Part shown: in pieces, positions 1 to 64,000 of the stretch
How positions within the stretch are numbered: position 1 is the first letter of the stretch
Layout: the number at the start of each line of letters is the position of its first letter
IMG/VR virus record: IMGVR_UViG_3300040770_000152
Location: 1 to 64,000 of that record
DNA: 64,000 nt
Strand: one strand, 5' to 3'
Origin: a virus
The notes under the pieces: generated by a model
Databases searched by the model: none
Told to the model about the DNA's origin: nothing
What the model saw: the letters and a program-made list of their open reading frames with translations, nothing else
Position numbers and translations under genes: made by a program

Positions 1-2
1 GT

Positions 3-188
3 GGAAGATACAGTCAACACAAGCACAATTGCCAAGAAATTACAAAAGTTATAAAGGGGCATCTTATAGAATTACTCGATAACAACAAAATTTATGAAGC
101 TGGCGAAACCGTGATTTATGACAAAGAATTTTTGCATGAACCTTATTGCACCATTGAAAGCGAATACGATGTGACTTTTATACTATAA
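3..188 (+). CDS. 3' end of a gene cut by the window edge, function unknown
   Basis: An open frame enters from the left edge and ends at the TAA at 186-188, giving about 61 C-terminal residues with no stop. The visible part is rich in Lys, Glu and Ile and ends in an acidic, aromatic tail. It sits 16 nt before the muramidase gene in the same direction, as expected of a compact phage operon. I do not recognise the family. Its base use resembles the following genes, so it is probably a real phage gene. Confidence 0.5.
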   Translation, partial: GRYSQHKHNCQEITKVIKGHLIELLDNNKIYEAGETVIYDKEFLHEPYCTIESEYDVTFIL

Positions 189-204
189 TTTAAAACGATA
201 AAAA

Positions 205-774
205 ATGAAAACAGGAATTTCAGAAAAAAGTTTTAAAGAAGCAGCTAAAAAAATTGGTTGTTCCGTTGCTATGATTAAAGCTGTAGACGCTAAGGAAAGT
301 AAAGGAGGAGGTTTTCTAGCTAATGGTGACGTAAAGATTCTATTTGAACCCCACATATTTTGGAAGTATTTAAGAAGGGCAAAAATAACTCCTGTACTTT
401 CCAATATTTGTTATCCTAAATGGGGTACTAAACCTTACGGAAAAGAAAGTCAACAACACGCAAAGCTTCAAAAAGCGGTTTTAATAAACAGAGATATTGC
501 CCTAATGTCTGCTTCTTGGGGAAGATTTCAAATAATGGGTTTTAACTATAAAGCTTGCGGTTGTAAATCTATTCAAGAGTTTGTAAACAAAATGTTAGAA
601 AGTGAAGAGGTACAGTTGGATATGTTTGTTAATTACATAATAAGTTCCTACTTAGATGATGAATTAGCTAATTTAGACTTTACAGGTTTTGCAGCTGGTT
701 ATAACGGACCCTTGTATAAAAGGAATCTTTATCATACTAAATTAAAAGCTCTTTACTTAAAATTTAATACTTAA
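205..774 (+). CDS. Phage endolysin, N-acetylmuramidase (DUF3380/PF11860 type)
   Basis: Predicted to cut the glycan strand of peptidoglycan at the end of infection. The 189-residue protein matches the single-domain muramidase family. Glu31 lies in the AKESKGGGF motif where the catalytic acid is expected, Glu48 is in ILFEPHIF, and the SWGRFQIMG block is at 104-112. A C-terminal F.GFAAGYNGP segment, near residues 160-168, completes the fold. There is no signal peptide or membrane segment, so it would need a holin. It is followed after 4 nt by a membrane-anchored protein, a usual lysis-cassette neighbour. The family assignment is firm; the timing is inferred. Confidence 0.88.
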   Translation: MKTGISEKSFKEAAKKIGCSVAMIKAVDAKESKGGGFLANGDVKILFEPHIFWKYLRRAKITPVLSNICYPKWGTKPYGKESQQHAKLQKAVLINRDIALMSASWGRFQIMGFNYKACGCKSIQEFVNKMLESEEVQLDMFVNYIISSYLDDELANLDFTGFAAGYNGPLYKRNLYHTKLKALYLKFNT

Positions 775-778
775 AGAT

Positions 779-1387
779 ATGTTTACGATAACAAATTTAA
801 GAACTATACTTCTAGTACTGGCAGCAGTGCTAGTTGTTTGGTTTTACAAAGATTATAAATACCAGGTTAGCGAGAACAATAGGCTTACTGAAAATTTTAG
901 TCAGTTGAGGCGTTCTGATAGTCTAAACTACGCACAACAAATACTAAGCAGTTCTGAAATTAAGGAGTATTTGGAGTACCAGAACAAAGATTTGCAAACC
1001 AAGTTGGCTAATAGTGGTATAAAAGTTAATAGGATAGAAAGTATTATCTCAAATTCTTTTAAATACCGAGATACTACACGCAAGGAAACTGACCTTTCTG
1101 CCATTGTTGATAACATTAGAAACAACATACCCACAAGTCAGGAAGTTACAGATACTACCCTTTGTATGACTACTAAAGGAATAATAACGTACAGTGACAA
1201 CAAATTAAAATGGACAGTCATAGATAGACAGTTTCAGAATAAGTCCGATGGCGTTGCTTACTGGCAGAGAAGACAGTGGAAATTTTTGGGTGTAACTACA
1301 CGTTTTTTGGGTAAAAAAGAATTTACCGCAAAAGTTTTTGACCAGTGTGGGGAGAGTAGTATTTTAAGGATCGAGAAACGAAAATAA
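779..1387 (+). CDS. N-terminally membrane-anchored protein, possible lysis (spanin-like) protein
   Basis: The 202-residue product has one hydrophobic segment at about residues 8-22, followed by a polar, probably helical stretch to about residue 85. The C-terminal half is basic and mixed in character. An N-terminal anchor plus periplasmic helix next to an endolysin fits an inner-membrane spanin or an Rz-like role, but the protein is longer than typical Rz. No specific motif proves it. An alternative is a structural or regulatory membrane protein. Confidence 0.6.
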   Translation: MFTITNLRTILLVLAAVLVVWFYKDYKYQVSENNRLTENFSQLRRSDSLNYAQQILSSSEIKEYLEYQNKDLQTKLANSGIKVNRIESIISNSFKYRDTTRKETDLSAIVDNIRNNIPTSQEVTDTTLCMTTKGIITYSDNKLKWTVIDRQFQNKSDGVAYWQRRQWKFLGVTTRFLGKKEFTAKVFDQCGESSILRIEKRK

Positions 1388-1398
1388 TAGGCAGTAAA

Positions 1399-1476
1399 AT
1401 GATAATAACTTTCAACTTAGTACTTTGTTGGATTTTAATTATTATTTTTGTCAGACGCATTACCTACAAGGAATAA
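1399..1476 (+). CDS. Tiny single-pass membrane peptide (25 aa), tentative
   Basis: A 25-codon frame starts 11 nt after the preceding stop and encodes an almost wholly hydrophobic helix (about residues 4-18) followed by a basic tail (RRITYKE). Position and composition would suit a small lysis or holin-accessory peptide. The frame is short enough to occur by chance, so I list it with low confidence. Confidence 0.3.
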   Translation: MIITFNLVLCWILIIIFVRRITYKE

Positions 1477-1545
1477 ATTTCGGATAGTATTTAGGATTAA
1501 CCATTTGAGGAAAAACAGTTTAAAAATTAATTTTACTTATTAATT

Positions 1546-3291
1546 ATGTCTAATAAAATAGGTTTACAAGTAGAGGAGGGAGTAACTAAGGGATTTAGTT
1601 CTTTAGTAGAACCTTCTAAGCGTAACATAGGCGTACTTATGGCTAGGCTACGAGGTGTCGCTAATTTACCAGTACTTTTATCATCACTAGAAGAAGATAG
1701 AAGTGTTTTTGGTGGCTTTTTAGCGGGTGCTTACGGATATGCAGTCATTAAAAATATGTTCAGAAATTCCCGTGGTTATACACCTAGTATCTACGGTTTA
1801 AGAGTTGTAGGTGCAGGTTCTTCTGTTGCTCAAACTACCCTAGATGTATCAGGTCTGTTCTCTTTAGAGGGTACTGCTTCTTACATGGGTTCCGAAGATG
1901 TAGGTTCTTGGGGTAATGACTTAGCTGTAATTTTGTACCCTAAGGGTATTAAATCCGCAGGTAAGTGGTACTTTGAGGTTTTGTACAAAGGTAGAGTTGT
2001 AGAGAGCTACTCTTCTGCTCTTATTTCAGAAATAATTGCACAAACTCAGGAGTCTAAATTTGCGGTATTTACAAGTGCTACAGATTTTACTGTTGCTGAA
2101 AATTCAGAGTTGGCTAAAAGTTTTGACGGGTTAATTAGTGTAGGTTTATCAGGTCTACAGACAGCTAATGGTTTTCTGTTAACTACTATACCAGTAGACT
2201 TCGTAAATCCAGTAGGTTTTGTTCTTTTAGATTCTAAAGGAAGTAAGATCGGTACAGTGGCTACTTTTAACGTAGGTACTAAAGTTGGTACACTGGTGGA
2301 TGTTGCCCTAGTTAGTGGAAACTTAAATGGTGCTACTTTCTTAACGGATGAGGCTTACACAGCTAATTTTACTGGTGGGGTTTATGTTGCGCCCGTGGAA
2401 AGTGATTTCTATGGTAGAACAACTGAGACTGAAAAAATGGGTCTAGACCTATTTAAAACGGAAGATGTTCAGATTGTTATGAACACGGAATTCCACACAA
2501 ACTCTATGGCTATAGAAGGTAAAGCTTTTGCGGAAGATAGTGATGTTTTGTACGTAGCTAACTTACCGGAAAACGCTAATCTAGGCGTTGCTCAAGATTT
2601 CGCTAATTCTTTACAGACTGGTACAGTTTCACATATAGCTGTTTACCATGGTTGGGCCAAGACTATTGTTGACGATGTTAACTCAGGTTATGTTCCCGTT
2701 ATCGGTTGTGTTATTGGTGCTGGGTACGTTCGTGCTACAGGTATGCAAGGAGATTTTATTCATATACCACCAGCAGGGGTAGATTCTGCTTTTAGTGATA
2801 TTTCTGAGGTTAAAGGAGGTAAACTTTCTCAGGTAGAGATTGACCGTTACGTTCAAGACTTTACAGTTAACGTTGTTAAGTACCAGATCGGTTTGGGTTA
2901 CTTTTTGATTAGTTCTAGAACTATGTCAACAAATGCTCTTTACCACTCAATCCACATAAGACTACAGACTAGTTTCTACAAGAGAGTAATTAGTGAGAAC
3001 TTTAACTGGGTATTACAGAAACCTAATACTCCAGAGCTTAAGCGGTCTATCTACTCTTCTTTATTTACTTATTTTAGAAATGAGTACAATAACGGAGCTT
3101 TAGAAAATTCCGTTCCTTTTACTACGGCTTGTGTTATTATTGTAGATAAACGTAATAATCCAGTAGGTCAAGATAGAAAATTGCTTAACACTGATATTGA
3201 TTGGATCCCTACAGAAGCTACGGAGTCTGTTAGAATATCTATGAACAGAAATGATGGGCAATTATTGTTAAATGAAGTAACTACAAACTAA
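1546..3291 (+). CDS. Contractile tail sheath protein
   Basis: This is the polymer that contracts around the tail tube to drive DNA injection. At 581 residues it has the size of a T4 gp18-class sheath. The conserved C-terminal domain (about 440-581) shows the SRTMSTN segment near 457-463, a YFRNEYNNGAL helix and the VIIVDKRNNP strand near 530-540, followed by the handshake-type terminal strands. Sheath then tube in adjacent genes is the canonical myovirus order. The start follows an A/T-rich leader, aattaattttacttattaattATG in outline, which is typical for Bacteroidetes translation. It opens the tail operon. Confidence 0.93.
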   Translation: MSNKIGLQVEEGVTKGFSSLVEPSKRNIGVLMARLRGVANLPVLLSSLEEDRSVFGGFLAGAYGYAVIKNMFRNSRGYTPSIYGLRVVGAGSSVAQTTLDVSGLFSLEGTASYMGSEDVGSWGNDLAVILYPKGIKSAGKWYFEVLYKGRVVESYSSALISEIIAQTQESKFAVFTSATDFTVAENSELAKSFDGLISVGLSGLQTANGFLLTTIPVDFVNPVGFVLLDSKGSKIGTVATFNVGTKVGTLVDVALVSGNLNGATFLTDEAYTANFTGGVYVAPVESDFYGRTTETEKMGLDLFKTEDVQIVMNTEFHTNSMAIEGKAFAEDSDVLYVANLPENANLGVAQDFANSLQTGTVSHIAVYHGWAKTIVDDVNSGYVPVIGCVIGAGYVRATGMQGDFIHIPPAGVDSAFSDISEVKGGKLSQVEIDRYVQDFTVNVVKYQIGLGYFLISSRTMSTNALYHSIHIRLQTSFYKRVISENFNWVLQKPNTPELKRSIYSSLFTYFRNEYNNGALENSVPFTTACVIIVDKRNNPVGQDRKLLNTDIDWIPTEATESVRISMNRNDGQLLLNEVTTN

Positions 3292-3292
3292 G

Positions 3293-3742
3293 ATGGCAAA
3301 ACCAACTAGAGTAAAAGATTTATATGTTCAGAATGGGTGGTACTTGGAATTTCCAGGTTTAATTTCACCCCATTTTGAGACATTGGAGGGGTTAGCTAGA
3401 ACCTCTAATAGTGTGGAAATAGTAGATGGGGGAACGAATAAGAAACACAAATTCGGTTCTCAAATTCTTGATTTTTCAGACATGACACTTACAAGAACTA
3501 TGCAAGGAACTGTTGAGGATAAGACGTTACACGCTATAGCTGACGATATGATTTTAAGAGGTCTACGTTTGCCAGTGATAGCTGTAAAGTTACATCACCA
3601 ACAAGAAGTTTTTAGAATTCTATTTGAAGAGTTTAAAATTAATAGTCAAAATTTACCTAACTTTGACGTTAACTCAGAAGATAAATTCACAATCAGTTAT
3701 TCAGCAAGTTGCTCTGATTGGGACATTCTTTGGGCAGTGTAA
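3293..3742 (+). CDS. Tail tube protein (gp19-like)
   Basis: This is the inner tube through which DNA passes. The 149-residue product has the size and beta-rich pattern of the T4-like gp19 tube family, including a central TRTMQGTVEDKTLH segment. It begins 1 nt after the sheath stop, so expression is presumably coupled. The call rests on size, fold pattern and position directly after the sheath and before the chaperone pair. Confidence 0.85.
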   Translation: MAKPTRVKDLYVQNGWYLEFPGLISPHFETLEGLARTSNSVEIVDGGTNKKHKFGSQILDFSDMTLTRTMQGTVEDKTLHAIADDMILRGLRLPVIAVKLHHQQEVFRILFEEFKINSQNLPNFDVNSEDKFTISYSASCSDWDILWAV

Positions 3743-3779
3743 TTAGGTAATTCGTAGATTATAAATTCATTTAAACATT

Positions 3780-4664
3780 ATGACTAAATTAGGACTAAAA
3801 TTTGACTTAAACATTGGCTTGAAAGTTAACGGAGAAACGGTTAAGGAGGTTGAACTTCTTACCTCTAATTCTGTAGCTGAGGAAGTCTTTACTAGAAAAT
3901 TATCTCAAGAACCTTTTACTTGGATAGGAAACGTTATTTCGGTAGCTGTAGGATCAATAGGGGAAACTAGAATTGCGGAAGCTGTACGCCAAGAATATTT
4001 TAAGACAGGTAAAGTTACCATTCCTAAAATTGTTCGGGATATATCTTTTGCAGATGCTAATAGTTTGTTACTAGAAATTCACAGAAGAGTTTGGCAGCAC
4101 AAATTTGATAGCATGGAAACCATGTGCCGTTACTGCGCCAAAAGTATCGAGGTCGATGTAGACTTGAATAATATAAAGCTAACAGAAGAACAGGAACTAA
4201 TTTTGGAGACTACTCCAGAATTTAACGGTATAGCAGTAGACTTAACTCCTTTCAGTTTAGACTCTTTAATTAAGGATTTAAAAGGGGAGGAGGTTTCTAC
4301 GCTATTAGGTACAACTTTTAATAGATTTACCTACCGTATACCCACTTTAGGGGATGCCATTAAAAATCAGGACTACTTTGACAGAAACATTGAGTTGTGG
4401 AGACGCATAGGTGCTGATTGTTTAGTATCTATACAGAAAGTTGATGAAGAGGGAAATGTAGTTGCGGATATTCCTGAGAACTACATTCGTTTCCTTTCCA
4501 TTAAACTTTACAGAGATATGGATGTGGCTAACCTTAAAAAAATTAGGCACGCTTTACGTGAAGAGCTTCCAGTACTTCCTTTTGCCTACATGGATAGTTG
4601 CGCTTGTGATAGTAGAAGAAAGATACCTTATACTCTAGAGAGTTCGGGTTTTTTTTCGGAATAG
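3780..4664 (+). CDS. Tail assembly chaperone, zero-frame product
   Basis: A 294-residue protein between tail tube and tape measure, the position of the tail assembly chaperones (gpG in lambda). It contains a CRYC pair near residues 117-120 and a CAC near 275-277 that could bind zinc. The gene ends in a run of eight T at 4649-4656, immediately before the TAG. The -1 frame is open from that run through the next short gene, which makes this the upstream half of a frameshift pair. Its sequence is not obviously gpG-like, so function is inferred from position and the frameshift. Confidence 0.72.
   Translation: MTKLGLKFDLNIGLKVNGETVKEVELLTSNSVAEEVFTRKLSQEPFTWIGNVISVAVGSIGETRIAEAVRQEYFKTGKVTIPKIVRDISFADANSLLLEIHRRVWQHKFDSMETMCRYCAKSIEVDVDLNNIKLTEEQELILETTPEFNGIAVDLTPFSLDSLIKDLKGEEVSTLLGTTFNRFTYRIPTLGDAIKNQDYFDRNIELWRRIGADCLVSIQKVDEEGNVVADIPENYIRFLSIKLYRDMDVANLKKIRHALREELPVLPFAYMDSCACDSRRKIPYTLESSGFFSE
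4649..4656 (+). other. Programmed -1 ribosomal frameshift site (T8 run)
   Basis: The zero frame reads GGT TTT TTT TCG GAA TAG, so a T TTT TTT heptamer lies exactly in X XXY YYZ phase. Slipping back one base gives TTC GGA ATA GCT CTA and stays open to the TAA at 4931-4933. This fuses about 292 zero-frame residues to 92 more. A -1 frameshift between the two tail chaperone genes is conserved in tailed phages. Confidence 0.8.
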
Positions 4665-4933
4665 CTCTAGGTTGGGATTACCCACCGAGTTGCTTATTAT
4701 CTGGGAAGAAAAACGAGCTATTCATAGATTGGTTTATAAGCAATATGTTTTATACCTTTCCTATAACAAGGGAACCAAGACTGTCCCTCGAAGGATTGCA
4801 ACACTTCCTTCTTAAAAGGATACAAGGGTTGGACTACGAGAGTTTAATGTTTATGAGTGTAGAAAAACGGGATGCTTTCTTTGAAGATGAGTATGCTATT
4901 TACCAAAAAGAATTAGAGCAATCTAACAAATAA
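4655..4933 (+). CDS. Frameshift extension of the tail assembly chaperone (gpT-like part)
   Basis: In the -1 frame relative to the upstream gene, this 92-codon stretch is uninterrupted from the slippery T-run. It begins FGIALGWDYPPS and continues into the segment starting at the ATG at 4745, which alone would encode only 62 residues. The fused product would be about 384 residues. The extension is acidic at its C terminus (DEYAIYQKELEQ). It sits 10 nt before the tape measure, matching the gpG/gpGT arrangement. The 4745 ATG could also be used separately, but the open extension back to the T-run argues for frameshifting. Confidence 0.75.
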   Translation, partial: FGIALGWDYPPSCLLSGKKNELFIDWFISNMFYTFPITREPRLSLEGLQHFLLKRIQGLDYESLMFMSVEKRDAFFEDEYAIYQKELEQSNK

Positions 4934-4943
4934 ACATTAAAGT

Positions 4944-6980
4944 ATGTCTGACGGAATAAGAGAAGTTGATAATGGTTTAGCTTACGATTTTGGTGTAGCC
5001 ATTGCTAGAGGCGCAGCAAGTTCTTTAGCTGTTATGGCAGCACAGGTTGTAACAATCACTGGAAGTATTTACGCACTTATAGATGCAGGTAATACTTCTG
5101 ATAATATGCTTAGAAGAAACCAGTTGGCTATGGGAGGTTACGCTAATTTCCTAAAGTCAGTTGACTACTTCTCAGAAAAAGTTATATCAGGTCAAAGTTA
5201 CTTTGATGTAGAAAACCTAATGGAAGGTTCCAAGGCTCTACAGAGTGCAGGTATAGATGTAAAGAAAAATTTTGATTTAATCAATAAGTCTGCTCAAGGT
5301 ATTGGGTCAGACTTTTCTGCATTGTCACAAATAATAAAAAACGGGGATTACTCTGCTCTTGCTGAGGCAGGTTTAATAACAGAACGTATGGCTACCAATA
5401 TGGAGCGCACTACGTTTACACAGGAGCAAGGTACTAAACGTGTTTTGGCTTTACTTAAACAAGCTGATACTAAAGGTCTATTTTCTGGAAATATTGCTAC
5501 ACTGGGTCAAACTATTGAACGGATAAGGCAAATATACAATCGATTCATGGAGTCAATACTTGGAGATTTAAAAGATCCCGAGGGTTTTTGGTATATACTT
5601 AAAAAGGCCTTTTCTGATTTTGCTGACTTTTTTGCCAAACGTATGGACAAGATAACCAAGATCGGTAACATACTAGGTAAAGTTTTAGGCTTCATAGTTC
5701 GTACGGTATCGGGATTCATGCGTTTCATGGGTAGAATGTTACAGAAAGTTTTAGGTAACAATGACGAATTTTTTTCTAACTGGCAGGACAAAATGCTGTC
5801 TTTTGGTTTATGGTTAGAAATACTTAGAGTTAAGATAGGTGCTTTTTTCGAGAGTTGGGGACCGCTTATTGTAAAGCTGTGGTTATTTAACTCAGCACTA
5901 AACGCTGTTTGGATGATTGGTACTAAATTAGCCAGTATTAAAAAAGCCACTTTTATTGAGGCATTAACTAAGGGTGGTGATTGGTTGAAGGGTTCAGGTT
6001 TCGCACGTTTAGGTTCTTATATTCAAACTGTTCTTATACCAGCTATAACTACTATGGGAGGTTCTGTTTGGTCGGCACTTGCGCCCGTTATAGTTACTGT
6101 GGGTATAATAGCGGCAGTAGTGGCAGCACTAGTTTTAATAGTGGCTTACTGGGATGAGATAAGAGGTTATGCAAACCAGACTTCTAATTCTACTTTAGTA
6201 CTGTTAAATTTATTCCTGCCTATTGTAGGTTTAGTTCTTACTATAGCTAAATACTGGAACGAGATAAAAACTATTGCTACTAACGTGGGTAGAGTTTTAC
6301 TTAATTACATAGATATATTAATGTCCGTTTATAACATTATAGGTAAATACCTTTGGGGAGGTCTTAAAAATGTGTTTAACTGGTTAAAAGGTATACTTAA
6401 GAGTGTTAATGTTTGGATGTCTAATACTTTTGGCTCTGCTTGGACTACATTTAAGTCTATATTTTTTGACCCTATTAAAAGCGCCTTTATGTGGATAAAA
6501 GATTTGATTGGTAACTTATTTGATTTCGACTTAGGTGCAGGATTTAATAAACTTATTGAGTGGACTAAATCTGCGGCTGATGGTACTAAAGAAGTTGCTG
6601 ATAACTTAGCTAAAAAGTCGGGACGTGCTGGTTTTGCTAAGGGCGGTGAAACGCTTAAAGTTAATCAGAAGAAAGAAGTTGCTAAATTAGTAGCGCAAGG
6701 AAAAAGTGATACTGAAATTGCCACCTTAATGGACAATGGTAACTTCGATAAAAATATGATTTCCCAAGAACGCCAGAATGCTAAAGCTACTAAACCTATT
6801 AAGAGAATTGCTCAGGTTCCTACCAAGATCACCAATAGTAACAGTAGTGGTGGAAACGTTCAAACGAATACGTACAACATTTACGTTAAGAACGAGATGG
6901 ACGTTGAGAAAGTAGTTAAGGCTGTTGAGCAGACAAATAAAAAGCATGCTGATATAAATAATAGACGTAAAGGTAATTAA
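4944..6980 (+). CDS. Tail tape measure protein
   Basis: Sets tail length and is ejected with the DNA. The 678-residue protein has the usual composition: a helical N-terminal half, amphipathic stretches, and hydrophobic segments at about 381-402 and 417-437. These are followed by Gly-rich and Lys-rich helices and a polar tail. The rule of thumb of about 1.5 angstrom per residue predicts a tail near 100 nm. It lies directly after the chaperone pair and before the baseplate genes. No lysozyme or peptidase domain is evident. Confidence 0.88.
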   Translation: MSDGIREVDNGLAYDFGVAIARGAASSLAVMAAQVVTITGSIYALIDAGNTSDNMLRRNQLAMGGYANFLKSVDYFSEKVISGQSYFDVENLMEGSKALQSAGIDVKKNFDLINKSAQGIGSDFSALSQIIKNGDYSALAEAGLITERMATNMERTTFTQEQGTKRVLALLKQADTKGLFSGNIATLGQTIERIRQIYNRFMESILGDLKDPEGFWYILKKAFSDFADFFAKRMDKITKIGNILGKVLGFIVRTVSGFMRFMGRMLQKVLGNNDEFFSNWQDKMLSFGLWLEILRVKIGAFFESWGPLIVKLWLFNSALNAVWMIGTKLASIKKATFIEALTKGGDWLKGSGFARLGSYIQTVLIPAITTMGGSVWSALAPVIVTVGIIAAVVAALVLIVAYWDEIRGYANQTSNSTLVLLNLFLPIVGLVLTIAKYWNEIKTIATNVGRVLLNYIDILMSVYNIIGKYLWGGLKNVFNWLKGILKSVNVWMSNTFGSAWTTFKSIFFDPIKSAFMWIKDLIGNLFDFDLGAGFNKLIEWTKSAADGTKEVADNLAKKSGRAGFAKGGETLKVNQKKEVAKLVAQGKSDTEIATLMDNGNFDKNMISQERQNAKATKPIKRIAQVPTKITNSNSSGGNVQTNTYNIYVKNEMDVEKVVKAVEQTNKKHADINNRRKGN

Positions 6981-6981
6981 T

Positions 6982-7713
6982 ATGCTAGTAAGTTTAAAAG
7001 GTATAAATAGTACCACCGCTAAAAAATTGGCTACTGAAAACTTAGGGCCAAAAGCTAGGTCTTTTTTAGGTTTAAATCCTGAGGAGTCTGAGTTAGAAGT
7101 AATCGATAGAAGTAAAAATAGGGCTATACGTGGTATAATAGCTCCCAAGGGTTATTCTCAGGAGAAAGAAATTCTGTTTTTCCAGTTTAATCCTAGTCAG
7201 ATTTCTGATTCTAAAGGTATGGACTGGTTTAGTTCTAAGTATCTAGGTTTCTCTGCGCCAGAACTATTTTGGACTGGAGGACAAGATCGCGTTATAACTT
7301 TCGATTTATTTTTTGATGCTACTACAGATAGTATCGCTTCTTCTATGGGTAGTAATACTAATGGGTATGATGCTATCAGAAGTAGGGACTCTATATACCC
7401 TAGAGGCGTTATGGATATGGTTGAGAAACTACAAGCTTTTCAATACCCTATTAATACAGAAAGTCCTAGATTTGTTGGTAACGTAGCTACACCAAGTCCT
7501 AAGTTTGAAGCTCCACCGATTCTTATTTTTTGCTTTGGATTATTTTACATGGAGTGCGCATTAACGGGGTTGCAGACTTCTTATGAACTTTTTGATACTA
7601 AACTTGTAGCTAGACGGGCTACTTGTAGTGTATCACTAACTGTTTATGAATTTTCAAGAGTAAACATTAATACTAATTTACCTCAGGTAACTAGTGAAAA
7701 CGAGATACGATGA
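6982..7713 (+). CDS. Contractile-injection-system tube-terminus/baseplate adaptor (CIS_tube domain)
   Basis: The 243-residue protein carries the signature of the CIS tube/LysM adaptor family. The ILFFQFNPSQIS motif lies near residues 64-75, and FWTGGQDRVITFDLFFDAT near 96-114. A later EAPPILIFCFG segment comes before a beta-rich end. In related particles it links the tube to the hub. It follows the tape measure by 1 nt and overlaps the LysM gene by ATGA, which supports joint expression. Confidence 0.75.
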   Translation: MLVSLKGINSTTAKKLATENLGPKARSFLGLNPEESELEVIDRSKNRAIRGIIAPKGYSQEKEILFFQFNPSQISDSKGMDWFSSKYLGFSAPELFWTGGQDRVITFDLFFDATTDSIASSMGSNTNGYDAIRSRDSIYPRGVMDMVEKLQAFQYPINTESPRFVGNVATPSPKFEAPPILIFCFGLFYMECALTGLQTSYELFDTKLVARRATCSVSLTVYEFSRVNINTNLPQVTSENEIR

Positions 7714-8042
7714 TAAGCCCACAATTCTACACAAAAGAAAACAGGGTCAAGAGTTTTAGTTTTTCTAAGCTGAAGCACTACCCAAGGAAAAATTTAAGTT
7801 TCGCAGTAGGTTATACGCTTCACGAAGTTAAAGATGGTGAGGACTTATATAGTATTGCAGGTTATTACTTTGGTGAGTTTGGTGAGAGATACTGGACTAC
7901 TATAGCAGATGTTAATGACTTGTCTAAACCTGACTGGTTAAATACAGGTCAAGTTATAAAGATTCCTAGAGCAGTAGTAGAAGATAAAATTGATATAAAA
8001 ACCACTTATGATAGGAACGTTTCCACGGCAATTAAAATATGA
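7710..8042 (+). CDS. LysM-like baseplate protein (gp53-like)
   Basis: A 110-residue protein with a single LysM-like module at about residues 37-88: the VKDGEDLYSIAGYYFG start, a YWTTIADVND helix and the terminal GQVIKIP. In T4 gp53 and in contractile injection systems this module packs against other baseplate parts and does not bind peptidoglycan. The gene overlaps its neighbours on both sides (4 nt and 35 nt), consistent with translational coupling. Confidence 0.75.
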   Translation: MISPQFYTKENRVKSFSFSKLKHYPRKNLSFAVGYTLHEVKDGEDLYSIAGYYFGEFGERYWTTIADVNDLSKPDWLNTGQVIKIPRAVVEDKIDIKTTYDRNVSTAIKI

Positions 8043-9294
8043 TTTATTCATAGGTAATGGCAAAGAGTCAGCTACCGATTTGGTAACAGGTCCCGTAAAG
8101 ATTTCTTTAGATGAGAGCCGTATGGCTCACCTTACTTTTTCGCTAAAAAATCCAGATGTAAATTTGGACTGGTTACGTATGGGAACTAATGTTAAGTTTT
8201 ATGGGGGTTATACTGATAGAGTAAATCCTTTGGATCAAGGCCAAGGTGGTTCAGGTTACAGAATGTTATTTTCCGGAAATATATTTAGGGTTAGTACCAC
8301 TATCAATGAGGCAGGTGTACCTATAGGTTCTATTGAGTGCATAGATGCTTTCTATACCACTGGAGGTTACAGTCCTAAACAGTACAGATACCCTAGTAAA
8401 AATTGTCCTAGAAATTGGGCTTCAGGTAGTACTGTTAAAGTTTCAGAAATAGTTAAAAATATTTGCCTAGAGCTTAATATTGACTACGAAATTAGTTTGG
8501 GTAAGGACTCTGATAAACTATACTCATACACGGACACAGTAGTGCAGGATAGTCAAACTGACTGGGATTTTTTAGTTACTTTAGCTACTCGATGTGGCTG
8601 TTACTGTTGGACAACTATTGAGAATGAAAAAACAAAATTATTTTTTATAGAGCAGGGCAAGTCTTTTTCTAGTAACGATTCTTTGGAGTTTGTAGTTATA
8701 AGTAGGAGGAACAATGAATTTTTTACACCCTCTTACTCAGGCAGAACTAGTGTTCAGAATGAATTGGGTAAGCTTAAGGATAACCAGGTTCTTCTGTACG
8801 AGGTAAGTGTTACTGAGGATCCGGGAATGTATGGACAACATACCTACAAGGTTACTGACTTTGATTCTGCCACTGGTGAACAAAAAGATTTATTGGTAAA
8901 CTACGAGGAGGATTCCGATACTATAACTTACTATGAATTAGATAGTGCTTTAATAGAGTCCATGAATAAAACTCCAGCAGGTTCTAGGGAACTTGACCGT
9001 ATTCTTGGTATGGGGGCTTTATCTATTCCTTGGGCTGAAGCTAAAAAATACTATAAGGAAGTAAACATACCAGCAGGAAAACTTGATGCCTTAGGTGGTG
9101 TGGGTTTTCTAGGTGTTACCATTAGTGCCACTTGTCGTGGAGATTTGCGGGTACTGCCTTATAAATCGTACCTAGTTAATGGGGTTGTTCGTGGTAGGAA
9201 TATGCAAAGAAAAAGTAATAAGTTCTATGTAAAATCCTTGGCTTACGTTTTTGATAATAGCGGTTTTAATATTGAACTTGAATTTATAGCGTAA
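8008..9294 (+). CDS. Baseplate hub protein (gpD/gp27-like)
   Basis: A 428-residue, beta-rich protein at the place of the central hub. It has the gpD-like arrangement: an N-terminal barrel, the DSQTDWDFLVTLATRCGCYCW segment typical of the second barrel at about 180-200, and a C-terminal strand-rich end. The start at 8008 overlaps the LysM gene by 35 nt. The nearer ATG at 8039 is out of frame, so the overlap is real unless a rare start is used. Confidence 0.78.
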   Translation: MIGTFPRQLKYDLFIGNGKESATDLVTGPVKISLDESRMAHLTFSLKNPDVNLDWLRMGTNVKFYGGYTDRVNPLDQGQGGSGYRMLFSGNIFRVSTTINEAGVPIGSIECIDAFYTTGGYSPKQYRYPSKNCPRNWASGSTVKVSEIVKNICLELNIDYEISLGKDSDKLYSYTDTVVQDSQTDWDFLVTLATRCGCYCWTTIENEKTKLFFIEQGKSFSSNDSLEFVVISRRNNEFFTPSYSGRTSVQNELGKLKDNQVLLYEVSVTEDPGMYGQHTYKVTDFDSATGEQKDLLVNYEEDSDTITYYELDSALIESMNKTPAGSRELDRILGMGALSIPWAEAKKYYKEVNIPAGKLDALGGVGFLGVTISATCRGDLRVLPYKSYLVNGVVRGRNMQRKSNKFYVKSLAYVFDNSGFNIELEFIA

Positions 9295-9299
9295 TAATT

Positions 9300-9872
9300 A
9301 TGTTGAATACAGGAAGACTTACTGGAGATTACGATGCTGAAAGTGGTTACATTGGGGTAAAACTTTCGCACGGTGAAGAAATATTTGCTAGGCCCATGTG
9401 CCAGATTCCCGTAGTAGGAAGCTACACTAAAAAGTGGGTAGAAAAATATGGTAAACACTTTATTGCTTTAATAGATTACGAGAACGATGTTAAAGAGCGT
9501 CCTATACTTATGGGTTTAGTTCCTTTGAAAAATCCTAAATATCCAGAAGAGGGTTATGAGAACAACTTTTTTCTTATCAGTAATAATTTTAGAGTTTGGT
9601 TAAATGATGATGATAATGAGATGGTACTGGATTTACTAGATGATGGTATTATTAAACTGGGTGGTAAAGATGTTACAGAACCGGCTGTTCTAGGTAACGT
9701 AGCGGTAACTTTACTTAATGAGTTTATCTCAGATCTTGGTAAGCTAGGGACTATAACTACTTCCACAGGTGTTACTGCCCTTATAAGTACTTCACCACAA
9801 TGGCAACCTTTAGTAGCTAAGTGGGAAGAAAAATGGAAAGAGTTTAATTCAGAAAAAGTATTTTTAAAATAA
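9300..9872 (+). CDS. Baseplate spike/gpV-like OB-fold protein
   Basis: The 190-residue protein has an N-terminal OB-fold-like domain, with the G.Y...G.VKL pattern seen at the start and PILMGLVPLKN near 63-73. The motif IKLGGKDVTEPAVLGN at about 118-133 recurs in phage spike and baseplate assembly proteins. A helical C-terminus follows. It lies between hub and gp25-like genes, the standard position for the membrane-puncturing spike. No separate PAAR tip protein is recognised nearby. Confidence 0.72.
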   Translation: MLNTGRLTGDYDAESGYIGVKLSHGEEIFARPMCQIPVVGSYTKKWVEKYGKHFIALIDYENDVKERPILMGLVPLKNPKYPEEGYENNFFLISNNFRVWLNDDDNEMVLDLLDDGIIKLGGKDVTEPAVLGNVAVTLLNEFISDLGKLGTITTSTGVTALISTSPQWQPLVAKWEEKWKEFNSEKVFLK

Positions 9873-9878
9873 ATAACT

Positions 9879-10079
9879 ATGCCTATACAATGGAACGCAG
9901 TAAAAGAATTGTTGGATGCAGCAGCTATCGAAGCTAGAACTAAAGACGATGTAGACCAAGCTTTAGAAGCCTACAATAATAAAGTTATAGAAGCTTTGCA
10001 GTTAATGATGGCTACTGCCCTTGTTAACGGAGGTGTTACTACGCCTAATGGACCTATAGCGGGAGGATTAATAACCTAA
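9879..10079 (+). CDS. Small baseplate-region protein, unknown
   Basis: A 66-residue protein with an amphipathic N-terminal helix and a Gly/Pro/Thr-rich end (NGGVTTPNGPIAGG). Located 6 nt after the spike gene and before the gp25-like gene, so it is probably a minor baseplate or spike-associated part. It lacks the His/Cys residues of a PAAR tip. Confidence 0.65.
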   Translation: MPIQWNAVKELLDAAAIEARTKDDVDQALEAYNNKVIEALQLMMATALVNGGVTTPNGPIAGGLIT

Positions 10080-10113
10080 ATAATTTGTATATTAGCAACT
10101 AAATTAAACTACT

Positions 10114-10497
10114 ATGCGCGGATACATAAAAGACTCAGGACTAACATATAACTTTACCTTGGATAAGGGTAAATTCTCTTTTTTAACAGGTGCGCAAAAA
10201 AAGCGATTTGACCTTTTGTTCTTTATGGGTTTTGATTTTACAAGAAGAATATATCGCCCAGAGTTTAGACCCGGATTAAGTTGGGTAATTCAAAAACCAA
10301 TGAGCTATGTACAGGGCGTTCAGGTTTTACTACTGGGTAATTTAAAGAATAAAATACTTGCCTTTGTGCAAAACATAGATATTACTTCCATGGGTATAGG
10401 TAAGAGCAGGGTTGAAAAATCCTATTACATTACTGTGGAATATACAGGTATAGAAGATACCAATAAAGATGTACAACAACTTGTAACAGTAATTTAA
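10114..10497 (+). CDS. Baseplate wedge protein, gp25-like
   Basis: A 127-residue protein with the pattern of the gp25/gpW lysozyme-like fold: RRIYRPEFRPGLSW near residues 44-57, then central helices and a terminal beta strand. T4 gp25 nucleates sheath assembly. The order spike, gp25-like, gp6-like, gpI-like matches P2 (V, W, J, I) and T4-type baseplates. The similarity is weak and the order carries much of the argument. Confidence 0.6.
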   Translation: MRGYIKDSGLTYNFTLDKGKFSFLTGAQKKRFDLLFFMGFDFTRRIYRPEFRPGLSWVIQKPMSYVQGVQVLLLGNLKNKILAFVQNIDITSMGIGKSRVEKSYYITVEYTGIEDTNKDVQQLVTVI

Positions 10498-10498
10498 T

Positions 10499-11989
10499 AT
10501 GGCTGACACTAATATCACAAAAGAACAATTGCTAGAACAGTTGTCATACAAAGACAAAGATACCTTGGATAAGTTGCTTTTCTATGCGGATAATATTCTT
10601 ATTCCAGAGGAAGACTTATTGGTAAATGCTACTATGAAACAAATGATGGATAAGGCTTTCTCTTTGGCAGATACTTATTTTCCTGACTGGACAGATAGAG
10701 GTGTTTCTGATTTTGGTCGCTTTTTAATAGAGTTATTTGCTTTGTTTTCAGAAAAAGATTTTTACTACATCAATGGTTATGCTAACGAGAATTTGTTAAG
10801 TAAGATGAGTGTTTATTCAGATGCTTTTATGCGTTCTGTAGAACTTGGTTACTACCCTACTTTATGTAGATCTTCTGAAGCAACTTTCAATATAGGTTTT
10901 GCTCCATCTTTAGCTAGTTACATTATTCCTAGAGGTTCTTTAGTGGTTAACGTTTTGGGAAGCCCTTACTCCTTCATAAATTTAGATGACCTCACTATAG
11001 AGTCAAATAATTTAGAAACCACCCTACCCGTAAGGCTTAATGAGGGCAAACTTATAACTGAGACTTTTCAATTTAATTCTTTTTGTGTTTACGTAAGTAA
11101 GAGTAATATAGACACAGAAAGTTTAACGGTTCATATTAGTGACTTGCCTTGGACTAGGGTTAGAACTTTTGGGCAGTCAAATGCAAATAGTAAGCACTAT
11201 GTTGCTATACCAGAAGAAAACGGATCTATTAGAATTTATTTTGGTGATAGTAGTTATGGTAAGAGACCAGAACCTAATGAAGCCGTTACTATAGGTTATC
11301 TAAGATGTGCAGCTTCCGAAGCTAATGGTCTTTTTGGTCCAGCTACATTGAATAGTGCGCCTACGGAAGTGGATGTCACTACTGTAGAAATGCTAGAAGG
11401 TTCTAGTATGGGTTTAGTTCCTGATACACTTTCAGACTTAAAAAATAAGGCTAGAAATTACTTTTTTAATAACTACACACTTAACAACGTACCCGTAGTA
11501 CAATCATGGCTTGCTAGTCAATATGAGGTTAAGAAGAACTTTGTTAAGATCATAAACAACCAAGTATACTTTAGAATTGTTCCTGCTATCTCTACAGAAT
11601 CGGAGACTACAATATTAGACAAGTTGGTTGAAAGAATGCAGCCTTTGGTTACAGGAGGTTACTTCGCACAGGCTTTACTTACGGAATATGTAGCTGTTTT
11701 AAATATCTCAGTTCAGATTTATTTTCTTAAGGGATTTGGTACTACTATAAATATTGCTAAGGTAAGAAACCTTATCTCTGACTACACAAATCCATATACT
11801 TTGGCTAACTACGGTAGAAGTTTCTTGAAGTCGGAACTCGAGGTACTTTTAAAAAGTAAGATTACTGGTTTACAGAATGTCATATTTACAGACATAAACG
11901 GATCACTTTTAGATATAGTGGTTACTCCAGAAAAAATATTATCCAAGGTGCCTGATTCAGGTATAATAATAGACGCGTATGAAAATTAG
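10499..11989 (+). CDS. Baseplate wedge protein gp6/J-like
   Basis: A 496-residue protein with the features of the baseplate-J family. The N-terminal region has the DWTDRGVSDFGRFLIELFA motif around 60-80, and a central beta domain carries IRIYFGDSSYGKRP and a GLFGPATL segment. A C-terminal domain of alternating strands and helices follows. It forms the wedge ring around the hub. It overlaps the next gene by 11 nt. Confidence 0.85.
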   Translation: MADTNITKEQLLEQLSYKDKDTLDKLLFYADNILIPEEDLLVNATMKQMMDKAFSLADTYFPDWTDRGVSDFGRFLIELFALFSEKDFYYINGYANENLLSKMSVYSDAFMRSVELGYYPTLCRSSEATFNIGFAPSLASYIIPRGSLVVNVLGSPYSFINLDDLTIESNNLETTLPVRLNEGKLITETFQFNSFCVYVSKSNIDTESLTVHISDLPWTRVRTFGQSNANSKHYVAIPEENGSIRIYFGDSSYGKRPEPNEAVTIGYLRCAASEANGLFGPATLNSAPTEVDVTTVEMLEGSSMGLVPDTLSDLKNKARNYFFNNYTLNNVPVVQSWLASQYEVKKNFVKIINNQVYFRIVPAISTESETTILDKLVERMQPLVTGGYFAQALLTEYVAVLNISVQIYFLKGFGTTINIAKVRNLISDYTNPYTLANYGRSFLKSELEVLLKSKITGLQNVIFTDINGSLLDIVVTPEKILSKVPDSGIIIDAYEN

Positions 11990-12704
11990 AGATCAGATAC
12001 CACAAGAACTTATAGATAGTAATGAATACTTGGATAGTTTTATAACTGTCCTAGATGGTATGAACGCCTATAAGGAGTATCAGGTTGATAGGCACGCACT
12101 ATTTTATAAATCTTTATTAATTGGTGACACTTCTTGGCTTAAAAAAAGGTTAGAGGACTACGGTTTCCCTACTATACCAGACAAACTGCCTAAGCAGTGT
12201 ATGGACGCTATGCTTATAAACGCTAGAAATATCATGGCGCTAAAAGGTAGTGATGTAGGTTTAAAATTCTTTTTATGGAGTCTAACTTTTGGTGAGATCT
12301 CTATTGACTGGACAGAGTTTTACCCGAACGTAAATAACCTTACTTTATCTGAATTTACGGGTAAGGGATTTTTACTTGCTGACAATCCCGAGGAAGTGGA
12401 CAACGTTAACTACTTACTTACGAATGATTCAGATCTTAATAGTCAAATACTAAGAATAGGCATTAAAAGTATATACTGGGAAAATGTACACGTTATTCAG
12501 TACATTAAAGAAAACATCACTAAATTTTTAAACTTTACAGAAGATGATTTTCAATTAGAGCTAGTAATGGTATCAGGTCCCTACTTTAGGATTCCTGAGC
12601 CTTATTGGTATTTTGTTAATCCAATAGACTACAGTGTAGTTAACATAGATGCTACTTTTGGTATAGGTAGAATGGTTATTGAAGACACTTTTATAGTAAC
12701 TTAA
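11979..12704 (+). CDS. Baseplate/tail protein, gpI-like
   Basis: A 241-residue protein immediately after the gp6-like gene, the place of P2 gpI. The segment LINARNIMALKGSDVGLKFFLWSL (in part, near 73-96) resembles the helical signature of that family. The rest is beta-rich with many aromatic residues. It probably helps attach the fibre encoded next. The family call is moderate. Confidence 0.6.
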   Translation: MKIRDQIPQELIDSNEYLDSFITVLDGMNAYKEYQVDRHALFYKSLLIGDTSWLKKRLEDYGFPTIPDKLPKQCMDAMLINARNIMALKGSDVGLKFFLWSLTFGEISIDWTEFYPNVNNLTLSEFTGKGFLLADNPEEVDNVNYLLTNDSDLNSQILRIGIKSIYWENVHVIQYIKENITKFLNFTEDDFQLELVMVSGPYFRIPEPYWYFVNPIDYSVVNIDATFGIGRMVIEDTFIVT

Positions 12705-12714
12705 AATTAAAATT

Positions 12715-15195
12715 ATGGCAGAATTAACCCCTAAACCGTTTTCAGCTATAAGCGGTTTTTTAAACAGAATATTTAAAGGCGCACCGGCTTACTATGCGCA
12801 ACCAGATTTACAACAATACTTTGATAGTTTGGAGTACTCTTTAAACAGAACCGCTAAATTACTTTTAGGAGATGTTTCAGGTAATGTTTTATTGCACCCC
12901 GATTCCTCTTGGAACCCTTCTAGAAATGCGTATACTCTTAGGTTAGTACTATCAGGAGAGTTAAAAATAGTTGTGGGCAAGTTGGAGGTAGTTTTACCTG
13001 AGGATTCCCTTGACTACTTGGATACTTTTCCTTTCTCAGGTGCTACTGTAGGTCAAGCTGACCCCGTAGGTGGTACGCCTATAATGTTGGGTAATATTAC
13101 TAACGTAGTTTTATTGGCTGACAGACGCGTAGTTACCTTTGCTCAAGACGCAGTTAAAGGAGGTATTACAGGCCCTACAGTAACAGAACCTTTGGAAAGT
13201 TCTGATGTAGTTGAGTATGTTAATTTTACTTTGGGTGTAGTAAAGGGGGATATTATTCCTGAGGTGTATGCTAACAAGGAAGTTGTTTGTGTTCTTGCCC
13301 AATTTACTTTCTATTTTGATGGTTACTGGAAGCCTTTACTTATACAAAACTACAGACAGGATAAAAGTGATATGGGTGTAGTACCCGTAGGTAAGTTTCC
13401 CGTTTTAAATAAAGTTCTTAGTCCTTTTGGGCAGTTTGACTGGTACAATAAAGTGGCTGATGCTCTTAATGCCTTAGCCCTAAGAATTGATGGTTCAAAT
13501 GATGCTCTAGTTGACCTATACGTTAACAAAGGTGCTGGTGGCAGGTTTAAATTTATTACTGCTCAAGATTATGCTACTACACTTAACGCAGGAATAAGTA
13601 AACTGGCTAGTGCTTCGGAGGTTTTGGATCCTCAGAATAATAGTTCCGTAATAACTCCGTTTGCTTTATATAAAGCCATGGGAGCTGTTAGAAGAATATA
13701 CGAGTTAGGTGTATGGGATATGGACACTACAGACACTATCACCATTTCCCACAATTTAGGATTAGAATGGTTGAAAGCTATTCCCTCTGTTTGTGGTGTG
13801 TTTACAGATACACACGATATTGCAAGTAACCTACTTTCAGATACTAACTCTAAGGTATATTTGGACGAAAATTTTATATATGTAGAAAGAGCAGTCGCAG
13901 GTATCTTTGATACGGCTAATTATAGTTCTTCGTTGTTAATTAATAGAGGTTATGTTATTTTGGATCTTGTAAATACGGCTGTGGAAGCTCCTTTGTCTGC
14001 TCCTATAGTTAGTGCGGGAATAGACTCGTCACTTTTAATAGCCTTAGGTTCTAATAGTATCACTTCTAATTTTGTAGGTGCTATTAATAGTATCGAGGCA
14101 GGGGCTAACGTAATATTCAGTGGTTGGGGATTAGTCTCGGGTCCCTCAGGTTCAAGTAGTGTAGTCTCGGGAGTGAATCAAGCAACATACACTTTTAATG
14201 CTCCAGGTGTTTATGTACTTAGATTTTCTGTGACAGTAACAGATGGTACGGATACAGTTACAGGTACGGATACAGTTACCGTTACAGTAACGGCTGATAC
14301 AGTTACCGTACCTTTGGCACAGTTAAGATGGTCTGACGGTACTAATACTGTACAATCTTTTTCGGAGTCTAGTCCTTACGTACTTACCTTATATGGAACT
14401 GTTTCCAATTTAGGTTTAACTACAAAAGTGGATCAAGAGTTTAGTTGGAGAAACAAACCTACAGGTAGTGCCGACTTTGGTGCTTGGGCTACTGCTCCTT
14501 TTAATACTTTCGCAAATACGGCTACCACGCATAATGTAACTTTTGCAGTAAATGTGGATTTAGGTACGGTAGAGTTCCGTGTTAGATTTAGAAATTCTGA
14601 AAATGTTTGGAGTGATTACTCTAACGTTCTTTTGGCTTCTGTAGCTCTTACGCAAGTACCAGCAGCTTTTGCTTATAATGGTTATGAAGTTTTAGCTATT
14701 AACAGTGGAAGTATAGGAGCGCCACCTAATTTAATTTGTTCAGCTTTATTCAACTATAGAGCAGTTGGAGTTCTTAATAACCCTAAATATACTTTTAGAT
14801 TGGCATCATATAAGAATTACATAGAGTACGACCCTAATAACGTTCAGGTACTACCTAGCCCAGTTTTAAATTATGATGTTACCCACAATTTTACACTGCC
14901 AGGTATTTTTGATTGCTCTACAGTACAAGGTGCAAATGACTTGGGTGCTGCAATTGCTACAGCTTTGGATGCAGTAAGTAACAATGCTTCTAACCACCTT
15001 AATGTAGCTCCTTACATAGATGCAAGTTTTAATTTTTTAGATCCTAATCCAGCAGGTGGTTTTACTATAGCCGTAGGTATCTTGGTAAGTAGAGGTTCTA
15101 ATACTGTAAACCAAGATTTACCTCTTACTAGTCCACCAAGACTTGCTACTAGAATAGGTCTTACAGCTTACTTTTCTAATTTCTTAACTAGTTAA
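12715..15195 (+). CDS. Tail fibre/receptor-binding protein with a PKD-like domain
   Basis: The largest tail protein here (826 residues). The N-terminal 240 residues are probably the baseplate-attachment part. Residues about 428-527 look like a PKD/Ig-like module: the opening APIVSAGIDS, a central SGW..VSGPSG, then TYTFNAPGVYVLRFSVTVTDG and a Thr/Val-rich strand repeat. Such domains often bind surface polysaccharide or act as stalk spacers. The C-terminal 250 residues are beta-rich and unlike anything I recognise, possibly the host-binding tip. A strong terminator closes the operon just after it. Confidence 0.7.
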   Translation: MAELTPKPFSAISGFLNRIFKGAPAYYAQPDLQQYFDSLEYSLNRTAKLLLGDVSGNVLLHPDSSWNPSRNAYTLRLVLSGELKIVVGKLEVVLPEDSLDYLDTFPFSGATVGQADPVGGTPIMLGNITNVVLLADRRVVTFAQDAVKGGITGPTVTEPLESSDVVEYVNFTLGVVKGDIIPEVYANKEVVCVLAQFTFYFDGYWKPLLIQNYRQDKSDMGVVPVGKFPVLNKVLSPFGQFDWYNKVADALNALALRIDGSNDALVDLYVNKGAGGRFKFITAQDYATTLNAGISKLASASEVLDPQNNSSVITPFALYKAMGAVRRIYELGVWDMDTTDTITISHNLGLEWLKAIPSVCGVFTDTHDIASNLLSDTNSKVYLDENFIYVERAVAGIFDTANYSSSLLINRGYVILDLVNTAVEAPLSAPIVSAGIDSSLLIALGSNSITSNFVGAINSIEAGANVIFSGWGLVSGPSGSSSVVSGVNQATYTFNAPGVYVLRFSVTVTDGTDTVTGTDTVTVTVTADTVTVPLAQLRWSDGTNTVQSFSESSPYVLTLYGTVSNLGLTTKVDQEFSWRNKPTGSADFGAWATAPFNTFANTATTHNVTFAVNVDLGTVEFRVRFRNSENVWSDYSNVLLASVALTQVPAAFAYNGYEVLAINSGSIGAPPNLICSALFNYRAVGVLNNPKYTFRLASYKNYIEYDPNNVQVLPSPVLNYDVTHNFTLPGIFDCSTVQGANDLGAAIATALDAVSNNASNHLNVAPYIDASFNFLDPNPAGGFTIAVGILVSRGSNTVNQDLPLTSPPRLATRIGLTAYFSNFLTS

Positions 15196-15217
15196 TTTAC
15201 TGGTGTTAACAACAGAT

Positions 15218-15249
15218 AATCCCTTTACTTTTTGGTAAGGGGATTTTTT
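15218..15249 (+). terminator. Rho-independent terminator after the tail operon
   Basis: An 11-bp stem (15218-15228 with 15235-15245, one G-T pair) with a 6-nt loop is followed by a run of T. It sits 23 nt after the fibre gene stop and marks the end of the tail transcription unit. Confidence 0.85.
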
Positions 15250-15289
15250 ATTTGTTTTATAATTTAGGATTTATTACTATTAAAAGTTT

Positions 15290-15297
15290 TATATTTG
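15290..15297 (+). promoter_or_regulatory. Candidate Bacteroidetes -7 element (TATATTTG)
   Basis: TATATTTG matches the TAnnTTTG consensus. It lies just after the tail terminator and 25 nt before the helicase start. No good TTG is seen at the right upstream distance, so this is a partial match. Confidence 0.45.
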
Positions 15298-15322
15298 ACT
15301 AATAATAAGATACCCTTTCGAT

Positions 15323-16837
15323 ATGGCAAATATTTTAGGTCTAGGTAGAATTAATAAATCGGATATTACTATTGCTGAAATCCTTAGAGATTTAAGATTA
15401 GAAAATCCAGCCTACAGTAAACTTGTACAACTAGGCAAGTGGTTAAATCCAGACATTCCACAGTTTTTAGATTTCTTCTATGAGGACTCAGACTATTATT
15501 ATGTTCCTAGGTATTATAGTGAGTTAACTAGTAAGAACTTAGTTTTAGGTGACAAAGTTTTACACAACTTTAAGATCACTCTTAGGGATTACCAAATTAA
15601 ATACTTTTCGGATAATAAACTTTTAGAGATTAAGCAGGGATCTTTTATCATGAACATGAAAACAGGTAATGGTAAAACTGTTTGTGCATTGTACTTAATT
15701 AACGAGCTAAAGCGTAGAACTTTAATTGTGTGTGAGACTAGGTATTTAGTTAACCAGTGGGTTTCTAGAATCAATGATTTTGAGGACTCTCCAGCTATAG
15801 TATATAATAATAATATAATAATTAATAATAAAACTAAATTAGAAACTATACTAAACAATCCTATTTCAGTAATTACTTTAAAAGGTTATAATAGTTTAAA
15901 TAGTTTAGTCAAAGCAGCACTGGCTGAGCATATAGGTACTCTTGTAATGGATGAAGGTCATCGTCTAGGTGCAAAAACCTTTTACCCTATTTTGGAAGAG
16001 TTACCGGCTAAGTACAGAATACTTTTAACTGCCACGCTAAGAAGAAAAGATTCCATGATAGATATTATGCGTTATTCTTTCGGAGAGGTGTATGCATTAC
16101 CAAACCAATTACCCAAGGCTAGTTTATATTTTGTTAGAACAGGTGTTGCCATGACTACCCTTTTACCTAAAGAGGCTTTTGAAAACGTTGCTCAGGTTAA
16201 GTCTGAAATTGAAAAACACTCATTTGTGTATGAAACCAAGGATTATCTAGCATATCAAAGGAAAATGCCACCCAACACCCGTTTATTAAGTAAAAATGAT
16301 GCTAAGGCGTTTAAAAAATATTCTATTAGTACCAGTAATGTAGATTTAAACAAATTTTTGGCACAAGAACAAACACGTAGAAGAAAGGTGCTATCCTTAA
16401 TACGTAAGTGTGTAGCTAAAGGGCGTACCGTTTTATTGGCTTCACCTTTTTTAGATTTAATGTATGCTTTACAAAAAGGACTCCCAGAATTAAATACTTT
16501 CGTGTTAGATGGTGATACTAATGCTAAATTAAAACCAGAGCAGTTAGAAGAATTATTTTCTGATAAGCAGGTAATTTTTGGTAGTATGAAAGTAGTACAA
16601 GAAGGTATGGATGTAGAAAAGTTGGATACCCTTATAGTTTATATGCCTATTTCGGATATTGAACAGTTAGTTGGTAGGATCACTAGAATAATGGATGAAA
16701 AACTAAATCCTAAGGTGTTTTACTTCTCAGATAATATTCCATTTAGTTTTGCCATGATAAAAAAAGCTAAACAATTCGATGATAATTTCATTATAAAAGG
16801 TACTTTTGATTTCTTACAAATAATAAAAACAATTTAA
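15323..16837 (+). CDS. SF2 DNA helicase, UvsW-like
   Basis: An ATP-driven branched-DNA helicase. The 504-residue protein shows the RDYQ box near 88-91, Walker A TGNGKT at 114-119, Walker B MDEGH at 209-213, TATLR at 236-240, and a C-terminal helicase half with QLVGRITR near 449-456. The layout is that of the T4 UvsW/RAD25-type helicases, which resolve recombination intermediates and stalled forks. It opens the first metabolic block after the tail genes and is followed 3 nt later by folE. Confidence 0.88.
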   Translation: MANILGLGRINKSDITIAEILRDLRLENPAYSKLVQLGKWLNPDIPQFLDFFYEDSDYYYVPRYYSELTSKNLVLGDKVLHNFKITLRDYQIKYFSDNKLLEIKQGSFIMNMKTGNGKTVCALYLINELKRRTLIVCETRYLVNQWVSRINDFEDSPAIVYNNNIIINNKTKLETILNNPISVITLKGYNSLNSLVKAALAEHIGTLVMDEGHRLGAKTFYPILEELPAKYRILLTATLRRKDSMIDIMRYSFGEVYALPNQLPKASLYFVRTGVAMTTLLPKEAFENVAQVKSEIEKHSFVYETKDYLAYQRKMPPNTRLLSKNDAKAFKKYSISTSNVDLNKFLAQEQTRRRKVLSLIRKCVAKGRTVLLASPFLDLMYALQKGLPELNTFVLDGDTNAKLKPEQLEELFSDKQVIFGSMKVVQEGMDVEKLDTLIVYMPISDIEQLVGRITRIMDEKLNPKVFYFSDNIPFSFAMIKKAKQFDDNFIIKGTFDFLQIIKTI

Positions 16838-16840
16838 ACA

Positions 16841-17416
16841 ATGAAGGAACTAACCAACGACAATAGGGTTGAAAAAATAGCAGAACACTTTAAAGAGATT
16901 ATGTTATTACTAGGCTTGGATCTACAAGACGATAGTTTAAAAGATACACCACTAAGAGTTGCTAAGATGTATGTTAATGAGATATTCAGTGGTCTATTTA
17001 CTGAGCAGCCAAAGCTTACTTCTTTTGAAAACACTAAAGGTATAGATCAAATAGTTATAGTTAAAAATATTGAGATGACTTCTGTTTGTGAGCATCACTT
17101 TATGCCCATAGTAGGTAAAGTTCATATAGGTTACATACCTGATGGTAAAGTTTTAGGTTTAAGTAAGTTTAATAGAGTTGTACAATATGTTTCTGCTAGA
17201 CCCCAATTACAGGAACGCATTTTACAAGACATACACGGTATACTTACTCCACAGTTAGGAGAAAATATTATTATAGTGGCTGAAGCTGTCCACTTTTGTA
17301 GTTGTATGCGAGGTCCTAAAGATATGAGTTCTGCTACTGTCACTTCTTTAGCTACGGGTATGTTCCGTTATGACAAAAGTGTTAAAGATGAATTTTTTAA
17401 ACTTCTAGGCAAATGA
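16841..17416 (+). CDS. folE: GTP cyclohydrolase I
   Basis: Converts GTP to dihydroneopterin triphosphate, the first step of preQ0 synthesis. The 191-residue protein carries the zinc ligand motif CEHH at 83-86 and His151 and Cys153 in HFCSC. The IGYIPDGKVLGLSKFNRVV region near 97-114 and the terminal RG at 157-158 also fit the family. In this phage it should feed QueD, QueE and QueC encoded 26-31 kb downstream. It shares an ATGA overlap with the next gene. Confidence 0.93.
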   Translation: MKELTNDNRVEKIAEHFKEIMLLLGLDLQDDSLKDTPLRVAKMYVNEIFSGLFTEQPKLTSFENTKGIDQIVIVKNIEMTSVCEHHFMPIVGKVHIGYIPDGKVLGLSKFNRVVQYVSARPQLQERILQDIHGILTPQLGENIIIVAEAVHFCSCMRGPKDMSSATVTSLATGMFRYDKSVKDEFFKLLGK

Positions 17417-17721
17417 AAATAGCTACTACAACGCCCAGAAACCAAGAAGTCGTATTTCATAAATACTTAAATGATGCAGGAGATATACCTATACTAATAG
17501 ATATAATAACCGCTTCCGAACAGATACTTGTTCCTAAACCTGAGGAAGGTACGGAAGTTTTAATACGCTGGAATAGTGTTACAGGTAAAGTTACCGTACC
17601 GGCTAATGGTATGGATGTAGAGATGCTACCAGGTGAATACTTAGTAGGGTACAAAAACAAAAAACTAGAGGTAGTAAGTTCTAGGTATTTTAGAGAAAAT
17701 TTTAAACCAGTTAAAAATTAA
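17413..17721 (+). CDS. Unknown small protein coupled to folE
   Basis: A 102-residue protein whose ATG overlaps the folE stop. It appears beta-rich (EVLIRWNSVTGKVTVPANG..VEMLPGEYLVGY), like a small beta-barrel or Ig fold, with no Cys or obvious catalytic motif. The overlap suggests co-translation with FolE, but that does not establish a shared pathway. Confidence 0.72.
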   Translation: MKIATTTPRNQEVVFHKYLNDAGDIPILIDIITASEQILVPKPEEGTEVLIRWNSVTGKVTVPANGMDVEMLPGEYLVGYKNKKLEVVSSRYFRENFKPVKN

Positions 17722-17727
17722 AGAATT

Positions 17728-18351
17728 ATGGAGTTATTTGTGTTGATTGTTTTCGGAGCATGGTTGTTACTAACTTTATTTATTAAAGCACCTATAGTGG
17801 TGACTATACCAAAATTTTGGTACGAGGGAATAACTTTGGGTTGGTTAATTATTCTCAGGAGAGAAAGTTATTCGGATCGTTTAGTTGCTCATGAGTACAT
17901 ACACTTTAAGCAACAGAAGGAGACACTTATTATTTTTGGTTACATTCTATACTTTACGGAATTTGTATGTAAGTCTATTTATTACAGATCATTTTTAAGA
18001 GGCTACCAAAATATTAGTTTCGAGCGTGAGGCTACTTTAATGAGTGGCGCTAGTTCTTACGTACTGGATAGAAAACCTTTTATATTTAGGCACTTTATAT
18101 TTATGGATTCTATTGCCACTGTATCTGTAGATTCCCCACGTTCAGAACACCTAAAAGTGTTTAAAATTGGTAGAGGAGGAGTTTTTAAGTGTGTAGGTAA
18201 TCATACTACAGCTATAAAAATGCTTAACTTTTCGATACCTAAAGGTCAAAAATTTAAAATTCTCAAGGTTAAAAAAGGTACTTCCTTATACCAAGTGTAC
18301 GGAGACAATACCTTCGTAGTCCTTGAAAACACTATGCTTCCCAAGGGTTAG
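17728..18351 (+). CDS. Membrane-anchored putative zinc metallopeptidase
   Basis: A 207-residue protein with an N-terminal membrane helix (about 3-19). It has an HEYIH motif at 55-59 that matches HExxH, then a second hydrophobic stretch near 67-82, and Glu101 in FEREA as a likely third zinc ligand. The last 80 residues are a basic, beta-rich tail. It may be a small gluzincin-like protease or a protein that only keeps the fold. Its substrate is unknown. It ends a transcription unit, with a terminator 24 nt downstream. Confidence 0.6.
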   Translation: MELFVLIVFGAWLLLTLFIKAPIVVTIPKFWYEGITLGWLIILRRESYSDRLVAHEYIHFKQQKETLIIFGYILYFTEFVCKSIYYRSFLRGYQNISFEREATLMSGASSYVLDRKPFIFRHFIFMDSIATVSVDSPRSEHLKVFKIGRGGVFKCVGNHTTAIKMLNFSIPKGQKFKILKVKKGTSLYQVYGDNTFVVLENTMLPKG

Positions 18352-18374
18352 TAAATCTAAATTAAGAAATTAAA

Positions 18375-18410
18375 AAAGCCTACTTTGTAATTAAATTAGG
18401 CTTTCTTATT
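18375..18410 (+). terminator. Terminator after the metallopeptidase gene
   Basis: A perfect 8-bp stem, AAAGCCTA (18375-18382) with TAGGCTTT (18397-18404), has a 14-nt loop and a short T-rich tail. The distal arm overlaps the spacer of the next promoter. Confidence 0.65.
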
Positions 18411-18414
18411 ATTG
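18384..18414 (+). promoter_or_regulatory. Candidate promoter TTTG-N19-TATTATTG
   Basis: TTTG at 18384-18387 is 19 nt from TATTATTG at 18407-18414, a one-mismatch version of the Bacteroidetes TAnnTTTG box. The same octamer precedes the genes at 27987 and 31274. A start near 18421 would leave a leader of about 58 nt before the acidic-protein gene. Confidence 0.5.
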
Positions 18415-18478
18415 TCAATGTTCAAACGAAATAACTGAACAGATGTAAACTATTTTTAAACCATTAAATTATTGCAAG

Positions 18479-19465
18479 ATGCAAAAAACAATTATCCAGT
18501 CAAAAGTGACTATCGTATTACAGATTACTGCAGGACAACCATTAGACGCTATCGTACATGATGGTAAGGCGTACATTGAATATCCAATGCCTGAAGGTAT
18601 TACTATTGGTATGTCAGGTGGTTCAGATGCTCCACCAGTAGCTAAAAGTATTTCTAAAGTAGTTGAGACTGCTAGAGAAACTAAAAAAGTTGAGGACGTT
18701 GCCACTGCTAAAAAAGAAGTAGCTACTAAAGAGGCTGCTAAAGTTGCTAAGAAAGTTGCCAGTACCATAGTGTACACCGAGGAAGAGTTAATGGATGTTG
18801 CTACTTTCCCAGTTACCAAGCTTCTTAAAATTTGTGAGGAAAGAGGAATCGATATTCCTAAAGAAGGTAAGAATACCAACAAGAAACTTCGCTTACTTAT
18901 TATTGATGCGCAAAAAGATGTTGTTGACGAGGAGGAAGAGGAAGAAGACCCAATGGTAGATGCTGATACACCACCAGTAAAAAAAGCGGGTAAAAAAGCT
19001 CCAGTTGTTGACGAGGAGGAAGAAGAGGAAGATGAAGTTTCCACACTAGTTAAGTTGTTTACAGATTTCGATGATGTTGAAATTGACGAGAAGCAATTGT
19101 TAGCAGGTTTGATTGACTTCGGTTATGTTAAGAAAGATGCCCAAGGTATCATCGATGATTTTAACAATGAGACTGAAATGGAAATTGCTGACTTCGTAGA
19201 CGCGTTACTTTCTGAGGAGGAAGAAGAAGTTGAAGAAGAGGAAGAAGATGATGCCCCAGTTGCCAAAACTGGTAAAAAGAAAAAAGTTGAATTTGCTGAC
19301 CTAGTAGTAGGTGACAGAGTTAGTGTTTACTTTGAAAGTGAAGAAGACTACTTTGATGGTACAGTAGCGTCCCTTGGTAGAGGCGGTAAAGTAACCGTAG
19401 ACTACGATGATAACACATCGGACGTATTGACCAAAGAAGAGAACACAACAGTTTACAAAAAATAG
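18479..19465 (+). CDS. Acidic multi-domain protein with HeH/SAP-like and Tudor-like domains
   Basis: A 328-residue protein made of separate modules joined by Glu/Asp runs. Residues about 107-145 form a small helix-extended-helix or SAP-like segment (ELMDVATFPVTKLLKICEER..). Two long acidic linkers flank a helical domain at about 195-245. The last 55 residues (VGDRVSVYFESEEDYFDGTV..) look like a Tudor/SH3-like barrel. This suggests a DNA-associated adaptor, but no enzyme motif is present. It is alone between a promoter and a terminator, so it is probably abundant and independently expressed. Confidence 0.75.
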   Translation: MQKTIIQSKVTIVLQITAGQPLDAIVHDGKAYIEYPMPEGITIGMSGGSDAPPVAKSISKVVETARETKKVEDVATAKKEVATKEAAKVAKKVASTIVYTEEELMDVATFPVTKLLKICEERGIDIPKEGKNTNKKLRLLIIDAQKDVVDEEEEEEDPMVDADTPPVKKAGKKAPVVDEEEEEEDEVSTLVKLFTDFDDVEIDEKQLLAGLIDFGYVKKDAQGIIDDFNNETEMEIADFVDALLSEEEEEVEEEEEDDAPVAKTGKKKKVEFADLVVGDRVSVYFESEEDYFDGTVASLGRGGKVTVDYDDNTSDVLTKEENTTVYKK

Positions 19466-19488
19466 TTAAGTTCCTTTATTTCAGTATT

Positions 19489-19514
19489 AGCCCCGATTAG
19501 CGTTGGGGCTTTTA
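19489..19514 (+). terminator. Terminator after the acidic protein gene
   Basis: A 6-bp GC-rich stem, AGCCCC with GGGGCT, has a 10-nt loop and is followed by TTTTA. It isolates the single-gene unit upstream. Confidence 0.75.
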
Positions 19515-19538
19515 TTCGTTTAACTAAATTCTAATTTT

Positions 19539-19973
19539 ATGCCAGGTAAAAAAGCAGTAAGAAGACAGAAGAAAATTTTAGTTACTGTAACTCCAGAAGA
19601 GGTACGTAGTTACATTACCCTTAAAGATAGACACGCTAAAATAGGTAAACAACTTGAGACTTATAAAACCAAATTTAATGAGTATGCCGAGAGCGTAGGT
19701 TTTGAAGAGGACAGAAAAGTTGTTATTGAGCGAGAAGGTCACACAGTCACGGTTACTGAGACCGCACAAATTAAAGTTAGTCCTGAGGCTTTAAACATTA
19801 TAGAAAGTAGCCGACGATTTCGACGATTCAAGGATTGTATTGAGACCGTTAAAGTAGTTAATTCAGAAATACTTATGCAGGATCTCGAAAAAGCTTTACT
19901 TAATAAAGAGATCACAAAGGAAGACTCAGACAAAATAATAACTACCACTTATGGTACTAGAGTAACAATGTAA
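19539..19973 (+). CDS. Unknown basic protein
   Basis: A 144-residue protein with a strongly basic N-terminus (PGKKAVRRQKK), a helical middle (LKDRHAKIGKQLETYKTKFNEY) and a mixed C-terminal part. The basic start may contact nucleic acid. It begins a tight row of small genes leading to the helicase loader and overlaps the next gene by one base. Confidence 0.72.
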   Translation: MPGKKAVRRQKKILVTVTPEEVRSYITLKDRHAKIGKQLETYKTKFNEYAESVGFEEDRKVVIEREGHTVTVTETAQIKVSPEALNIIESSRRFRRFKDCIETVKVVNSEILMQDLEKALLNKEITKEDSDKIITTTYGTRVTM

Positions 19974-20209
19974 TGAGAAAGATATATTTTGAGTTATCGA
20001 TATACGGCATAAATGCCCTTGAACTTAAAGACATAATTGCTACTCCCGTAGCTATGGCTTATGCTAATAAGAGCATCAATAGTATTATTGACCCACTGCC
20101 CACTAGGTTCCTAGTTTATGTTTCTTACTATCCAGTTGAGGCTAATACCTTCGTTAGTGTGCTTAATTCTGCCTTAATTGCCTTAGGTAATCAACACTAC
20201 AAAAAGTAA
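19973..20209 (+). CDS. Unknown small protein
   Basis: 78 residues, start overlapping the previous stop (TAATG). Mixed alpha/beta in appearance, with a hydrophobic C-terminal helix (FVSVLNSALIALG). No motif recognised. Confidence 0.65.
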   Translation: MRKIYFELSIYGINALELKDIIATPVAMAYANKSINSIIDPLPTRFLVYVSYYPVEANTFVSVLNSALIALGNQHYKK

Positions 20210-20211
20210 GT

Positions 20212-20523
20212 ATGAAGAAACTAATGGTAGGAACTAAAGTGGGAGTGTTTTACAGTGTGGGTGAGTTATGCGATTTTTTAGATATATCCGTTAGTTACTT
20301 ACGCAAATTAGAGGAACGTAAAATTATTCCTGAGGCTAACTACAGGTACAAAAAAGCTAACTGGGTCAAAGCAGGTAACAGAATTTACTCCGAGCAGTTA
20401 GTTAAGGAATTAGTACCTATAATTAGTTCTTTTAAACGTGGAGTTAAAATAGATGAAGAGTCCATTCGTTTAATCACAATGGCTTTTCAAAATGAGAAAT
20501 TTTATTTTAATAGTAAAAATTAA
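20212..20523 (+). CDS. MerR-like helix-turn-helix protein
   Basis: A 103-residue protein. The segment YSVGELCDFLDISVSYLRKLEER at about 14-36 has the spacing of a MerR/excisionase winged helix-turn-helix. It is followed by a basic wing (YRYKKANWVKAGNRIYS). It probably binds DNA as a regulator, excisionase-like factor or origin protein. Being two genes upstream of a wHTH protein and six upstream of the DnaC-like loader hints at replication or early regulation. Confidence 0.65.
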   Translation: MKKLMVGTKVGVFYSVGELCDFLDISVSYLRKLEERKIIPEANYRYKKANWVKAGNRIYSEQLVKELVPIISSFKRGVKIDEESIRLITMAFQNEKFYFNSKN

Positions 20524-20526
20524 ATT

Positions 20527-20868
20527 ATGCCAGTAAGAAAAGTTCGCAGAGCAGTAAGTAAAAAAGTAGAGGAAGAAAAATCTAGAAAGAGAACCTCGCC
20601 CGACTTACATGAAGAGAGTAGTTCAGATATGCATGATGCTTCTAGTACTTCTAGAATATTAAATGCGTCAGGAGTACCAACCGTTTATGTAGAGAAAGGT
20701 GTTACTAAAAACATGGGTGATTTTAATTCTGCCCGAGTTACTGTAGGTATGTCTTTACCTATAGACTACACACCAGAAGAGTTGGCCAAGGCTAAAAAAG
20801 CAATAGTAGTAATAGATGCCTTAGTGGTTGCCCACCTTGAGACTGAGATAGAAAAACTATTTGATTAA
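20527..20868 (+). CDS. Unknown protein with basic N-terminus
   Basis: 113 residues. The first 26 are basic (VRKVRRAVSKK..), then comes a Ser/Asp/His-rich stretch, then a folded-looking C-terminal half ending in an amphipathic helix. No motif recognised. Confidence 0.68.
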   Translation: MPVRKVRRAVSKKVEEEKSRKRTSPDLHEESSSDMHDASSTSRILNASGVPTVYVEKGVTKNMGDFNSARVTVGMSLPIDYTPEELAKAKKAIVVIDALVVAHLETEIEKLFD

Positions 20869-20871
20869 ATT

Positions 20872-21582
20872 ATGAATTGTATAAACAAAGTAAAAGAACT
20901 TCCCGAGAATTTAACTACCCAAGAATTAACTGTGTATTTTTACTTGTTATCCCGATGCTACGAGGATAATAACCTTATAATTAGTCATGTCACTGCTGAT
21001 TCGTTAAAGAGGCAGTTTGTATTAGATGAAGAACAGCTGGACCAGGTGCTAGATGCTTTATTTGACAAGAACCTTATTTCTGAGGAGCATGGTATTATTG
21101 GTTTAGGTTACTTTGTTGATAAGACAGTAGTATTGTACACCGAAGAGGAAAGTAGTTCTGAAGCTCTAAATGTTTTTCCTGACTTGCTTGAGCGATCGGA
21201 CACTTTTATGACTACTGCTAAGAGGGCAGTATCTAAGAATTTATCATATAACATTAAAGAGTCACTTATTGAATTGAGTAAAGTAAAAGCTGCGGAGTAT
21301 AATACTCACCAGATGCTTAAACTATTTAAAAGTGTTTCGGAACTTGTTATGCAGGAAGAGTATCGTGCTTTTGATAAAGCTGAAGCAGGAAGCATGAAAC
21401 GTTTACTTACTAATTTAGGTGGTGCTAAGCTTTTACCCTTAATTGTTACCTACTGCACCAACTTTGACAAATGGGGTAATTTTCCCAACGTTTTAAACCT
21501 TACTAAGAATAAGGACGCTATTTACGGAAGCTTCAAGGTAATAGAAAGTGATGAAAAGTTAGGCACGGAGAGTTTTGGATAA
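20872..21582 (+). CDS. Putative winged-helix replication or initiator-type protein
   Basis: A 236-residue protein. Residues 10-75 (NLTTQELTVYFYLLSRCYE.. LDQVLDALFDKNLI) resemble the winged-helix domain of phage replication initiators or DnaD/DnaT-type loaders. The rest is helical. It precedes the DnaC-like ATPase by four small genes, so a role at the origin is plausible. There are no catalytic residues, and a transcription factor is the main alternative. Confidence 0.55.
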   Translation: MNCINKVKELPENLTTQELTVYFYLLSRCYEDNNLIISHVTADSLKRQFVLDEEQLDQVLDALFDKNLISEEHGIIGLGYFVDKTVVLYTEEESSSEALNVFPDLLERSDTFMTTAKRAVSKNLSYNIKESLIELSKVKAAEYNTHQMLKLFKSVSELVMQEEYRAFDKAEAGSMKRLLTNLGGAKLLPLIVTYCTNFDKWGNFPNVLNLTKNKDAIYGSFKVIESDEKLGTESFG

Positions 21583-21593
21583 ATCTAAATACC

Positions 21594-22028
21594 ATGGATG
21601 GAAAATTTAAAAAAGGTCACGTACCACATAACAAAGATAAAAAAATAGAGGACTATCTTTCTCCCGAAGCAATACTCAAGGTTAAAAGCAGTCAATTCGT
21701 TAAAGGAGAGTGTTCGGGGGAAAATAACCTTTCTTGGAAAGGTGGTGTACAAAAAATATCTAATGACTGTGTGCATATTTGGGTAGGTACAAATTCTCGT
21801 AAAAGAAGACCCGTACTTAATTATGAAGCAGTACACGGTAAAATACCTTATCGTTGGATTATATATCACCTAGACCAAGACAAAGATAATGACGAGGTAA
21901 GTAACCTTATCGCTATTCCTAGAGCCGTACTAATGGCTTTAAATAAAGGTCGCATAATCAATAGTCACGCAGAGATTACTGCAGCAGTACAAAACTACAT
22001 AAACAAAAACCAGACTTATGACAACTAA
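21594..22028 (+). CDS. HNH-family endonuclease-like protein
   Basis: A 144-residue protein of the phage HNH/homing endonuclease kind. It has the N-terminal FKKGHVPHNKDKK zinc-finger-like motif, a central NYEAVHGKIPYRWIIYHLDQDKDND core and the NLIAIPRA element. The last histidine of the usual core is not obvious, so activity may be reduced. Free-standing HNH genes are typical mobile passengers in replication modules. It overlaps the next gene by 11 nt. Confidence 0.65.
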   Translation: MDGKFKKGHVPHNKDKKIEDYLSPEAILKVKSSQFVKGECSGENNLSWKGGVQKISNDCVHIWVGTNSRKRRPVLNYEAVHGKIPYRWIIYHLDQDKDNDEVSNLIAIPRAVLMALNKGRIINSHAEITAAVQNYINKNQTYDN

Positions 22029-22239
22029 ACTATTATATGGTTACAGGGAGGGAATATTGACAGCTACTATTTCTGCACTTGCAGGACACAAACATTTGGT
22101 AGGTAGCTTAGTCAGGTATAAATTAGTCTCTAAAATTTGGTGCAACACAAGGCAAATGTATATACAAGGTAAAGAGTACCATTACTTAGATTTGAATAAC
22201 AAAAATAAAGTTAGAACACCAAAATTTTTAATTGATTAA
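22018..22239 (+). CDS. Unknown small basic protein
   Basis: 73 residues, starting inside the end of the HNH gene. The sequence is rich in Lys, Tyr and Arg with a central KIWCNTRQMYIQGKEYHYLDL stretch. Possibly a DNA-contacting accessory of the HNH gene. No family recognised. Confidence 0.6.
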   Translation: MTTKLLYGYREGILTATISALAGHKHLVGSLVRYKLVSKIWCNTRQMYIQGKEYHYLDLNNKNKVRTPKFLID

Positions 22240-22241
22240 AT

Positions 22242-22424
22242 ATGAGCGCGACAGATTTTATAGGTGTAATGACCATAATAATTTTTACTTTTTGGTTGTT
22301 AATTAAGATTTTTAGATTAATAGTTCCTAAGAGGTACAATTGGAATAACTGCCCTAATGACCACGATACTATGGCTAGGTATGGTTATAGTGGTAGATGT
22401 ATTAAATGCGGTAACAAATTGTAA
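22242..22424 (+). CDS. Small membrane protein with zinc-ribbon-like end
   Basis: 60 residues: one membrane helix (about 8-29) followed by a Cys-rich cytoplasmic tail, CPNDHD..GRCIKCG. This is a half-size zinc-binding motif. It is followed after 2 nt by the loader gene. Function unknown. Confidence 0.65.
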   Translation: MSATDFIGVMTIIIFTFWLLIKIFRLIVPKRYNWNNCPNDHDTMARYGYSGRCIKCGNKL

Positions 22425-22426
22425 TT

Positions 22427-23062
22427 ATGAAAGAAAAAGAAAAACCTAGTCTAGTTAGTTTAGGCATACTACCAATTTGGCATGATAAAAGTTGGGACGA
22501 TTTCACCAATGACGAAAGAGCTAGAGAAGTAATTGTCACCTACAGTAAAAAGTTAGAGGCAGCGGAAAAAGATTGTGTAGGTTATTTTATTTACGGACTT
22601 CCAGGTGTGGGTAAATCTATGCTCGCTAACATTTTATTTAAAGATCTAGTTGACAAAAGTAAACGGGTAAAGGTTATCTCTCTTGGTGGGTTGGTAGACT
22701 TATTCACCGCTTCTTGGAGTGATAGTGACAAACGTGAAGATTTCCGCTATTTAGTACAAGTTGTAGATTACTTATGTATTGAAGATTTTGGTAAAGAGTT
22801 TTATCGAAAAGATGGGGATGGTAAAAGTTTCGCTACTACCATTCTTGAAGATGTATTGGTTAAACGTTTAGGTTTCCGAAAGATTACTTTTATCGTTAGT
22901 AGTATTGGTGCAGGTGAGGTAAGTAAAATTTACTCTAAAAACTTGGCTTCACTAGTACTAGAAACTTGTGTACCCTTACAAGTAGTAGGGAAAGATTTCC
23001 GTACAAAAATACAGGCACGCTTAAAAGGTAAGTGGCAACCGGATAAAGAAAAATTACAGTAG
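22427..23062 (+). CDS. DnaC/IstB-like AAA+ ATPase, helicase loader
   Basis: Loads the replicative helicase onto DNA. The 211-residue protein has Walker A GLPGVGKS at 57-64, Walker B LCIEDFG at 116-122, a sensor segment ITFIVSS, and the usual N-terminal WDDF element at about 23-26. Size and motifs fit DnaC-type loaders. Its likely client is the DnaB-like helicase at 28136. Confidence 0.85.
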   Translation: MKEKEKPSLVSLGILPIWHDKSWDDFTNDERAREVIVTYSKKLEAAEKDCVGYFIYGLPGVGKSMLANILFKDLVDKSKRVKVISLGGLVDLFTASWSDSDKREDFRYLVQVVDYLCIEDFGKEFYRKDGDGKSFATTILEDVLVKRLGFRKITFIVSSIGAGEVSKIYSKNLASLVLETCVPLQVVGKDFRTKIQARLKGKWQPDKEKLQ

Positions 23063-23064
23063 TT

Positions 23065-23445
23065 ATGAATACAATAGAAAAAAATAAAAATTTAGTGGAG
23101 CTTATAGGTAGAAAAGGTAACATAAATGAAAGTCTTTATACTTGGAAAGATATTGATAAACTTCTATCAGGTGGTTGGGTACCTTTAGAACAAATGAAAT
23201 TTAGTACTGACTGGAACTGGTCAATGCAAGTAGTAGAGTACATCGAAAAAATAGGCTACCAAGTAGATATTAACTCAAGGCTACTTCCAGATAAGTCTGC
23301 AAAAGATCATTGGTGTACTATTTGGGATGATGCGCATGAAGTAAAGGTTTGTGAGATTGGTAGTGATGCCAGTAAGATTCTAGCTGTTCACGAAGCTTGT
23401 ACCCACTTCGCAGTTTGGTATAAAAGCCAAAATACTAAATCTTAG
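23065..23445 (+). CDS. Phage ABA-sandwich-like small protein
   Basis: A 126-residue protein with the pattern of the phage ABA-sandwich family: STDWNWSMQVVEYIEKIGY near 46-64, three central strands, and a C-terminal SKILAVHEACTHFAVWY helix. These proteins are common, of unknown function, in phages of low-GC hosts. It is followed by a promoter and two structured RNAs. Confidence 0.6.
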   Translation: MNTIEKNKNLVELIGRKGNINESLYTWKDIDKLLSGGWVPLEQMKFSTDWNWSMQVVEYIEKIGYQVDINSRLLPDKSAKDHWCTIWDDAHEVKVCEIGSDASKILAVHEACTHFAVWYKSQNTKS

Positions 23446-23446
23446 G

Positions 23447-23477
23447 TTGTAGCTAAATTTAGTTTTCTGTATTATTA
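23447..23477 (+). promoter_or_regulatory. Promoter TTG-N20-TATTATTA for the structured RNA
   Basis: TTG at 23447-23449 is 20 nt from TATTATTA at 23470-23477, close to the Bacteroidetes -33/-7 pattern. A start 6-7 nt downstream falls at about 23483-23484, which is the first base of the 14-bp closing stem of the adjacent RNA. That agreement is the main support. Confidence 0.6.
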
Positions 23478-23483
23478 CAGTAT

Positions 23484-23568
23484 TAAAGTAAACAGTTTGA
23501 AGCCTGCTAATCAGAAAGGAAGGGACAGGCAAAACGTCAAAACTCCGACCCGTTAACTGTTTACTTTA
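23484..23568 (+). ncRNA. Structured RNA, three-way junction with 14-bp closing stem
   Basis: An 85-nt element. A perfect 14-bp stem (23484-23497 with 23555-23568) closes a junction carrying two hairpins. One is GCCTG (23502-23506) with CAGGC (23526-23530). The other is AACG (23533-23536) with CGTT (23551-23554), extended by a TC/GA pair. The hairpin loops are purine-rich and AC-rich. No coding frame is plausible. I do not recognise it as a named riboswitch or ribozyme. It is followed after 4 nt by a tRNA-like element and preceded by a fitting promoter, so it is probably transcribed as a stable RNA. Confidence 0.68.
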
Positions 23569-23572
23569 TTTT

Positions 23573-23670
23573 GGGGAGGCAAGTCCACTTGGAAGGGCAA
23601 CATACAGTGTCGGGGCATAAAGATATAAGCTAATATCTCCCCAAGGTGGGTTCGATTCCCACCCTCTCCA
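23573..23670 (+). tRNA. tRNA-like element (intact acceptor and T arm, abnormal middle)
   Basis: The ends are convincingly tRNA. A 7-bp acceptor stem, GGGGAGG (23573-23579) with CCTCTCC (23663-23669, one G-T), is followed by an A discriminator. A perfect 5-bp T stem carries the loop TTCGATT (23646-23662). A D-like hairpin GTCC/GGGC with GG in the loop lies at 23583-23598. A 6-bp AGATAT/ATATCT hairpin within GGGG/CCCC (23612-23642) resembles a long variable arm. No standard 5-bp, 7-nt anticodon arm can be drawn with confidence. CCA is not encoded. It could be a divergent class II tRNA or a tRNA mimic. Confidence 0.55.
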
Positions 23671-23684
23671 CAAAAAACCATGAC

Positions 23685-24041
23685 ATGAAAGAAAAAGTAA
23701 AAAAAGCTGAATTATTAAGTATAGTTCCTAAGGAAGTAGATGGTAAGGTAAAAATAGAGGTTATATTTAGTGATATAGCTAAGTGGTTACCTAAGGAGTT
23801 ACTTAAAATAGAAATTACTCTTGAGCAGTGGCTACAGTTTCTAGAGGACTGCTTTAAACAATTAAAAGATCCAGATCACGTAGTAGTTCCCTTTGATATT
23901 ACCTTAGATTTCCAAAAGTCTCAGGTAAAAGTAATAGGTTTAGGAGAGTATGCATTTTCTTTCCCCAAAAGTAATTGGAAAAGATTTATTGAGGGAGAAG
24001 CGGAAAAGTTACTACTCACAGGAGTTATACAATTAGAATAA
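23685..24041 (+). CDS. Unknown protein, 118 aa
   Basis: I use the ATG at 23685. A GTG farther upstream lies inside the T arm of the tRNA-like element and is unlikely. The product is mixed alpha/beta, with a KWLPKELLKIEITLEQWL helix in the middle and a beta-hairpin region (VVVPFDITLDFQKSQVKVIGLG). No family recognised. Its stop is 3 nt before the next structured RNA region. Confidence 0.7.
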   Translation: MKEKVKKAELLSIVPKEVDGKVKIEVIFSDIAKWLPKELLKIEITLEQWLQFLEDCFKQLKDPDHVVVPFDITLDFQKSQVKVIGLGEYAFSFPKSNWKRFIEGEAEKLLLTGVIQLE

Positions 24042-24044
24042 TAT

Positions 24045-24275
24045 AAATACCACACACAGAAAGACGAATAAATAAAGAGATACTACCTTGCTTACCTCAC
24101 TAGTAAGAGATAGGGGTAACACAAATTTATGGTACTACAAGAAGTACTGTATTTGTTTAGTATGATGATAGTTTTGAAGATCGGTGTTAGGCAACAGGTT
24201 AGTTCGACTATGGCAGAATGTCGGTATGTGGAAGAAACAATATTCATTCCTATCTTGAAGGGTGTGTGGTTATTT
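24045..24275 (+). ncRNA. Non-coding structured region closed by a long stem
   Basis: The 257 nt between two genes contain no plausible frame. The ends pair: AAATACCACACAC (24045-24057) with GTGTGTGGT plus ATTT (24262-24275), 13 bp with a single bulged T. Internally a CTTAC/GTAAG hairpin with a 7-nt loop lies near 24091-24107. An AGTAC repeat near 24130-24150 can also pair. The layout resembles the closed RNAs at 23484 and 52692, though I see no shared primary sequence. It may be a leader for the next gene or a processed RNA. Confidence 0.5.
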
Positions 24276-24298
24276 TAATAAATTTAAAAACTAATTTT

Positions 24299-24586
24299 AT
24301 GAGGACAATAACATTTAAACAAGTTAAAGATCATTTATCTGAGGCAATACTATTAATTAGATTTGACCCATACCAAGCCAACTTACTTCTTAAAGCTGTT
24401 TCTATAATGAGTATAGACATGGTTACTGAGCAGTTTTTATTAGGTTATATAGGTTCTGATTTATTTTTGTATTCAGAGCCAGATCGTATCAGTACTAATG
24501 TTTATAAATTCGAGGATGGTAGAACTTACTCTGCGTATCTACCCGCTGGAGGAACTAAAGAAGACTTGATAATAAACAAGATGTAG
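24299..24586 (+). CDS. Unknown protein, 95 aa
   Basis: The ATG at 24299 follows an A/T-rich aattttATG leader and is preferred over a farther in-frame ATG at 24218, which would lie inside the structured region. The product starts MRTITFKQVKDHL and has a hydrophobic middle helix. No motif recognised. Confidence 0.68.
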   Translation: MRTITFKQVKDHLSEAILLIRFDPYQANLLLKAVSIMSIDMVTEQFLLGYIGSDLFLYSEPDRISTNVYKFEDGRTYSAYLPAGGTKEDLIINKM

Positions 24587-24606
24587 TACACGTAACTAAT
24601 TATAAA

Positions 24607-25242
24607 ATGCAAGAAAAAAATAATTTAGGAGGTATCACTATTAGTACAGATGCAAGTTTTTGTCCCCGTACTAAAGTTGGAGGTTGGGCTTCTTATGTAG
24701 TTTGCAATCACTTTAAATTTAAGATTAGTGGTAAACTAAAAGGCTTTTTACTTTCACCACAAGAAGCTGAAATTAAAGCCATAGGTAACGTATTACATTA
24801 CATACTTAGTAGTCCACATATTCCAGAATTTAGTTACATATATGTTAATACTGATTGTAAGAACGGAGCTAAAGCTATAGAAAACCCTAGTACACCTTTA
24901 GAATGGGCAGTAAATAAAAGTCTGCAACTTTTGGCTACTAGGACTAATTGCCCTAAAGTAGAATTTAGGTATGTTGCAGCGCACACAAGTTCTACTACGC
25001 CAAGAAGCTACGTTAATGAATGGTGCGACAAACAGGCAAAAAAACACATGGCCGTAAGGCGTAAAGAAGTAAAAGATCAGGAATCAGCTAAACCTAAACC
25101 TTGTACTGTTTGTCCGTGGATCCAAAAAGGACAACCGGATATAACAGAAGAGCTTAAGTCACTTGCCAAATCAGGTGAATGGTTTTGTTGTCACAAAAAT
25201 TTAGGCACTTGTATAGGTGCAGCTAACTATAAAAGTAAATAG
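24607..25242 (+). CDS. RNase H-like protein fused to a Cys-rich domain
   Basis: Residues 1-150 have the RNase HI pattern: Asp15 in STDAS, Glu53 or Glu55 in EAEIKA, Asp83 in NTDC and Asp141 in WCDKQAK. This indicates a two-metal nuclease for RNA in RNA-DNA hybrids, probably primer removal. Residues 160-211 add CTVCPW at 166-171 and CCH.....C at 194-202, resembling the DUF6283-type C..CPW...CH....C domain seen alone in many phages. The fusion is unusual. It lies between the loader and the methyltransferase in the replication region. Confidence 0.78.
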   Translation: MQEKNNLGGITISTDASFCPRTKVGGWASYVVCNHFKFKISGKLKGFLLSPQEAEIKAIGNVLHYILSSPHIPEFSYIYVNTDCKNGAKAIENPSTPLEWAVNKSLQLLATRTNCPKVEFRYVAAHTSSTTPRSYVNEWCDKQAKKHMAVRRKEVKDQESAKPKPCTVCPWIQKGQPDITEELKSLAKSGEWFCCHKNLGTCIGAANYKSK

Positions 25243-25632
25243 ATGGGAGTACTTATAAAATACCACGTTAATGAGTATGGAGTTGTTTCCCACCCAACAG
25301 AAATTTGGAACTACACTAAAGATAGAAGGTTGTTTAGTATTAATATTGGTAGTAAAGATGGTTTTATGTGGGCTGTGGGTACTAGAGGTTATCTAAGTTT
25401 ACAGGGTTGGGGATCTCCCGTATCTATGTTTAATTTTATTTCACGTGACCAAGCTATTGCTTATGGTGTTCACTGGATGTACAAGGAGTTAAAAAAATTA
25501 GAAAACTCTGAACTACCTACCAAAGATTTAGTACTAGTAAAAGAAGCCTTAAAGAGCTTACATAGTAACTATGATATTAAGGTTCCCTTTGTTTTAAATG
25601 ATAACATTATCCTTATAGCACTAATATTATGA
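25243..25632 (+). CDS. Unknown protein, 129 aa
   Basis: Starts immediately after the RNase H stop. The first half is beta-rich with many Tyr, Trp and Gly; the second half has helices and a hydrophobic end. Overlaps the next gene by ATGA. No motif recognised. Confidence 0.7.
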   Translation: MGVLIKYHVNEYGVVSHPTEIWNYTKDRRLFSINIGSKDGFMWAVGTRGYLSLQGWGSPVSMFNFISRDQAIAYGVHWMYKELKKLENSELPTKDLVLVKEALKSLHSNYDIKVPFVLNDNIILIALIL

Positions 25633-25928
25633 GTAAAGCGGTTAAAAGAAAATTGTACTATTGGAATAGTAAATTTGCTATTAGTAAGAGACGGGACAAA
25701 AATACAACTAATCACTATGAGATAATAACTCTTCTTACTGGTGAAGTTTTACCTAGTGGGCATAGAACAGATATGCTACAATTAAAAAAATTTTGTGAGA
25801 AGCAACTGTTTAGTATGAAGTACGATGAAGATTTATTAATTAAACAAGGAAAACCTCGTAGTGCTAGACGCGAGAAACTAAAAAATAGTCTACTTGAAGA
25901 AGCTTATGAATGGGTAACGAGTATTTAA
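25629..25928 (+). CDS. Unknown basic protein, 99 aa
   Basis: A Lys/Arg-rich protein (KAVKRKLYYW.. ISKRRDKN..) with a helical C-terminus. ATGA overlap with the gene before. Probably nucleic-acid associated by charge only. No family recognised. Confidence 0.68.
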   Translation: MSKAVKRKLYYWNSKFAISKRRDKNTTNHYEIITLLTGEVLPSGHRTDMLQLKKFCEKQLFSMKYDEDLLIKQGKPRSARREKLKNSLLEEAYEWVTSI

Positions 25929-25946
25929 CATAAAAATTATACAGGT

Positions 25947-26276
25947 ATGAGAATAAATTTAATTAGCCAAAAAGAGTACCTTAAAATTCAGGACATTTAT
26001 AAAATGTTTCCTAACCTTACTTTGCAGAATGTAGGTTATGAGAAAATAAATAAAGAAGTACTTTCGCCTACCACTAAGTTAGTACTACAGGAAGTAGAAA
26101 CAATACTTAGTAAATCTATAGTAGGATTTATAAATTTTAGTAATTTTAAGATCACCTCAGAGGGTTTCCTACTACTTAGATTTAAGTACAATTATAACTA
26201 CGATGGACGTGGTATACCCTTTACAGGTGTAGGATACATTTTATTAGAAGAATTATTAAAAGGGTTTAAAGAATAA
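25947..26276 (+). CDS. Unknown protein, 109 aa
   Basis: A 109-residue protein with alternating helices and strands and no Cys. Its end is hydrophobic (GVGYILLEELLKGF). Evenly spaced within the operon. No motif recognised. Confidence 0.68.
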   Translation: MRINLISQKEYLKIQDIYKMFPNLTLQNVGYEKINKEVLSPTTKLVLQEVETILSKSIVGFINFSNFKITSEGFLLLRFKYNYNYDGRGIPFTGVGYILLEELLKGFKE

Positions 26277-26281
26277 TAATT

Positions 26282-26512
26282 ATGCAAGGAAAAGTAAAAA
26301 AGAAGACAAAAAAAGAATTAGCCTCTTTAAAATTAGCAACACTTTTAGAAGTGGGTGATAGTTTTTCTATGGAGGATGCGGTAATTGAAATGTATAATAA
26401 TTACGACTTTTATCTTAGAAGAAGCTATGATGTTCATTTAGCAGCAGCAAAGAAAATGTTTCCAGATCGTACATTTAGAACTATTCAAGGACAACTAACA
26501 CGTATAACATAA
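26282..26512 (+). CDS. Unknown small basic protein, 76 aa
   Basis: A Lys-rich start (GKVKKKTKKELAS) is followed by two helices, the second ending RTFRTIQGQLTRI, which could be a DNA-binding helix. It is 1 nt upstream of the cytosine methyltransferase, so it could be a regulator or partner of it, but this is only positional. Confidence 0.65.
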   Translation: MQGKVKKKTKKELASLKLATLLEVGDSFSMEDAVIEMYNNYDFYLRRSYDVHLAAAKKMFPDRTFRTIQGQLTRIT

Positions 26513-26513
26513 G

Positions 26514-27929
26514 ATGGTAAAAGAATTCGTCATAGACTTATTTTGTGGTGCTGGAGGTACAGCTACCGGAATACATTTAGCTAATTGTGATAGTGAGGTA
26601 GTTGCTTGTGTTAACCATGATGCCAAAGCAATAGAAAGCCATAAACTCAACCACCCTAAAGCTGTACACTACACAGAGGATATTAGAAATCCTGAGGTAG
26701 TTGCCAAATTAAAAATACAAGTGCAAGAACTAAGGTATAAATACCCACTATGCGTAATTACTATTTGGGCAAGTTTGGAGTGTACTAATTTTAGTAAAGC
26801 CAAGGGCGGTTTGCCTAGGGATGCTGATAGTCGTACACTTGCGGAACACCTTAATATGTACGTGGAAGCTATTAATCCAGAATACCTAATGATTGAAAAT
26901 GTACAGGAGTTCATGAGTTGGGGTCCTTTAGATACTTTAGGTAAACCTATTAGTCGCTTCAAGGGTTCTGATTATACTGCTTGGGTAGACAGTATTAAAA
27001 AATATGGTTATGATTTTGACTATAGAATACTAAATTCAGCTGATTTTGGTGCGCCACAGTCGAGGAAACGTTACTTTTCTCAATTTGCTAAAATTGGTAT
27101 GCCTATAGAGTTTCCGTTGCCCACACACAATAAAAAAGGAACTGACGGACTTTTAAAACATTCGGCCGTTAGACACGTTTTAGATTTGACTGATATTGGA
27201 GCGTCCATATTCAATCGAAAAAAGTTGCACGTAGAGAACACACATAAAAGAATACTTGCGGGTCTAAAAAAGAGCGTAGTTTCTACAGATAAAGATTTTC
27301 TAACTACTTATTACGGTAGTGGAGCTTGTGTACATTCCGTTGATAGACCCAGTCCTTGCCTGACAACTAAAGACAGGGTTGCTAAGGTTCATTTTTTAAT
27401 GCTTAGTTACACTACAGGTGATAACGTTAAAGATATAGATGGTCCAGCAGGTACAGTAATGGTAAATGATAAGCACAATTTTGTTACCGCAGAACACTTT
27501 GTTTATAATCCTCAATACAAGAATACAGGCAGTAGTATTGAACGCCCTAGCCCTACAGTAATTGCTAGACAAGATAAAGCGCCACTTTATTTGATTAGTT
27601 ACGTTTTTGATAGTGAGTTGAAGATACCTATTTATGAGACAGACAATCCTACGTTAGTTAAGATCAAAGAATTCATGGCTGCTAATGGTATTGTAGATGT
27701 TCTTATGCGCCTTTTCTATGTTCCAGAGTTATTAGCAGTTCAAGGTTTCCCCAAAGATTACAAATTAGTAGGTACTTTAGCAGAACAGAAAAAGTTTATA
27801 GGTAACGCAGTAGAGACTACTATCGCTAAAAAACTATTCGAGGCGCACTCTAGTTCTATCGACTACTTAAGATCTTTAGACTCTGCCGTGCTAAGAACTA
27901 TGCTTTGTACTAATTTAATAATTGGATAA
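26514..27929 (+). CDS. C5-cytosine DNA methyltransferase-like protein with altered motif IV
   Basis: A 471-residue member of the C5 methyltransferase family. Motif I is DLFCGAGG (8-15), motif VI is ENV (128-130), and motif VIII is QSRKRYF near 177-183. The late motifs VQGFP and IGNAV lie near 410 and 430. The usual catalytic PCQ.FS is replaced by LECTNFS, keeping the nucleophile Cys90 but not Pro or Gln. The variant may change the modification or target chemistry. Function is probably self-protection of phage DNA. The region between VIII and IX is long and could be the target recognition domain. Confidence 0.85.
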   Translation: MVKEFVIDLFCGAGGTATGIHLANCDSEVVACVNHDAKAIESHKLNHPKAVHYTEDIRNPEVVAKLKIQVQELRYKYPLCVITIWASLECTNFSKAKGGLPRDADSRTLAEHLNMYVEAINPEYLMIENVQEFMSWGPLDTLGKPISRFKGSDYTAWVDSIKKYGYDFDYRILNSADFGAPQSRKRYFSQFAKIGMPIEFPLPTHNKKGTDGLLKHSAVRHVLDLTDIGASIFNRKKLHVENTHKRILAGLKKSVVSTDKDFLTTYYGSGACVHSVDRPSPCLTTKDRVAKVHFLMLSYTTGDNVKDIDGPAGTVMVNDKHNFVTAEHFVYNPQYKNTGSSIERPSPTVIARQDKAPLYLISYVFDSELKIPIYETDNPTLVKIKEFMAANGIVDVLMRLFYVPELLAVQGFPKDYKLVGTLAEQKKFIGNAVETTIAKKLFEAHSSSIDYLRSLDSAVLRTMLCTNLIIG

Positions 27930-27935
27930 AGTAAG

Positions 27936-27967
27936 TTTGTTTTGTAGTTTAGGTATACCTATTATTG
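27936..27967 (+). promoter_or_regulatory. Candidate promoter TTTG-N20-TATTATTG
   Basis: TTTG at 27936-27939 and TATTATTG at 27960-27967 repeat the arrangement seen before the genes at 18479 and 31274. It would start a transcript just before the small gene at 27987 and the DnaB-like helicase. Confidence 0.5.
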
Positions 27968-27986
27968 TCCTAATAAAATAAACCAA

Positions 27987-28133
27987 ATGAAACGTAAAAA
28001 GGTAATAGCCGTTATTAAAGTAGTCACGGACATACACCCAGACGTATTACAGTCTAGGATAGATGCAGCCATACTACGTGAATTAAAATATCTAGAAGTA
28101 ACCAAAATAGAAACCATTATTTACCCAGATTAA
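27987..28133 (+). CDS. Small unknown protein, 48 aa
   Basis: A 48-codon frame between the methyltransferase and the helicase, starting behind a fitting aaaccaaATG leader and ending 2 nt before the helicase ATG. The product (MKRKKVIAVIKVV.. ELKYLEVTKIETIIY) has a beta-alpha-beta appearance. Spacing and composition support a real gene. Confidence 0.62.
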   Translation: MKRKKVIAVIKVVTDIHPDVLQSRIDAAILRELKYLEVTKIETIIYPD

Positions 28134-28135
28134 TT

Positions 28136-29407
28136 ATGACTGCAGGAGAGAGCCTTTTTATTAAAATACTAATTGATGCGGACACTAAAAGTTTAGTACT
28201 TGTAGATTTTGAGTGGTTGGAAGGTGACGAGATACCTATGTATAATTTCATCACCAACTATTTTAAGGAGTACACCAAGTTACCCTCAATAAAATTATTT
28301 AAGAGTAAGTTTTCTATCAGGGATATTTCCGTAGAAGACGAAGCAGCTTATTTTTTAGATGCCCTCAGAGACAGGTACGTTTATGTTACACTAGTTGATA
28401 AGGTTCCTAAAATTATAAAAGATGCTAAAAAATCAAGTAAGGAATCACTTGTAAGTTTACGAGATTTAATTGCTAAGTTATCTGCTACTGGTAAAGATAC
28501 GGAACTATCCAATTACGGTTCTAAAGGTAAAGAACGTTTGGAAGAGTATGAGAATCGTATAGTTTCAGGCGGTATCACTTACTTACCTACAGGTGATAAA
28601 TTCTTAGACAGTTTAATGTTTGGTTACTCAGAGTCAGATTTAATTACTATTGGTGGAAGACCAGGTACAAAGAAAACTTGGATACTAATTTATTTAACAC
28701 TCGCACTGGATAAATTACTAGGTGACTATTTAAAAGATCGCCCATTATTATTTGTTAGTAATGAGATTGGTGTTAGTGAATTAATGGATCGTATGGATTG
28801 TATGAAATATAAGATGCCCTATACTGACTTCTTAAAAGGGGAACTAGATACCCGTACTCATGCTAGGTATGAAAGAGGTCTCAAATCCAAAAGAGTTTCC
28901 AACATACAAATTACTACTAAATGTAGACACTTGGCTGACCTAGAATTACTAGTTAAACTTTACAGACCTGCAGCTATATTTTTAGATGGTAGTTACCTTA
29001 TGGAACCTAAGATGTCAGTTGGTTGGGAGAAAGTTACATTTATTACACAGAATTTAAAAGCTATAGCCCTTAGTAATGGAACTCCCGTTATTAATACCAC
29101 ACAGTCACGAAGACGCTCGGGTACTTCTAGTACTAAGGGACCTAAGAGCGCAGTTGCAGCACAAGATGATTTTGCTTTTGCCGATAGTTACTCGCAGGAT
29201 AGTGATTTAGCTATGCTTCTATATCCAAAAGATGACAGTAAATGGAGTAATGAAATTGCAGGTATAGTCGCCAAAGGACGTAGTATCGATATAGAGAAGT
29301 CTAACTTTAAAGTAATGGCGTCACTAACCAGTATGGACTTTAAATTTGTTCAAGATTTTATCGATGATGAAGAAGAAGATGAAAAAGATAAAACCATAAG
29401 TTACTAG
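28136..29407 (+). CDS. DnaB-like replicative helicase (RecA-fold, SF4)
   Basis: Unwinds the replication fork. The 423-residue protein has a short N-terminal domain. Its RecA-like core has Walker A GRPGTKKT at 174-181, the FVSNEIG helicase segment near 207-213, a Walker B region AIFLDGSYLME, and NTTQSRR near 322-328. Walker A departs from GxxxxGKT: the sixth residue is Lys, not Gly. The acidic C-terminal tail (DDEEEDEKDK) is typical for SSB- or primase-interacting ends. It is served by the loader at 22427 and the primase at 30351. Confidence 0.85.
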   Translation: MTAGESLFIKILIDADTKSLVLVDFEWLEGDEIPMYNFITNYFKEYTKLPSIKLFKSKFSIRDISVEDEAAYFLDALRDRYVYVTLVDKVPKIIKDAKKSSKESLVSLRDLIAKLSATGKDTELSNYGSKGKERLEEYENRIVSGGITYLPTGDKFLDSLMFGYSESDLITIGGRPGTKKTWILIYLTLALDKLLGDYLKDRPLLFVSNEIGVSELMDRMDCMKYKMPYTDFLKGELDTRTHARYERGLKSKRVSNIQITTKCRHLADLELLVKLYRPAAIFLDGSYLMEPKMSVGWEKVTFITQNLKAIALSNGTPVINTTQSRRRSGTSSTKGPKSAVAAQDDFAFADSYSQDSDLAMLLYPKDDSKWSNEIAGIVAKGRSIDIEKSNFKVMASLTSMDFKFVQDFIDDEEEDEKDKTISY

Positions 29408-29409
29408 TT

Positions 29410-29742
29410 ATGAAATTACAATACCTCGCTACAAGATTCGCATATAAAGATGCTGTTACCGAAAAGTACACTATAGGTTTCAAAAGATACCCAATGAACT
29501 GCGTGTTTAGTTACGCAGGTTTGGTGTGGTGTATAGATCCAGAAACCCTAAATATTACTGAGACTACCACAGGGTATAAAATACTACCCCTAGGAGTTAA
29601 GCCTGACTATTCTGAATACAATCTTAGATTAATTAAAGAACTTATTGTTACCTTTATAGACAGTAAAATGGGTGATTTGCCTAAAAGGATCACAGCTTGT
29701 CGTAATGGTTACATAGAACCTTTTATACATACATTACTATGA
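29410..29742 (+). CDS. Unknown protein, 110 aa
   Basis: A 110-residue, mixed protein between helicase and primase, with ATGA overlap with the next gene. It contains aromatic-rich segments (YPMNCVFSYAGLVWCIDPE). No family recognised. Confidence 0.7.
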   Translation: MKLQYLATRFAYKDAVTEKYTIGFKRYPMNCVFSYAGLVWCIDPETLNITETTTGYKILPLGVKPDYSEYNLRLIKELIVTFIDSKMGDLPKRITACRNGYIEPFIHTLL

Positions 29743-30050
29743 TGGAACAACTATTAGTATCTACTATGCATAATAATGAGGTAGACATAAGAAACATATT
29801 GCAGCAAGCAATAAAAAATTATTTTCAACATCTTATAAAGTCTGACAAGAGTAAAAATTTATCAGATATAGTAATAATTATGGATGTAGACAAGGACAGT
29901 GATATACTAAAAAGTAAAGACCGTATTAGTGGTAGACTTCTTGACAATATAGCCACAGTTATCCACACTGAAAGAGCTTTTACTATAACTTCAAAATACT
30001 TAGAGGATGCGAATATTATTGACGGCAGTTTCTTTATTTGCCTTAATTAA
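29739..30050 (+). CDS. Unknown protein, 103 aa
   Basis: A 103-residue protein with an N-terminal helix, an IIMDVDKDSD stretch and a hydrophobic end. It overlaps the following membrane-protein gene by 44 nt. No motif recognised. Confidence 0.66.
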   Translation: MMEQLLVSTMHNNEVDIRNILQQAIKNYFQHLIKSDKSKNLSDIVIIMDVDKDSDILKSKDRISGRLLDNIATVIHTERAFTITSKYLEDANIIDGSFFICLN

Positions 30051-30348
30051 CGGACTATACATTTATTTTCTTTGGGACACCCATGTAATAAATATTTGGG
30101 AAATGCGTTTCTACTTATTCTACGCTTGGGTTATAGGAGCGCTTATAGCCTTTGGTATTCTCAGAGTGTACAATGCAGTAGTTAGCAATACTCTGTATCT
30201 TCTTAAATTAAGACAAGAAATAAGAAGTTTTGTTACTAGTGCAAAAAATTTGGAGCGAAGTACTAGTTCTTATGCTAAGGTTGTTACACCTCTTAAGGTA
30301 GCTATAGTAAAGCTTACTACAGCAATTACCTTGAATAAAAAACGCTAG
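30007..30348 (+). CDS. Two-helix membrane protein with cytoplasmic tail
   Basis: 113 residues: membrane helices at about 5-22 and 33-56, then a long Lys/Arg-rich, Ser/Thr-rich helix. The 44-nt overlap is large, but a later start would remove the first membrane helix. A membrane protein inside the replisome block could tether replication or act in superinfection exclusion; both are speculation. Confidence 0.6.
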   Translation: MRILLTAVSLFALINGLYIYFLWDTHVINIWEMRFYLFYAWVIGALIAFGILRVYNAVVSNTLYLLKLRQEIRSFVTSAKNLERSTSSYAKVVTPLKVAIVKLTTAITLNKKR

Positions 30349-30350
30349 TT

Positions 30351-31202
30351 TTGGAACTTATCGACATAGTAGGGGACTTTTCTCCTAGACTTTCAGGATC
30401 TCAGATACGTATGCAATGCCCCTTTAGAGATAAGCATACCGATGGTAGTGGGCAGGTATCAATGTTTTTAACACCAGATATTAATGCGTACCATTGCTTT
30501 TCTTGTAAGAGTAAAGGTAAATTAACCCAGTTGCTTGTAAGGGAGTTTGATATTAGTCTTACGGATGCCTATGACTATATAAATATGGACGCGTACCTTA
30601 CAGGTAGTCGTACTACTATAAAAGAAGCTATACGTGAAGATCCTTACTATAAATTAGCTACGCCTAAGATGTATAGTAAAAGAAAAATTTCGGAAAGTGT
30701 TCTACGTAATTTTAAACTGGGTTACAATTCTGAAGATGTTGTAATACCTTATATTGAGAATAATAAAATTGTCGGTTACATAAAAAGAAACATTGAAAAT
30801 CCCACCCGATACAATTTAGATTTTAAACGTGGAAAGTACGTATACAACTATAAGCCTAAGAACAGTTCTGCTATTATAGTTGAAGGTGCAGCAGACGTTT
30901 GGCGATTGGTTAGTTGGGGGTTACACGCAGAGGGTTTAGGAGGTACTGAATTTTCCTTAGAGATTGTTGAAAAACTAAAAGCGCATAAAGAATTATACTT
31001 TGCATTAGACAACGATATAGCTGGAATACGATGTGCCGATAAACTTTATCAGGCGTTGTACCGAGATGTAGAAATACATTTTATTGAATATGATGGTGAA
31101 GACCCTGAGAAGTCCACCCGTTCTAGTTTTTTTGAGGGTTATAAAGATCCAAAAGATTACTACGAATTTAAGAGTACGTTTATTGATATTTTAGAATACT
31201 AA
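30351..31202 (+). CDS. DNA primase (zinc finger plus TOPRIM)
   Basis: Makes RNA primers for lagging-strand synthesis. The 283-residue protein is short for DnaG. It keeps the zinc-binding Cys23/His29 and Cys49/Cys52 ribbon (CPFRDKH.. CFSCKSKG). The TOPRIM motifs are VEGAADV near 177-183 and ALDNDIAG near 219-226. There is no fused helicase, in line with the separate DnaB-like gene. The start is TTG, 2 nt after the previous stop; no better start is seen before the zinc finger. Confidence 0.85.
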   Translation: MELIDIVGDFSPRLSGSQIRMQCPFRDKHTDGSGQVSMFLTPDINAYHCFSCKSKGKLTQLLVREFDISLTDAYDYINMDAYLTGSRTTIKEAIREDPYYKLATPKMYSKRKISESVLRNFKLGYNSEDVVIPYIENNKIVGYIKRNIENPTRYNLDFKRGKYVYNYKPKNSSAIIVEGAADVWRLVSWGLHAEGLGGTEFSLEIVEKLKAHKELYFALDNDIAGIRCADKLYQALYRDVEIHFIEYDGEDPEKSTRSSFFEGYKDPKDYYEFKSTFIDILEY

Positions 31203-31244
31203 TAAATTAGGCTTGTGATTAAATTTAGAATTGAGTATTATTAG

Positions 31245-31252
31245 TATTATTG
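31245..31252 (+). promoter_or_regulatory. Candidate -7 element TATTATTG before the SSB gene
   Basis: The TATTATTG octamer lies 21 nt before the SSB start, as it does in the promoters at 18407 and 27960. The upstream box is poor (TTTA at 17 nt), so strength is uncertain. Confidence 0.4.
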
Positions 31253-31273
31253 AAACCTTAAAATTTGAGAAGT

Positions 31274-32080
31274 ATGCCAGTATCAAGACGAAGAGCAGTA
31301 AAAGCTCGTGAAGAAGATGAAGATGTAAAGCCAAAAAGAAGAGCCTTACGTAGTGAAGAAAGTGAAGAATATGAAGAGCGCCCTAAGAGAAGTTCTAGAC
31401 GTGCCGATGATGATGATGAAGATGAACCAGCTAGAAAACCTCGCAGGTCTGCTAGTAGAGATGATTCAGATGATGGTTCTCCTAAAGCTACTGCTACAAG
31501 TGGTTCCGGCTGGGGAAAAGTTGCCAGTAAAGCAAAACAAGTAGAAGACAATGCTAAAAACAATGTTAATGAGTTTTGGTTAGCTGATGGTGAGAGTGCC
31601 ATAATACAGTTTTATGAAGACGAACCTTACTGCACAGAAGGACACACTGTACAGCAGGGTAAGAAGTACACTTTTGTACCTTGTCAATTAACTAAACAAA
31701 GACACTGTTTATTATGTGAAGAAGCAGTTACTCATTCTTGGAAAGCGGCGTTTAAAGTTTTTGACCACCGTGGTACTTGGGATAAGGACAAACGTAGATT
31801 CAAACATGATAAATTAGTTGAGAAAGTTTGGTTGATTGGTCCAGCATTAACTGAACAACTAAAAGCTTATGTTGATAAAAAAGGTAAGACTTTAAGTAAA
31901 ATAGTTCTAGAAGTATCTCGCACTGGTGCAGGTAAAAAAGCAGCTTATAATATTGAGGTTGCTTGGGATGAAGATGAAGATAGACCTATGAAACCTAAAG
32001 TTGTTAAAAGTGAATTGGATAGTTTGGATGTTCTGTATGCACCGCCTACGGATGAGTTCATAGCTGACAATTACATTTAG
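31274..32080 (+). CDS. Single-stranded DNA-binding protein, gp32-like
   Basis: Coats single-stranded DNA and recruits replication partners. The first 75 residues of the 268-residue product are a highly charged, disordered mix of Arg and Glu/Asp blocks. The body has FWLADGESAIIQFYEDEP near 101-118. Zinc ligands are likely Cys120 or His124 with Cys137, Cys145 and Cys148 (CQLTKQRHCLLC), followed by KVFDHRG and a C-terminal acidic segment. I start at the ATG at 31274; an upstream TTG at 31265 is less likely. A promoter precedes and a strong terminator follows. Confidence 0.75.
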   Translation: MPVSRRRAVKAREEDEDVKPKRRALRSEESEEYEERPKRSSRRADDDDEDEPARKPRRSASRDDSDDGSPKATATSGSGWGKVASKAKQVEDNAKNNVNEFWLADGESAIIQFYEDEPYCTEGHTVQQGKKYTFVPCQLTKQRHCLLCEEAVTHSWKAAFKVFDHRGTWDKDKRRFKHDKLVEKVWLIGPALTEQLKAYVDKKGKTLSKIVLEVSRTGAGKKAAYNIEVAWDEDEDRPMKPKVVKSELDSLDVLYAPPTDEFIADNYI

Positions 32081-32090
32081 TATTAATCAG

Positions 32091-32125
32091 TAAGCCTAAC
32101 GAAATACTTAGGCTTATTTTTATTT
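32091..32125 (+). terminator. Terminator after the SSB gene
   Basis: A perfect 9-bp stem, TAAGCCTAA (32091-32099) with TTAGGCTTA (32108-32116), has an 8-nt loop and is followed by a long T-rich tail. It makes the SSB gene a single-gene unit. Confidence 0.85.
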
Positions 32126-32132
32126 TATATGC

Positions 32133-34001
32133 ATGCGGATAGAAAAAGAAATAATAACCACAGAATCTAGGTTACTACAAGTACTCACTAAGCTGGTTCC
32201 TTATGAGATCGTTTTTGATACTGAGAGTACAGGACTAGTTTACTCTTCCTTACTTTTAGGTACCTCTTTTTACTCGCCAGAATTTAATACTGCCTATTGG
32301 GTAGCTACGAATTACTTTTTTGAGCAGGGAATTTCTGTAGAGGCTATTGCTAGAGTAATGAACCAATTTACTTTCAAAAGTATATTCCATAATGCTAAGT
32401 ATGACTTTACAGTTTTTGCTAGAAATAAAGTGGACTTAGAAGTTTTTGATTTGGTAGACGACACTATACTACTTATACATTTACACGACCCAGAGCTACT
32501 TAAAAAAATGGAGGAACGTATAAAGTTAGATTTTGGTGTTAAGAAGAAAACGTTCAAGGAAATTGTTGGTAAAAACTGGGATAGAATTGATTGGAATAAA
32601 GATGTGATTCGCTTCGAGGGTGACACAGGTTGTTTTACCTTTGAACAATTAGCCGATTATGCTTGCTCAGATGTTTACTGGACTTATCGTTTACGAGAAT
32701 ACTACTTACCTAAAGTTTTGGCAGATACTAGATTGTATAAAGTTTACACAGATATAGAACTACCCTTAGTTCCCGTTTTATGTGAGATGTATATGCAAGG
32801 AGTAAATATTCGTCCTGAGGTACTGACTGCCATGGATGGTGTTTTACTTTCTGAAATCGAGAGAACAAAAGAGAGTATATTTAAACAGTGTGGAGTAGTA
32901 TTTAATATGAACTCGCCCCAGCAGAAAGCTGATGTTCTATACAATACTTTAGGCTACCCAGTATTAGGATACACTAAAACTGGAAATCCTAGCACTGATG
33001 CTTCAACACTGGATCAGTTAGCAGATATGGACTATGATGTTTGCGTTACTATGCGAGAATACTCAACACTGCAAAAACTTTACAGCGGCTATGTAAATGG
33101 AATTCCTAGTTTACTGGATTACGATGGTAGGTTACGGGGTAACTTTAATAGTACAGGTACCAAAACTGGTAGATTTAGTTCTGATAAACCTAATTTACAA
33201 AACCAGCCTAATAACAAGGCGTACCCAGTAAGGGCTGCTTTTATTCCCAGACCCGGATATAAGATGATAGTTGCCGATTATTCGCAGATTGAGTTACGTT
33301 TCATGGCACACGTATCTAAAGATGAAATTTTTACCTCTGCTTTTTGGCGTGGTGATGATGTACACCAGCAAGTTGCTGACGATTTAGGTATAACACGTAA
33401 ACAAGCTAAGATTGTAAACTTTGCCGTTCTTTATGGTATGACTTTTATGGGATTAGCTCTAAGTTTAAAGATCACAGAGAAAAAGGCTAAAAAAATAATT
33501 GCCGATTACGAGAGTACGTACAAAGGTTACTACCGTTGGAAAACACGTGTAGAAGAAAAAGTAATCAAGGATAAAATGTCTAGAACAATATTCGGAAGAA
33601 TAAGACGTATGCCCTATGTTAATAATCCTAAGATGCACAATTCCGCATTACGTCAAGGAGTAAATGCAGAAGTACAAGGAGGTGCAGCCGATGTTATTAA
33701 ACTAGCCATGATTAAAATACACAAAAAATGGTGCGGAGAAAATGACTACGGTGCTAGGATGTTAATGCAGGTACATGATGAACTTATATGCGAGGCTCCT
33801 ATAGAACACGCTGAAAGAGCTTACGCTGAACTTATTTATGAAATGGAGAATTGCGTTAAACTAGACGTACCATTACTTGTAGAGGGAATACTTTGTGATA
33901 GTTGGGATGCTATGAAAGGTGGTGATGTTCCAGATTACTTACAAGACGTCTTTTCTCCCGTTGATACCAGTTTTTCAGCCTATTTATACCCTATAAATTA
34001 A
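32133..34001 (+). CDS. Family A DNA polymerase with 3'-5' exonuclease
   Basis: The phage replicative polymerase. The 622-residue protein has a proofreading domain (FDTES at 28-32, HNAKYDF near 88-94, YACSDVYWTYR near 175-185). The Pol I core has motif A VADYSQIELR near 381-390, motif B with KQAKIVNFAVLYG near 420-432, and motif C QVHDEL near 547-552. There is no 5' nuclease domain, which fits a separate RNase H. Motif B has NFAVLYG where many Pol I enzymes have NFG..YG. The start lies only 8 nt after the SSB terminator tail. Confidence 0.93.
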   Translation: MRIEKEIITTESRLLQVLTKLVPYEIVFDTESTGLVYSSLLLGTSFYSPEFNTAYWVATNYFFEQGISVEAIARVMNQFTFKSIFHNAKYDFTVFARNKVDLEVFDLVDDTILLIHLHDPELLKKMEERIKLDFGVKKKTFKEIVGKNWDRIDWNKDVIRFEGDTGCFTFEQLADYACSDVYWTYRLREYYLPKVLADTRLYKVYTDIELPLVPVLCEMYMQGVNIRPEVLTAMDGVLLSEIERTKESIFKQCGVVFNMNSPQQKADVLYNTLGYPVLGYTKTGNPSTDASTLDQLADMDYDVCVTMREYSTLQKLYSGYVNGIPSLLDYDGRLRGNFNSTGTKTGRFSSDKPNLQNQPNNKAYPVRAAFIPRPGYKMIVADYSQIELRFMAHVSKDEIFTSAFWRGDDVHQQVADDLGITRKQAKIVNFAVLYGMTFMGLALSLKITEKKAKKIIADYESTYKGYYRWKTRVEEKVIKDKMSRTIFGRIRRMPYVNNPKMHNSALRQGVNAEVQGGAADVIKLAMIKIHKKWCGENDYGARMLMQVHDELICEAPIEHAERAYAELIYEMENCVKLDVPLLVEGILCDSWDAMKGGDVPDYLQDVFSPVDTSFSAYLYPIN

Positions 34002-34007
34002 GAACCT

Positions 34008-34214
34008 ATGATTTTTTATGACCACGATTCGGGAGAATCATTATCACTAGAAGAACTGTGCAAGCGGTTAGTAGACGCTAAACATTTAATTACCACGGAG
34101 GTTAAAATGGCTAGAGAAGTAACTACCAGTACTACTAGAAAACCGTATTATCTTATAGATAGTACGAATACAGCATACAAAATTGAACCAAATAAATATA
34201 CAGTATATGAGTGA
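34008..34214 (+). CDS. Small unknown protein, 68 aa
   Basis: Lies between polymerase and recombinase, overlapping the latter by 8 nt. An acidic N-terminus is followed by a helix (LSLEELCKRLVDAKHLI) and a basic C-terminus. Possibly an accessory of either neighbour. No family recognised. Confidence 0.65.
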   Translation: MIFYDHDSGESLSLEELCKRLVDAKHLITTEVKMAREVTTSTTRKPYYLIDSTNTAYKIEPNKYTVYE

Positions 34215-35340
34215 TGATTTAGGAGTAACGCTTAAAGCGCTACAAAAAAAGTATGGTGAGAACGTTATTACATACGGAAACCAGTTGCAACCAATACGAA
34301 AGATACCTTTGGGTATACCTGCTTTTGACTACGTAACTACTGGGGGATTTCCAGTACATAGGTTTACTGAACTCTACGGAGATTTTAGTTCTCTTAAAAG
34401 TTATTTTACTTACGTAGGTATAGGAAAATTTCAAAAATATGATTGGGCTAACAACTTTAATGATGTACTATCTGTGGATGTTAAAGTGGGTAAAGATGGT
34501 TTACCAAAGGTAACCAAGATTAAAACACCTAGGTCTTATAAACCTAAATTAGACCCAGTTTATAAGTTTTGCGTTCTTATAGATCTAGAAGGTACTTATG
34601 ACAGAGCTTGGGGTAAAAAACTTGGTATTGACAACGAGGCTTTAATTTACATTAATCCAAGTTCCTTAAACGTTTCTATAGATTTGTTAGACGCGTTCCT
34701 TAGTAACGTAGATATTTCTTTAGTGGTTTTTGATAGTATGATTGCTATAGGTGCCGATGCCGAAGCAGATGCTAGTATGGAGAAAGAACAAATGGGTGTA
34801 AATGCTAAGTTTTGGAATAAGGCTATGCGTAAAATTACTGCAGCCATGAATCGAAATCCAGAAAAAGATGTAACGTTAGCCATGATTAATGGTGCTTATG
34901 AAAAGTTAGGTATGGTATTCGGGGACCCCGAACAAACTAAAAATGGTAAAGGTGTAGGTTTAGCTAAAAGTATGTCTATTCGTAGTAGTGCTTTAAAGAC
35001 TCAGAGTGATACTGTAGAAGGTGTTACACTGGTTAAAGGTAGAAACATCACTTTACGTAATAAGAAGAACAAAGTGGGCGCACCATTCAGAGAAGCTTCT
35101 CTATACTTTTCTTTTGTTGATGATGGTATAATGGAAGCTGGCGACACAGATATTGTTTCCCAGTTAGTGACCTTGGCTACTTCTCACGGTTTAATTACCC
35201 GAAAAGGTGCTTACTATAGTTACAAGGACTATAAGATTAATGGTTTTGACAACTTCTGTAACGTTTTCATAGAAGATGTAGAAAAACGTAATGATTTATT
35301 TGACACTGTTTATAAAGAAATAATTTTTAAAGATGCGTGA
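34207..35340 (+). CDS. RecA/UvsX-like recombinase
   Basis: Strand-exchange ATPase. I use the ATG at 34207, giving 377 residues; an ATG at 34183 would overlap the upstream gene more. The RecA core has LGIPAFDYVTTGGFP, Walker A GDFSSLKS at 58-65 and Walker B LVVFDSM near 175-181. Position six of Walker A is Leu, not Gly. T4 UvsX carries Phe there (GPSKSFKS), so this looks like the UvsX branch. It should work with the UvsW-like helicase and the SSB in recombination-dependent replication. Confidence 0.85.
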   Translation: MSDDLGVTLKALQKKYGENVITYGNQLQPIRKIPLGIPAFDYVTTGGFPVHRFTELYGDFSSLKSYFTYVGIGKFQKYDWANNFNDVLSVDVKVGKDGLPKVTKIKTPRSYKPKLDPVYKFCVLIDLEGTYDRAWGKKLGIDNEALIYINPSSLNVSIDLLDAFLSNVDISLVVFDSMIAIGADAEADASMEKEQMGVNAKFWNKAMRKITAAMNRNPEKDVTLAMINGAYEKLGMVFGDPEQTKNGKGVGLAKSMSIRSSALKTQSDTVEGVTLVKGRNITLRNKKNKVGAPFREASLYFSFVDDGIMEAGDTDIVSQLVTLATSHGLITRKGAYYSYKDYKINGFDNFCNVFIEDVEKRNDLFDTVYKEIIFKDA

Positions 35341-35824
35341 GGATAAAACTGTTACACAATTTAGAGATATAGCCAGTTCCCCGATAGTAAAATTTTCGGG
35401 GAAAGCTACTATGCTCATAAAAGCCAATACTACAGGTAATCTGTTAACTTACCCTATACTGTTACCTTTTGATGGAGACGAGACAAACTTTAGGATAGAC
35501 TACTTTAACGAACTTAATAAACTACACGCACAAGGTAAATTAGAGGAGTTGTTGCAATTTAATTTTTTACATTCCTCAGGTGAAGAAGAAAAGTTACTTA
35601 CTAGTCAGGAACTATTTGACTTACTAAATGAGAGTATAGAGACGAATACTAAGGTTTGTACGCTTGAAGAGGTAACTAAAAAAGTACCTAAATTTTATAG
35701 ACCCGTTGTTAGGTTTATGGCAGATAAACGAAATACAGGATTATTTATTATAATTCTTGTATCTGTAGTAGCTAATATAGCCACCTTAATAAATATTTTT
35801 ATATGGCTCTTCCTAAACACCTAA
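35333..35824 (+). CDS. Unknown protein with C-terminal membrane anchor
   Basis: 163 residues, starting within the end of the recombinase gene. The soluble N-terminal part is followed by one hydrophobic helix at about 138-160, making it tail-anchored. It overlaps the next gene by 22 nt. No motif recognised. It may place a replication or recombination part at the membrane, but that is only a guess. Confidence 0.65.
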   Translation: MREDKTVTQFRDIASSPIVKFSGKATMLIKANTTGNLLTYPILLPFDGDETNFRIDYFNELNKLHAQGKLEELLQFNFLHSSGEEEKLLTSQELFDLLNESIETNTKVCTLEEVTKKVPKFYRPVVRFMADKRNTGLFIIILVSVVANIATLINIFIWLFLNT

Positions 35825-36156
35825 GACCTCCGGATACTCCACAAGTAAAAGGTCGAAAATATGAGACGGTACTGGCTAAAACTCTCGGTGGTAGAGTTGC
35901 AGTAAATTCAGGTGCTACTTTTGGTGAGAACGATATTATAGCTGACTTTTGTGAAGTAGAAGCTAAATTAACTACCAACGAAAGTTACAGTTTAAAAGCT
36001 AAGTATTTTCGGGAAGTAAAGAAGAAGTGTAGCATTAAAAAAATTCCTATAATGGTGGTAAACTTTGAAAAGTACAAGGACAGTTACGCTATTGTACCAA
36101 TGGAAGATTTTGAGTTCTTACTGGAAACCTTAGAAAACCTAAAAAATAAGCTGTAA
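35803..36156 (+). CDS. PD-(D/E)xK nuclease-like, possible Holliday-junction resolvase
   Basis: A 117-residue protein with the Hjc-type layout: Glu21, the SGATFGENDIIADF loop with Asp44, and Glu53-x-Lys55 (EVEAK) as the catalytic core. Size and charge fit a small resolvase. It sits with the RecA-like and MoxR genes, so processing of branched DNA is likely. The motif spacing is good, but the family is degenerate. Confidence 0.62.
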   Translation: MALPKHLRPPDTPQVKGRKYETVLAKTLGGRVAVNSGATFGENDIIADFCEVEAKLTTNESYSLKAKYFREVKKKCSIKKIPIMVVNFEKYKDSYAIVPMEDFEFLLETLENLKNKL

Positions 36157-36200
36157 AAATGTATTAGTTACGCAATTTAAAAATCTTTATAATTACACCA

Positions 36201-36398
36201 ATGCAAAGTAAACCAAAGTACAGATTTGAGTTCAAGATAAAGCAGCACCCTACAACAGGTGTATGCAAGATTACCAAATACAAGGTAAACGTAATTACAG
36301 GTAAAGTGCTTTCTTATAGTACTGCCTACAAAAATTTAGATTTGTCTACTGCTAATGAGTATATGTACTTTTTAGAACGAGGCAAACTTCCTATCTAA
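36201..36398 (+). CDS. Small unknown basic protein, 65 aa
   Basis: A Lys/Tyr-rich 65-residue protein (KPKYRFEFKIKQHPTTG..) of beta-hairpin appearance. Precedes the MoxR gene by 31 nt. Possibly nucleic-acid binding by charge. No family recognised. Confidence 0.62.
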   Translation: MQSKPKYRFEFKIKQHPTTGVCKITKYKVNVITGKVLSYSTAYKNLDLSTANEYMYFLERGKLPI

Positions 36399-36429
36399 CA
36401 AAGAGTTTAATTTTAAAAAATCTATATAA

Positions 36430-37617
36430 ATGTATTTAATAACTGTAGTTGAAGAACGCACGGGGTATAAGTTACGCCCAGTCGCAGGACAAGTAGATCC
36501 TGATGGCAATGATATTGATAATTCCATGAATGTTCAGGGAGACACCGCAATAAGATCACTACTAGGTGTAGGAGCAATTCTTTATGCACCAAAGTTAATT
36601 GCCCGAGGAAAGTACTACCAAACTGATGGAGTTTTCTGCTGTGATGCAGCCTTAGCAAAGGTACACTCGCTAACTTTAGCACCACCTGAGGGTCTAGAGC
36701 TTTACAATAAGTACTTAATGAGTGTTAAAAAAGGTAAACCCTTAAGTACGGTAGCCGAAATCGACAAGACTAGTTTTCTAGGTAAGTTAATGAAGCATCC
36801 TAAGTATGGTATTCCCGATTTTGAGGAAACTGGTTTTCACGTAGATAAAGACGACTGGTTCCTATTACTAAGGAATTTGAAACGCAAAGAAAGTACCATG
36901 ATTTATGGACCTACAGGTTCAGGTAAAACTGAGTTAGTAATGCTCATGGCTCAATCTCTTAAAGTGGACATAGAAATTTTTGATATGGGTTCTGCTTTAG
37001 ATCCTACCGCTACCCTTGTAGGTGTGCATAGATTAGAAGATGGTGCTTCCATATTTGACTATTCCAGATTTTACCATGCAATACAAAAACCAGGTATTGT
37101 ACTTTTAGATGAATTATCCAGAGCGCCAGAGAATACAACAAATTTATTGCTTCCTTGTTTAGATTCCCGTAGAACATTGTATACTGATATAGGTAGTGGT
37201 AAAGTAGCTAGAGAAGTTTCTGTACACCCTGACTGCGTTTTTATAGCTACCGCAAACGTAGGTAGTGAATACGTGGGTGTAAACTTACTCGATAAAGCTG
37301 TACTTTCTAGATTTTTTAAACTAGAGCTTGACTACCCTAGTAGAGAAATAGAAATAAGTATTTTGGAGAATCGTACTGGTATCGATAGAAAAGATGCTGA
37401 AACAGTAACTAAAATTTGCCAAGATATTAGAGGCGGTTATCTAAAGGGTACCTTATCTAGAGATGTGAGTATAAGAGAAAGTCTAAGTATAGGTAACTTA
37501 ATCAGGGATGGTTACGATACACTAACGGCACTAAAATTAGTTTTAATTCCTTGCTTTGAAGGTTCTGTAGATGGAGGAGACCGTTCTGTAGTACTTGCAA
37601 AAATAATAGCCCACTAA
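36430..37617 (+). CDS. MoxR/CobS-like AAA+ ATPase
   Basis: The 395-residue protein has a short N-terminal domain. Its AAA+ core has Walker A GPTGSGKT at 160-167, the insert GSALDPTATLVG, Walker B GIVLLDELSRAP near 222-233, sensor FIATAN near 277-282 and an arginine-finger region LSRFF. This is the MoxR branch, whose members act with VWA-domain partners to remodel or insert metal into a target. The partner is encoded 2 nt downstream. Similar pairs, often labelled cobaltochelatase CobS/CobT, occur in large phages, with unknown role. Confidence 0.85.
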   Translation: MYLITVVEERTGYKLRPVAGQVDPDGNDIDNSMNVQGDTAIRSLLGVGAILYAPKLIARGKYYQTDGVFCCDAALAKVHSLTLAPPEGLELYNKYLMSVKKGKPLSTVAEIDKTSFLGKLMKHPKYGIPDFEETGFHVDKDDWFLLLRNLKRKESTMIYGPTGSGKTELVMLMAQSLKVDIEIFDMGSALDPTATLVGVHRLEDGASIFDYSRFYHAIQKPGIVLLDELSRAPENTTNLLLPCLDSRRTLYTDIGSGKVAREVSVHPDCVFIATANVGSEYVGVNLLDKAVLSRFFKLELDYPSREIEISILENRTGIDRKDAETVTKICQDIRGGYLKGTLSRDVSIRESLSIGNLIRDGYDTLTALKLVLIPCFEGSVDGGDRSVVLAKIIAH

Positions 37618-37619
37618 CC

Positions 37620-39452
37620 ATGCCTAGACTATCACCAAAAACAAAAAGTATAGATTCCGAGCCTATACCTCTAGAACCAATATCGCCCCTAGAGGCACTA
37701 TTAGATAATTGGATCACCAAACGTGGCGATTATTTTGTTACCGCTTTCCTAGATAGTACAGTTATGTGGGAAGAAAAAATAGACATAGAATCAGTACCTT
37801 TTATCCAGTATTTAGTTACATCACTAAAGTTAGACAAGTTTTATAAAACTAAAGAGCTTATTAGAATAAAGGCTTTTGCTTTCGCTAGAAACACTCTTCA
37901 TTCAATAGATGTAAATACCTTGGAATATCATCTTAGAATTTCTGATGGTACTGATAGTTTTACGGACGGTAAAAAAATTGTAATATCAGGAAAAGTACTT
38001 GAACTAAAAGAGTCTAAGTATGAAGATCTAAGTGGTTATGATGTTTTCATTGGTTTAGCGTTGCATGAGGGTTGCCACATACTCTACACTGATTTTAAAG
38101 AGTACTCAGAATTCCTAGCGTCCAAAGATTTACCTAAGGGTGCTTCTGCCTTACTACATACAATTGTAAATATTCTAGAGGACGAACGCATAGAAAGAAA
38201 GTTGTTAGATAAATATCCGGGACACGGTAACTTTCTAGCACGCCTTAAGGAATACTACTTTGGGGGTATTAGAAAAAAAGACGAGTTGAGTGAGGAGGAG
38301 AATGTAACTGAATTTTTAAATTTATTTTTACAGATCATTAGATACCCAAAATACCTAGATAGTTTGCTTGTAGAGCGCTATATAGACTTACTGTTTAGTA
38401 TTAAAGAAATACTGCTACCCTACCCAGAGGAAATGGGTGAGTGTTTAGATAAATCTTATGAAGTTTTTGAACTTATACTAGAGTACTTTGATTTACGTTT
38501 TGAACGTGAAGAAGATGATGAAGAACTAGCTAAAGCTTCTGATGAAATATCTAAAGCAGGTGGTGGGGGTGTTTCTAAAATAGCCGTATCTTCTAGTGAA
38601 GACTCCTCTGACACTGGGGGTAGTATGCCTTCCAAAGGTAAGGAAGAATCAATATTAGATGGTGAGTATTCTTTCAGCGAAGAAGGTTTAAAAGTTCTAG
38701 CTGATAATAGTACTAAAGAAAAGTATAATGAAATACTGGATAGACTAAGAAAGTACTTGCCAGGTTTTAGACACTTTTTATTTTATAACACTTATGTTAA
38801 GCACAGAAATTTAGTGGGTTTAAAAAGTGGTAACTTAGATACTAATAAATTAGTTGAGGGTTTCCAAGGCGTGCAAAGTATTTATGCACGTAAAGAAAAG
38901 CCAGTACTAAAACGTTTAACAGTATCGCTATTAGTTGACATGAGTGGAAGTATGGGCGGTGATTGTATTAAAAGAGCTAGGGAGTGTGCCGTTTTACTTA
39001 CTGAGGTATTTTCTACTAATAAAATGGTGGATCTATATGTGTACGGATATACTGGTCAGGACATAACTAGTCATAAGGCTGAATTGTATGAGTACTACAC
39101 CCCTAAGAACCCTAGAAAGTACAGCCTTGTTAACATGGTTGCTAAATCTCAGAACTTGGATGGATTTTCACTATTGCAAATGAGAAACGAGATTAGAAAA
39201 GATACCAATAATGATGTTCTTACTTTTATGATTTCTGACGGAGAGCCTTATGCTACAGGGTACTCAGGTAGGGCAGCAATAGACCATTTAAAAGGGGCTG
39301 TTACCGAATTGGAGAAAGATAAATTTAAAATTATTCACATAGCTGTAGGCTACAGTGGTTTACCTGACGTATATAAAAATTTGGTACTGGTGGAAGATGT
39401 TGCTACCTTAGCAAATGATTTATACATATTGGTAAAGCGTACTATAAAATAA
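37620..39452 (+). CDS. VWA-domain protein with HExxH segment, CobT/ViaA-like
   Basis: The 610-residue partner of the MoxR ATPase. An N-terminal domain contains HEGCH at 149-153 in an amphipathic helix, fitting a metallopeptidase-like helper domain. An acidic, Ser/Gly-rich linker runs from about 295 to 345. The C-terminal VWA domain has an intact MIDAS motif DMSGS at 440-444 and SDGEPYATG near 540. Whether the HExxH site is catalytic is unknown. The pairing strongly suggests a joint remodelling machine; the target is unknown. Confidence 0.8.
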   Translation: MPRLSPKTKSIDSEPIPLEPISPLEALLDNWITKRGDYFVTAFLDSTVMWEEKIDIESVPFIQYLVTSLKLDKFYKTKELIRIKAFAFARNTLHSIDVNTLEYHLRISDGTDSFTDGKKIVISGKVLELKESKYEDLSGYDVFIGLALHEGCHILYTDFKEYSEFLASKDLPKGASALLHTIVNILEDERIERKLLDKYPGHGNFLARLKEYYFGGIRKKDELSEEENVTEFLNLFLQIIRYPKYLDSLLVERYIDLLFSIKEILLPYPEEMGECLDKSYEVFELILEYFDLRFEREEDDEELAKASDEISKAGGGGVSKIAVSSSEDSSDTGGSMPSKGKEESILDGEYSFSEEGLKVLADNSTKEKYNEILDRLRKYLPGFRHFLFYNTYVKHRNLVGLKSGNLDTNKLVEGFQGVQSIYARKEKPVLKRLTVSLLVDMSGSMGGDCIKRARECAVLLTEVFSTNKMVDLYVYGYTGQDITSHKAELYEYYTPKNPRKYSLVNMVAKSQNLDGFSLLQMRNEIRKDTNNDVLTFMISDGEPYATGYSGRAAIDHLKGAVTELEKDKFKIIHIAVGYSGLPDVYKNLVLVEDVATLANDLYILVKRTIK

Positions 39453-39459
39453 CTAAATT

Positions 39460-39711
39460 GTGAGGTACAAGAAAGCCAAAGTAGAGACACTATGGGAGCA
39501 GAGTGCTATTTTTCACAGCCTTATTGATGATTTGTTACACAATAATCCTGAGATAATATTAACAAGAACTTTTACGGGTAGACAAAGTGTGATAATAGAA
39601 TTACCATGTTCTTGCAAAGAGTATCAGTTTACCCAACTACTTAGCCCTGATTGTTTCTACGAGGCTAGTTATTACTTTTGTGCCTACCATAAAAAACTAT
39701 TAAATGAGTAA
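39460..39711 (+). CDS. Unknown Cys-containing protein, 83 aa
   Basis: Starts with GTG. The 83-residue product has a CSC pair near 52-54, and further Cys and His later (CFYEASYYFCAYHKK), which could bind zinc. Overlaps the nuclease gene by 8 nt, suggesting coupling. No family recognised. Confidence 0.6.
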   Translation: MRYKKAKVETLWEQSAIFHSLIDDLLHNNPEIILTRTFTGRQSVIIELPCSCKEYQFTQLLSPDCFYEASYYFCAYHKKLLNE

Positions 39712-40549
39712 AAGCCTAAAAAAATTACTGACAGCTAAAGTTGGTGCAGATTCTAAAATAGCTACTCTAGAGGATGCTATATACCGAGCCATTAAAGACA
39801 AACCCATAAGAGACGATAAAAAAATAGTAGAGTCCGCCAAAAAACTTACCCGAGCGCTTATGCTAGTAGCTAGAGGAGAGTACGTAGACTTTGATACTAT
39901 TAATAATCTATACCTAAACTTTTCCTCAGAGTACCATGCTGAACCTCCTAGAGATAAAAGAAAAGTTCACCCAAGTTCCCTTAGGCGTGAGTGTGAAAGA
40001 AATATGTATTACTCTCTAGGGGGTTTTGCATACAGTGATAGAGTAGCCGACTTTATTGATGGTAGGCTACAATTAATATTTGACCAAGGACACTGGTTTC
40101 ATAGTTACATACAATCAGCCCTTTACAGAGCAGGAATACTTATTCAAGCAGAAGTTCCTATTGTAGACAAAAAAAGGTTTATTGGTGGTAGGATGGACGG
40201 TAAAATAATTTGGCAGGGAGAAGTAATGGCTCTCGAAGTTAAAACTATGAACTCTTTTCGTTTCCGTACAGGTAAAATAGCTCCTTTCGAGGATAACATC
40301 TATCAGAATAGTTTTTACGCAAATCATTTAGGCATTAAAAAAATTCTGTTTCTATACTTCAATAAAGATACTTCGGAGATTGCTATACACATACTGAAGA
40401 CTAATACTACTATGGCTACTTTAGCTAATGAGAAAATAGATGCTGTTCTACACAGTATAGAAATTGAAAAAGCCCCTAGGAGAGTTTGTACTAGTAAAGA
40501 TTCAGATCAAGCCAAAAAATGTCCTTTCAGAACTTTATGTTTTAAATAG
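39704..40549 (+). CDS. Cas4/RecB-family PD-(D/E)xK exonuclease
   Basis: A 281-residue nuclease. It has an HPSSLRRECERNMYY start, a GHWFHSYIQSALY helix, GGRMDG near 161-166, the catalytic Glu178-x-Lys180 in LEVKT, and a QNSFYANHLG motif. The Cys pattern (CERN early, then C....KKCPFRTLC at the end) suggests a 4Fe-4S cluster as in Cas4/AddB enzymes. It probably resects DNA ends for RecA-like loading. It is not associated with any CRISPR array. Confidence 0.78.
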   Translation: MSKSLKKLLTAKVGADSKIATLEDAIYRAIKDKPIRDDKKIVESAKKLTRALMLVARGEYVDFDTINNLYLNFSSEYHAEPPRDKRKVHPSSLRRECERNMYYSLGGFAYSDRVADFIDGRLQLIFDQGHWFHSYIQSALYRAGILIQAEVPIVDKKRFIGGRMDGKIIWQGEVMALEVKTMNSFRFRTGKIAPFEDNIYQNSFYANHLGIKKILFLYFNKDTSEIAIHILKTNTTMATLANEKIDAVLHSIEIEKAPRRVCTSKDSDQAKKCPFRTLCFK

Positions 40550-40587
40550 TCGTGCAAAAAAGATACAAAAATTAAAGTAAACTAACC

Positions 40588-40707
40588 ATGAAAAAAAGAC
40601 ACAAAAATTATATTAGAATAGCCGTTGTAGTACTAATTTTAGACATATTTGCGGCTATTGTATTAGCAAGTTACATTTTGGTTGCAACCTATAAATACTT
40701 AAACTAG
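40588..40707 (+). CDS. Small single-pass membrane protein, 39 aa
   Basis: A 39-codon frame with basic start (KKRHKNYIR), one membrane helix (about 11-34) and a short polar end. It begins behind an A-rich leader (actaaccATG) and stops 1 nt before the next gene. Composition and spacing support a real membrane peptide of unknown role. Confidence 0.55.
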   Translation: MKKRHKNYIRIAVVVLILDIFAAIVLASYILVATYKYLN

Positions 40708-40708
40708 A

Positions 40709-41194
40709 ATGAAAGAAATACCTAAAAGAAGAAGAGGCACACCCGCTAAATTTCCTGATGAAGTAGCCAAAAGACCGAGTGCTTACACTAAATTTAGAGC
40801 TGGGTTTTCTGTACTTAAAAAACCAGAACTAGATAGTCCCACTATGCCCAAGAGAGTTTCCGTACTAAGTTCAGATGCAATATCTGACCTAATGTTTAGG
40901 ATTAGTGCTTGGCGTGATTACACGGACGACCTTATTTACGAGGCTACTACCGAGTACTTAATGGCTAAGGAAAAGCACCAGTATCAGTGGGATATTTCGA
41001 TTATTGTCGCTAAGGGATCTTCTGTAAAAGAAAAAGAGGCTAATGTTAGAGTACTTCAAAAAGTAAAAATACTACGTGAAGATATGCTAGAGAAAGAGAT
41101 GTATCTAGATTTACTTGAACGTAAGCATGAAAATTATAGTAACAATATTTCGATAATTTCTAGAGAGATAAGTCGTAGGTCTAATCTTAGTTAG
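40709..41194 (+). CDS. Unknown protein, 161 aa
   Basis: A basic N-terminus (PKRRRGTPAK) and Pro-rich first third are followed by two long helices that look like a coiled coil (about 70-150). It precedes the nuclease-like gene by 1 nt. It resembles phage proteins of unknown function in recombination regions, but I cannot name a family. Confidence 0.68.
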   Translation: MKEIPKRRRGTPAKFPDEVAKRPSAYTKFRAGFSVLKKPELDSPTMPKRVSVLSSDAISDLMFRISAWRDYTDDLIYEATTEYLMAKEKHQYQWDISIIVAKGSSVKEKEANVRVLQKVKILREDMLEKEMYLDLLERKHENYSNNISIISREISRRSNLS

Positions 41195-41195
41195 T

Positions 41196-41831
41196 ATGAA
41201 AGAGGAAAAAGAAAATGAGTATGAAAAAAACTTTGAGTACTGGTTACAGGAATTACTAGAGTTGGATTTAATACTAGCCTACACACACCAACCAAAGACC
41301 TTTGAACTTTACCCACCTTTGGAAGTACCCTATCTAGAGAAACTTAAAACTAAAGACAAACCAAAATTCTTTAATATACTCAGAGACATTAAGTACACGG
41401 CTGACTTTAGTTTTATAGTAAACAAGAACAAAAATCTTGCTCACCTAATAGGTCACTTAAATAAGGATTTTTTGTACTCTGACCCCAGAGAATTTCTGTT
41501 TTACACTACTCAGGTTACTAGATCAGGACATCCTATAGTAATAGTCGATATTAAACCCTCTAGTCAAGCTACTAGGTTTAGTAGTGCTTTAGGTTCGTCC
41601 AGAGAGTTCCCCGTTAAGCAGAGAATACTTTATGATAAACAAGGTATATTCGTTAACAAGGTGGTTCCCTACGGTTCTAAGGATTGTCTTTTTGGTAAAA
41701 CGTTTACTCCAGAGAATTTCTACTTCACTGATAAGCGCACAAAAATAAGGTCGGTCCCAAAAGATAAAGATAAAAAACCTTTATACGTTCCCATACTAAT
41801 TAACAGTTGGAAATTAATTCACGAACACTAA
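41196..41831 (+). CDS. Putative PD-(D/E)xK nuclease (DUF1064-like)
   Basis: A 211-residue protein whose centre has the pattern Y-x-A-DF-S (DIKYTADFSFIVN) followed by IVIVDIKPSSQ. The spaced D and D-x-K are like those of DUF1064/T7-endonuclease-I-type proteins. The N-terminal helix is acidic. The spacing between the two motifs is longer than usual, so I call it tentatively. Confidence 0.5.
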   Translation: MKEEKENEYEKNFEYWLQELLELDLILAYTHQPKTFELYPPLEVPYLEKLKTKDKPKFFNILRDIKYTADFSFIVNKNKNLAHLIGHLNKDFLYSDPREFLFYTTQVTRSGHPIVIVDIKPSSQATRFSSALGSSREFPVKQRILYDKQGIFVNKVVPYGSKDCLFGKTFTPENFYFTDKRTKIRSVPKDKDKKPLYVPILINSWKLIHEH

Positions 41832-41849
41832 CCAATAATTATAATAGAT

Positions 41850-42020
41850 ATGAAAGAATTACAAATTTGGAAGCATGATAGTCTCATTAAGAGTATTTCA
41901 GTAAGTAGTAAAAAAGAAGCCTTAGAAGAAAAGACCCGTTACTTGGGGGTACAATTGAAACATGAAGAAAATAAAGCTAAAGATTATTTGTTCATTTATT
42001 TCGTAAGACAAACACTTTAG
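41850..42020 (+). CDS. Small unknown protein, 56 aa
   Basis: A 56-codon frame behind an A/T-rich leader (ataatagatATG), ending 4 nt before the next gene. The product (MKELQIWKHDSLIKS..) reads as a short beta-alpha domain rich in Lys and Glu. Spacing and codon use match the neighbours. Confidence 0.6.
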   Translation: MKELQIWKHDSLIKSISVSSKKEALEEKTRYLGVQLKHEENKAKDYLFIYFVRQTL

Positions 42021-42024
42021 AATT

Positions 42025-42306
42025 ATGAAGACAACAATATTACAGATAATTATTTTTTTAGTTTGTATTTTATTTGTTTCCCGACCTACTGTAAATTTTA
42101 GACCCTTTAGTTTACAGTTTGAGCGTGGTTACTACGCACTAGGCTTATTCTTAGTTTTGCTTGGTGTACAATTTATAGTCCACGGAATTAGAAAAGAAAC
42201 TAAAATGGAGATGTACGATTTCTTAGAAGATAAAATTTCTGAATTAGCTAAAATTAAAAAAGAAGAAAAAGAAAAAACAGAGGAAATAAATCGGTTAATA
42301 CCGTAA
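42025..42306 (+). CDS. Two-helix membrane protein with coiled-coil end
   Basis: 93 residues: membrane helices at about 4-20 and 36-54, then a Glu/Lys-rich helix (about 62-90). Such a layout occurs in holin-like or membrane-tether proteins. It is the last gene before a short intergenic region, and its role is unknown. Confidence 0.6.
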   Translation: MKTTILQIIIFLVCILFVSRPTVNFRPFSLQFERGYYALGLFLVLLGVQFIVHGIRKETKMEMYDFLEDKISELAKIKKEEKEKTEEINRLIP

Positions 42307-42318
42307 GTAGGGGTAAGA

Positions 42319-42350
42319 GACTTGCAGTTTTGTAGATTTCTCTGCAAGTC
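42319..42350 (+). promoter_or_regulatory. Strong hairpin without T tail
   Basis: A perfect 9-bp stem, GACTTGCAG (42319-42327) with CTGCAAGTC (42342-42350), has a 14-nt loop. No T tract follows, so it is not a standard terminator. It may be a processing or regulatory RNA element between two transcription units. A TAGTTTTG box (42430-42437) downstream could be the -7 element of a promoter for the next gene. Confidence 0.45.
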
Positions 42351-42453
42351 ACCACTACTGTAGCTAACTAATTTATTTTGTACACATAAAAAATTACCTA
42401 GGCTGTATGCATCGTGCGTTAATATTTTGTAGTTTTGAGCAAAACAAATTATT

Positions 42454-42756
42454 ATGGCGCAAGATTCAGAAAACTCAAAAGTTTTTAAAGTGGCTTCTAC
42501 TACCAGTTGTACGGTACTAGCCTCTGGATTATTCAAAGAATTAACTAAAAGTCCTCCAACAGAGTTACGTGTTAGAGCTGTAGGTGCTTCCGCACTTAAC
42601 CAAGCTATAAAAGCTGTAGCTAATTTAAACAGTTTATTGGCTTCTAAAAATAAGTGGGCTTCTGTAGTTCCTTATTTTGACCAAGTTAAATTTCCTGATT
42701 CAGATAAGCTGTACACCGTACTGGAGATGAAATTAATACTACACGAGGTATGTTAG
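42454..42756 (+). CDS. SpoVS/Alba-like protein
   Basis: A 100-residue protein. The core reads KVFKVASTTSCTVLASGLFKEL.. and VRAVGASALNQAIKAVANLN (about 40-59), matching the SpoVS family, which has an Alba-type fold. Alba-like proteins bind DNA or RNA, so a role in coating phage nucleic acid is plausible. It overlaps the protease gene by 7 nt. Confidence 0.75.
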   Translation: MAQDSENSKVFKVASTTSCTVLASGLFKELTKSPPTELRVRAVGASALNQAIKAVANLNSLLASKNKWASVVPYFDQVKFPDSDKLYTVLEMKLILHEVC

Positions 42757-43142
42757 GAAAATTTGTTTACTTAGAAAAATTTCAAGATGGTATAAGAATG
42801 GTACTTGAATTATCTATTAATGGTAACAAGATTAAAGCTCTTATTGACACGGGTGCTTCTGTAAATTACTTTTGCAGTTCGCTTAAATTTTTAGAGGTAA
42901 ATAAAAAAGACTATGCCAGTGTTACTGGTTTCACGGGACATACTAAAAGAGCGTACGGTATCAAGGTATTTAAAACAGATCTACTAGACTTGGAGTTCTC
43001 CAATTTTTACCAGTTAAGTTTAGATCACCTAGGTGTTAACTGCGTTATGGGTATTGACTTTTTAGTTAAGAATGGTATTCAGTTAAACATTCCAGAGTGC
43101 AACTATGAAAAAATTACGGGCGTAAATGTAATTGTATTGTAA
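42750..43142 (+). CDS. Retropepsin-like aspartic protease
   Basis: A 130-residue protein with the single-domain retropepsin layout. The active-site loop is IDTGAS (32-37, Asp33). A flap-like middle follows, then the LGVNCVMGIDFLVKNG segment that resembles the hydrophobic ILG/GxDxL element near 96-110. Such enzymes act as homodimers. The gene lies between a nucleic-acid-binding protein and a Lys-rich protein, both possible substrates. Retropepsin-like genes are uncommon in tailed phages. The call is based on motif and length. Confidence 0.68.
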   Translation: MLGKFVYLEKFQDGIRMVLELSINGNKIKALIDTGASVNYFCSSLKFLEVNKKDYASVTGFTGHTKRAYGIKVFKTDLLDLEFSNFYQLSLDHLGVNCVMGIDFLVKNGIQLNIPECNYEKITGVNVIVL

Positions 43143-43149
43143 AAATTGT

Positions 43150-43157
43150 TATATTTG
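43150..43157 (+). promoter_or_regulatory. Candidate promoter, TATATTTG box
   Basis: TATATTTG matches TAnnTTTG, with a TTG 15 nt upstream at 43132-43134 inside the end of the protease gene. A start near 43164 would give an 80-nt leader for the AK-repeat gene. Confidence 0.5.
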
Positions 43158-43243
43158 GGTCTCTAAAGGTATTAGTCTTGTTCCAGCCGATAACGGACTT
43201 TTATTTGTCAATTCAATACACGGCAAAGAAAAAATCAAACATT

Positions 43244-43393
43244 ATGAAAAATGTACATTTTTTAACAACTGGAGCAGGTGCAGCTAAAGCACCCGCTAAA
43301 AAAACACCAGGTAAAAAAGCACCAGCTAAAAAAGCACCTGCTAAAAAAGCACCTGCTAAAGCACCTGCTAAAAAAACTAGAGTTAGAAAGTAA
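43244..43393 (+). CDS. Lys/Ala/Pro-repeat basic protein (histone-H1-like)
   Basis: The ATG at 43244 is preferred over an upstream TTG because it follows a good A-rich leader. The 49-residue product begins MKNVHFLTTGAGAAK and continues with units of A-K-K-A-P, ending TRVRK. This is like the C-terminal tails of bacterial H1-like and phage AKP-rich DNA-binding proteins. It probably condenses or neutralises DNA and could be packaged. It is encoded by 15-nt repeats and stands alone between a promoter and a terminator. Confidence 0.72.
   Translation: MKNVHFLTTGAGAAKAPAKKTPGKKAPAKKAPAKKAPAKAPAKKTRVRK
43283..43377 (+). repeat. Tandem 15-nt repeat (gctaaaaaagcacct units)
   Basis: About six imperfect copies of GCTAAAAAAGCACCT encode the A-K-K-A-P units. 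Slight unit changes (one lacks a lysine pair) point to repeat expansion and contraction by slippage. Confidence 0.8.
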
Positions 43394-43417
43394 TTTCTGC
43401 TCTATGGAACAAAGTAA

Positions 43418-43447
43418 AAAGGAACTCTTCATTGGGTTCCTTTTTTT
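43418..43447 (+). terminator. Terminator after the AK-repeat gene
   Basis: A perfect 7-bp stem AAGGAAC/GTTCCTT with a 10-nt loop is followed by a T tract. It lies directly upstream of a promoter box. Confidence 0.8.
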
Positions 43448-43458
43448 AGTTATATTTG
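43432..43458 (+). promoter_or_regulatory. Promoter TTG-N16-TATATTTG for the queC operon
   Basis: TTG at 43432-43434 and TATATTTG at 43451-43458 overlap the terminator tail and precede queC by 18 nt. The spacing is 3-4 nt shorter than usual, but the -7 box is exact. It would start the 7-deazaguanine gene block. Confidence 0.55.
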
Positions 43459-43476
43459 TAAAATAAACCAGTTACT

Positions 43477-44157
43477 ATGGATTCGATTCTACTATTTTCG
43501 GCGGGTAAGGAAAGTCTATACCAGTTACACCATAAACAAAAAGTGATAGGCAAACTTATTATGTTTGACTACGGACAACTTTCTTTTCCAGCAGAGTTTA
43601 CCTCACTTAGGTATTATGCTAAACTTTACGATAAACCGTATCAGGTAATCAAACTAGACTTCTTTATTTTACCACCAGCAATAAAAGATGGTATTGACTG
43701 CAATCCTTACGTAGCGCAAAGAAATTTAGTTTTTTGTAGTATTGCGCTATCTCTTGCAGAAGTAGGCGGTTATAAGAAAGTATTTTTAGGAGCCGTAGCT
43801 GATGCAGTAGATTTCGATGGTTCTCCAAGATTTGTAGATGATATGAATTACCTACTAGCTAGTAGTAGTGTAAAAGTCGAAAGTTTTTCTCGTAGGTATA
43901 CTACAGGACAGATACTTGCTTCCCTAGTAAAAAATAAAGTAGACATATCCCACCTTTGGAGTTGCGATAATCCCAGAGATGCACCTACATTTTGTGGATC
44001 TTGTGCTAAGTGTACTAGTGCTTTAAGAAACCTCAGAGACCATTATTCCAATAATAAGTTAGTTAGAAAATTCTACGACCAGAAATATAAAAATTCGGAC
44101 ATCCTAAATGTTTTAAGTTATGAGTTTGGACAGGAGCAAAAAATATGCGAGCGATAG
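43477..44157 (+). CDS. queC: 7-cyano-7-deazaguanine (preQ0) synthase QueC
   Basis: Converts 7-carboxy-7-deazaguanine to preQ0 with ATP and ammonia. The 226-residue protein has the PP-loop SAGKES at 8-13, the NPYVAQRNLVFCSIALSLAE region near 76-95, and four zinc cysteines at Cys163, 173, 176 and 179 (FCGSCAKC). The loop departs from the common SGGxDS but keeps the Ser, Gly and terminal Ser. Overlaps dpdA by 38 nt, supporting joint function. Confidence 0.88.
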   Translation: MDSILLFSAGKESLYQLHHKQKVIGKLIMFDYGQLSFPAEFTSLRYYAKLYDKPYQVIKLDFFILPPAIKDGIDCNPYVAQRNLVFCSIALSLAEVGGYKKVFLGAVADAVDFDGSPRFVDDMNYLLASSSVKVESFSRRYTTGQILASLVKNKVDISHLWSCDNPRDAPTFCGSCAKCTSALRNLRDHYSNNKLVRKFYDQKYKNSDILNVLSYEFGQEQKICER

Positions 44158-45076
44158 TAATAAGGATAAGGCAGTAATGTTTTTTTCCGCTTCCTCTTAC
44201 AAGGATGCTCTAGCAGTACTAGATTCAGGTATAAATGATATTCTTACTTCCTACCACTATATAATGAAGCGTGAAAAAGGTTTCACTGAAGACGTAATGC
44301 CCCGTATAAAAGCTAACGGAGGTTTATTTATGACAGATAGTGGTGCGTTTACTTTCTTTGCTAAACCTACTCCTGAGATGTACACCGAAGAATACTGGGA
44401 ACCCTATATTGAAGAGTACGTTAAGTTTCTACGAGATAACGCTCACCAAATTTATTGTGCGGCTAACATGGATATTGATATTTTTGTAGGTCAAGAAATT
44501 GTAGATCGCTGGAACAAAAAGTATTTTGAACCTTTAAAAGGTATTGTTCAGATAGTTTACATTGTGCATGGTAATAAAGCTATACGTAGAGATGATGAAT
44601 ATGGAATAAAACGCTTTAAAGAATACGCAGCTAAATATGAATACTTAGGTATGGGTTCTTCTATGTTTAAGAAAAACTCTCGTTCAGACAACCGTTACTA
44701 CGCCCTTGCTAGGTTGCTTAAAGTTAGGCTACATGGTTTTGGTTGGACTTCTATTCCCTCTTTAAAAGAGTTTCCTTTCTTTAGTGTGGATTCAACTACT
44801 TGGCTTGGGGGTGTTCGTTATGGAACTACCTATACCTATGATGGTGCTAACGATAGAGTACTGGACCACAAGAAAAAATTTAGACGTAAGGGTATGAAAT
44901 CCTTATGTAAAGATTTAGGAATAAATCACGAAAACTTGTTATTAGAGAAGAGGGATGAAATAAATGCACTAAATTTGTATGGATGGAAAGGTTTTAGGTT
45001 TGAGTTTCTTAAGGCCGCCAATACTAAATTAAAGTATAACCCAGCACGTAGTTACGCTAAATACCTAGAAAAATGA
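44120..45076 (+). CDS. dpdA: DpdA-like DNA guanine transglycosylase
   Basis: Member of the TGT superfamily; DpdA proteins exchange guanine in DNA for preQ0. The 318-residue protein has MTDSGAFTFF at 71-80 with the catalytic-type Asp73. The YVKFL region, MDIDIFVG, VYIVHGN, MGSSMF and a W-rich FGWTSIPSLK..DSTTW end also fit the TGT barrel. It starts within queC. A DNA rather than tRNA target is inferred from the phage context and the presence of the whole preQ0 pathway. Confidence 0.85.
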   Translation: MSLDRSKKYASDSNKDKAVMFFSASSYKDALAVLDSGINDILTSYHYIMKREKGFTEDVMPRIKANGGLFMTDSGAFTFFAKPTPEMYTEEYWEPYIEEYVKFLRDNAHQIYCAANMDIDIFVGQEIVDRWNKKYFEPLKGIVQIVYIVHGNKAIRRDDEYGIKRFKEYAAKYEYLGMGSSMFKKNSRSDNRYYALARLLKVRLHGFGWTSIPSLKEFPFFSVDSTTWLGGVRYGTTYTYDGANDRVLDHKKKFRRKGMKSLCKDLGINHENLLLEKRDEINALNLYGWKGFRFEFLKAANTKLKYNPARSYAKYLEK

Positions 45077-45378
45077 GAAGTACTGTAAAACAACATAAGA
45101 GAAAAGTCAAGAACAAAGTAGTAACCGTTACTAGGCACGCTAGAGGTAAGTACGGTAAAAAACCTAAGAATGATAAATACCCACCTAGAGATAACGCTAG
45201 TGTTGACCTTGCCACATTGCAGGCACACTATAAAAAGTATCAAGAGGAATTTACTAAGCTACTCAATGGACAATTAACTTCTAGTGACCAACATAAAAGT
45301 TTTATTGCCCGTAGACTAAGAGCAGCCGCTAGAGCAATAAAGTTAAAACAAAAGAGAAACAAAAATTCGGATAACTAA
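45073..45378 (+). CDS. Unknown very basic protein, 101 aa
   Basis: ATGA-coupled to dpdA. Nearly a third of the 101 residues are Lys or Arg (KQHKRKVKNKVV.., RRLRAAARAIKLKQKRNKN), with a central helix. The charge suggests DNA binding. As a partner of the DNA transglycosylase it might guide it to DNA, but this is speculation. Confidence 0.66.
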   Translation: MRSTVKQHKRKVKNKVVTVTRHARGKYGKKPKNDKYPPRDNASVDLATLQAHYKKYQEEFTKLLNGQLTSSDQHKSFIARRLRAAARAIKLKQKRNKNSDN

Positions 45379-45394
45379 TTAGAAACACTTTATT

Positions 45395-45988
45395 ATGCTA
45401 ACACTACCAAAATTTATTAAGCGCACAAAAAATTCTTACCACACTATTAAGCCTTACGTAGCTGAGGTTATTTTCACACCCGATGAATGTAAAATATTAG
45501 TCGAAGCAATTACTTCCAGTCAAGTAGGTAATAGGGAATTTATACCAGGTAAAGAGGGAAAAGATTCTAGTCGTTACGATTTAGATAGTACCAAGTATGC
45601 TTGGGTATACGCTCGTATTTATGAATTTATGTTGAAAGCCAACAAAGAGAATTTTGGTTTAGATCCTAATTTTTGTTTGTCAGAGCCAGTATACCTTAAT
45701 GAGTATAAGGGTAAGGAGTACTGCGGTTGGCATACAGATGGTTTTATATCTGATGGTGAAAAATACCTTTACAGAAAACTTACTTGCGTAATTCAGATGA
45801 GTGAACCTAAGGATTACACTGGAGGAGATTTTGAATTGTTTTCTTACCATGCAATACACGAAGATATTAGACCTATTGGTACTGCCTACATTATACCGGC
45901 TTTCGAGTGGCACAGAGTTACCCCTATTGAAAGTGGTACTAGAAGAAGTTTAATAATGTTTCTTGAAGGAACAGAACGCTTAAAATAA
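45395..45988 (+). CDS. 2-oxoglutarate/Fe(II) oxygenase (PKHD-type)
   Basis: A 197-residue dioxygenase with the facial triad His113-x-Asp115 (GWHTDG) and His173, and Arg183 in GTRRSL for 2-oxoglutarate. The YTGGDFELF and IIPAFEWHRVTPI strands fit the PKHD-type prolyl-hydroxylase fold. Substrate unknown. Being between dpdA and queE makes a modified base or an associated protein attractive targets. It is a candidate for further oxidation of a DNA base. Confidence 0.78.
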   Translation: MLTLPKFIKRTKNSYHTIKPYVAEVIFTPDECKILVEAITSSQVGNREFIPGKEGKDSSRYDLDSTKYAWVYARIYEFMLKANKENFGLDPNFCLSEPVYLNEYKGKEYCGWHTDGFISDGEKYLYRKLTCVIQMSEPKDYTGGDFELFSYHAIHEDIRPIGTAYIIPAFEWHRVTPIESGTRRSLIMFLEGTERLK

Positions 45989-46827
45989 TGCCTAGAAAAA
46001 GTAAACGTTTAGAAGAAGCAATAGTATCTGTAGAGGAAGTATCTCCAGAATTACTAGATAAAACACCTAAAAAAGAAGTCTCCCTTATACTTAAGGAAGG
46101 GGAGTTTATGCATGACCTAGTTGGTGAGATAACAGAAGTTGAGGACTTACGTAATGTTGTCTGTCCTTTCTACAAAAACGGTAGAGCTGTTAAATGTATA
46201 GGCTGTAAAAAAGAAGATGATATTGTAGAAGGTTGCAAGGAGGAACTAATAGCCGGTTTATTACGTAGACCTACTTACGGACTTTCGGGAGCCTTTTATG
46301 ATACTGCATTTGATTTGCCCATAGTGTTACCTAGGGTAGCAAAAGTTTCTGTATTAGACACAGTAGCAATGGGATTGATTTGTAATACTTGTCACGTTTC
46401 AGACAATTGCCCACTTTATGTAGAGAATCATGAGTGTGGTATTGACTGGAAAGAGGGAGTAGACACCACAGACACAAAAGCTGTCTTAGGCCACATGATT
46501 GACTTACAGATGCAGCGCGTTACTCGTGCTAGAAATATGGAGTTAATCGATGGTGGTATGCCTGACCAAACCACTTCGGGAGAAATGGATCGCCTTACGG
46601 GTCTTATAGGTATGAAAGACAACTTGGATGCTGACCGATTTTCTGTTCGTATTGATGCCAGTAGTAAGAGTGGTAGCGAAGGCGGCGGAATACTCGCTAA
46701 ACTTTTCGGAGGTGGAGGTAGTGGTAGTAATACCGAGAATCTCCCTGAGTTAGAAGCTAAAACAATTGATTTTGAAGAACTGGAAGTAAAACCCGCTACC
46801 AAAGATAAAAGAAAAAAAGATGAATAA
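45988..46827 (+). CDS. Cys-rich unknown protein, 279 aa
   Basis: A charged N-terminus is followed by a metal-binding-looking region. Cysteines lie near 59 (VVCPF), 70-73 (CIGC) and 82, then CNTCHVSDNCPLY..HECG near 132-150. Eight or more cysteines could hold zinc or an iron-sulfur cluster. The last 70 residues are Gly/Ser-rich and acidic, so probably disordered. It overlaps queE by 8 nt and the oxygenase by one base. No family recognised. Confidence 0.66.
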   Translation: MPRKSKRLEEAIVSVEEVSPELLDKTPKKEVSLILKEGEFMHDLVGEITEVEDLRNVVCPFYKNGRAVKCIGCKKEDDIVEGCKEELIAGLLRRPTYGLSGAFYDTAFDLPIVLPRVAKVSVLDTVAMGLICNTCHVSDNCPLYVENHECGIDWKEGVDTTDTKAVLGHMIDLQMQRVTRARNMELIDGGMPDQTTSGEMDRLTGLIGMKDNLDADRFSVRIDASSKSGSEGGGILAKLFGGGGSGSNTENLPELEAKTIDFEELEVKPATKDKRKKDE

Positions 46828-47560
46828 GTTAAGACTAAACACTATCTACATTACCTATCAAGGTGAGGTAAACCATTTCGGAATCGGTACTCCCGTAATC
46901 TTTTTACGTTTACAAGGATGTCCTATTCGTTGCTACAAAGATACTATGGGTGTTCTTTGTGACACTCCAGAGGCTTTAGAAAAAGGTACTAGCAACTCTC
47001 TTGAGGTTACTGAAATAGTAAACCGATTAAAAGACGTTAAGAAGTACACAGGAATTAATCTTATCTGTTTAAGTGGTGGAGACCCTCTTTGGCAGAATAA
47101 GGAATCACTACATGATTTGTTTCAGCAGTTAGAGGCGAATAAATTTAATGTGAGTGTTGAGACTTCGGGAGTAATATCTATAAAACCTTACAGTAAGTAC
47201 AAGAATGTTTTTTGGGTAGTTGACTATAAATTATTGTCTGCAGGTGTAAAGACAGATTTCCATAAAGATAACTACGCTACCCCTGAGGGAACTATTATAA
47301 AATTCGTTGTTTATGACGAGGCTGATTTAGCTGAGGCTATACACATATATAGACTGGGTGTGTTTAGTTTAAATACTAAATTTACTTTTGGTTTATATTG
47401 GGGAACTACAAAAATCACTTACTCCGAATTAACGGGTCGCCTTGTACGGGAGAATATGTTAGGCCTAGTAGGGGTAAATTTCCAAGTACATAAAATGGCT
47501 GAGTTTTATGACCAAAACAGTGTAGCTGCCCATGAAACAGTAGTTAGAGCTAAAATTTAG
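46820..47560 (+). CDS. queE: 7-carboxy-7-deazaguanine synthase QueE
   Basis: Radical-SAM enzyme turning 6-carboxytetrahydropterin into 7-carboxy-7-deazaguanine. The 246-residue protein has TYQGEVNHFGIGTPVIFLRLQGC before the cluster motif, and a LSGGDPLW segment near 89-96 and VETSG near 113-117 as expected. Cluster cysteines are Cys34, Cys38 and Cys47 (CPIRC.......LCDT). The gap to the third Cys is longer than the classical CxxxCxxC, an insertion of about six residues. QueC, QueD and FolE are all present. Confidence 0.86.
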   Translation: MNKLRLNTIYITYQGEVNHFGIGTPVIFLRLQGCPIRCYKDTMGVLCDTPEALEKGTSNSLEVTEIVNRLKDVKKYTGINLICLSGGDPLWQNKESLHDLFQQLEANKFNVSVETSGVISIKPYSKYKNVFWVVDYKLLSAGVKTDFHKDNYATPEGTIIKFVVYDEADLAEAIHIYRLGVFSLNTKFTFGLYWGTTKITYSELTGRLVRENMLGLVGVNFQVHKMAEFYDQNSVAAHETVVRAKI

Positions 47561-47633
47561 TTTCAGAATATTTAATTTGATTATTAATTTAGGTTTGTGT
47601 ATAATTACATATTCCAATAAAAACAAGTAGCCC

Positions 47634-48068
47634 ATGTTTACGGAATCCACTATCATTAAAGATTACCATTTTTATACTGCTCACAGGAACGAAAACTTAC
47701 GAGATAAATGTCGTAATATCCACGGACACACGTACTATCTAAAAATAGGTTTACGCTTTTTAACCTCTGAATTTAATGTAGAATCAGGTATTTACTTAAA
47801 CTTTAATGATGTGGATGCCCACATGGAACCTTTAGTTAAATCTTTAGATCATGCAACACTAGTATCTAAAAAAGATTCCCTACTTGTAGAGTGTGTTAGT
47901 CAATACCCAGATATTTTTGGCAAAATAGTTTTAATGCCCGAAGCTACTTCTGTGGAGAACTTAACACAATTTATTGCTAATTTAATACGTACAACACCGC
48001 TAGGTAAGAACCTAGCTTTTATATCAATTAAAGAAACAACCACATCGGAAGTAGTTCTTAACTTCTAA
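47634..48068 (+). CDS. queD: 6-carboxytetrahydropterin synthase QueD
   Basis: Converts dihydroneopterin triphosphate to 6-carboxytetrahydropterin. The 144-residue protein has YTAHR with His17, CRNIHGH with Cys26, His30 and His32, the FNDVD...LDHATL region, and PEATSVENLTQF near 98-110. These are the zinc and catalytic residues of the family. The 73-nt gap upstream holds a TAGGTTTG box (47590-47597) that may be a promoter, without a good upstream element. Confidence 0.92.
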   Translation: MFTESTIIKDYHFYTAHRNENLRDKCRNIHGHTYYLKIGLRFLTSEFNVESGIYLNFNDVDAHMEPLVKSLDHATLVSKKDSLLVECVSQYPDIFGKIVLMPEATSVENLTQFIANLIRTTPLGKNLAFISIKETTTSEVVLNF

Positions 48069-48083
48069 AAACAACAAATTTTT

Positions 48084-48950
48084 ATGGAAAGTAAACCTAA
48101 TTTAGCTATCGGGGAAGTAGTCTTGTTCCCTATTGAAGATGGTTCCTATTTAAGAGGAACTATATTATCATTCTTGCGTTCAGATAAAAAAGCTCGCATA
48201 GAAGAAGAAATTACAGGAGATATATACAAGTGTCCTACTGTTTCCTTAGACAAGATAGTTAGTAATGATGTCAACTGGAGATTTAAGTATTATGAAGATT
48301 TAGCCACACTCACAATTTTTAAAGAGCTTAAAAGTATTTTCGTTGCTGGAGAGGGAGGTCTTGGTAAGTCCTACATAATACAACAAATTTTAGAGAGTGA
48401 GGAGTTTCGTGAAGATAGAGATTACGTGTACGTTAAAGGTCATGTGTCTGCTTACGCTTTATTTCAGTTATTACAAGATCACCCGAGCAAACCTTTCATA
48501 TTTGATGATTGCGATGGGATATTAAAAGATCCTATAGCTTTAAATATTCTTAAAGGTGTTATTGATAGTTACAGTGTACGTAAAGTTAAATGGCTTACTA
48601 ACTCGGGAGTTGCTTCTAGGGTAAGTAGAACCTTTGAGTTTACAGGATCAATAATATTCCTATCTAATTTAAACGTTGAGAATGTACCGCAACCTATAGT
48701 TTCTAGAACTACTATGGTAGATGTTTCTATGACTAGTAAAGAGAAGATGGAACGTATGCGCCACATTGTAAAGCACATGCCAGAGATGGAAGCCATTAGT
48801 TTAGTTGACAGAGAAAAACTCCTCGATATTCTAGACAGTTATAAAATGATTGTAAAAGATTTCAACTTGCGTAGTTTAGTAAAAGCGGCAAATATGTTTA
48901 ATAAAACAGGCGACTGGTCTTACGTTAAAGCAAGTATTTTAGCCTCGTAA
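48084..48950 (+). CDS. AAA+-type ATPase of unknown role
   Basis: A 288-residue protein with an N-terminal beta-barrel-like domain (1-70: LAIGEVVLFPIEDGSYLRGTI), then Walker A GEGGLGKS at 89-96, Walker B FIFDDCD near 138-144, a sensor IIFLSN near 192-197, and a helical lid. The N-terminal module resembles the SH3-like barrels of DNA-associated factors. It is the last gene of the que block. A role in DNA repair, replication or packaging is possible. Confidence 0.72.
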   Translation: MESKPNLAIGEVVLFPIEDGSYLRGTILSFLRSDKKARIEEEITGDIYKCPTVSLDKIVSNDVNWRFKYYEDLATLTIFKELKSIFVAGEGGLGKSYIIQQILESEEFREDRDYVYVKGHVSAYALFQLLQDHPSKPFIFDDCDGILKDPIALNILKGVIDSYSVRKVKWLTNSGVASRVSRTFEFTGSIIFLSNLNVENVPQPIVSRTTMVDVSMTSKEKMERMRHIVKHMPEMEAISLVDREKLLDILDSYKMIVKDFNLRSLVKAANMFNKTGDWSYVKASILAS

Positions 48951-48961
48951 AAGTAATAACC

Positions 48962-49237
48962 ATGGGAATAATAGTAAAGGGCAGTATAAATTTTGTAGTT
49001 GAGATTCAAGGTAATGACTTACACTTATACAAAGAAGTAATTCAGTTACTCGCTAGACGCGAACCAGTAGCTATGGAAGACCTAGAAATCCTATTCGGTT
49101 TATCAGGTATGGTTATTACTAGTAGTACAAAACGTGAACAACAAGAAATAGCTACGCACGCTAATTACAAAAATCTAGATAGCACATTTAATAGAGTAGT
49201 TTACTTAAATATGGACTGCTCAGAACCTACTAAATAA
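48962..49237 (+). CDS. Unknown protein, 91 aa (paralogue of the next gene)
   Basis: A 91-residue protein. Residues 20-50 (HLYKEVIQLLARREPVAMEDLEILFGLSG in part) align with the same region of the following gene, indicating a tandem duplication. Strand, helix, strand layout. Function unknown. Confidence 0.68.
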   Translation: MGIIVKGSINFVVEIQGNDLHLYKEVIQLLARREPVAMEDLEILFGLSGMVITSSTKREQQEIATHANYKNLDSTFNRVVYLNMDCSEPTK

Positions 49238-49243
49238 AGTTAT

Positions 49244-49492
49244 ATGCGTACTATAATTAGGTTACAGTTAGATCTAGAAGCCGACCTAACCCCACATTTA
49301 CAGGAAGTTTTACAAAACTTTGTGCATAGAAAGCACATACATTTTGAGGAATTAGATTTTCTTGTTGGGCTGTCCAGAAGAGTTTGTCTTTTAAAAGAAG
49401 CCAACTTCTCCCATTCCGCAGTTGCCTTAGATCCCTACGCTTTACCAATAAAACTTTTGGAAATTAAATGCAGTTTATCAGATGAAAGTTAG
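49244..49492 (+). CDS. Unknown protein, 82 aa (paralogue of the previous gene)
   Basis: Shares the pattern HLQEVLQNFVHR..HFEELDFLVGLSR with its upstream neighbour. It overlaps the next gene by 11 nt. Function unknown. Confidence 0.66.
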   Translation: MRTIIRLQLDLEADLTPHLQEVLQNFVHRKHIHFEELDFLVGLSRRVCLLKEANFSHSAVALDPYALPIKLLEIKCSLSDES

Positions 49493-49835
49493 AGAATTAG
49501 TATACGGTTTACATTCAGATCACGTTGCTTCTGAGCATACCAGTAATGTTAGGTTTATTCACGATTTGGCTGTAATGTTAAATTGGAATTATACACTTGT
49601 TTATAAAATAGGGCAATACCATGTAGCGTTTGTTCCTTCTAGTTGTATGAGACCTATAAGTTACTTAGAGAGTGAATATTGCCTAGGCAGTCTTTATTAT
49701 GGTTCGTACTACCTTTTAACACCTCAGCAGGTAGTCGCACAAAACCTAGGATATAATACAGTAGTATTATCAGATGACTACCTTGGTTATAAACCTATAG
49801 AGGAACAATTAATTTTTTATGCTTTATTCTTATGA
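49482..49835 (+). CDS. Unknown protein, 117 aa
   Basis: Begins inside the previous gene. Rich in Tyr and hydrophobic residues (LNWNYTLVYKIGQYHVAFVP.. LGSLYYGSYYLLTP), suggesting a beta-rich fold. ATGA overlap with the next gene. No motif recognised. Confidence 0.66.
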   Translation: MKVRELVYGLHSDHVASEHTSNVRFIHDLAVMLNWNYTLVYKIGQYHVAFVPSSCMRPISYLESEYCLGSLYYGSYYLLTPQQVVAQNLGYNTVVLSDDYLGYKPIEEQLIFYALFL

Positions 49836-50305
49836 TGCAGATAGTAATAGAAACAACTTGTGTGACAGACAACTTTTTGGATGAGGGTAGTAACTCTTTC
49901 ACCAATAGAAAAAATTTCACTTCGGTAGAAGTAGAAAAAATATTTAAGGAACATAATTTTGGTAGTAATGTAGTACCCTCACTTTATTACATGGCTGACT
50001 TGGGTAACAATCCAAACATATTTACACCTCCAGATGGTAGAGACTACTTCGTGCAGATTCATGAAGTTTCCTTATGCTACATTTTACCTCAAGACTGTTA
50101 CGAAACCGGAAAAGATATTGAAGATTTGTTACTACTTGTAACTAAGGGTTTACGTGACGAGGATAAAGTAGTTGAGTTAATAAACAAAGCTTTTGTAGAA
50201 TTGGATCAACGTATGTTATGGATGACCGACTTACCAAACAAAGAGAAGTTCAAGGAAATACCAGGTTTAGCAGCCATAGTAAATAAACGTTTAAAAAAGA
50301 AATAG
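49832..50305 (+). CDS. Unknown protein, 157 aa
   Basis: A 157-residue mixed protein with an acidic middle (YETGKDIEDLLLLVTKGLRDED) and a basic end (NKRLKKK). No motif recognised. Follows the previous gene by ATGA overlap. Confidence 0.66.
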   Translation: MMQIVIETTCVTDNFLDEGSNSFTNRKNFTSVEVEKIFKEHNFGSNVVPSLYYMADLGNNPNIFTPPDGRDYFVQIHEVSLCYILPQDCYETGKDIEDLLLLVTKGLRDEDKVVELINKAFVELDQRMLWMTDLPNKEKFKEIPGLAAIVNKRLKKK

Positions 50306-50306
50306 T

Positions 50307-50993
50307 ATGAAAAACGTGTTCGTATTACCAACAGATAAACCAAGTAGAGTATATTACAATAATAATGACGAAGAATTACAAGTATGTGAAGTTTATAGAA
50401 AAACTACTTTATTGAAAGAAAACAGAAACATCTACATCACTTCTGATGAAGAAATTAAAAAGGGAGATTGGTTCTATTGTTTTCAAAATAATAATGTGTT
50501 AAAATGTTTTAAAAAAGAAAATTCATTATTGAATGATTATCATACAAGATATGCTAAAATCATACTAACAACAGACCCAGACCTAATCAAAGATAGTGTA
50601 CAAGCTATTGATGATGATTTTTTAGAGTGGTTTGTTAAGAATCCGAGTTGTAAAGAAATAGAAGTAATACCAATAGGTTTTGAAGAAAGAGAAAATTACT
50701 TAACAATCATTCCAAAAGAAGAACCTAAGCAAGGTGTACACAAAGTAAAAGAGCAACTTATTATTCAAAGAGAACCTGACTACTTTAATTATGATGATGG
50801 AAAAAAACTTAATTTTTCCGAACAACAAGAGATAGAAAAGCAGATAGAAAAAACTGAAAAAAGATATAGTGAAGAAGAAGTTTTAGGGCAACTAAACCTT
50901 TTGCACAGTATGAAAAACTCTACTGTAGATACTTTTACAGATGAGAACGACTATATCACAATTAAGTGGTTTGAACAATTTAAAAAGAAATAA
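50307..50993 (+). CDS. Unknown protein of a Flavobacterium-phage type, compositionally distinct
   Basis: 228 residues. The stretch KIILTTDPDLIKDSVQAIDDDFLEWFVKNPSCKEIEV (in part, about 85-120) is one I recognise as recurrent in proteins of Flavobacterium and related phages, of unknown function. Its codons favour ACA for Thr and ATC for Ile, unlike the ACT/ATT-rich neighbours. This points to recent arrival from a different phage or host. Overlaps the next gene by one base. Confidence 0.72.
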   Translation: MKNVFVLPTDKPSRVYYNNNDEELQVCEVYRKTTLLKENRNIYITSDEEIKKGDWFYCFQNNNVLKCFKKENSLLNDYHTRYAKIILTTDPDLIKDSVQAIDDDFLEWFVKNPSCKEIEVIPIGFEERENYLTIIPKEEPKQGVHKVKEQLIIQREPDYFNYDDGKKLNFSEQQEIEKQIEKTEKRYSEEEVLGQLNLLHSMKNSTVDTFTDENDYITIKWFEQFKKK

Positions 50994-51202
50994 TGGCAGC
51001 AGTACCTACAGGAATAAAATATAAGGCCACATTTAAAGCCTACGGAGACCCTAATTACGTTAAGAGTAAAGAGTACGTAATAGTAATACACGATAATTCC
51101 AGTTTTACTATTAGTCTAGAGGATGGTACAGGTAAAAGATACCATGGTTCATTAAAGAATTTCTTTGCTCATTGGGATAAAGTTTCTGAACTAACAGAGT
51201 AA
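50993..51202 (+). CDS. Small unknown protein, 69 aa
   Basis: A 69-residue, beta-rich protein (YKATFKAYGDPNYV.. FTISLEDGTGKRYHG) starting at a TAATG overlap. It looks like a small SH3-like barrel. A terminator follows. Confidence 0.66.
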   Translation: MAAVPTGIKYKATFKAYGDPNYVKSKEYVIVIHDNSSFTISLEDGTGKRYHGSLKNFFAHWDKVSELTE

Positions 51203-51232
51203 GTAATTTTAACCTTTATAAATAATAACATG

Positions 51233-51262
51233 TAGGCATCACTTTACTGTAGTGCCTATTTT
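51233..51262 (+). terminator. Terminator after the gene at 50993
   Basis: The stem TAGGCA/TGCCTA (51233-51238 with 51253-51258) is followed by TTTT. Alternative pairing TAGG..CACT/AGTGCCTA is also possible. Confidence 0.65.
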
Positions 51263-51276
51263 AAAATACTAGTTTT

Positions 51277-51780
51277 ATGAATACAGTTCAGCGAAAATAC
51301 ATTATAGATAAACTTACAGAGAAAACCAAACTTACGATTGAATTATTAAAGAAGTCTGTTCCTGAGCCACTGTCACTAAATGTGAATATACTTCATAGGG
51401 TAATGTCAAATGATTTTGAAATTAGAACTACTGAGGAACTCAAAAAAATAATACTTGAAAAAGCCCTTAAAGCGGGTAGTAATAAAAATATTAGAGAAGA
51501 TTGGTTAGGTAACTCTTGGGGAACTAGTAACAGAACTGGAGTGCATTTCACGTTCGATGAATTTTTTATCATACCTGAGGAGTACATTAAGTTACGAGAA
51601 GAAAGAGAAGCAGCAGTAAAAAGTGTTGAAGCTGAAATAAGAACTTTGCAGGTACAACTTGAAACATTAGAGATCAGGATTATGGTAGCTTCTGATAAAA
51701 CATTACAAACTTTAATAAATGAGGTTGATGATATGGGTAGTGTAACCCTAATAGATACCAAATTAAAATTACTTTCATAA
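51277..51780 (+). CDS. Unknown helical protein, 167 aa
   Basis: A 167-residue protein. The first 60 residues are helical and basic; a Trp/Gly-rich segment (WLGNSWGTSNRTGVHFTF) follows. The end is a long predicted coiled coil (EEYIKLREEREAAVKSVEAEIRTLQVQLETLE). No family recognised. Confidence 0.68.
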   Translation: MNTVQRKYIIDKLTEKTKLTIELLKKSVPEPLSLNVNILHRVMSNDFEIRTTEELKKIILEKALKAGSNKNIREDWLGNSWGTSNRTGVHFTFDEFFIIPEEYIKLREEREAAVKSVEAEIRTLQVQLETLEIRIMVASDKTLQTLINEVDDMGSVTLIDTKLKLLS

Positions 51781-51812
51781 ACAATAAAATAGCAACAATA
51801 AAAATTTACATT

Positions 51813-52310
51813 ATGATAAAAATAGTCGTATTAATGCCAATAAAAGACTCTTCTGTGGAGGAAGTAATAAAAAATCTTTCGGAAAAACAAAAAGCTACAG
51901 GTATTGCCAATAGTCACCATATTGAATACTCTTTAGAAATAGCAGAAAATTTTAACAGGGTTGAGTGGTACTGTCCTGATAAGTTTATAGATGCTAAGTA
52001 CATTCCTATTGTTGAGGAGGTAGTAAGTGGGATTAGGGAATACTTGGATTCTTTTTTAGTAGCGGTAAATAAAGAAGAGAAGACTTTAAATTATGATAGT
52101 CCCGTTTGCACGGACCCCGTTAGGCATTTAGCAGAGTTGATGGCTATTGAACTTATGAGTGGTAGATCGCTATCGGAACAAAATAAAATCTTGATTAGTG
52201 TTAAGAAATTACTACTTATAGATAGGGAACAAAAATTGCTGAAATCAGAGGAAGAGGCTTTACTACTTCGTCAGAGTATTATTGAACTTAATACACTTTT
52301 ATCGGATTAA
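51813..52310 (+). CDS. Unknown protein, 165 aa
   Basis: A 165-residue acidic protein with an alternating strand/helix first half and a helical second half ending in a coiled coil (KLLKSEEEALLLRQSIIELNTLL). No motif recognised. Confidence 0.67.
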   Translation: MIKIVVLMPIKDSSVEEVIKNLSEKQKATGIANSHHIEYSLEIAENFNRVEWYCPDKFIDAKYIPIVEEVVSGIREYLDSFLVAVNKEEKTLNYDSPVCTDPVRHLAELMAIELMSGRSLSEQNKILISVKKLLLIDREQKLLKSEEEALLLRQSIIELNTLLSD

Positions 52311-52314
52311 AATT

Positions 52315-52686
52315 ATGCTAGTTAGAAATTTGCATATAGTAACATGGGAAACATTATTCGTATTAAAGGTAAGTGTGGATAGTTTTACTATGCGCAGATT
52401 TAAAGTAGTTCTTAATACTCACGTAAAAGATTTAGAAACCGTTGAATTAATTTTCACTATTCAAGTAGGTTCCTATAAGGGTATCACTTCCTTATTAGAC
52501 TACCTACTTGAATACTCAGGTTACCCTAGTTATTATTCTATAATATTCCCGAGTGTAGTAGTAGCGGATAGTCAATTTGTTACACCAGATCAATTACACT
52601 TACATTTGTTTAAAGTTTTTCAAGATTTATTTTTTGATACACCACAACCTAAGAGGTTAAAGAGAACTAAAAAATTAAAGAAGTAA
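52315..52686 (+). CDS. Unknown protein, 123 aa (member of a four-gene family)
   Basis: I start at the ATG at 52315, preceded by ttaaaattATG. An in-frame ATG at 52282 overlaps the previous gene. The pattern of short beta strands, then LLDYLLEYSGYPSYYSI and a final helix recurs in the genes at 53961, 54329 and 54877. The C-terminus is basic (KRLKRTKKLKK). Function unknown. Confidence 0.68.
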   Translation: MLVRNLHIVTWETLFVLKVSVDSFTMRRFKVVLNTHVKDLETVELIFTIQVGSYKGITSLLDYLLEYSGYPSYYSIIFPSVVVADSQFVTPDQLHLHLFKVFQDLFFDTPQPKRLKRTKKLKK

Positions 52687-52691
52687 AATAA

Positions 52692-52866
52692 AATTCTAAC
52701 TGCCGAGAATAGATAACATATACTGTAGTTAAAGTAACTACGGATAGACTAGTCACCATTATTAAACTTAGTGGGTTTGTGCAGATAACACATGAAGGGG
52801 TTAACTTTTCCGATTCTACTGGGATAACTCTCCCTTGAACAACTCCACAATGAGGCAGTTAGAATT
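52692..52866 (+). ncRNA. Structured RNA closed by a perfect 13-bp stem
   Basis: A 175-nt non-coding element. AATTCTAACTGCC (52692-52704) pairs perfectly with GGCAGTTAGAATT (52854-52866). Inside, CTGTAGTTA (52723-52731) pairs with TAACTACGG (52735-52743) over a 3-nt loop. GGGA/TCCC and CAC/GTG pairings are also possible. It is flanked by genes on both sides. Not recognised as a known class. Confidence 0.58.
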
Positions 52867-52894
52867 AATATTAAATAATTAAAAAACAAAAGGT

Positions 52895-53137
52895 ATGTTT
52901 ATAGATTTTAACCATCACATAGGTGACCAGTTAGGAAAAATGGCACATGATAATTTATACGAAGTAAGTATGTTACAGATGATTGCCCTTTTAAAACCTA
53001 CATTTGCTAAAGAGGGAGATATGTTTTGTTACTTGTATGGTGAAAACTTACATTCGGGAATTGCTGGATTCGGTAGTACTCCTTATGAGGCTATGGTTTC
53101 TTTTTGTACTGCTTTCAAGACAGAAAAGGCTAAATAA
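52895..53137 (+). CDS. Unknown protein, 80 aa
   Basis: An 80-residue protein with a His/Asp-rich start (FIDFNHHIGDQLGKMAHDN) and the ending GIAGFGSTPYEAMVSF, a pattern seen in small phage proteins that are otherwise uncharacterised. No catalytic motif identified. Confidence 0.65.
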   Translation: MFIDFNHHIGDQLGKMAHDNLYEVSMLQMIALLKPTFAKEGDMFCYLYGENLHSGIAGFGSTPYEAMVSFCTAFKTEKAK

Positions 53138-53149
53138 ATTCGGAACGAT

Positions 53150-53377
53150 ATGATAGTAATAGAAATAGGAACGCCACAACCAGTAGATTGCCCAAACTGT
53201 AAGTGTAAAAATGGTTACAGGATTATTCAATTGGTACAGCTTTATAGTTTCAACTGCTTTGATAAAGATGGTAATTATTTTACAGAAATTAATTCAGAGT
53301 CCAGAAAAGTAATTAGGCAGTTGAAGAAAGTTTGTTGTCACGAGTGTCTAGTTATACTACCTTTTAGGGTTAGTTAG
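53150..53377 (+). CDS. Small zinc-ribbon-like protein, 75 aa
   Basis: 75 residues with CPNCKC at 14-19 and CCHEC at about 62-66, the two halves of a four-cysteine zinc ribbon. Basic middle. Probably nucleic-acid or protein binding. Precedes the long non-coding region. Confidence 0.63.
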   Translation: MIVIEIGTPQPVDCPNCKCKNGYRIIQLVQLYSFNCFDKDGNYFTEINSESRKVIRQLKKVCCHECLVILPFRVS

Positions 53378-53960
53378 TTGTTATTAGCTACACAGTAAGA
53401 GTATCTGATACAAGGGTAAAATGCTTTTGCGGGTAGTAGTAAATCTACCAGTAGCTACTAATGTATACACAGACGCATTTACTAGGGTTACACACAGCTA
53501 GTATATGATACACGAAGTACCAGTAGCGAAAATCATCGGTTAGAGATGCGTAAAAAGTAAAATTTGCCCCATAAGAAGTCAGGCACAATGGTAATAGTAT
53601 ACTAATATGACTGATAACGTTGGGAAACCCCTTGAATACTGCCTTAAACCATACTAGAAAAATATGCGGGCAAAGTGTTAATGGTAAGTTTATCTATGTT
53701 ATGTATAGTATAAGTATATGGTAGTAGATGTTTATGTGTGATGTAGGTACGGAGAGATACCAAAAGAAAGAAAGAAGTTCTGTAGCCACAGGTACACGTA
53801 GCTGCGTAGGGTAATTAGTTACACAGAGAGATTCTACACACACAGAGATTAGCTAACTACACACACGCACACACAGGGAATTTTACACAGGTAAATTTTA
53901 CACACGCAGTTACAAGCGTAGCTGGGTAATAAATTAAATATAACTACACGCACAGAGAAT
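53378..53960 (+). other. 583-nt non-coding structured region
   Basis: No plausible gene. Three zones are visible. First, 53416-53482 folds as GTAAAATGC/GCATTTAC (one bulge) around GGTAG/CTACC. Second, 53563-53674 is closed by TTTGCCC/GGGCAAA and AGGCA (53581-53585) with TGCCT (53640-53644), with a GGGaaaCCC inside. Third, 53760-53960 is AC-rich with repeats. This could be a long leader for the next genes, one or more stable RNAs, or part of a replication origin. Confidence 0.55.
53807..53955 (+). repeat. Direct repeats in the AC-rich arm (CGTAGCTG...GGTAAT, CACAGAGA)
   Basis: CGTAGCTG followed by GGTAAT occurs at 53807 and again near 53927 with a shorter spacer. The octamer CACAGAGA occurs near 53822, 53841 and 53950. 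A short ATTTTACACA unit is repeated at 53880 and 53896. Such iterated units suit an origin or a regulator-binding region. Confidence 0.5.
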
Positions 53961-54305
53961 ATGCTTAAAGATACACACGCACATTTAGGGAGAGTTTTTG
54001 GTAATCTACACACAGACTATCTAGCCATTATTGATTATAAAACTGCTGGCAGTCCATCACGTAAATTAGTTCTAGTTAGTATGAGCGTAGATTATTCTTC
54101 TTGGTTAGTAACTACTGGAACTATTTCTAAATTCTACGGGGAGGAAGATGTAGATGATATGTTAGTTAATATATTAGAACACTTAAATTACCCAGATAAA
54201 TTTCTAGTAACTAGTCAATCTGAATTTACTGGAATAGTTCCTTATACTACTCAGCAAATGCTTAGGCACTTGTGTAGTTACTTACCAGTTAATTTTAAGC
54301 CTTGA
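53961..54305 (+). CDS. Unknown protein, 114 aa (four-gene family)
   Basis: Shares the DMLVNILEHLNYPDKFLV pattern with the genes at 52315 and 54329. The upstream CACACGCAC-rich sequence leads into the coding region, which opens MLKDTHAHLGRV. First gene of the block lying between the AC-rich and GT-rich arms. Function unknown. Confidence 0.65.
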   Translation: MLKDTHAHLGRVFGNLHTDYLAIIDYKTAGSPSRKLVLVSMSVDYSSWLVTTGTISKFYGEEDVDDMLVNILEHLNYPDKFLVTSQSEFTGIVPYTTQQMLRHLCSYLPVNFKP

Positions 54306-54328
54306 AAAAATAATAAAATATTATACAC

Positions 54329-54874
54329 ATGACTTCATCAAATACTTGGCACGTATGGGAAACTGCTACTACCGGATTAGATCCACAGGACTTAATATTA
54401 CTTATCGAATACCAAGAATCAGAACGTACTTTTACTATTAAAACAATTAACGCTTTTAGTAGGATAGTAGGAGAAGAAAAAGAATTAAACTCTTCGCAAC
54501 TAGTAATGGAGATACTAGAACGTTTAAGTTTCCCGTTGTACTTTTCTGTAATAAGTTTGACTGGTAAGGAAACTGCAAAAAAACGCATGAGTATAGAGAG
54601 GGTAGTTAGTTATATTATAAATGCTACTACTTTAATTAAGGCTACGAGGATGCGTGATTCTTTAAGTCCTACGGGTGTTACACCTTTTAAGCCTGAAAAA
54701 CTTTCGGACGCTTCAGGTAGTGTAAGTGGTAGGTCTATTACTCCTTTTCCACGTGGTATGTTTAGAGAGACTGATATAAAAGGTAGTGTTCATACTTCTG
54801 ATATGATGGATGCTTACATTAGTGCGCTTAGTGATGTGCTTGATTTAACTATACTAAAAGATAAAGAAAAATAA
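54329..54874 (+). CDS. Unknown protein, 181 aa (four-gene family)
   Basis: A 181-residue protein: the N-terminal 100 residues carry the family pattern (LVMEILERLSFPLYFSV). A Ser/Pro/Gly-rich, probably flexible stretch follows at about 110-160, then an acidic C-terminal helix (DVLDLTILKDKEK). Function unknown. Confidence 0.65.
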   Translation: MTSSNTWHVWETATTGLDPQDLILLIEYQESERTFTIKTINAFSRIVGEEKELNSSQLVMEILERLSFPLYFSVISLTGKETAKKRMSIERVVSYIINATTLIKATRMRDSLSPTGVTPFKPEKLSDASGSVSGRSITPFPRGMFRETDIKGSVHTSDMMDAYISALSDVLDLTILKDKEK

Positions 54875-54876
54875 CT

Positions 54877-55260
54877 ATGATAAGAATCGTAAAGTTTTAT
54901 TTCCGTAGTGAAGAGAAAGTTAGTACAGCTTGTTGTATTATTATAAAGTATGGTGTTCTTACTCGAAGAGTTAGTGCCAGCTACAATTTTACGCATACTG
55001 GAGAAGGTACTGTAATACGCAATGAGGGTAAAGAGTCTCTATTGTATGAACTGGAGTTATTATTGCTGGATATAAACAATTACGGAAATAATATAATTGT
55101 TGGTATTACACTACATGAGGATAAAGTAGTAGTTAAAATGTACAGAGTTATCTTTATGCTCCGTGTAGTTATAGACTCTTTAATTGGAGGTGTATCTGTT
55201 AATGAAGATGTAATGATACGTAACTATTGTTTAGAATCTAGACATGATATATTTAGCTAG
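54877..55260 (+). CDS. Unknown protein, 127 aa (four-gene family, divergent)
   Basis: A 127-residue protein with strands, then LLYELELLLLDINNYGNNIIV and a final helix, a weaker version of the shared pattern. Two nt after the previous stop. It is followed by the GT-rich non-coding region. Confidence 0.63.
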   Translation: MIRIVKFYFRSEEKVSTACCIIIKYGVLTRRVSASYNFTHTGEGTVIRNEGKESLLYELELLLLDINNYGNNIIVGITLHEDKVVVKMYRVIFMLRVVIDSLIGGVSVNEDVMIRNYCLESRHDIFS

Positions 55261-55520
55261 GAACGGAGTGGATGAAACTGTGTGTGTGTTTAGCTGGCTT
55301 GGATTAGACCCCCCCACCAAAGTTCGTCAACGGCTGGGTAAAAGCTTGGCTTAGTAGTGATACAAAAAAGCTAGATACCGTAGAACACAAGTATAATTAT
55401 TAACTATCGAAAGGTAAACAATGTGTGCGTGTGTGTTAGGTAACTGGGATGTGTGTGTACGGGTGTAGTGTGTGGATGGGGTGAGGTTAGTGTGTAGGTA
55501 AAAAATTTGTGTGTGATGTG

Positions 55521-55550
55521 TTGTGTGTAAGATAAAAATTGGTATATTTG
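55521..55550 (+). promoter_or_regulatory. Promoter TTG-N19-TATATTTG
   Basis: TTG at 55521-55523 and an exact TATATTTG at 55543-55550 are at the consensus Bacteroidetes spacing. A start near 55557 would make a transcript of about 90 nt up to the terminator at 55618-55647. Confidence 0.68.
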
Positions 55551-55556
55551 AAAAGC

Positions 55557-55647
55557 CCTTGATGGTTGGGGCTAGAATCTTTCATACATTTATATCTATT
55601 GGTTAGTTAGGTGGGAGTTCCTCTACTGTAATGGTAGGGGAATTTTT
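55557..55647 (+). ncRNA. Candidate small RNA (about 91 nt)
   Basis: Bounded by a consensus promoter and a strong terminator. It begins near AAGCCCTTG and contains an AGCCC/GGGCT hairpin, then an A/U-rich stretch and the terminator stem. No coding frame of note. Probably a regulatory RNA, or the leader RNA of an attenuated transcript. Confidence 0.5.
55618..55647 (+). terminator. Terminator of the candidate small RNA
   Basis: The 9-bp stem TTCCTCTAC/GTAGGGGAA with one G-T pair and a 7-nt loop is followed by five T. Confidence 0.8.
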
Positions 55648-55838
55648 GCGTTTGGTAGGTGCGTAATGGTGCAATCAGAGCCTTCGCTTGTGTAGTTTGA
55701 CTGGGTTGTGTTGTTCACAGGTAAGTAGTAAAATGATGGTGAAAGTCGGCATAGTGCCTTATTTGGTCGTTTTTGGTGGCTATCTGATTAACTTACGTAA
55801 ATTTAACAAAAATTTAACATTTCTACCTTGTTTAACTA

Positions 55839-55869
55839 TTGTAGGTTAATCAATGTTGTCGTATCTTTG
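55839..55869 (+). promoter_or_regulatory. Promoter TTG-N20-TATCTTTG for the early gene row
   Basis: TTG at 55839-55841 and TATCTTTG at 55862-55869 match the -33/-7 consensus. An A/T-rich region with a repeated aaatttaac lies just upstream, like an UP element. A start near 55876 gives a leader of about 230 nt that includes the hammerhead. The row of small genes from 56106 onward is the likely target. Confidence 0.68.
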
Positions 55870-55966
55870 TATGGTAATACAATACGAGGGGCAAGTTCCT
55901 TCGACGTTTGAGAGAAGAACGGATTAAAACTCTTAGGTGGTACTTCCCACTTTCCTGCCAAGGGAG

Positions 55967-56034
55967 CCTATAAGCACTAGCGAATACGAGGCCACCCAGA
56001 CATCACAGGCAAATGAGGTAACTATAAGCACTAG
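55967..56034 (+). repeat. Direct repeat CTATAAGCACTAGC in the leader
   Basis: CTATAAGCACTAGC occurs twice, about 54 nt apart (from about 55968 and 56021). AATACGAGG also occurs twice, near 55885 and 55983. Both copies lie between the promoter and the hammerhead. Confidence 0.7.
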
Positions 56035-56042
56035 CTTGCTAA

Positions 56043-56089
56043 GGTTAACTGATGAGGCTTCAATAGCCGAAACCATTTAGGTATTAACC
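56043..56089 (+). ncRNA. Type I hammerhead ribozyme
   Basis: All conserved core elements are present in order. Stem I 5' strand is GGTTAA (56043-56048), then CTGATGA (56049-56055). Stem II is GGCT/AGCC with loop TCAAT (56056-56068), followed by GAAA (56069-56072). Stem III is ACC/GGT with loop ATTTA. The cleavage triplet is GTA, ending at 56083, and the stem I 3' strand TTAACC (56084-56089) is fully complementary to GGTTAA. Cleavage is predicted between 56083 and 56084, leaving a 22-nt leader before the ATG at 56106. Stem I is the open stem, so type I. Confidence 0.9.
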
Positions 56090-56105
56090 ATTAAAATTTA
56101 CGGAT

Positions 56106-56297
56106 ATGAAACTTACAAAAGAACAAAGTGAAGCAATTAGTACACTTAAAATGTTTAAGAGAACCCATATAACTAAGCTTGCTAAAAAAGAAATTACTTT
56201 GAAGCAGTATCATGACGACTTCCAGATAGCCTTGGAAACTGCCGTTCAAAAAACGGGTTTAGAAACTAGTGAAGTCGGATTTTTAATACTATCATAA
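56106..56297 (+). CDS. Unknown small protein, 63 aa
   Basis: Lys-rich, helical (TKEQSEAISTLKMFKR.., KKEITLKQYHDDFQIALETAV), no Cys. First gene behind the hammerhead leader. The aaaatttacggatATG context fits Bacteroidetes translation. Confidence 0.7.
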   Translation: MKLTKEQSEAISTLKMFKRTHITKLAKKEITLKQYHDDFQIALETAVQKTGLETSEVGFLILS

Positions 56298-56298
56298 T

Positions 56299-56691
56299 AT
56301 GAAAGCGATAAAACACATAGTAGCCATTAAATTGGTTGAGCAAGTATTGGACTTAGTTCCAGTAATAAATTCGGGAACTTATAATATGGTTGACCCTACT
56401 CACTACGAGAATGGGTTTTCCGATTTGGGTTGGTGTACTGTTGGGTATAATGATGTGACTTGGGGAGTGACTTTGACTATAAAAGATAAAGAAGCTGGAA
56501 GTCGTGGTCGTAGCATTTACTTCGATGGTGAGGATTTAACTCCACAGGATAATTGGGTTAAGGGTTCTTTTTTAATGTTACGTGAGATATTGAAAGATAT
56601 GCGTAAAGCGGGTATGCGTTCTAAACGTGAGGCGTACTTTGAGGAACGTAGTATGGTTGACCCAATGGGATGTTTAGAGGATTATATTTAA
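56299..56691 (+). CDS. Unknown protein, 130 aa
   Basis: A 130-residue mixed protein with a GWCTVGYNDVTWGVTLTIKD beta stretch and a helical, basic end (MRKAGMRSKREAYFEERS). No motif recognised. Confidence 0.68.
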   Translation: MKAIKHIVAIKLVEQVLDLVPVINSGTYNMVDPTHYENGFSDLGWCTVGYNDVTWGVTLTIKDKEAGSRGRSIYFDGEDLTPQDNWVKGSFLMLREILKDMRKAGMRSKREAYFEERSMVDPMGCLEDYI

Positions 56692-56710
56692 TTTAAAAAA
56701 GATAGAAATT

Positions 56711-57022
56711 ATGAAAGCAATGTACAACGCATGGAAAGAGAGTGACAACGTAATAGCAGTGGATGGCGGTTTTAAAACTCAATGCACTCAATACACGATA
56801 ACGTTCACGGAAGATGAATTGAGAAAATACTACTTGCAAGAGTATGGCAGGGATGATGATGCTACTATTTATAGCTTGAAGTGTGACTATTACCACAAGG
56901 AGTTTCCTACGTTGGAAGCTTTGGTGGCTGACTTCTACGGTAGCGGTATGGACCCTAGTTATGAGGTTACCAAAAATGGTCGTGGAATTGGAGAATTACT
57001 AGAAGATTTTTTAACTTATTAA
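56711..57022 (+). CDS. Unknown protein, 103 aa
   Basis: 103 residues with a central TITFTEDELRKYYLQEYGRDDDATIYSL segment and an acidic end. Preceded by a gatagaaattATG leader. No motif recognised. Confidence 0.68.
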   Translation: MKAMYNAWKESDNVIAVDGGFKTQCTQYTITFTEDELRKYYLQEYGRDDDATIYSLKCDYYHKEFPTLEALVADFYGSGMDPSYEVTKNGRGIGELLEDFLTY

Positions 57023-57033
57023 ATTTAGATATT

Positions 57034-57228
57034 ATGGATATTACACAAGCACTTTCTTGTAGAGAACAAGCAGAAAATATTAGAGAAATTAGTAACAACT
57101 ACCTTATGGGTTTAATTTCGGGGGTCGATTTCCTGCTACAAGTGGAGGTCGTTGTTGAAGTAAAAAAGCGGGAATACGCTGAAATACAAAAAGAGTTGGA
57201 TAAGCTACTAAAACCTAAAACTAAGTAA
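57034..57228 (+). CDS. Unknown small protein, 64 aa
   Basis: A 64-residue helical protein (EQAENIREISNNYLMG.., KKREYAEIQKELDKLLKPKTK), probably a two-helix bundle or coiled coil. No motif recognised. Confidence 0.66.
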   Translation: MDITQALSCREQAENIREISNNYLMGLISGVDFLLQVEVVVEVKKREYAEIQKELDKLLKPKTK

Positions 57229-57229
57229 T

Positions 57230-57577
57230 ATGGATGGATTACCAATAGTAACGGGAATAGCAATTATACTAATAGTAAGATGGGCGGCATTAATCGCCCT
57301 AAAAAGAAAAAAACCTGAATTATTTAAGATAAAAATTATGGCAGAGAAAACAGTAATATTTGAAAAAGGTGTGGTTCTAATGAATACACGCACAACAACA
57401 AAAAGATACGTTAGTGTAGTAGAGTGTGATGAAGATGGAAAAGAGACTGATGCTATTTATTGCATGGAGAGTAGTAGTGACAGTCAAATAAATGTTTGGG
57501 TGGATGCTTACGGTGAGCGTGTAAGTCCTGAGAAAAGTCACCATTTGAATAGAGCGTTATTAACAAGTAAATTTTAG
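57230..57577 (+). CDS. Unknown protein, two possible starts
   Basis: From the ATG at 57230 it has a membrane helix (about 5-24) then a basic linker and a beta-rich domain, 115 residues. An internal ATG at 57338, behind a strong ataaaaattATG leader, would give a soluble 79-residue form starting MAEKTVIF. Both could be made. No motif recognised. Confidence 0.62.
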   Translation: MDGLPIVTGIAIILIVRWAALIALKRKKPELFKIKIMAEKTVIFEKGVVLMNTRTTTKRYVSVVECDEDGKETDAIYCMESSSDSQINVWVDAYGERVSPEKSHHLNRALLTSKF

Positions 57578-57581
57578 TAAG

Positions 57582-58094
57582 ATGCCAGGTAAAGCTAAAC
57601 CAATCGAAAAGACTGTAACTTCAAAAATTGCAGCAGTAAAAACTTCTAGAAGAAAAGTAGTTGTTGAGGAAGAAATTTCAGAATTACAAAAAATCGTAAA
57701 TCGTGTGGCTGATGTTCGCCTTGACGAGATCGAGAATAATATGCTTGAATCTGAATTAATTGAAGAGGGGGAGCGTCACGAAAGAGGTACTGAAATATAT
57801 CGATTATTTAAAATGTGGAGAGCACAAATGACGGATATAGGACTTCCTGATGTTAACTACCAAAAGTTAAAAGATTTGATTCTAGAGGTATTTGATTCTA
57901 ATGAATTTAATTACTGGTTAATGGGTGAGGAACGCTACCTACAAAAAATACTTTGGAGCGTACTGAAACAAGATGGTTTTTGTGAAGAGTACAAAATAAG
58001 AAGAAACAAAACATTGGGCCTTATGAGTGAAGATCATCGTTGGGCTTATGTTATCACCACATTTGGAAGTAAAACAACAATGTATAGAGATTAG
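57582..58094 (+). CDS. Unknown protein, 170 aa
   Basis: A basic N-terminus (PGKAKPIEKTVTSK..RRKVV) then an acidic helical region (EIENNMLESELIEEGERHERG) and a Trp-rich C-terminal half. Starts MPGK like the gene at 19539, which may be coincidental. No motif recognised. Confidence 0.68.
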   Translation: MPGKAKPIEKTVTSKIAAVKTSRRKVVVEEEISELQKIVNRVADVRLDEIENNMLESELIEEGERHERGTEIYRLFKMWRAQMTDIGLPDVNYQKLKDLILEVFDSNEFNYWLMGEERYLQKILWSVLKQDGFCEEYKIRRNKTLGLMSEDHRWAYVITTFGSKTTMYRD

Positions 58095-58098
58095 TATT

Positions 58099-58410
58099 AT
58101 GGAGACAGAAATTAAGTATTGGAAATTTAGTACCACGGCGGTTGAGACACCGCCAATGAAAGAAGAGTACTTGACTGAACCAAAAGATTTTCTAGCACAT
58201 AAATTTGCTAACCGGCACGACTTCGGTACTTTTGAATTAGCCACTACGGGTATGTATAAGTTATTGGGCTGGGTTTATGATTTCAGACCCGTGATGAAAA
58301 AATATGTTGTAAAACAGCATGGTAATTGGCGAGAATACTTTGCCCCGAATAGGACACTGATTAGAAAATACGCTTACGGAAGAGTTGATAAAATATTAGA
58401 AGTAAAATAA
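58099..58410 (+). CDS. Unknown protein, 103 aa
   Basis: The ATG at 58099 (gtattATG) is preferred to an upstream one at 58027 inside the previous gene. The product is aromatic-rich (KYWKFSTTAVETPP.., FRPVMKKYVVKQHGNWREYF) and basic at the end. No motif recognised. Confidence 0.67.
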   Translation: METEIKYWKFSTTAVETPPMKEEYLTEPKDFLAHKFANRHDFGTFELATTGMYKLLGWVYDFRPVMKKYVVKQHGNWREYFAPNRTLIRKYAYGRVDKILEVK

Positions 58411-58428
58411 CCATTAAAATATTAAACC

Positions 58429-58983
58429 ATGGAAATAAAGTATAAGAATTTAATTGTAGATTTTATTTACGAGCAAAATGATTTGGAAATGTTAATGGGT
58501 TACGGAAGAACTGTAATACCACATAAACTGTTTTTAGCTTATGTCACTTACTTGGATGTAGATGATGATAGAGTACAGTTGGAGTATGGTGAAGATGAGG
58601 TAAACGAGTGGTTGTCTAGTGGTAACGAGAAGGAGGAGGATTTTGAAACTTATAATACGGATTTGTCAATACTATTTTTTAACTGGTGTTTAGATCAGGA
58701 TACTGAATGTGAATTTGAACACTTAGGCGAAAGTCCTTTGTGGTTGTTACACGATTTTATGCACGCTGAGAATGATGTTTACTCAGGTGTGATAAACGAG
58801 GGTTCTTATTTTGAAACTAATGCTGTTTACGCTAGTATGGAATTAGCCAAAAGATTAGGTATGATTTGTCTTTTCACCGTAAAGTATTTTGAAGAATTAG
58901 ATTCTGAATACTTATCCAGATGGAAAGAAAATTTCCCCGTAGGTGAAGCGATAAATTATTTAAACGAACTAACACAAAATTAG
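58429..58983 (+). CDS. Unknown acidic protein, 184 aa
   Basis: An acidic protein (pI probably low) with many Asp, Glu, Tyr and Trp. The composition resembles phage antirestriction-type DNA mimics, such as ArdA-like proteins: a regular spread of acidic residues over a helical body (MLMGYGRTVIP.., DQDTECEFEHLGE..). I cannot confirm such a fold from sequence alone. Confidence 0.6.
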   Translation: MEIKYKNLIVDFIYEQNDLEMLMGYGRTVIPHKLFLAYVTYLDVDDDRVQLEYGEDEVNEWLSSGNEKEEDFETYNTDLSILFFNWCLDQDTECEFEHLGESPLWLLHDFMHAENDVYSGVINEGSYFETNAVYASMELAKRLGMICLFTVKYFEELDSEYLSRWKENFPVGEAINYLNELTQN

Positions 58984-58987
58984 AGTT

Positions 58988-59329
58988 ATGATTACACCAG
59001 CAATAATAGTTCCTAGAGCTACACGTTTTTTAGTATTCTCAGGAGAGGATTTATTAGTTGATTGTTATAGTAGACAAGAGGCTGAATTTTGGGTTATGAT
59101 TGATACCCTACACAAAAAAGAACTGCAGCAGGAGGTAAAACAACAGTTTTACGTTCACGAGAGAACCGGATACCGTATGGTAAAAATGTTTTCTAAAAAT
59201 AGGTTAGATGAGACCGAAGAAGCTTTTTGGCATTGCCGAATATATACGGAAGAGGGTATCACTTACGCTACGTATTCTGAATCAGCGATACTAGAACATT
59301 TTAAACCATTTAGTTTTCCTAAGCACTAA
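58988..59329 (+). CDS. Unknown protein, 113 aa
   Basis: A mixed 113-residue protein with N-terminal strands (RFLVFSGEDLLVDCYSRQEAEFW) and a basic middle helix. No motif recognised. Preceded by a short gap from the acidic protein. Confidence 0.67.
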   Translation: MITPAIIVPRATRFLVFSGEDLLVDCYSRQEAEFWVMIDTLHKKELQQEVKQQFYVHERTGYRMVKMFSKNRLDETEEAFWHCRIYTEEGITYATYSESAILEHFKPFSFPKH

Positions 59330-59359
59330 CCAAAAGTATAAATCAAAAACCATAACAGT

Positions 59360-60595
59360 ATGACAACGGAAACAGTAAAAGTTGGAAACACAACTTACGT
59401 AATAACGGACCCAGAAAATAAAAAGGTAAAAAAATTGTACAGTTTCGATAACTTGGAGGAGCTGATAACAATGGATCAAACTTTCCAAGATAGTTTTATG
59501 AATACACTTCATGGTTATCTTAGAGAAAAAGATGAAGTTACTACCACTAGGAGAAAAGATAAAGTCGGTGATTGGATAATGTGTAGAGGTTATAAAATTC
59601 AAGTGGATGATGAATTAGGTTTTACTATAAGCGATATGCAAAATTACGCTAGAGTATGTGAAGAGTTTGATAATCCTTGCCCTACTCCTAGGGAAGTTTG
59701 GGACTTTATTAATAGTAGCACCCATCGTAAAAAGAGTAAAGAAGTATTTGTAAAAGTAACGCCTAAGGTAGTTGTTGAAAAAGAAGAAAAGCACTATACT
59801 GAAAAAGCGGAAGATGAATTGGTTTCCAGTGAGTATGAATTATTGAGGGCTGATTTACTTAACGAACTAGAAGGACTATCAGTACCTAAGATGGTAGAGA
59901 TGGTTTACAAGTACATACCGAATAGAAAATTCAACCACAGGGTAAATAAATTATGTAATGCCTACCTAGCTAAAGAAATGCGAGGATTAAAATTTCGTAA
60001 CGAGCTTACGGAACTAATAAATACGCACAAGTTTGAAGAGGTTAAAAAAGTAGCCAAAAAATTCGTGGGTCTTGGTTGGTACAATATTAATACTTTAGAG
60101 GTAGTGAAAGACAGTATATCATTTGTTACAAAAACTGAGGGGCGTTTCCACTTTAGTAAGAGTGAGTTTTTAGCTAGATACTTATTACACCTAGAGCCTA
60201 AAATAATGCCTCAAATGTGGAGGTTTATAAATGGTTTCCTGACTAGAGAGCAGTTCTTAGAAGCACCATTACTTACGGGTGATACTGAGGCAAAATATAT
60301 AGATTTTGATATTAGCTGCCTTAGAAAACCTAATGAGGAACTTGATGCAATATGTAACAAGATTCTAAAAATTTGGGAAGAGCCTAATCCATTAGGTATA
60401 TGCTACAAGAACGACCTTACTACCGAATTAAAAGTGGGTGATTACGTTGAAGTACAATGGAAAGATTTTCATACTTCTTACGAGGGTAAAGTTATAGGTT
60501 TTAATGGTGGTATTCGTATACGCTACGAGGACGGGGAGGTTATGCCTTTATATAAGTGGCAAGAAGTTGAGGTGTTATCTAAAAGACCTGAGTAA
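59360..60595 (+). CDS. Large unknown protein with C-terminal Tudor-like domain
   Basis: 411 residues. A helical body includes basic and acidic segments, then a final 55-residue barrel (LKVGDYVEVQWKDFHTSYEGKVIGFNGGIRIRYEDGEVMPL..) similar in style to the one ending the acidic protein at 18479. Such domains recognise modified or structured partners. The rest has no motif I know. Overlaps the next gene by one base. Confidence 0.66.
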   Translation: MTTETVKVGNTTYVITDPENKKVKKLYSFDNLEELITMDQTFQDSFMNTLHGYLREKDEVTTTRRKDKVGDWIMCRGYKIQVDDELGFTISDMQNYARVCEEFDNPCPTPREVWDFINSSTHRKKSKEVFVKVTPKVVVEKEEKHYTEKAEDELVSSEYELLRADLLNELEGLSVPKMVEMVYKYIPNRKFNHRVNKLCNAYLAKEMRGLKFRNELTELINTHKFEEVKKVAKKFVGLGWYNINTLEVVKDSISFVTKTEGRFHFSKSEFLARYLLHLEPKIMPQMWRFINGFLTREQFLEAPLLTGDTEAKYIDFDISCLRKPNEELDAICNKILKIWEEPNPLGICYKNDLTTELKVGDYVEVQWKDFHTSYEGKVIGFNGGIRIRYEDGEVMPLYKWQEVEVLSKRPE

Positions 60596-60768
60596 TGAGT
60601 AAGAAACCCAGAAAGCGTATAGCGGTAGGTCAACTAGTTTACTCTACCAACAAAAAACAAAACTATTGTTTAATAGGTCAAATAGTTTTACACTTCTATA
60701 GGCCCCTAAGTTATCTAAGAGTTAGGCGAACCGTTCCCCCTACTTTAGATGAGAATCAGATAATCTAA
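60595..60768 (+). CDS. Small basic protein, 57 aa
   Basis: A 57-codon frame that begins at a TAATG overlap with the previous gene. Basic start (SKKPRKRIAVGQLVYS) and Arg-rich end (YLRVRRTVPP). Coupled start and matching codon use make it likely real. Confidence 0.6.
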   Translation: MSKKPRKRIAVGQLVYSTNKKQNYCLIGQIVLHFYRPLSYLRVRRTVPPTLDENQII

Positions 60769-60795
60769 ACAACACACAAAAGAAAATTGTAAATT

Positions 60796-60815
60796 AGCCC
60801 TTAGTAATGAGGGCT
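60796..60815 (+). promoter_or_regulatory. GC-rich hairpin before the HTH gene
   Basis: An 8-bp stem AGCCCTTA/TGAGGGCT (one G-T) with a 4-nt loop is followed by A-rich, not T-rich, sequence. It may be a weak terminator, an operator or a leader structure for the next gene. Confidence 0.4.
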
Positions 60816-60830
60816 TAATAAAAAGTAAAA

Positions 60831-61115
60831 ATGAAAAAGACGCGAAAAACTAAGTTCCATGTGAGCTTAGCAGAAATTAAACAAACGCTTATAAACAAGA
60901 TCGTAGAACAGTACGGTTCGATTAATAAGTTTTCGCTACACGAGGATGCCAAGTCTTTAGGTGTAGAGAAATCCGTTAAAACTATTTTATCCAAGGGCGG
61001 TAGAAACAGTTTAATTGTTATTAATAAACTGCAAGTGTATTACGGACTTCCGGCCATCTACAAGGAAGAGGAAATTATAAGAAACATAACGTACTTTAGA
61101 GAACCAAAAAAATAA
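60831..61115 (+). CDS. Helix-turn-helix-like regulator, 94 aa
   Basis: A basic 94-residue protein. The region INKFSLHEDAKSLGVEKSVKTILSKGG (about 31-57) has the spacing of a helix-turn-helix, followed by a hydrophobic beta element. It opens the final row of genes and may regulate it. The domain call is tentative. Confidence 0.5.
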   Translation: MKKTRKTKFHVSLAEIKQTLINKIVEQYGSINKFSLHEDAKSLGVEKSVKTILSKGGRNSLIVINKLQVYYGLPAIYKEEEIIRNITYFREPKK

Positions 61116-61121
61116 AAGCTT

Positions 61122-61403
61122 ATGTACAAATATCTTATTACATGGATTGTTGTTTCGATACAAGCAGCATCATGTCCAGACGTTATTAAGGAAAGTGAAT
61201 TTGGTACTTTAAATAGGTCACCAATAACTTGCGCAGTTTACCACGTTAAAGAGGTAAGGGAAAACAAGTGCAAAGAGTTCCAGTCAAGAGATTCCGCAAT
61301 GAGTTTTACTAAAAGACTTAAAAATTACAAGCCAGAAGGTTTCAGTACTTCCTTAGAAGACAAAATAGAAAATATAAAAATTGATAGTTTAATTATTAAA
61401 TAA
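61122..61403 (+). CDS. Secreted or lipid-anchored small protein
   Basis: A 93-residue protein with a hydrophobic N-terminal segment (about 4-17) followed by AASC at 16-19, which could be a lipoprotein cleavage site or simply a signal anchor. Further cysteines are at about 37 and 50. It directly precedes the outer-membrane-type protein, suggesting a joint envelope function such as exclusion or release. Confidence 0.5.
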   Translation: MYKYLITWIVVSIQAASCPDVIKESEFGTLNRSPITCAVYHVKEVRENKCKEFQSRDSAMSFTKRLKNYKPEGFSTSLEDKIENIKIDSLIIK

Positions 61404-61404
61404 G

Positions 61405-61998
61405 ATGAAAAAATTAATTGCAACTTTAGTAACGGCTTTTGTGCTTACAGTAGTACAAGGTCAAGATCGTGATTCCTACATAGGTTTAAGTACGGGTATC
61501 GATATAAGAAATGCTATAGTAGGTAGCGCACCCACTGATAATAAAAGTGCAGCAGACCTAAACTTAATACTTAGCCTAGTATCTAAAAACTGGGAAGTAA
61601 CTGCTGGATATGAACACTTCGAGAAAATAAATTTTTCAAAGTACAGTATTGGAGTTGGCTACCGATTCCCCCTATACTGCTACATAGGAAATAAACAAGT
61701 AAGGACAACTGTAGCACCATCTATTGAGTATAACATTATAAATAGATGGGATAAGTGGGGTAACAGTCTTAGCTATGATGAACCTAGTTCCCACCTAGCT
61801 CCTAGTGCTTCGCTACGTATTCATTGGGAGTTAGGAGAACGTTTAGGCTTAGGTCTTTTACTTAATGCACAAGTCAGAGCAGACCTAGGCGCAAAGTACC
61901 CTAACACTAGTTGGCATCAAAAAGCCACTGCTTTTAATTCTCCCGTTGTAGGTTCTACGTTTCTAGTTATATCATACAAATTGAAGAAGTACTTTTAA
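61405..61998 (+). CDS. Outer-membrane beta-barrel-like protein with signal peptide
   Basis: A 197-residue protein with a classic signal peptide (MKKLIATLVTAFVLTVVQG, cut near 19-20). Alternating strands rich in Gly, Tyr and Ser follow (YIGLSTGIDI.., WEVTAGYEHF.., YSIGVGYRFPLY..). The C-terminal strand ends in Phe, as Bacteroidetes outer-membrane barrels do. Phage-encoded barrels can mask receptors or alter the host surface to block superinfection. The specific role is unknown. Confidence 0.62.
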   Translation: MKKLIATLVTAFVLTVVQGQDRDSYIGLSTGIDIRNAIVGSAPTDNKSAADLNLILSLVSKNWEVTAGYEHFEKINFSKYSIGVGYRFPLYCYIGNKQVRTTVAPSIEYNIINRWDKWGNSLSYDEPSSHLAPSASLRIHWELGERLGLGLLLNAQVRADLGAKYPNTSWHQKATAFNSPVVGSTFLVISYKLKKYF

Positions 61999-62077
61999 TA
62001 ATCTAAAAATTGGTACAATATCTAATAAAAAGTACTTAATTTTTAACTCTATTTTACTACCTTAAAAACCTTAAAAA

Positions 62078-62467
62078 ATGCTTAAACACACTATAAAGTC
62101 AATCGGTACTGAAAAACTCGGGAAACAGTCTCTAAATAAGTCAAAAAATCCAACTAAAAAACGTGCTATTCCTACGGTAGCCAATAAAAACGCACTAAAG
62201 ATAAATCCTAATGTACGTAAGGTCGATAGTAAAAGTAGTATAGTTAGGCGAAAGGGTATAGCGTTCACAACCGTGGAATCTTCTAACTTAAAAGGTTTTT
62301 TCCACGATGTAACTAAGAGAGAATTGTTGATTCTTTTTAATACTAATAGAGTTTACAGGTATGCTAGAGTACCTAATTACGTTGTGGCTGGATTAGCCAA
62401 CGCTTCCAGTAAAGGGATTTATTTTACTGCCAACATTAGATACAAATATTCCAAGAAAGAATTATAG
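62078..62467 (+). CDS. KTSC-domain protein
   Basis: A 129-residue protein. The N-terminal 60 residues are basic and disordered. Residues about 63-122 match the KTSC pattern: TVESSNLKGFFHDVTKRELLILF, VYRYARVPNYVVAGL, ANASSKGIYF and IRYKY. KTSC domains are found alone or in RNA-associated proteins and their function is unknown. A strong terminator follows. Confidence 0.78.
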   Translation: MLKHTIKSIGTEKLGKQSLNKSKNPTKKRAIPTVANKNALKINPNVRKVDSKSSIVRRKGIAFTTVESSNLKGFFHDVTKRELLILFNTNRVYRYARVPNYVVAGLANASSKGIYFTANIRYKYSKKEL

Positions 62468-62499
62468 TAATTAAAAATAGTACACACTAAACTAGCAAC

Positions 62500-62524
62500 A
62501 GCTCCCTATATGGGGGCTTTTTTT
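62500..62524 (+). terminator. Terminator before the terminase gene
   Basis: The 7-bp stem AGCTCCC/GGGGGCT (one G-T pair) with a 5-nt loop is followed by seven T. A TATATTTA box at 62540-62547 lies 18 nt before the terminase start and may be its promoter, though no upstream TTG is in place. Confidence 0.82.
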
Positions 62525-62564
62525 ATGGCTTTTTTTGTCTATATTTACGGAAAATATTTCGGTT

Positions 62565-64000
62565 ATGGCTAAAAAGAAAATAAAAGAGCGTATTAATGAT
62601 ACAGCCTTTACAACCTCGGGAGCTAGTATAGACAGTATTGAAAACCTTATAGAGAAAGAGTTAGGATCAATATCTTTCGATGCACATTTTGTTACTGCCA
62701 AGACTATGCAGTTTGGTAAGCTACTTACGGGTATACCTTTGTACTCATATCAAGAAATGATTGCTTATAGAATCATATATGCGGTACTTACTTTAGAGAA
62801 TACTACAATTACTATGTTACTTTCTAGGCAGTCGGGTAAGTCCGAAACTTTGGCTTTCGTGGTTAATACTCTTTCCACACTACTTCCAGCACTTGCTACT
62901 GTTTTTGAGGACTTGGATCAGTTCAAGCTTGGTATTAAGATAGGTTTATTTGCACCACAAGCCGACCAGGTATTTACTACTTACAATAGAGCCTTACTTC
63001 GTTTAGATAATGAGAACGCTGAAATGGTACTAGGAGACCCAGACTTGAATGTTGAACTTACTAAGCCTACAAAGTATGAGCTTACCAATGGTAGTTACAT
63101 GATGGGTCAAGTAGCAAGTAAACAATCAAAAATAGAATCGAAAACTTATGACCTTATACTTCTTGAAGAGGCACAAGATTTGGATACTACACTAGTACAA
63201 AAGTCTATTGAGCCAATGGTTTCCGCAGTAGGAGGAACAATTATAAAATGTGGAACTACCGGAACTAGTAAGTCTGATTTTTGGCAGGAGATACAATACA
63301 ATATTAAGCGATCGGTACAAATTGCTGATGGACGTTTAAAGTATCATTTAGAATTTAATCACAAAATGATTTTTAAAAGTAAGAGGGAACAGTTCGCTAT
63401 AGATGGTAAAAAATTTCACCTACTGTACGAACGTGATGTTGAGGCCAAAGAAAAAAAGTGGGGTAGGGATGCCACACCTTTCCGTTTAGGTTATGCACTT
63501 GAATGGGACTTGGATAGTGGTATGCTTATCTCAGATAAACTATTTAAAAAAGTTTGTAACCGTAGAAAGGGTCTTGGTGTTTTTGAAGATGAAGACATTA
63601 TGGTTGCAGGACTAGATATTGGTAAAGATCAATCCTCTACAATTGTTACTATAGGTAAAGTAATTTTCAATCCTATAGATGACTTAGGAGACCAAGATAT
63701 TAAAAAGGAACTGGTTGACTGGATGGAATTACACAAGGTAGACTATGAGACACAATTTAATGAGGTTGTCGATTTTTTACTAGAATATAATGTTTCAGCA
63801 GTAACTTGTGATTATACAGGTGTAGGTAAACCTTTTGTTGATAGGTTACGTGCAGCAGTAGGTGATGTTATACATATTATAGAGTACCCATTTAGTACTT
63901 CTAGTAAATCAGATTTGTGGTTAAATCTTTTAAGCTACTTTGAAACTGGTAGATTTATATTGCCCGCAAATTCGCAGGCTCAGAAAACAGAAACTTGGGA
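62565..64000 (+). CDS. Terminase large subunit, cut by the window end
   Basis: The ATP-driven DNA packaging motor. The visible 478 residues include Walker A LLSRQSGKSET near 88-98, Walker B LILLEEAQD near 197-205, the coupling segment CGTTGTS near 227-233, and the start of the nuclease domain with AGLDIGKDQSSTIV near 345-358. The GTGxGxP-type helix VTCDYTGVGKPFVDRL follows. The order and residues fit T4 gp17-type terminases. The frame is open at the last base. No small terminase subunit is recognised upstream. Confidence 0.9.
   Translation, partial: MAKKKIKERINDTAFTTSGASIDSIENLIEKELGSISFDAHFVTAKTMQFGKLLTGIPLYSYQEMIAYRIIYAVLTLENTTITMLLSRQSGKSETLAFVVNTLSTLLPALATVFEDLDQFKLGIKIGLFAPQADQVFTTYNRALLRLDNENAEMVLGDPDLNVELTKPTKYELTNGSYMMGQVASKQSKIESKTYDLILLEEAQDLDTTLVQKSIEPMVSAVGGTIIKCGTTGTSKSDFWQEIQYNIKRSVQIADGRLKYHLEFNHKMIFKSKREQFAIDGKKFHLLYERDVEAKEKKWGRDATPFRLGYALEWDLDSGMLISDKLFKKVCNRRKGLGVFEDEDIMVAGLDIGKDQSSTIVTIGKVIFNPIDDLGDQDIKKELVDWMELHKVDYETQFNEVVDFLLEYNVSAVTCDYTGVGKPFVDRLRAAVGDVIHIIEYPFSTSSKSDLWLNLLSYFETGRFILPANSQAQKTETW

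Follow-up and report, generated by a model that had tools for sequence, protein, structure and literature searches.

A conserved in-phase slippery heptamer and a predicted -1 frameshift fusion in T4 gp26-type tail genes

The window analysed here, a stretch of 64,000 nucleotides from an IMG/VR virus record of 81,286 bases, represents part of the genome of a contractile-tail phage. Its tail gene block includes a gene, here termed X, and an overlapping -1 reading frame, termed Y, that lie between the tail tube and tape measure genes, the position occupied by G/GT-type chaperone pairs. The features of this region are as follows.

1546 to 3291, plus strand: tail sheath gene (phrog_23 match, 8.7e-9)
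3293 to 3742, plus strand: tail tube gene (weak gp19 match, PF06841, 0.004, below cut-off)
3780 to 4664, plus strand: X, zero-frame gene of 294 aa encoding the unshifted product, T4 gp26 (PF12322) family
4646 to 4652, plus strand: second candidate heptamer, G GGT TTT, overlapping the first and also in phase
4649 to 4655, plus strand: slippery heptamer T TTT TTT, in phase, inside a run of eight T (4649-4656)
4655 to 4933, plus strand: Y, the -1-frame part of the predicted fusion, 92 codons plus stop
4659 to 4723, plus strand: candidate stem just past the heptamer (4659-4667 with 4715-4723), not clearly above chance
4661 to 4663, plus strand: ATA, where six relatives carry ATG, the start within an ATGA overlap of stop and start
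4662 to 4664, plus strand: TAG, zero-frame stop of X
4745 to 4747, plus strand: first ATG/GTG/TTG in the Y frame; a start here loses a conserved N-terminal part of Y
4944 to 6980, plus strand: tape measure gene, directly after Y (phrog_58 match, 6.5e-10)

By profile comparison X is a relative of T4 gp26 (PF12322), in agreement with a preliminary description of this DNA that had found the protein not recognisably gpG-like. The X of the window scores 19.2 bits against PF12322, for which the curated cut-off is 24.5 bits, and that of a close relative (L005) scores 27.6 bits, above the cut-off; X also matches phrog_150 (T4 gp26) weakly. Compared as a clade with 13 other gp26-type proteins, X gave an hhalign value of 97.5% (E 5.6e-12), in an alignment that runs through a C-terminal Phe-Phe, and Maribacter phage Colly_1 has an X that matches the clade with an E-value of 2.1e-6. 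The nearest named relatives are those of Bacteroides phage BS162P1 and of MT835482 (Bacteriophage sp.), a human faecal phage. A search of viral contigs with the single X protein gave no match, genome contigs searched with A3 and with the BRock X yielded no relatives, and the Colly X returned solely a near-identical genome; the exact DNA pattern TTTTTTYTCGGAATGA occurred in 22 stretches of viral contigs, four of which contain X (L015, L018, L021 and L030), none of them new. No match was obtained in a PDB sequence search with A6, nor at E <= 0.001 when a structure of X predicted by AlphaFold (mean pLDDT 66) was compared with the PDB by Foldseek.

The 3' end of X reads GGT TTT TTT TCG GAA TAG (GGT at 4647). 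As the preliminary description had proposed, the T run places T TTT TTT in frame (4649-4655), two codons upstream of the stop; the -1 frame, stated to be free of stops into the start of the following short gene, is indeed open from 4616 to 4933, across the X stop, with the short ORF (4745-4933) in the same frame; and the joined protein, estimated at about 384 residues, comes to 292 + 92 = 384. The heptamer was also correctly described as all T, yet it is not unique in this, the same being true of L004, L005 and RAS14. Between 4616 and 4745 the Y frame of the window holds no ATG, GTG or TTG, and the stop context is ATAG, with ATG absent, unlike all six close relatives. The T run is the sole A or T run of at least eight in the 64 kb window. 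Heptamers of the form X XXY YYZ within six codons of the stop number 12 among the 99 ORFs of 60 aa or longer on the plus strand; gene X holds two of these, T TTT TTT and G GGT TTT, followed by 92 and 93 open -1 codons respectively, and the next longest open -1 frame after a near-stop heptamer (ORF at 56711) extends for 71 codons. The heptamer by itself is unremarkable in a genome of 35% GC; its conservation is remarkable. Since it is not unusual in the window for an in-phase heptamer to lie near a stop, the case presented here is built on comparison.

Close relatives were represented by four IMG/VR contigs and two GenBank phages, all spanning the junction (L006 ends before it). In each of the six, X ends in FFSE, encoded by NNT TTT TTY TCG GAA TGA, and Y, in the -1 frame, overlaps X by an ATGA; T TTT TTY TCG GAA is therefore found, with Y in -1, in all seven X genes that span the junction, including that of the window. 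The preliminary description had taken homologs with the two genes in unrelated frames and no slippery run as the observation that would tell against frameshifting; all six close relatives retain both the frame relation and the heptamer. Two of them (L004, L005) have a run of eight T like the window, and four (L002, L003, L007, L008) have six T interrupted by C. When the seven X genes were aligned, 78 columns were invariant in amino acid and capable of synonymous variation, only four of which use one codon throughout: AAT for Asn and, all within the slip-site block, TTT for Phe, TCG for Ser and GAA for Glu. Among the 42 columns with four- to sixfold degeneracy, Ser TCG is the sole single-codon column. 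The second Phe varies between TTT and TTC, at the last base of the X XXY YYZ pattern, where variation is permitted. This codon usage indicates selection on the slip site at the nucleotide level.

Conservation of Y likewise extends to the part that has no start codon in the window. When the window sequence was left out of a Y profile, the profile still matched the -1 frame of the window with an E-value of 5.5e-7 (next best, 1.3), in an alignment that begins about 23 codons upstream of the ATG at 4745. The segment upstream of this ATG, taken by itself and pooled with 999 shuffles, came third. These matches indicate that Y is conserved upstream of its sole usable ATG in the window. In BS162P1 (genes 40/41) and MT835482, X is 42-45% identical to that of the window and the heptamer type and frame are the same, but in both phages Y has an ATGA start and a conserved RNA stem follows downstream, two features that the window lacks.

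A corresponding arrangement occurs in cyanophage-type gp26 genes, sampled as the best 80 of 570 confirmed loci. All 80 of these best-scoring genes end in T TTT TTC and then one variable codon before the stop, with Y in -1, and in all 80 the ATG of Y stands 5 nt past the first base of the stop; in P-SSM2 this Y is annotated as gp51. A codon alignment of 79 of them (L071, a 5' partial gene, was left out of the alignment and kept among the 80 junctions) shows a single codon in five of 100 invariant, synonymous-capable columns, and TTT TTC supplies two of the five. The second Phe is coded TTC without exception, whereas ten of the remaining 11 invariant Phe columns use TTT more often or exclusively. 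The codon preceding the Phe pair is AGT, AAT, TCT or GCT (Ser, Asn or Ala), always ending in T.

Among more distant gp26-type phages (L134 and L135, near-identical, were scored once; L136 ends before the junction) the expectation of a shared frame and slippery run held in part. The heptamer T TTT TTY is present in eight of 11 lineages with Y in -1, namely P-SSM2, KVP40, Atu_ph07, PA5oct, L134/L135, RAS14, Aer65.2 and SRB7757. The other three lineages with Y in -1 are Colly/Molly, in which the junction of Maribacter phages Colly_1 and Molly_1 has GGGTTTT instead (a GGGTTTT also overlaps the heptamer of the window), and LR756511 and Cygsa01, in which Y has an ATG and the heptamer is absent. No in-phase T TTT TTY was found at ten loci with Y in +1, which comprise four BRock-like Streptomyces phages, LR756508 (an uncultured 484-kb phage), GXN1, Mel-JY01, immuto, LIS04 and SP-15, the last five being phages of Streptococcus, Microcystis, Flavobacterium, Listeria and Bacillus. 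Fisher tests of heptamer presence, on rows that are not independent, gave p 0.0003 when 8 of 11 was compared with 0 of 12 (LIS04 and SP-15 counted apart) and p 0.026 when it was compared with 0 of 5 (the five T4-type phages counted singly). The ten +1 loci may form a separate +1 or -2 recoding group; the Y-like ORF is open through the X stop, usually has no nearby ATG and is sometimes unannotated. Its coordinates in the +1 (or -2) frame are:

L037, 3677 to 3919
L038, 2351 to 2608
L039, 2336 to 2593
L040, 2291 to 2593
L041, 3147 to 3449
L042, 3138 to 3506
L044, 2177 to 2467
L045, 2135 to 2440
L047, 2117 to 2425
L049, 2060 to 2383

Start codons for Y are scarce in several of the -1 lineages. No ATG, GTG or TTG occurs anywhere in the -1 Y frame of PA5oct or of SRB7757, and in the window, Aer65.2, L134 and Colly the first Y-frame ATG is deep within the -1 ORF. 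Two gp51-like -1 ORFs, at 1578-1757 in L141 (Aeromonas phage 65.2) and 2289-2525 in L050 (PA5oct), are missing from annotation because neither offers a usable start close to the stop of X.

From these comparisons we regard it as highly probable that a -1 slip at T TTT TTT yields a minor X-Y fusion of a gp26-type assembly protein, comparable to gpG/gpGT, and the programmed -1 frameshift in a tail-chaperone-like pair put forward in the preliminary description is well supported by the relatives. Most ribosomes would terminate at 4662 to give X, a T4 gp26-type tail or baseplate assembly protein of 294 aa; some would slip by -1 on 4649-4655, bypass the stop and read Y, giving the 384-residue fusion. 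What the sequences show is the site, the frames, the conservation of the heptamer as nucleotides and of Y, and the occurrence of the arrangement in many lineages; the slippage, its rate and the minor product are inferred. The two products would share an N-terminal domain, and the minor form, with its extra C-terminal domain, would nucleate or guide assembly of the tail tube or hub around the tape measure, a chaperone role suggested by gene position and by analogy with gpG/gpGT. The fusion would then correspond to T4 gp51 and unshifted X to T4 gp26.

A rather improbable alternative is coupled reinitiation, in which ribosomes would restart on Y at the X stop, no fusion would be made, and the heptamer would reflect a conserved Phe-Phe end. 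The ATGA of all six close relatives and the ATG at +5 in all 80 cyanophage loci (best 80 of 570) fit this account, and Y alone is therefore possible in those phages; but the window has ATA rather than ATG, PA5oct and SRB7757 lack any start codon in frame, and in the window, Aer65.2, L134 and Colly no ATG occurs until far inside the -1 ORF. Also in favour of reinitiation, Phe-Phe is nearly invariant across gp26-type proteins (at least 90% of 13 rows), yet the frozen codons (TCG; TTT TTC) stand amid varying amino acids, and T4 and JS98 retain the Phe pair with different codons. It is less probable still, and indeed very unlikely, that the -1 product arises by transcriptional rather than ribosomal slippage on the run of eight T: this run, the longest A/T run in the window, recurs in L004 and L005, but four of the seven clade members (L002, L003, L007, L008) have six T broken by C and the cyanophage loci (best 80 of 570) are fixed at TTTTTTC; the conserved unit is the in-phase heptamer and not run length. 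A sequencing or assembly error that split one gene in the T run, conceivable in that homopolymers are error-prone and the source is an IMG/VR virus record, is refuted for the clade by the identical split and stop position in all six junction-spanning relatives, one with a named Bacteroides host, and has a negligible probability.

Downstream stimulatory RNA structure is common in G/GT-type pairs and not universal, and it varied among the phages considered here. As a shared signal it was rejected for the window, where folding was not clearly better than chance: the candidate stem at 4659-4723 had z -1.63, with 14 of 200 shuffles equally low, and further calculations gave z -0.42 and, for the first 60 nt, z 0.11. 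No convincing stimulatory structure was found in Aer65.2 or SRB7757. The six close relatives have an 11-bp stem within Y, absent from the window, that starts 41 nt past the heptamer, a long distance for a classical stimulator; 64 of 66 cells are paired, with compensatory change at three pairs, and the stem is stronger than in codon-shuffled copies in five of the six (z -2.5 to -4.9; L005, -1.4). It is located as follows.

L002, 6906 to 6954
L003, 6906 to 6954
L004, 4906 to 4954
L005, 4909 to 4957
L007, 4912 to 4960
L008, 4909 to 4957

P-SSM2 has an 11-bp stem 5 nt past the heptamer (codon-shuffle z -3.67), which is the classical geometry, and the mean stem z of 14 sampled cyanophages is -3.3. 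The cyanophage stem-loop 5 nt past T TTT TTC overlaps the ATG of the annotated gp51 (L052, 2205-2235; the same place among L054-L133).

Comparison with T4 suggests how the two arrangements may be related. PF12322 is found in both T4 gp26 (208 aa) and T4 gp51 (249 aa), occupying residues 1-201 of the latter, and phrog_634, the family that the "gp51" ORFs of KVP40 and P-SSM2 (55-57 aa) also match, covers gp51 residues 147-246. X matches the gp26 profile group, gp51 combines a PF12322 domain with a C-terminal phrog_634 piece, and by this domain content gp51 of T4 resembles X and Y joined in frame. Y itself weakly resembles the C-terminal tail of gp51: Y of the window clade aligned with gp51 tails over an M..ER motif (hhalign 47%, E 2e-4), and Y of the window alone matched no PHROG profile, phrog_634 included. 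T4 obtains its two products from separate genes, with no heptamer in gp26, whereas the window has one gene and a slip site. A separate gp51 gene is present in T4, JS98, Ac42, kvi and 50AhydR13PP; the heptamer occurs in none of their five gp26 genes, the next gene in each case being gp25, a baseplate wedge subunit by annotation, and in T4 and JS98 the corresponding sequence is GAG TTC TTT, with Phe-Phe kept and coded TTC TTT. In a tree of 24 rows, midpoint-rooted and with long branches, the five gp51 and five gp26 sequences formed two sister groups within one clade (98/95), beside KVP40 and Aer65.2. Because these sister groups sit in a lineage whose neighbours keep one heptamer-bearing gp26, the simplest reading of the tree is that gp26 and gp51 are sister paralogs from a duplication inside the T4 lineage, and the absence of tail frameshifting in T4 is probably derived by this route. 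We lean, at somewhat better than even, towards a history in which the -1 frameshift in gp26 was the older T4-type state; T4 then duplicated the gene, gp51 becoming fused in frame and gp26 losing its slippery codons, and the phage of the window kept the ancestral arrangement and lost the back-up ATG. Under this ancestral-frameshift reading, T4 would not stand outside the G/GT rule, and in the phage of the window the loss of that ATG would make full-length Y wholly dependent on slippage.

Tail-gene frameshifting is a textbook case to which T4 is cited as the exception, and the E/E' tail gene frameshift of P2, a contractile-tail phage, likewise uses a T-rich slippery site, in a protein family other than that of X. 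One review describes G/GT-type tail frameshifting as widely conserved in long-tailed phages "except T4" (PMC5009743). The lambda gpG/gpGT system as given there shares with X/Y the slot between tube and tape measure, the -1 frame, a heptamer shortly before the first ORF ends and a short second ORF (PMC5009743); lambda gpG belongs to the gpG families, X instead to that of T4 gp26. No report of a gp26/gp51 frameshift was found in the titles and abstract openings of the mostly open-access literature covered, or in passages of PMC5009743 and PMC10885494, a silence that is not proof. If gp26/gp51 is an instance of this device, T4 gp51, which acts in hub assembly and carries a chaperone annotation, would gain the role of a "GT" partner; contractile phages from the sea and the gut and among the jumbo phages, probably in their hundreds, would make a fused tail protein now annotated as two genes or with its second half missing; and T4 would provide a clear case of a recoded gene replaced via gene duplication.

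Elsewhere in the window we noted genes of the GTP cyclohydrolase I (16841-17416), QueC (43477-44157), radical-SAM-like (46820-47560) and 6-pyruvoyl-tetrahydropterin synthase (47634-48068) families. Judged by these family matches, the set looks like a 7-deazaguanine (preQ0-type) pathway, perhaps serving DNA modification; the stretch at 44120-45076, adjoining QueC, had no Pfam match. A C-5 cytosine-specific DNA methylase gene (PF00145) lies at 26514-27929.

Follow-up and report, generated by a model that had tools for sequence, protein, structure and literature searches.

What hammerhead ribozymes do in bacteria and phages was still considered an open question in a 2017 review (PMC6155905). The most pertinent precedent is the observation that several hammerheads often flank genes in prophages, for which processing into single-gene or operon-length mRNAs was proposed; three tandem sets cleaved polycistronic RNA in vitro, one of them also in E. 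coli, and a search for circular or spliced products turned up none (Perreault et al. 2011, PMC3088659). The same study described a hammerhead 13 nt before a start codon in haloviruses HF1 and HF2, at a position matching a mapped transcript 5′ end (PMC3088659). Theta ribozymes of gut phages are a further case of small self-cleaving RNAs carried by phages, though they are unlike hammerheads in having an HDV-like fold and a link to tRNAs (PMC10879173). Clustered hammerheads flanking prophage genes have accordingly been known since 2011, and what is added here is a phage family and the tightness of its packing between genes. A literature search yielded no description of that family, with the provisos that subscription papers and preprints were outside its scope and that the 2011 set was not compared by sequence.

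The window, by which is meant the whole stretch of DNA analysed, comprises 64,000 nucleotides of a viral record of 81,286 bases. On its plus strand the 47 bases at 56043-56089 read GGTTAA CTGATGA GGCT TCAAT AGCC GAAA CC ATTTA GG TA TTAACC and contain all invariant positions of a type I hammerhead ribozyme (Table 1). By sequence this element is a hammerhead-type self-cutting RNA belonging to a phage family, its cleavage and its function being inferred. Around the core are three stems, II and III closed by loops and I open; the core criterion (CUGANGA ... GAAA, an A15.1-U16.1 pair and UH ahead of the cut) is fulfilled, with A15.1 at 56072 and U16.1 at 56082 (numbering verified by script) and with G56081, U56082 and A56083 making up the GTA triplet. 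An earlier note, made from the letters alone, had named these elements in their order, and all are correct at base level, as are the positions it gave for the cut (56083/56084) and for a 22-nt leader before the ATG, with the cleavage itself remaining a prediction. Its description of the downstream row of genes as ‘early’ was not substantiated, there being no informative Pfam or PHROG match for the genes of the row, the 63-aa ORF included. The explanation preferred, with a probability of about 0.7, is a self-cleaving type I hammerhead of a phage family that trims or cuts transcripts, where transcription, cleavage and benefit are each inferred.

Table 1. Features at and around the hammerhead element, in window coordinates
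Feature	Position	Strand	Basis or remark
~780 nt without convincing gene	55261..56042	+	if transcribed, would be cut off as the 5′ RNA
Weak candidate Bacteroidota-type promoter: TTG, 20 nt, TATCTTTG	55839..55869	+	read from sequence
A flanking stem I, 5′ side	56042	+	A in 118/119 listed family members, not imposed by search
Type I hammerhead ribozyme	56043..56089	+	all motif elements present; 64.2 bits, E=2.1e-12 with the family covariance model
Stem I, 5′ strand GGTTAA	56043..56048	+	sequence; covarying in family
Catalytic core CTGATGA	56049..56055	+	sequence; IMG/VR decoy with one base changed gave 0 matches
Stem II GGCT/AGCC, loop TCAAT	56056..56068	+	strands 56056-56059/56065-56068; family loop consensus UNANU
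Core GAAA	56069..56072	+	A56072 paired with U56082; A-U pair kept in 67/67 aligned members
Stem III, 3 bp ACC/GGT, loop ATTTA	56072..56082	+	strands 56072-56074/56080-56082; A-U, C-G, C-G
Predicted cleavage site GUA, after A56083	56083..56084	+	established hammerhead chemistry; no experimental data
Stem I, 3′ strand TTAACC	56084..56089	+	56084 is the first base past the predicted cut
A/T-rich leader, 22 nt, left on mRNA	56084..56105	+	22-23 nt is the modal family distance
A flanking stem I, 3′ side	56090	+	A in 118/119 listed family members, not imposed by search
63-aa ORF directly downstream of ribozyme	56106..56297	+	ATG at 56106; first in row of small same-strand ORFs

How readily might so complete a motif turn up by accident? 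A strict descriptor, requiring 6 bp or more in stem I, 4 or more in stem II and, apart from the A-U pair, 2 or more in stem III, had no match on either strand of 400 first-order Markov replicas of the window. The covariance model behind the score in Table 1 was built from 23 family members from other phages with the window excluded, and the window copy is its sole match in the 64 kb of the window, with no further one in the remaining 17 kb of the 81-kb record. We give next to no credence to a chance resemblance lacking any catalytic role: the independent model (E=2e-12), the empty simulated windows, a decoy pattern without matches and covariation in three stems already contradict it, and what might be cited in its favour is that Rfam gathering thresholds were not reached and that the local folding energy of the element is no better than that of shuffled sequence, the latter being expected of a small, AT-rich three-way junction. 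The judgement in the earlier note that these parts would seldom arise together is upheld by the 400 replicas and by the independent model.

At gathering thresholds Rfam reported nothing in the window, and those of RF00163, RF00008, RF02275, RF02276 and RF02277 were unmet. The best permissive match, in the 1.5 kb searched, was to RF02275 (Hammerhead_HH9), spanning the whole model with 22.9 bits (gathering threshold 52) and E=0.0079; a comparison of the span with the Rfam hammerhead models, which the earlier note had suggested as a check, thus failed at standard stringency and gave a match only in this permissive form. HH9 shares with the window copy the core and a short 3-bp stem III with a 5-nt loop, and differs from it in loop II and in stem I, which in HH9 is longer and interrupted by an internal loop. 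Nor did Rfam recognise a ribozyme at 10 loci that together hold dozens of family members. With an abundant ribozyme group missed by curated RNA models at standard thresholds, self-cleavage of phage transcripts is being under-counted. BLAST with a 1-kb region gave weak matches, the best of which overlap only the leader and the 3′ portion of the ribozyme.

A general hammerhead pattern run on IMG/VR returned many type I hammerheads, among them a subgroup with the identical stem I AGGTTAA...TTAACCA; the same stem I and core are present in at least 119 IMG/VR stretches, and the decoy pattern CTCATGA, in which one catalytic base, a G, is changed, matched none. When species genomes of bacteria and archaea, 84,980 in all, were searched by pattern, a single match came up, in a metagenome-assembled bin. 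The presence of the family in phage records and, by pattern, almost never in bacterial genomes fits non-integrating phages. As to the one exception, at 4781-4835 of locus L235, it lies on a contig of 5.3 kb that was binned as Streptomycetaceae and may be phage DNA put in the wrong bin.

Several positions that the search pattern left free proved to be constrained. U16.1 is T in all 119 distinct pattern matches listed; at position 17 the matches listed have C (96) or A (23), and never G or T; and loop II follows U-N-A-N-U, with the first U in 102/102, the third A in 86/102 and the fifth U in 96/102. The window copy has UCAAU as its loop II, and it has both flanking A residues. Conservation of an A on both sides of stem I together with the U-N-A-N-U loop suggests, going by sequence, a tertiary contact of the stem I region with loop II, the kind on which fast cleavage depends, though none has been demonstrated. 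Covariation is strong in stems II and III of an ungapped 23-sequence alignment, and all three stems covary in a 67-member alignment, where stem I has two-sided changes at five of its six pairs; the larger alignment takes in extra copies from the same records and was fitted to the model, and hence is biased towards it. Covariance support, the lack of which in related phages would in the terms of the earlier note have told against the hammerhead, was found among family members from other phages, and the type I identity that it proposed is strongly supported by the independent model, the three-stem covariation and the catalytic positions outside the search pattern. The architecture conserved in the sequences compared, with its stems as modelled, runs A-(6-bp stem I)-CUGAUGA-stem II(UNANU)-GAAA-stem III-UH-(stem I′)-A. 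Conservation stops one or two bases beyond stem I, and for that reason the possibility of a dispersed mobile repeat was rejected.

Where do family members lie? In 116 of them the flanking sequence is long enough to tell. Of these, 88 are followed by an ORF whose ATG lies 12-32 nt past the cut, as against 5.4% of random positions, and in 90 (78%, against 6.7% of random positions) the stop codon of an upstream ORF is no more than 12 nt from where stem I begins, or is inside the ribozyme. The ATG is mostly 18-24 nt past the cut, and the window ATG, at 22 nt, is within the family range. In 24 members the upstream stop codon is the TAA of GGTTAA, in 21 the first TGA of CTGATGA, and in 12 a TAG overlapping the first base of the ribozyme. 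Some records have arrays, with 10 copies in G011, 8 in G007, 7 in G004 and 7 in G016, in a single row on a single strand, and with typically one or a few genes separating neighbouring copies. Family leaders are 59% A, and a Shine-Dalgarno-like string is present in 10 of 109. Such A-rich, Shine-Dalgarno-poor leaders fit the known start-site habits of Bacteroidota. The layout can be viewed at L239-L243 (from G011, G007, G004, G016 and G001, respectively), where small genes stand in rows with hammerheads between them and the stop is often inside the ribozyme.

Prophage hammerhead clusters resemble the present family in placement, with hammerheads of type I and of other types bordering single genes or short blocks of genes (PMC3088659). 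They are mostly near integrase genes, whereas bacterial genomes hardly contain the present family (one pattern match in 84,980 species), which is also set apart from them by its fixed 6-bp stem I with flanking A and by the tight stop-start packing. The idea that an identical stem I in each copy serves circularisation, cleaved units having complementary ends, is weakened on two counts: copies in one record have different, individually paired stems I, and circular or spliced products had been sought for tandem hammerheads in vain (PMC3088659).

Since the family sits before phage genes, often exactly between a stop and a start, its members probably cut phage messages into separate pieces. For the window copy the most likely course is self-cutting during transcription with release of the gene-row mRNA. 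The transcript would fold during its synthesis and cut itself after A56083; the mRNA for the downstream row would then have a 5′-OH and a short, unstructured A/U-rich leader, UUAACCAUUAAAAUUUACGGAU, of 22 nt before its AUG, and the upstream RNA would end in the ribozyme hairpins with a 2′,3′-cyclic phosphate. Motif, family, covariation and placement are there to be read; transcription is an inference, cleavage and the end groups are taken from hammerhead chemistry, and any benefit to translation or stability is deduced from placement alone, so that the effect on mRNA stability floated in the earlier note is not established. That cleavage sets the 5′ end of the mRNA is supported by the sequence context, namely the narrow range of ATG distances. 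With the element at gene junctions in relatives, its general job would be the division of long phage transcripts into shorter ones that share a uniform leader, and in the window phage it would trim a long leader off the first gene of the row. Counting against all this are the lack of RNA data, a stem III of 3 bp, competing folds, the absence of a stop-start junction in the window and the lack of any family member in the nearest named relatives of the phage.

The stops at or inside the ribozyme in most members do have a consequence at the other end, in that the 3′ end produced by cleavage comes immediately behind the stop codon. Making that 3′ end, with its stable hairpin, the main purpose and the downstream leader incidental is nevertheless quite unlikely, given an ATG distance that is just as tight and a window copy without coding sequence directly upstream. 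A different proposal, relevant to the junction members and not to the window copy, which has no such upstream gene, is a switch coupled to translation: with the upstream stop codon within stem I or the core, a terminating ribosome would block folding, and cleavage would occur only when the upstream gene was untranslated. Such gating is favoured by the 24 members whose stop codon falls exactly within GGTTAA and the 21 in which it is the first TGA of CTGATGA, yet the overlap may reflect mere compaction, and we hold the switch to be very unlikely.

Returning to cutting and trimming of transcripts as the preferred explanation, its wider form is one towards which we lean only slightly: that largely lytic phages, some clearly of Bacteroidota, use hammerheads as routine stop-ribozyme-start gene punctuation, with at most 10 to a row, and with perhaps some gating by ribosomes. 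If true, a compact cassette provides the stop codon for the gene before it, severs the message and equips every gene with a standard leader. This suggests a phage route from one transcript to single-gene messages without a host nuclease. For the question of what prokaryotic hammerheads are for, the family offers more than 100 instances of tight, testable stop-start placement, and a related single-copy version is present in cultured Flavobacterium phages.

The window copy is atypical. It heads a gene row behind ~780 noncoding nt, the nearest upstream ORF ending at 55260, rather than lying between two genes, and it lacks the upstream ORF ending at or within the ribozyme that is common, though not universal, in the family. 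Comparable to it is the HF1/HF2 hammerhead, likewise located before the first of several genes and with a mapped 5′ end supporting cleavage in vivo; that one, however, is from an archaeal virus, has a different core variant and is present as a single copy 13 nt from the start, whereas the window phage is bacterial and its leader is of 22 nt. The stem III segment of the window copy, at 9 nt, is the shortest in the family, all others found being of at least 12, and a dedicated search for further members with one as short gave none; the worry expressed beforehand about a 3-bp stem III was a fair one. Its stem III has a predicted pairing probability of 0.46, where the family median is 0.99, although 13 of the 117 members fall below the window copy. 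With ~200 nt of extra upstream RNA included, structure prediction prefers competing folds, one of which pairs 55932-55941 with 56072-56081, though such predictions leave out co-transcriptional folding and tertiary contacts.

Might the window copy be a true family member by descent that has become slow or is decaying, so that it cuts poorly and has a small effect on expression? The catalytic positions, stem I, loop II and both flanking A residues are all intact, Rfam HH9 has the same 3-bp, 5-nt stem III, and the distance to the ATG is the modal family value. These argue against decay, which the unequalled shortness of the stem III segment, the single copy in an 81-kb record, the lack of a gene ending at the ribozyme and the absence of the element from the nearest named relatives of the phage would favour; on the whole we consider it rather unlikely without setting it aside.

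The upstream region has some features of its own. There, CTTAGGTGGT (55932-55941) pairs over 10 positions with the stem III segment ACCATTTAGG (56072-56081), a predicted interaction that would block the ribozyme and that could be regulatory or due to chance. An exact 14-nt direct repeat, CTATAAGCACTAGC, is present at 55968-55981 and 56022-56035, 54 nt apart and just 5′ of the ribozyme. A structured regulatory leader was considered for this region and rejected (fold z-score 0.06, no Rfam match). As TANNTTTG alone is found 106 times in the window where 87 are expected, the candidate promoter match is not evidence of function.

Which phages carry the element? The DNA polymerase and tail sheath of the window phage are closest to those of Bacteroides phage BS162P1 (42% and 40% identity), from which it is probably, judging by these proteins, a Bacteroidota phage with a contractile tail. 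Its nearest named relatives, BS162P1 and a faecal relative, both distant, have no family member, and so the presence of the ribozyme is patchy, like that of a module gained and lost. No relatives of the window phage were found in IMG/VR by protein, using a 130-aa ORF and the tail sheath. The multi-copy carrier G003 has a terminase with named relatives in Flavobacterium, Cellulophaga, Tenacibaculum and Maribacter phages. Elsewhere in the window, at 26514-27929, is an ORF of 471 aa whose sequence looks like that of a C5 cytosine DNA methyltransferase, a reading with no family search behind it.

There are other phage hammerheads worth noting. A second group, seen at L005, L006, L038, L042, L066, L077 and L115, has GTCAAA/TTTGAC or ATCAAA/TTTGAT as its stem I, is repeated within a contig, and is followed by the Shine-Dalgarno-like CTGCTAGGAGAT. 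Some Pelagibacter phages have one related copy with stem I GCAAAA/TTTTGC; in cultured ones (HTVC019P, Jormungand and others) the related hammerhead is ~400 nt ahead of a MarR-like gene, and those at L236 2942-3014 and L238 3491-3563 have no annotated start nearby, so that their context differs. The Flavobacterium elemo phages have one related copy each, scoring 45-46 bits, with GGCAAA/TTTGTC as stem I in the one read; in MT497068.1, from a phage of Flavobacterium sp. BAL314, the ribozyme is placed at 17207-17276. In one of them, elemoB (MT497068.1, L237, locus 19991-20077), the annotated CDS start at 20035 falls inside the ribozyme and an in-frame ATG is present at 20077, ~28 nt past the predicted cut; the latter is the likelier start of its 84-aa protein.
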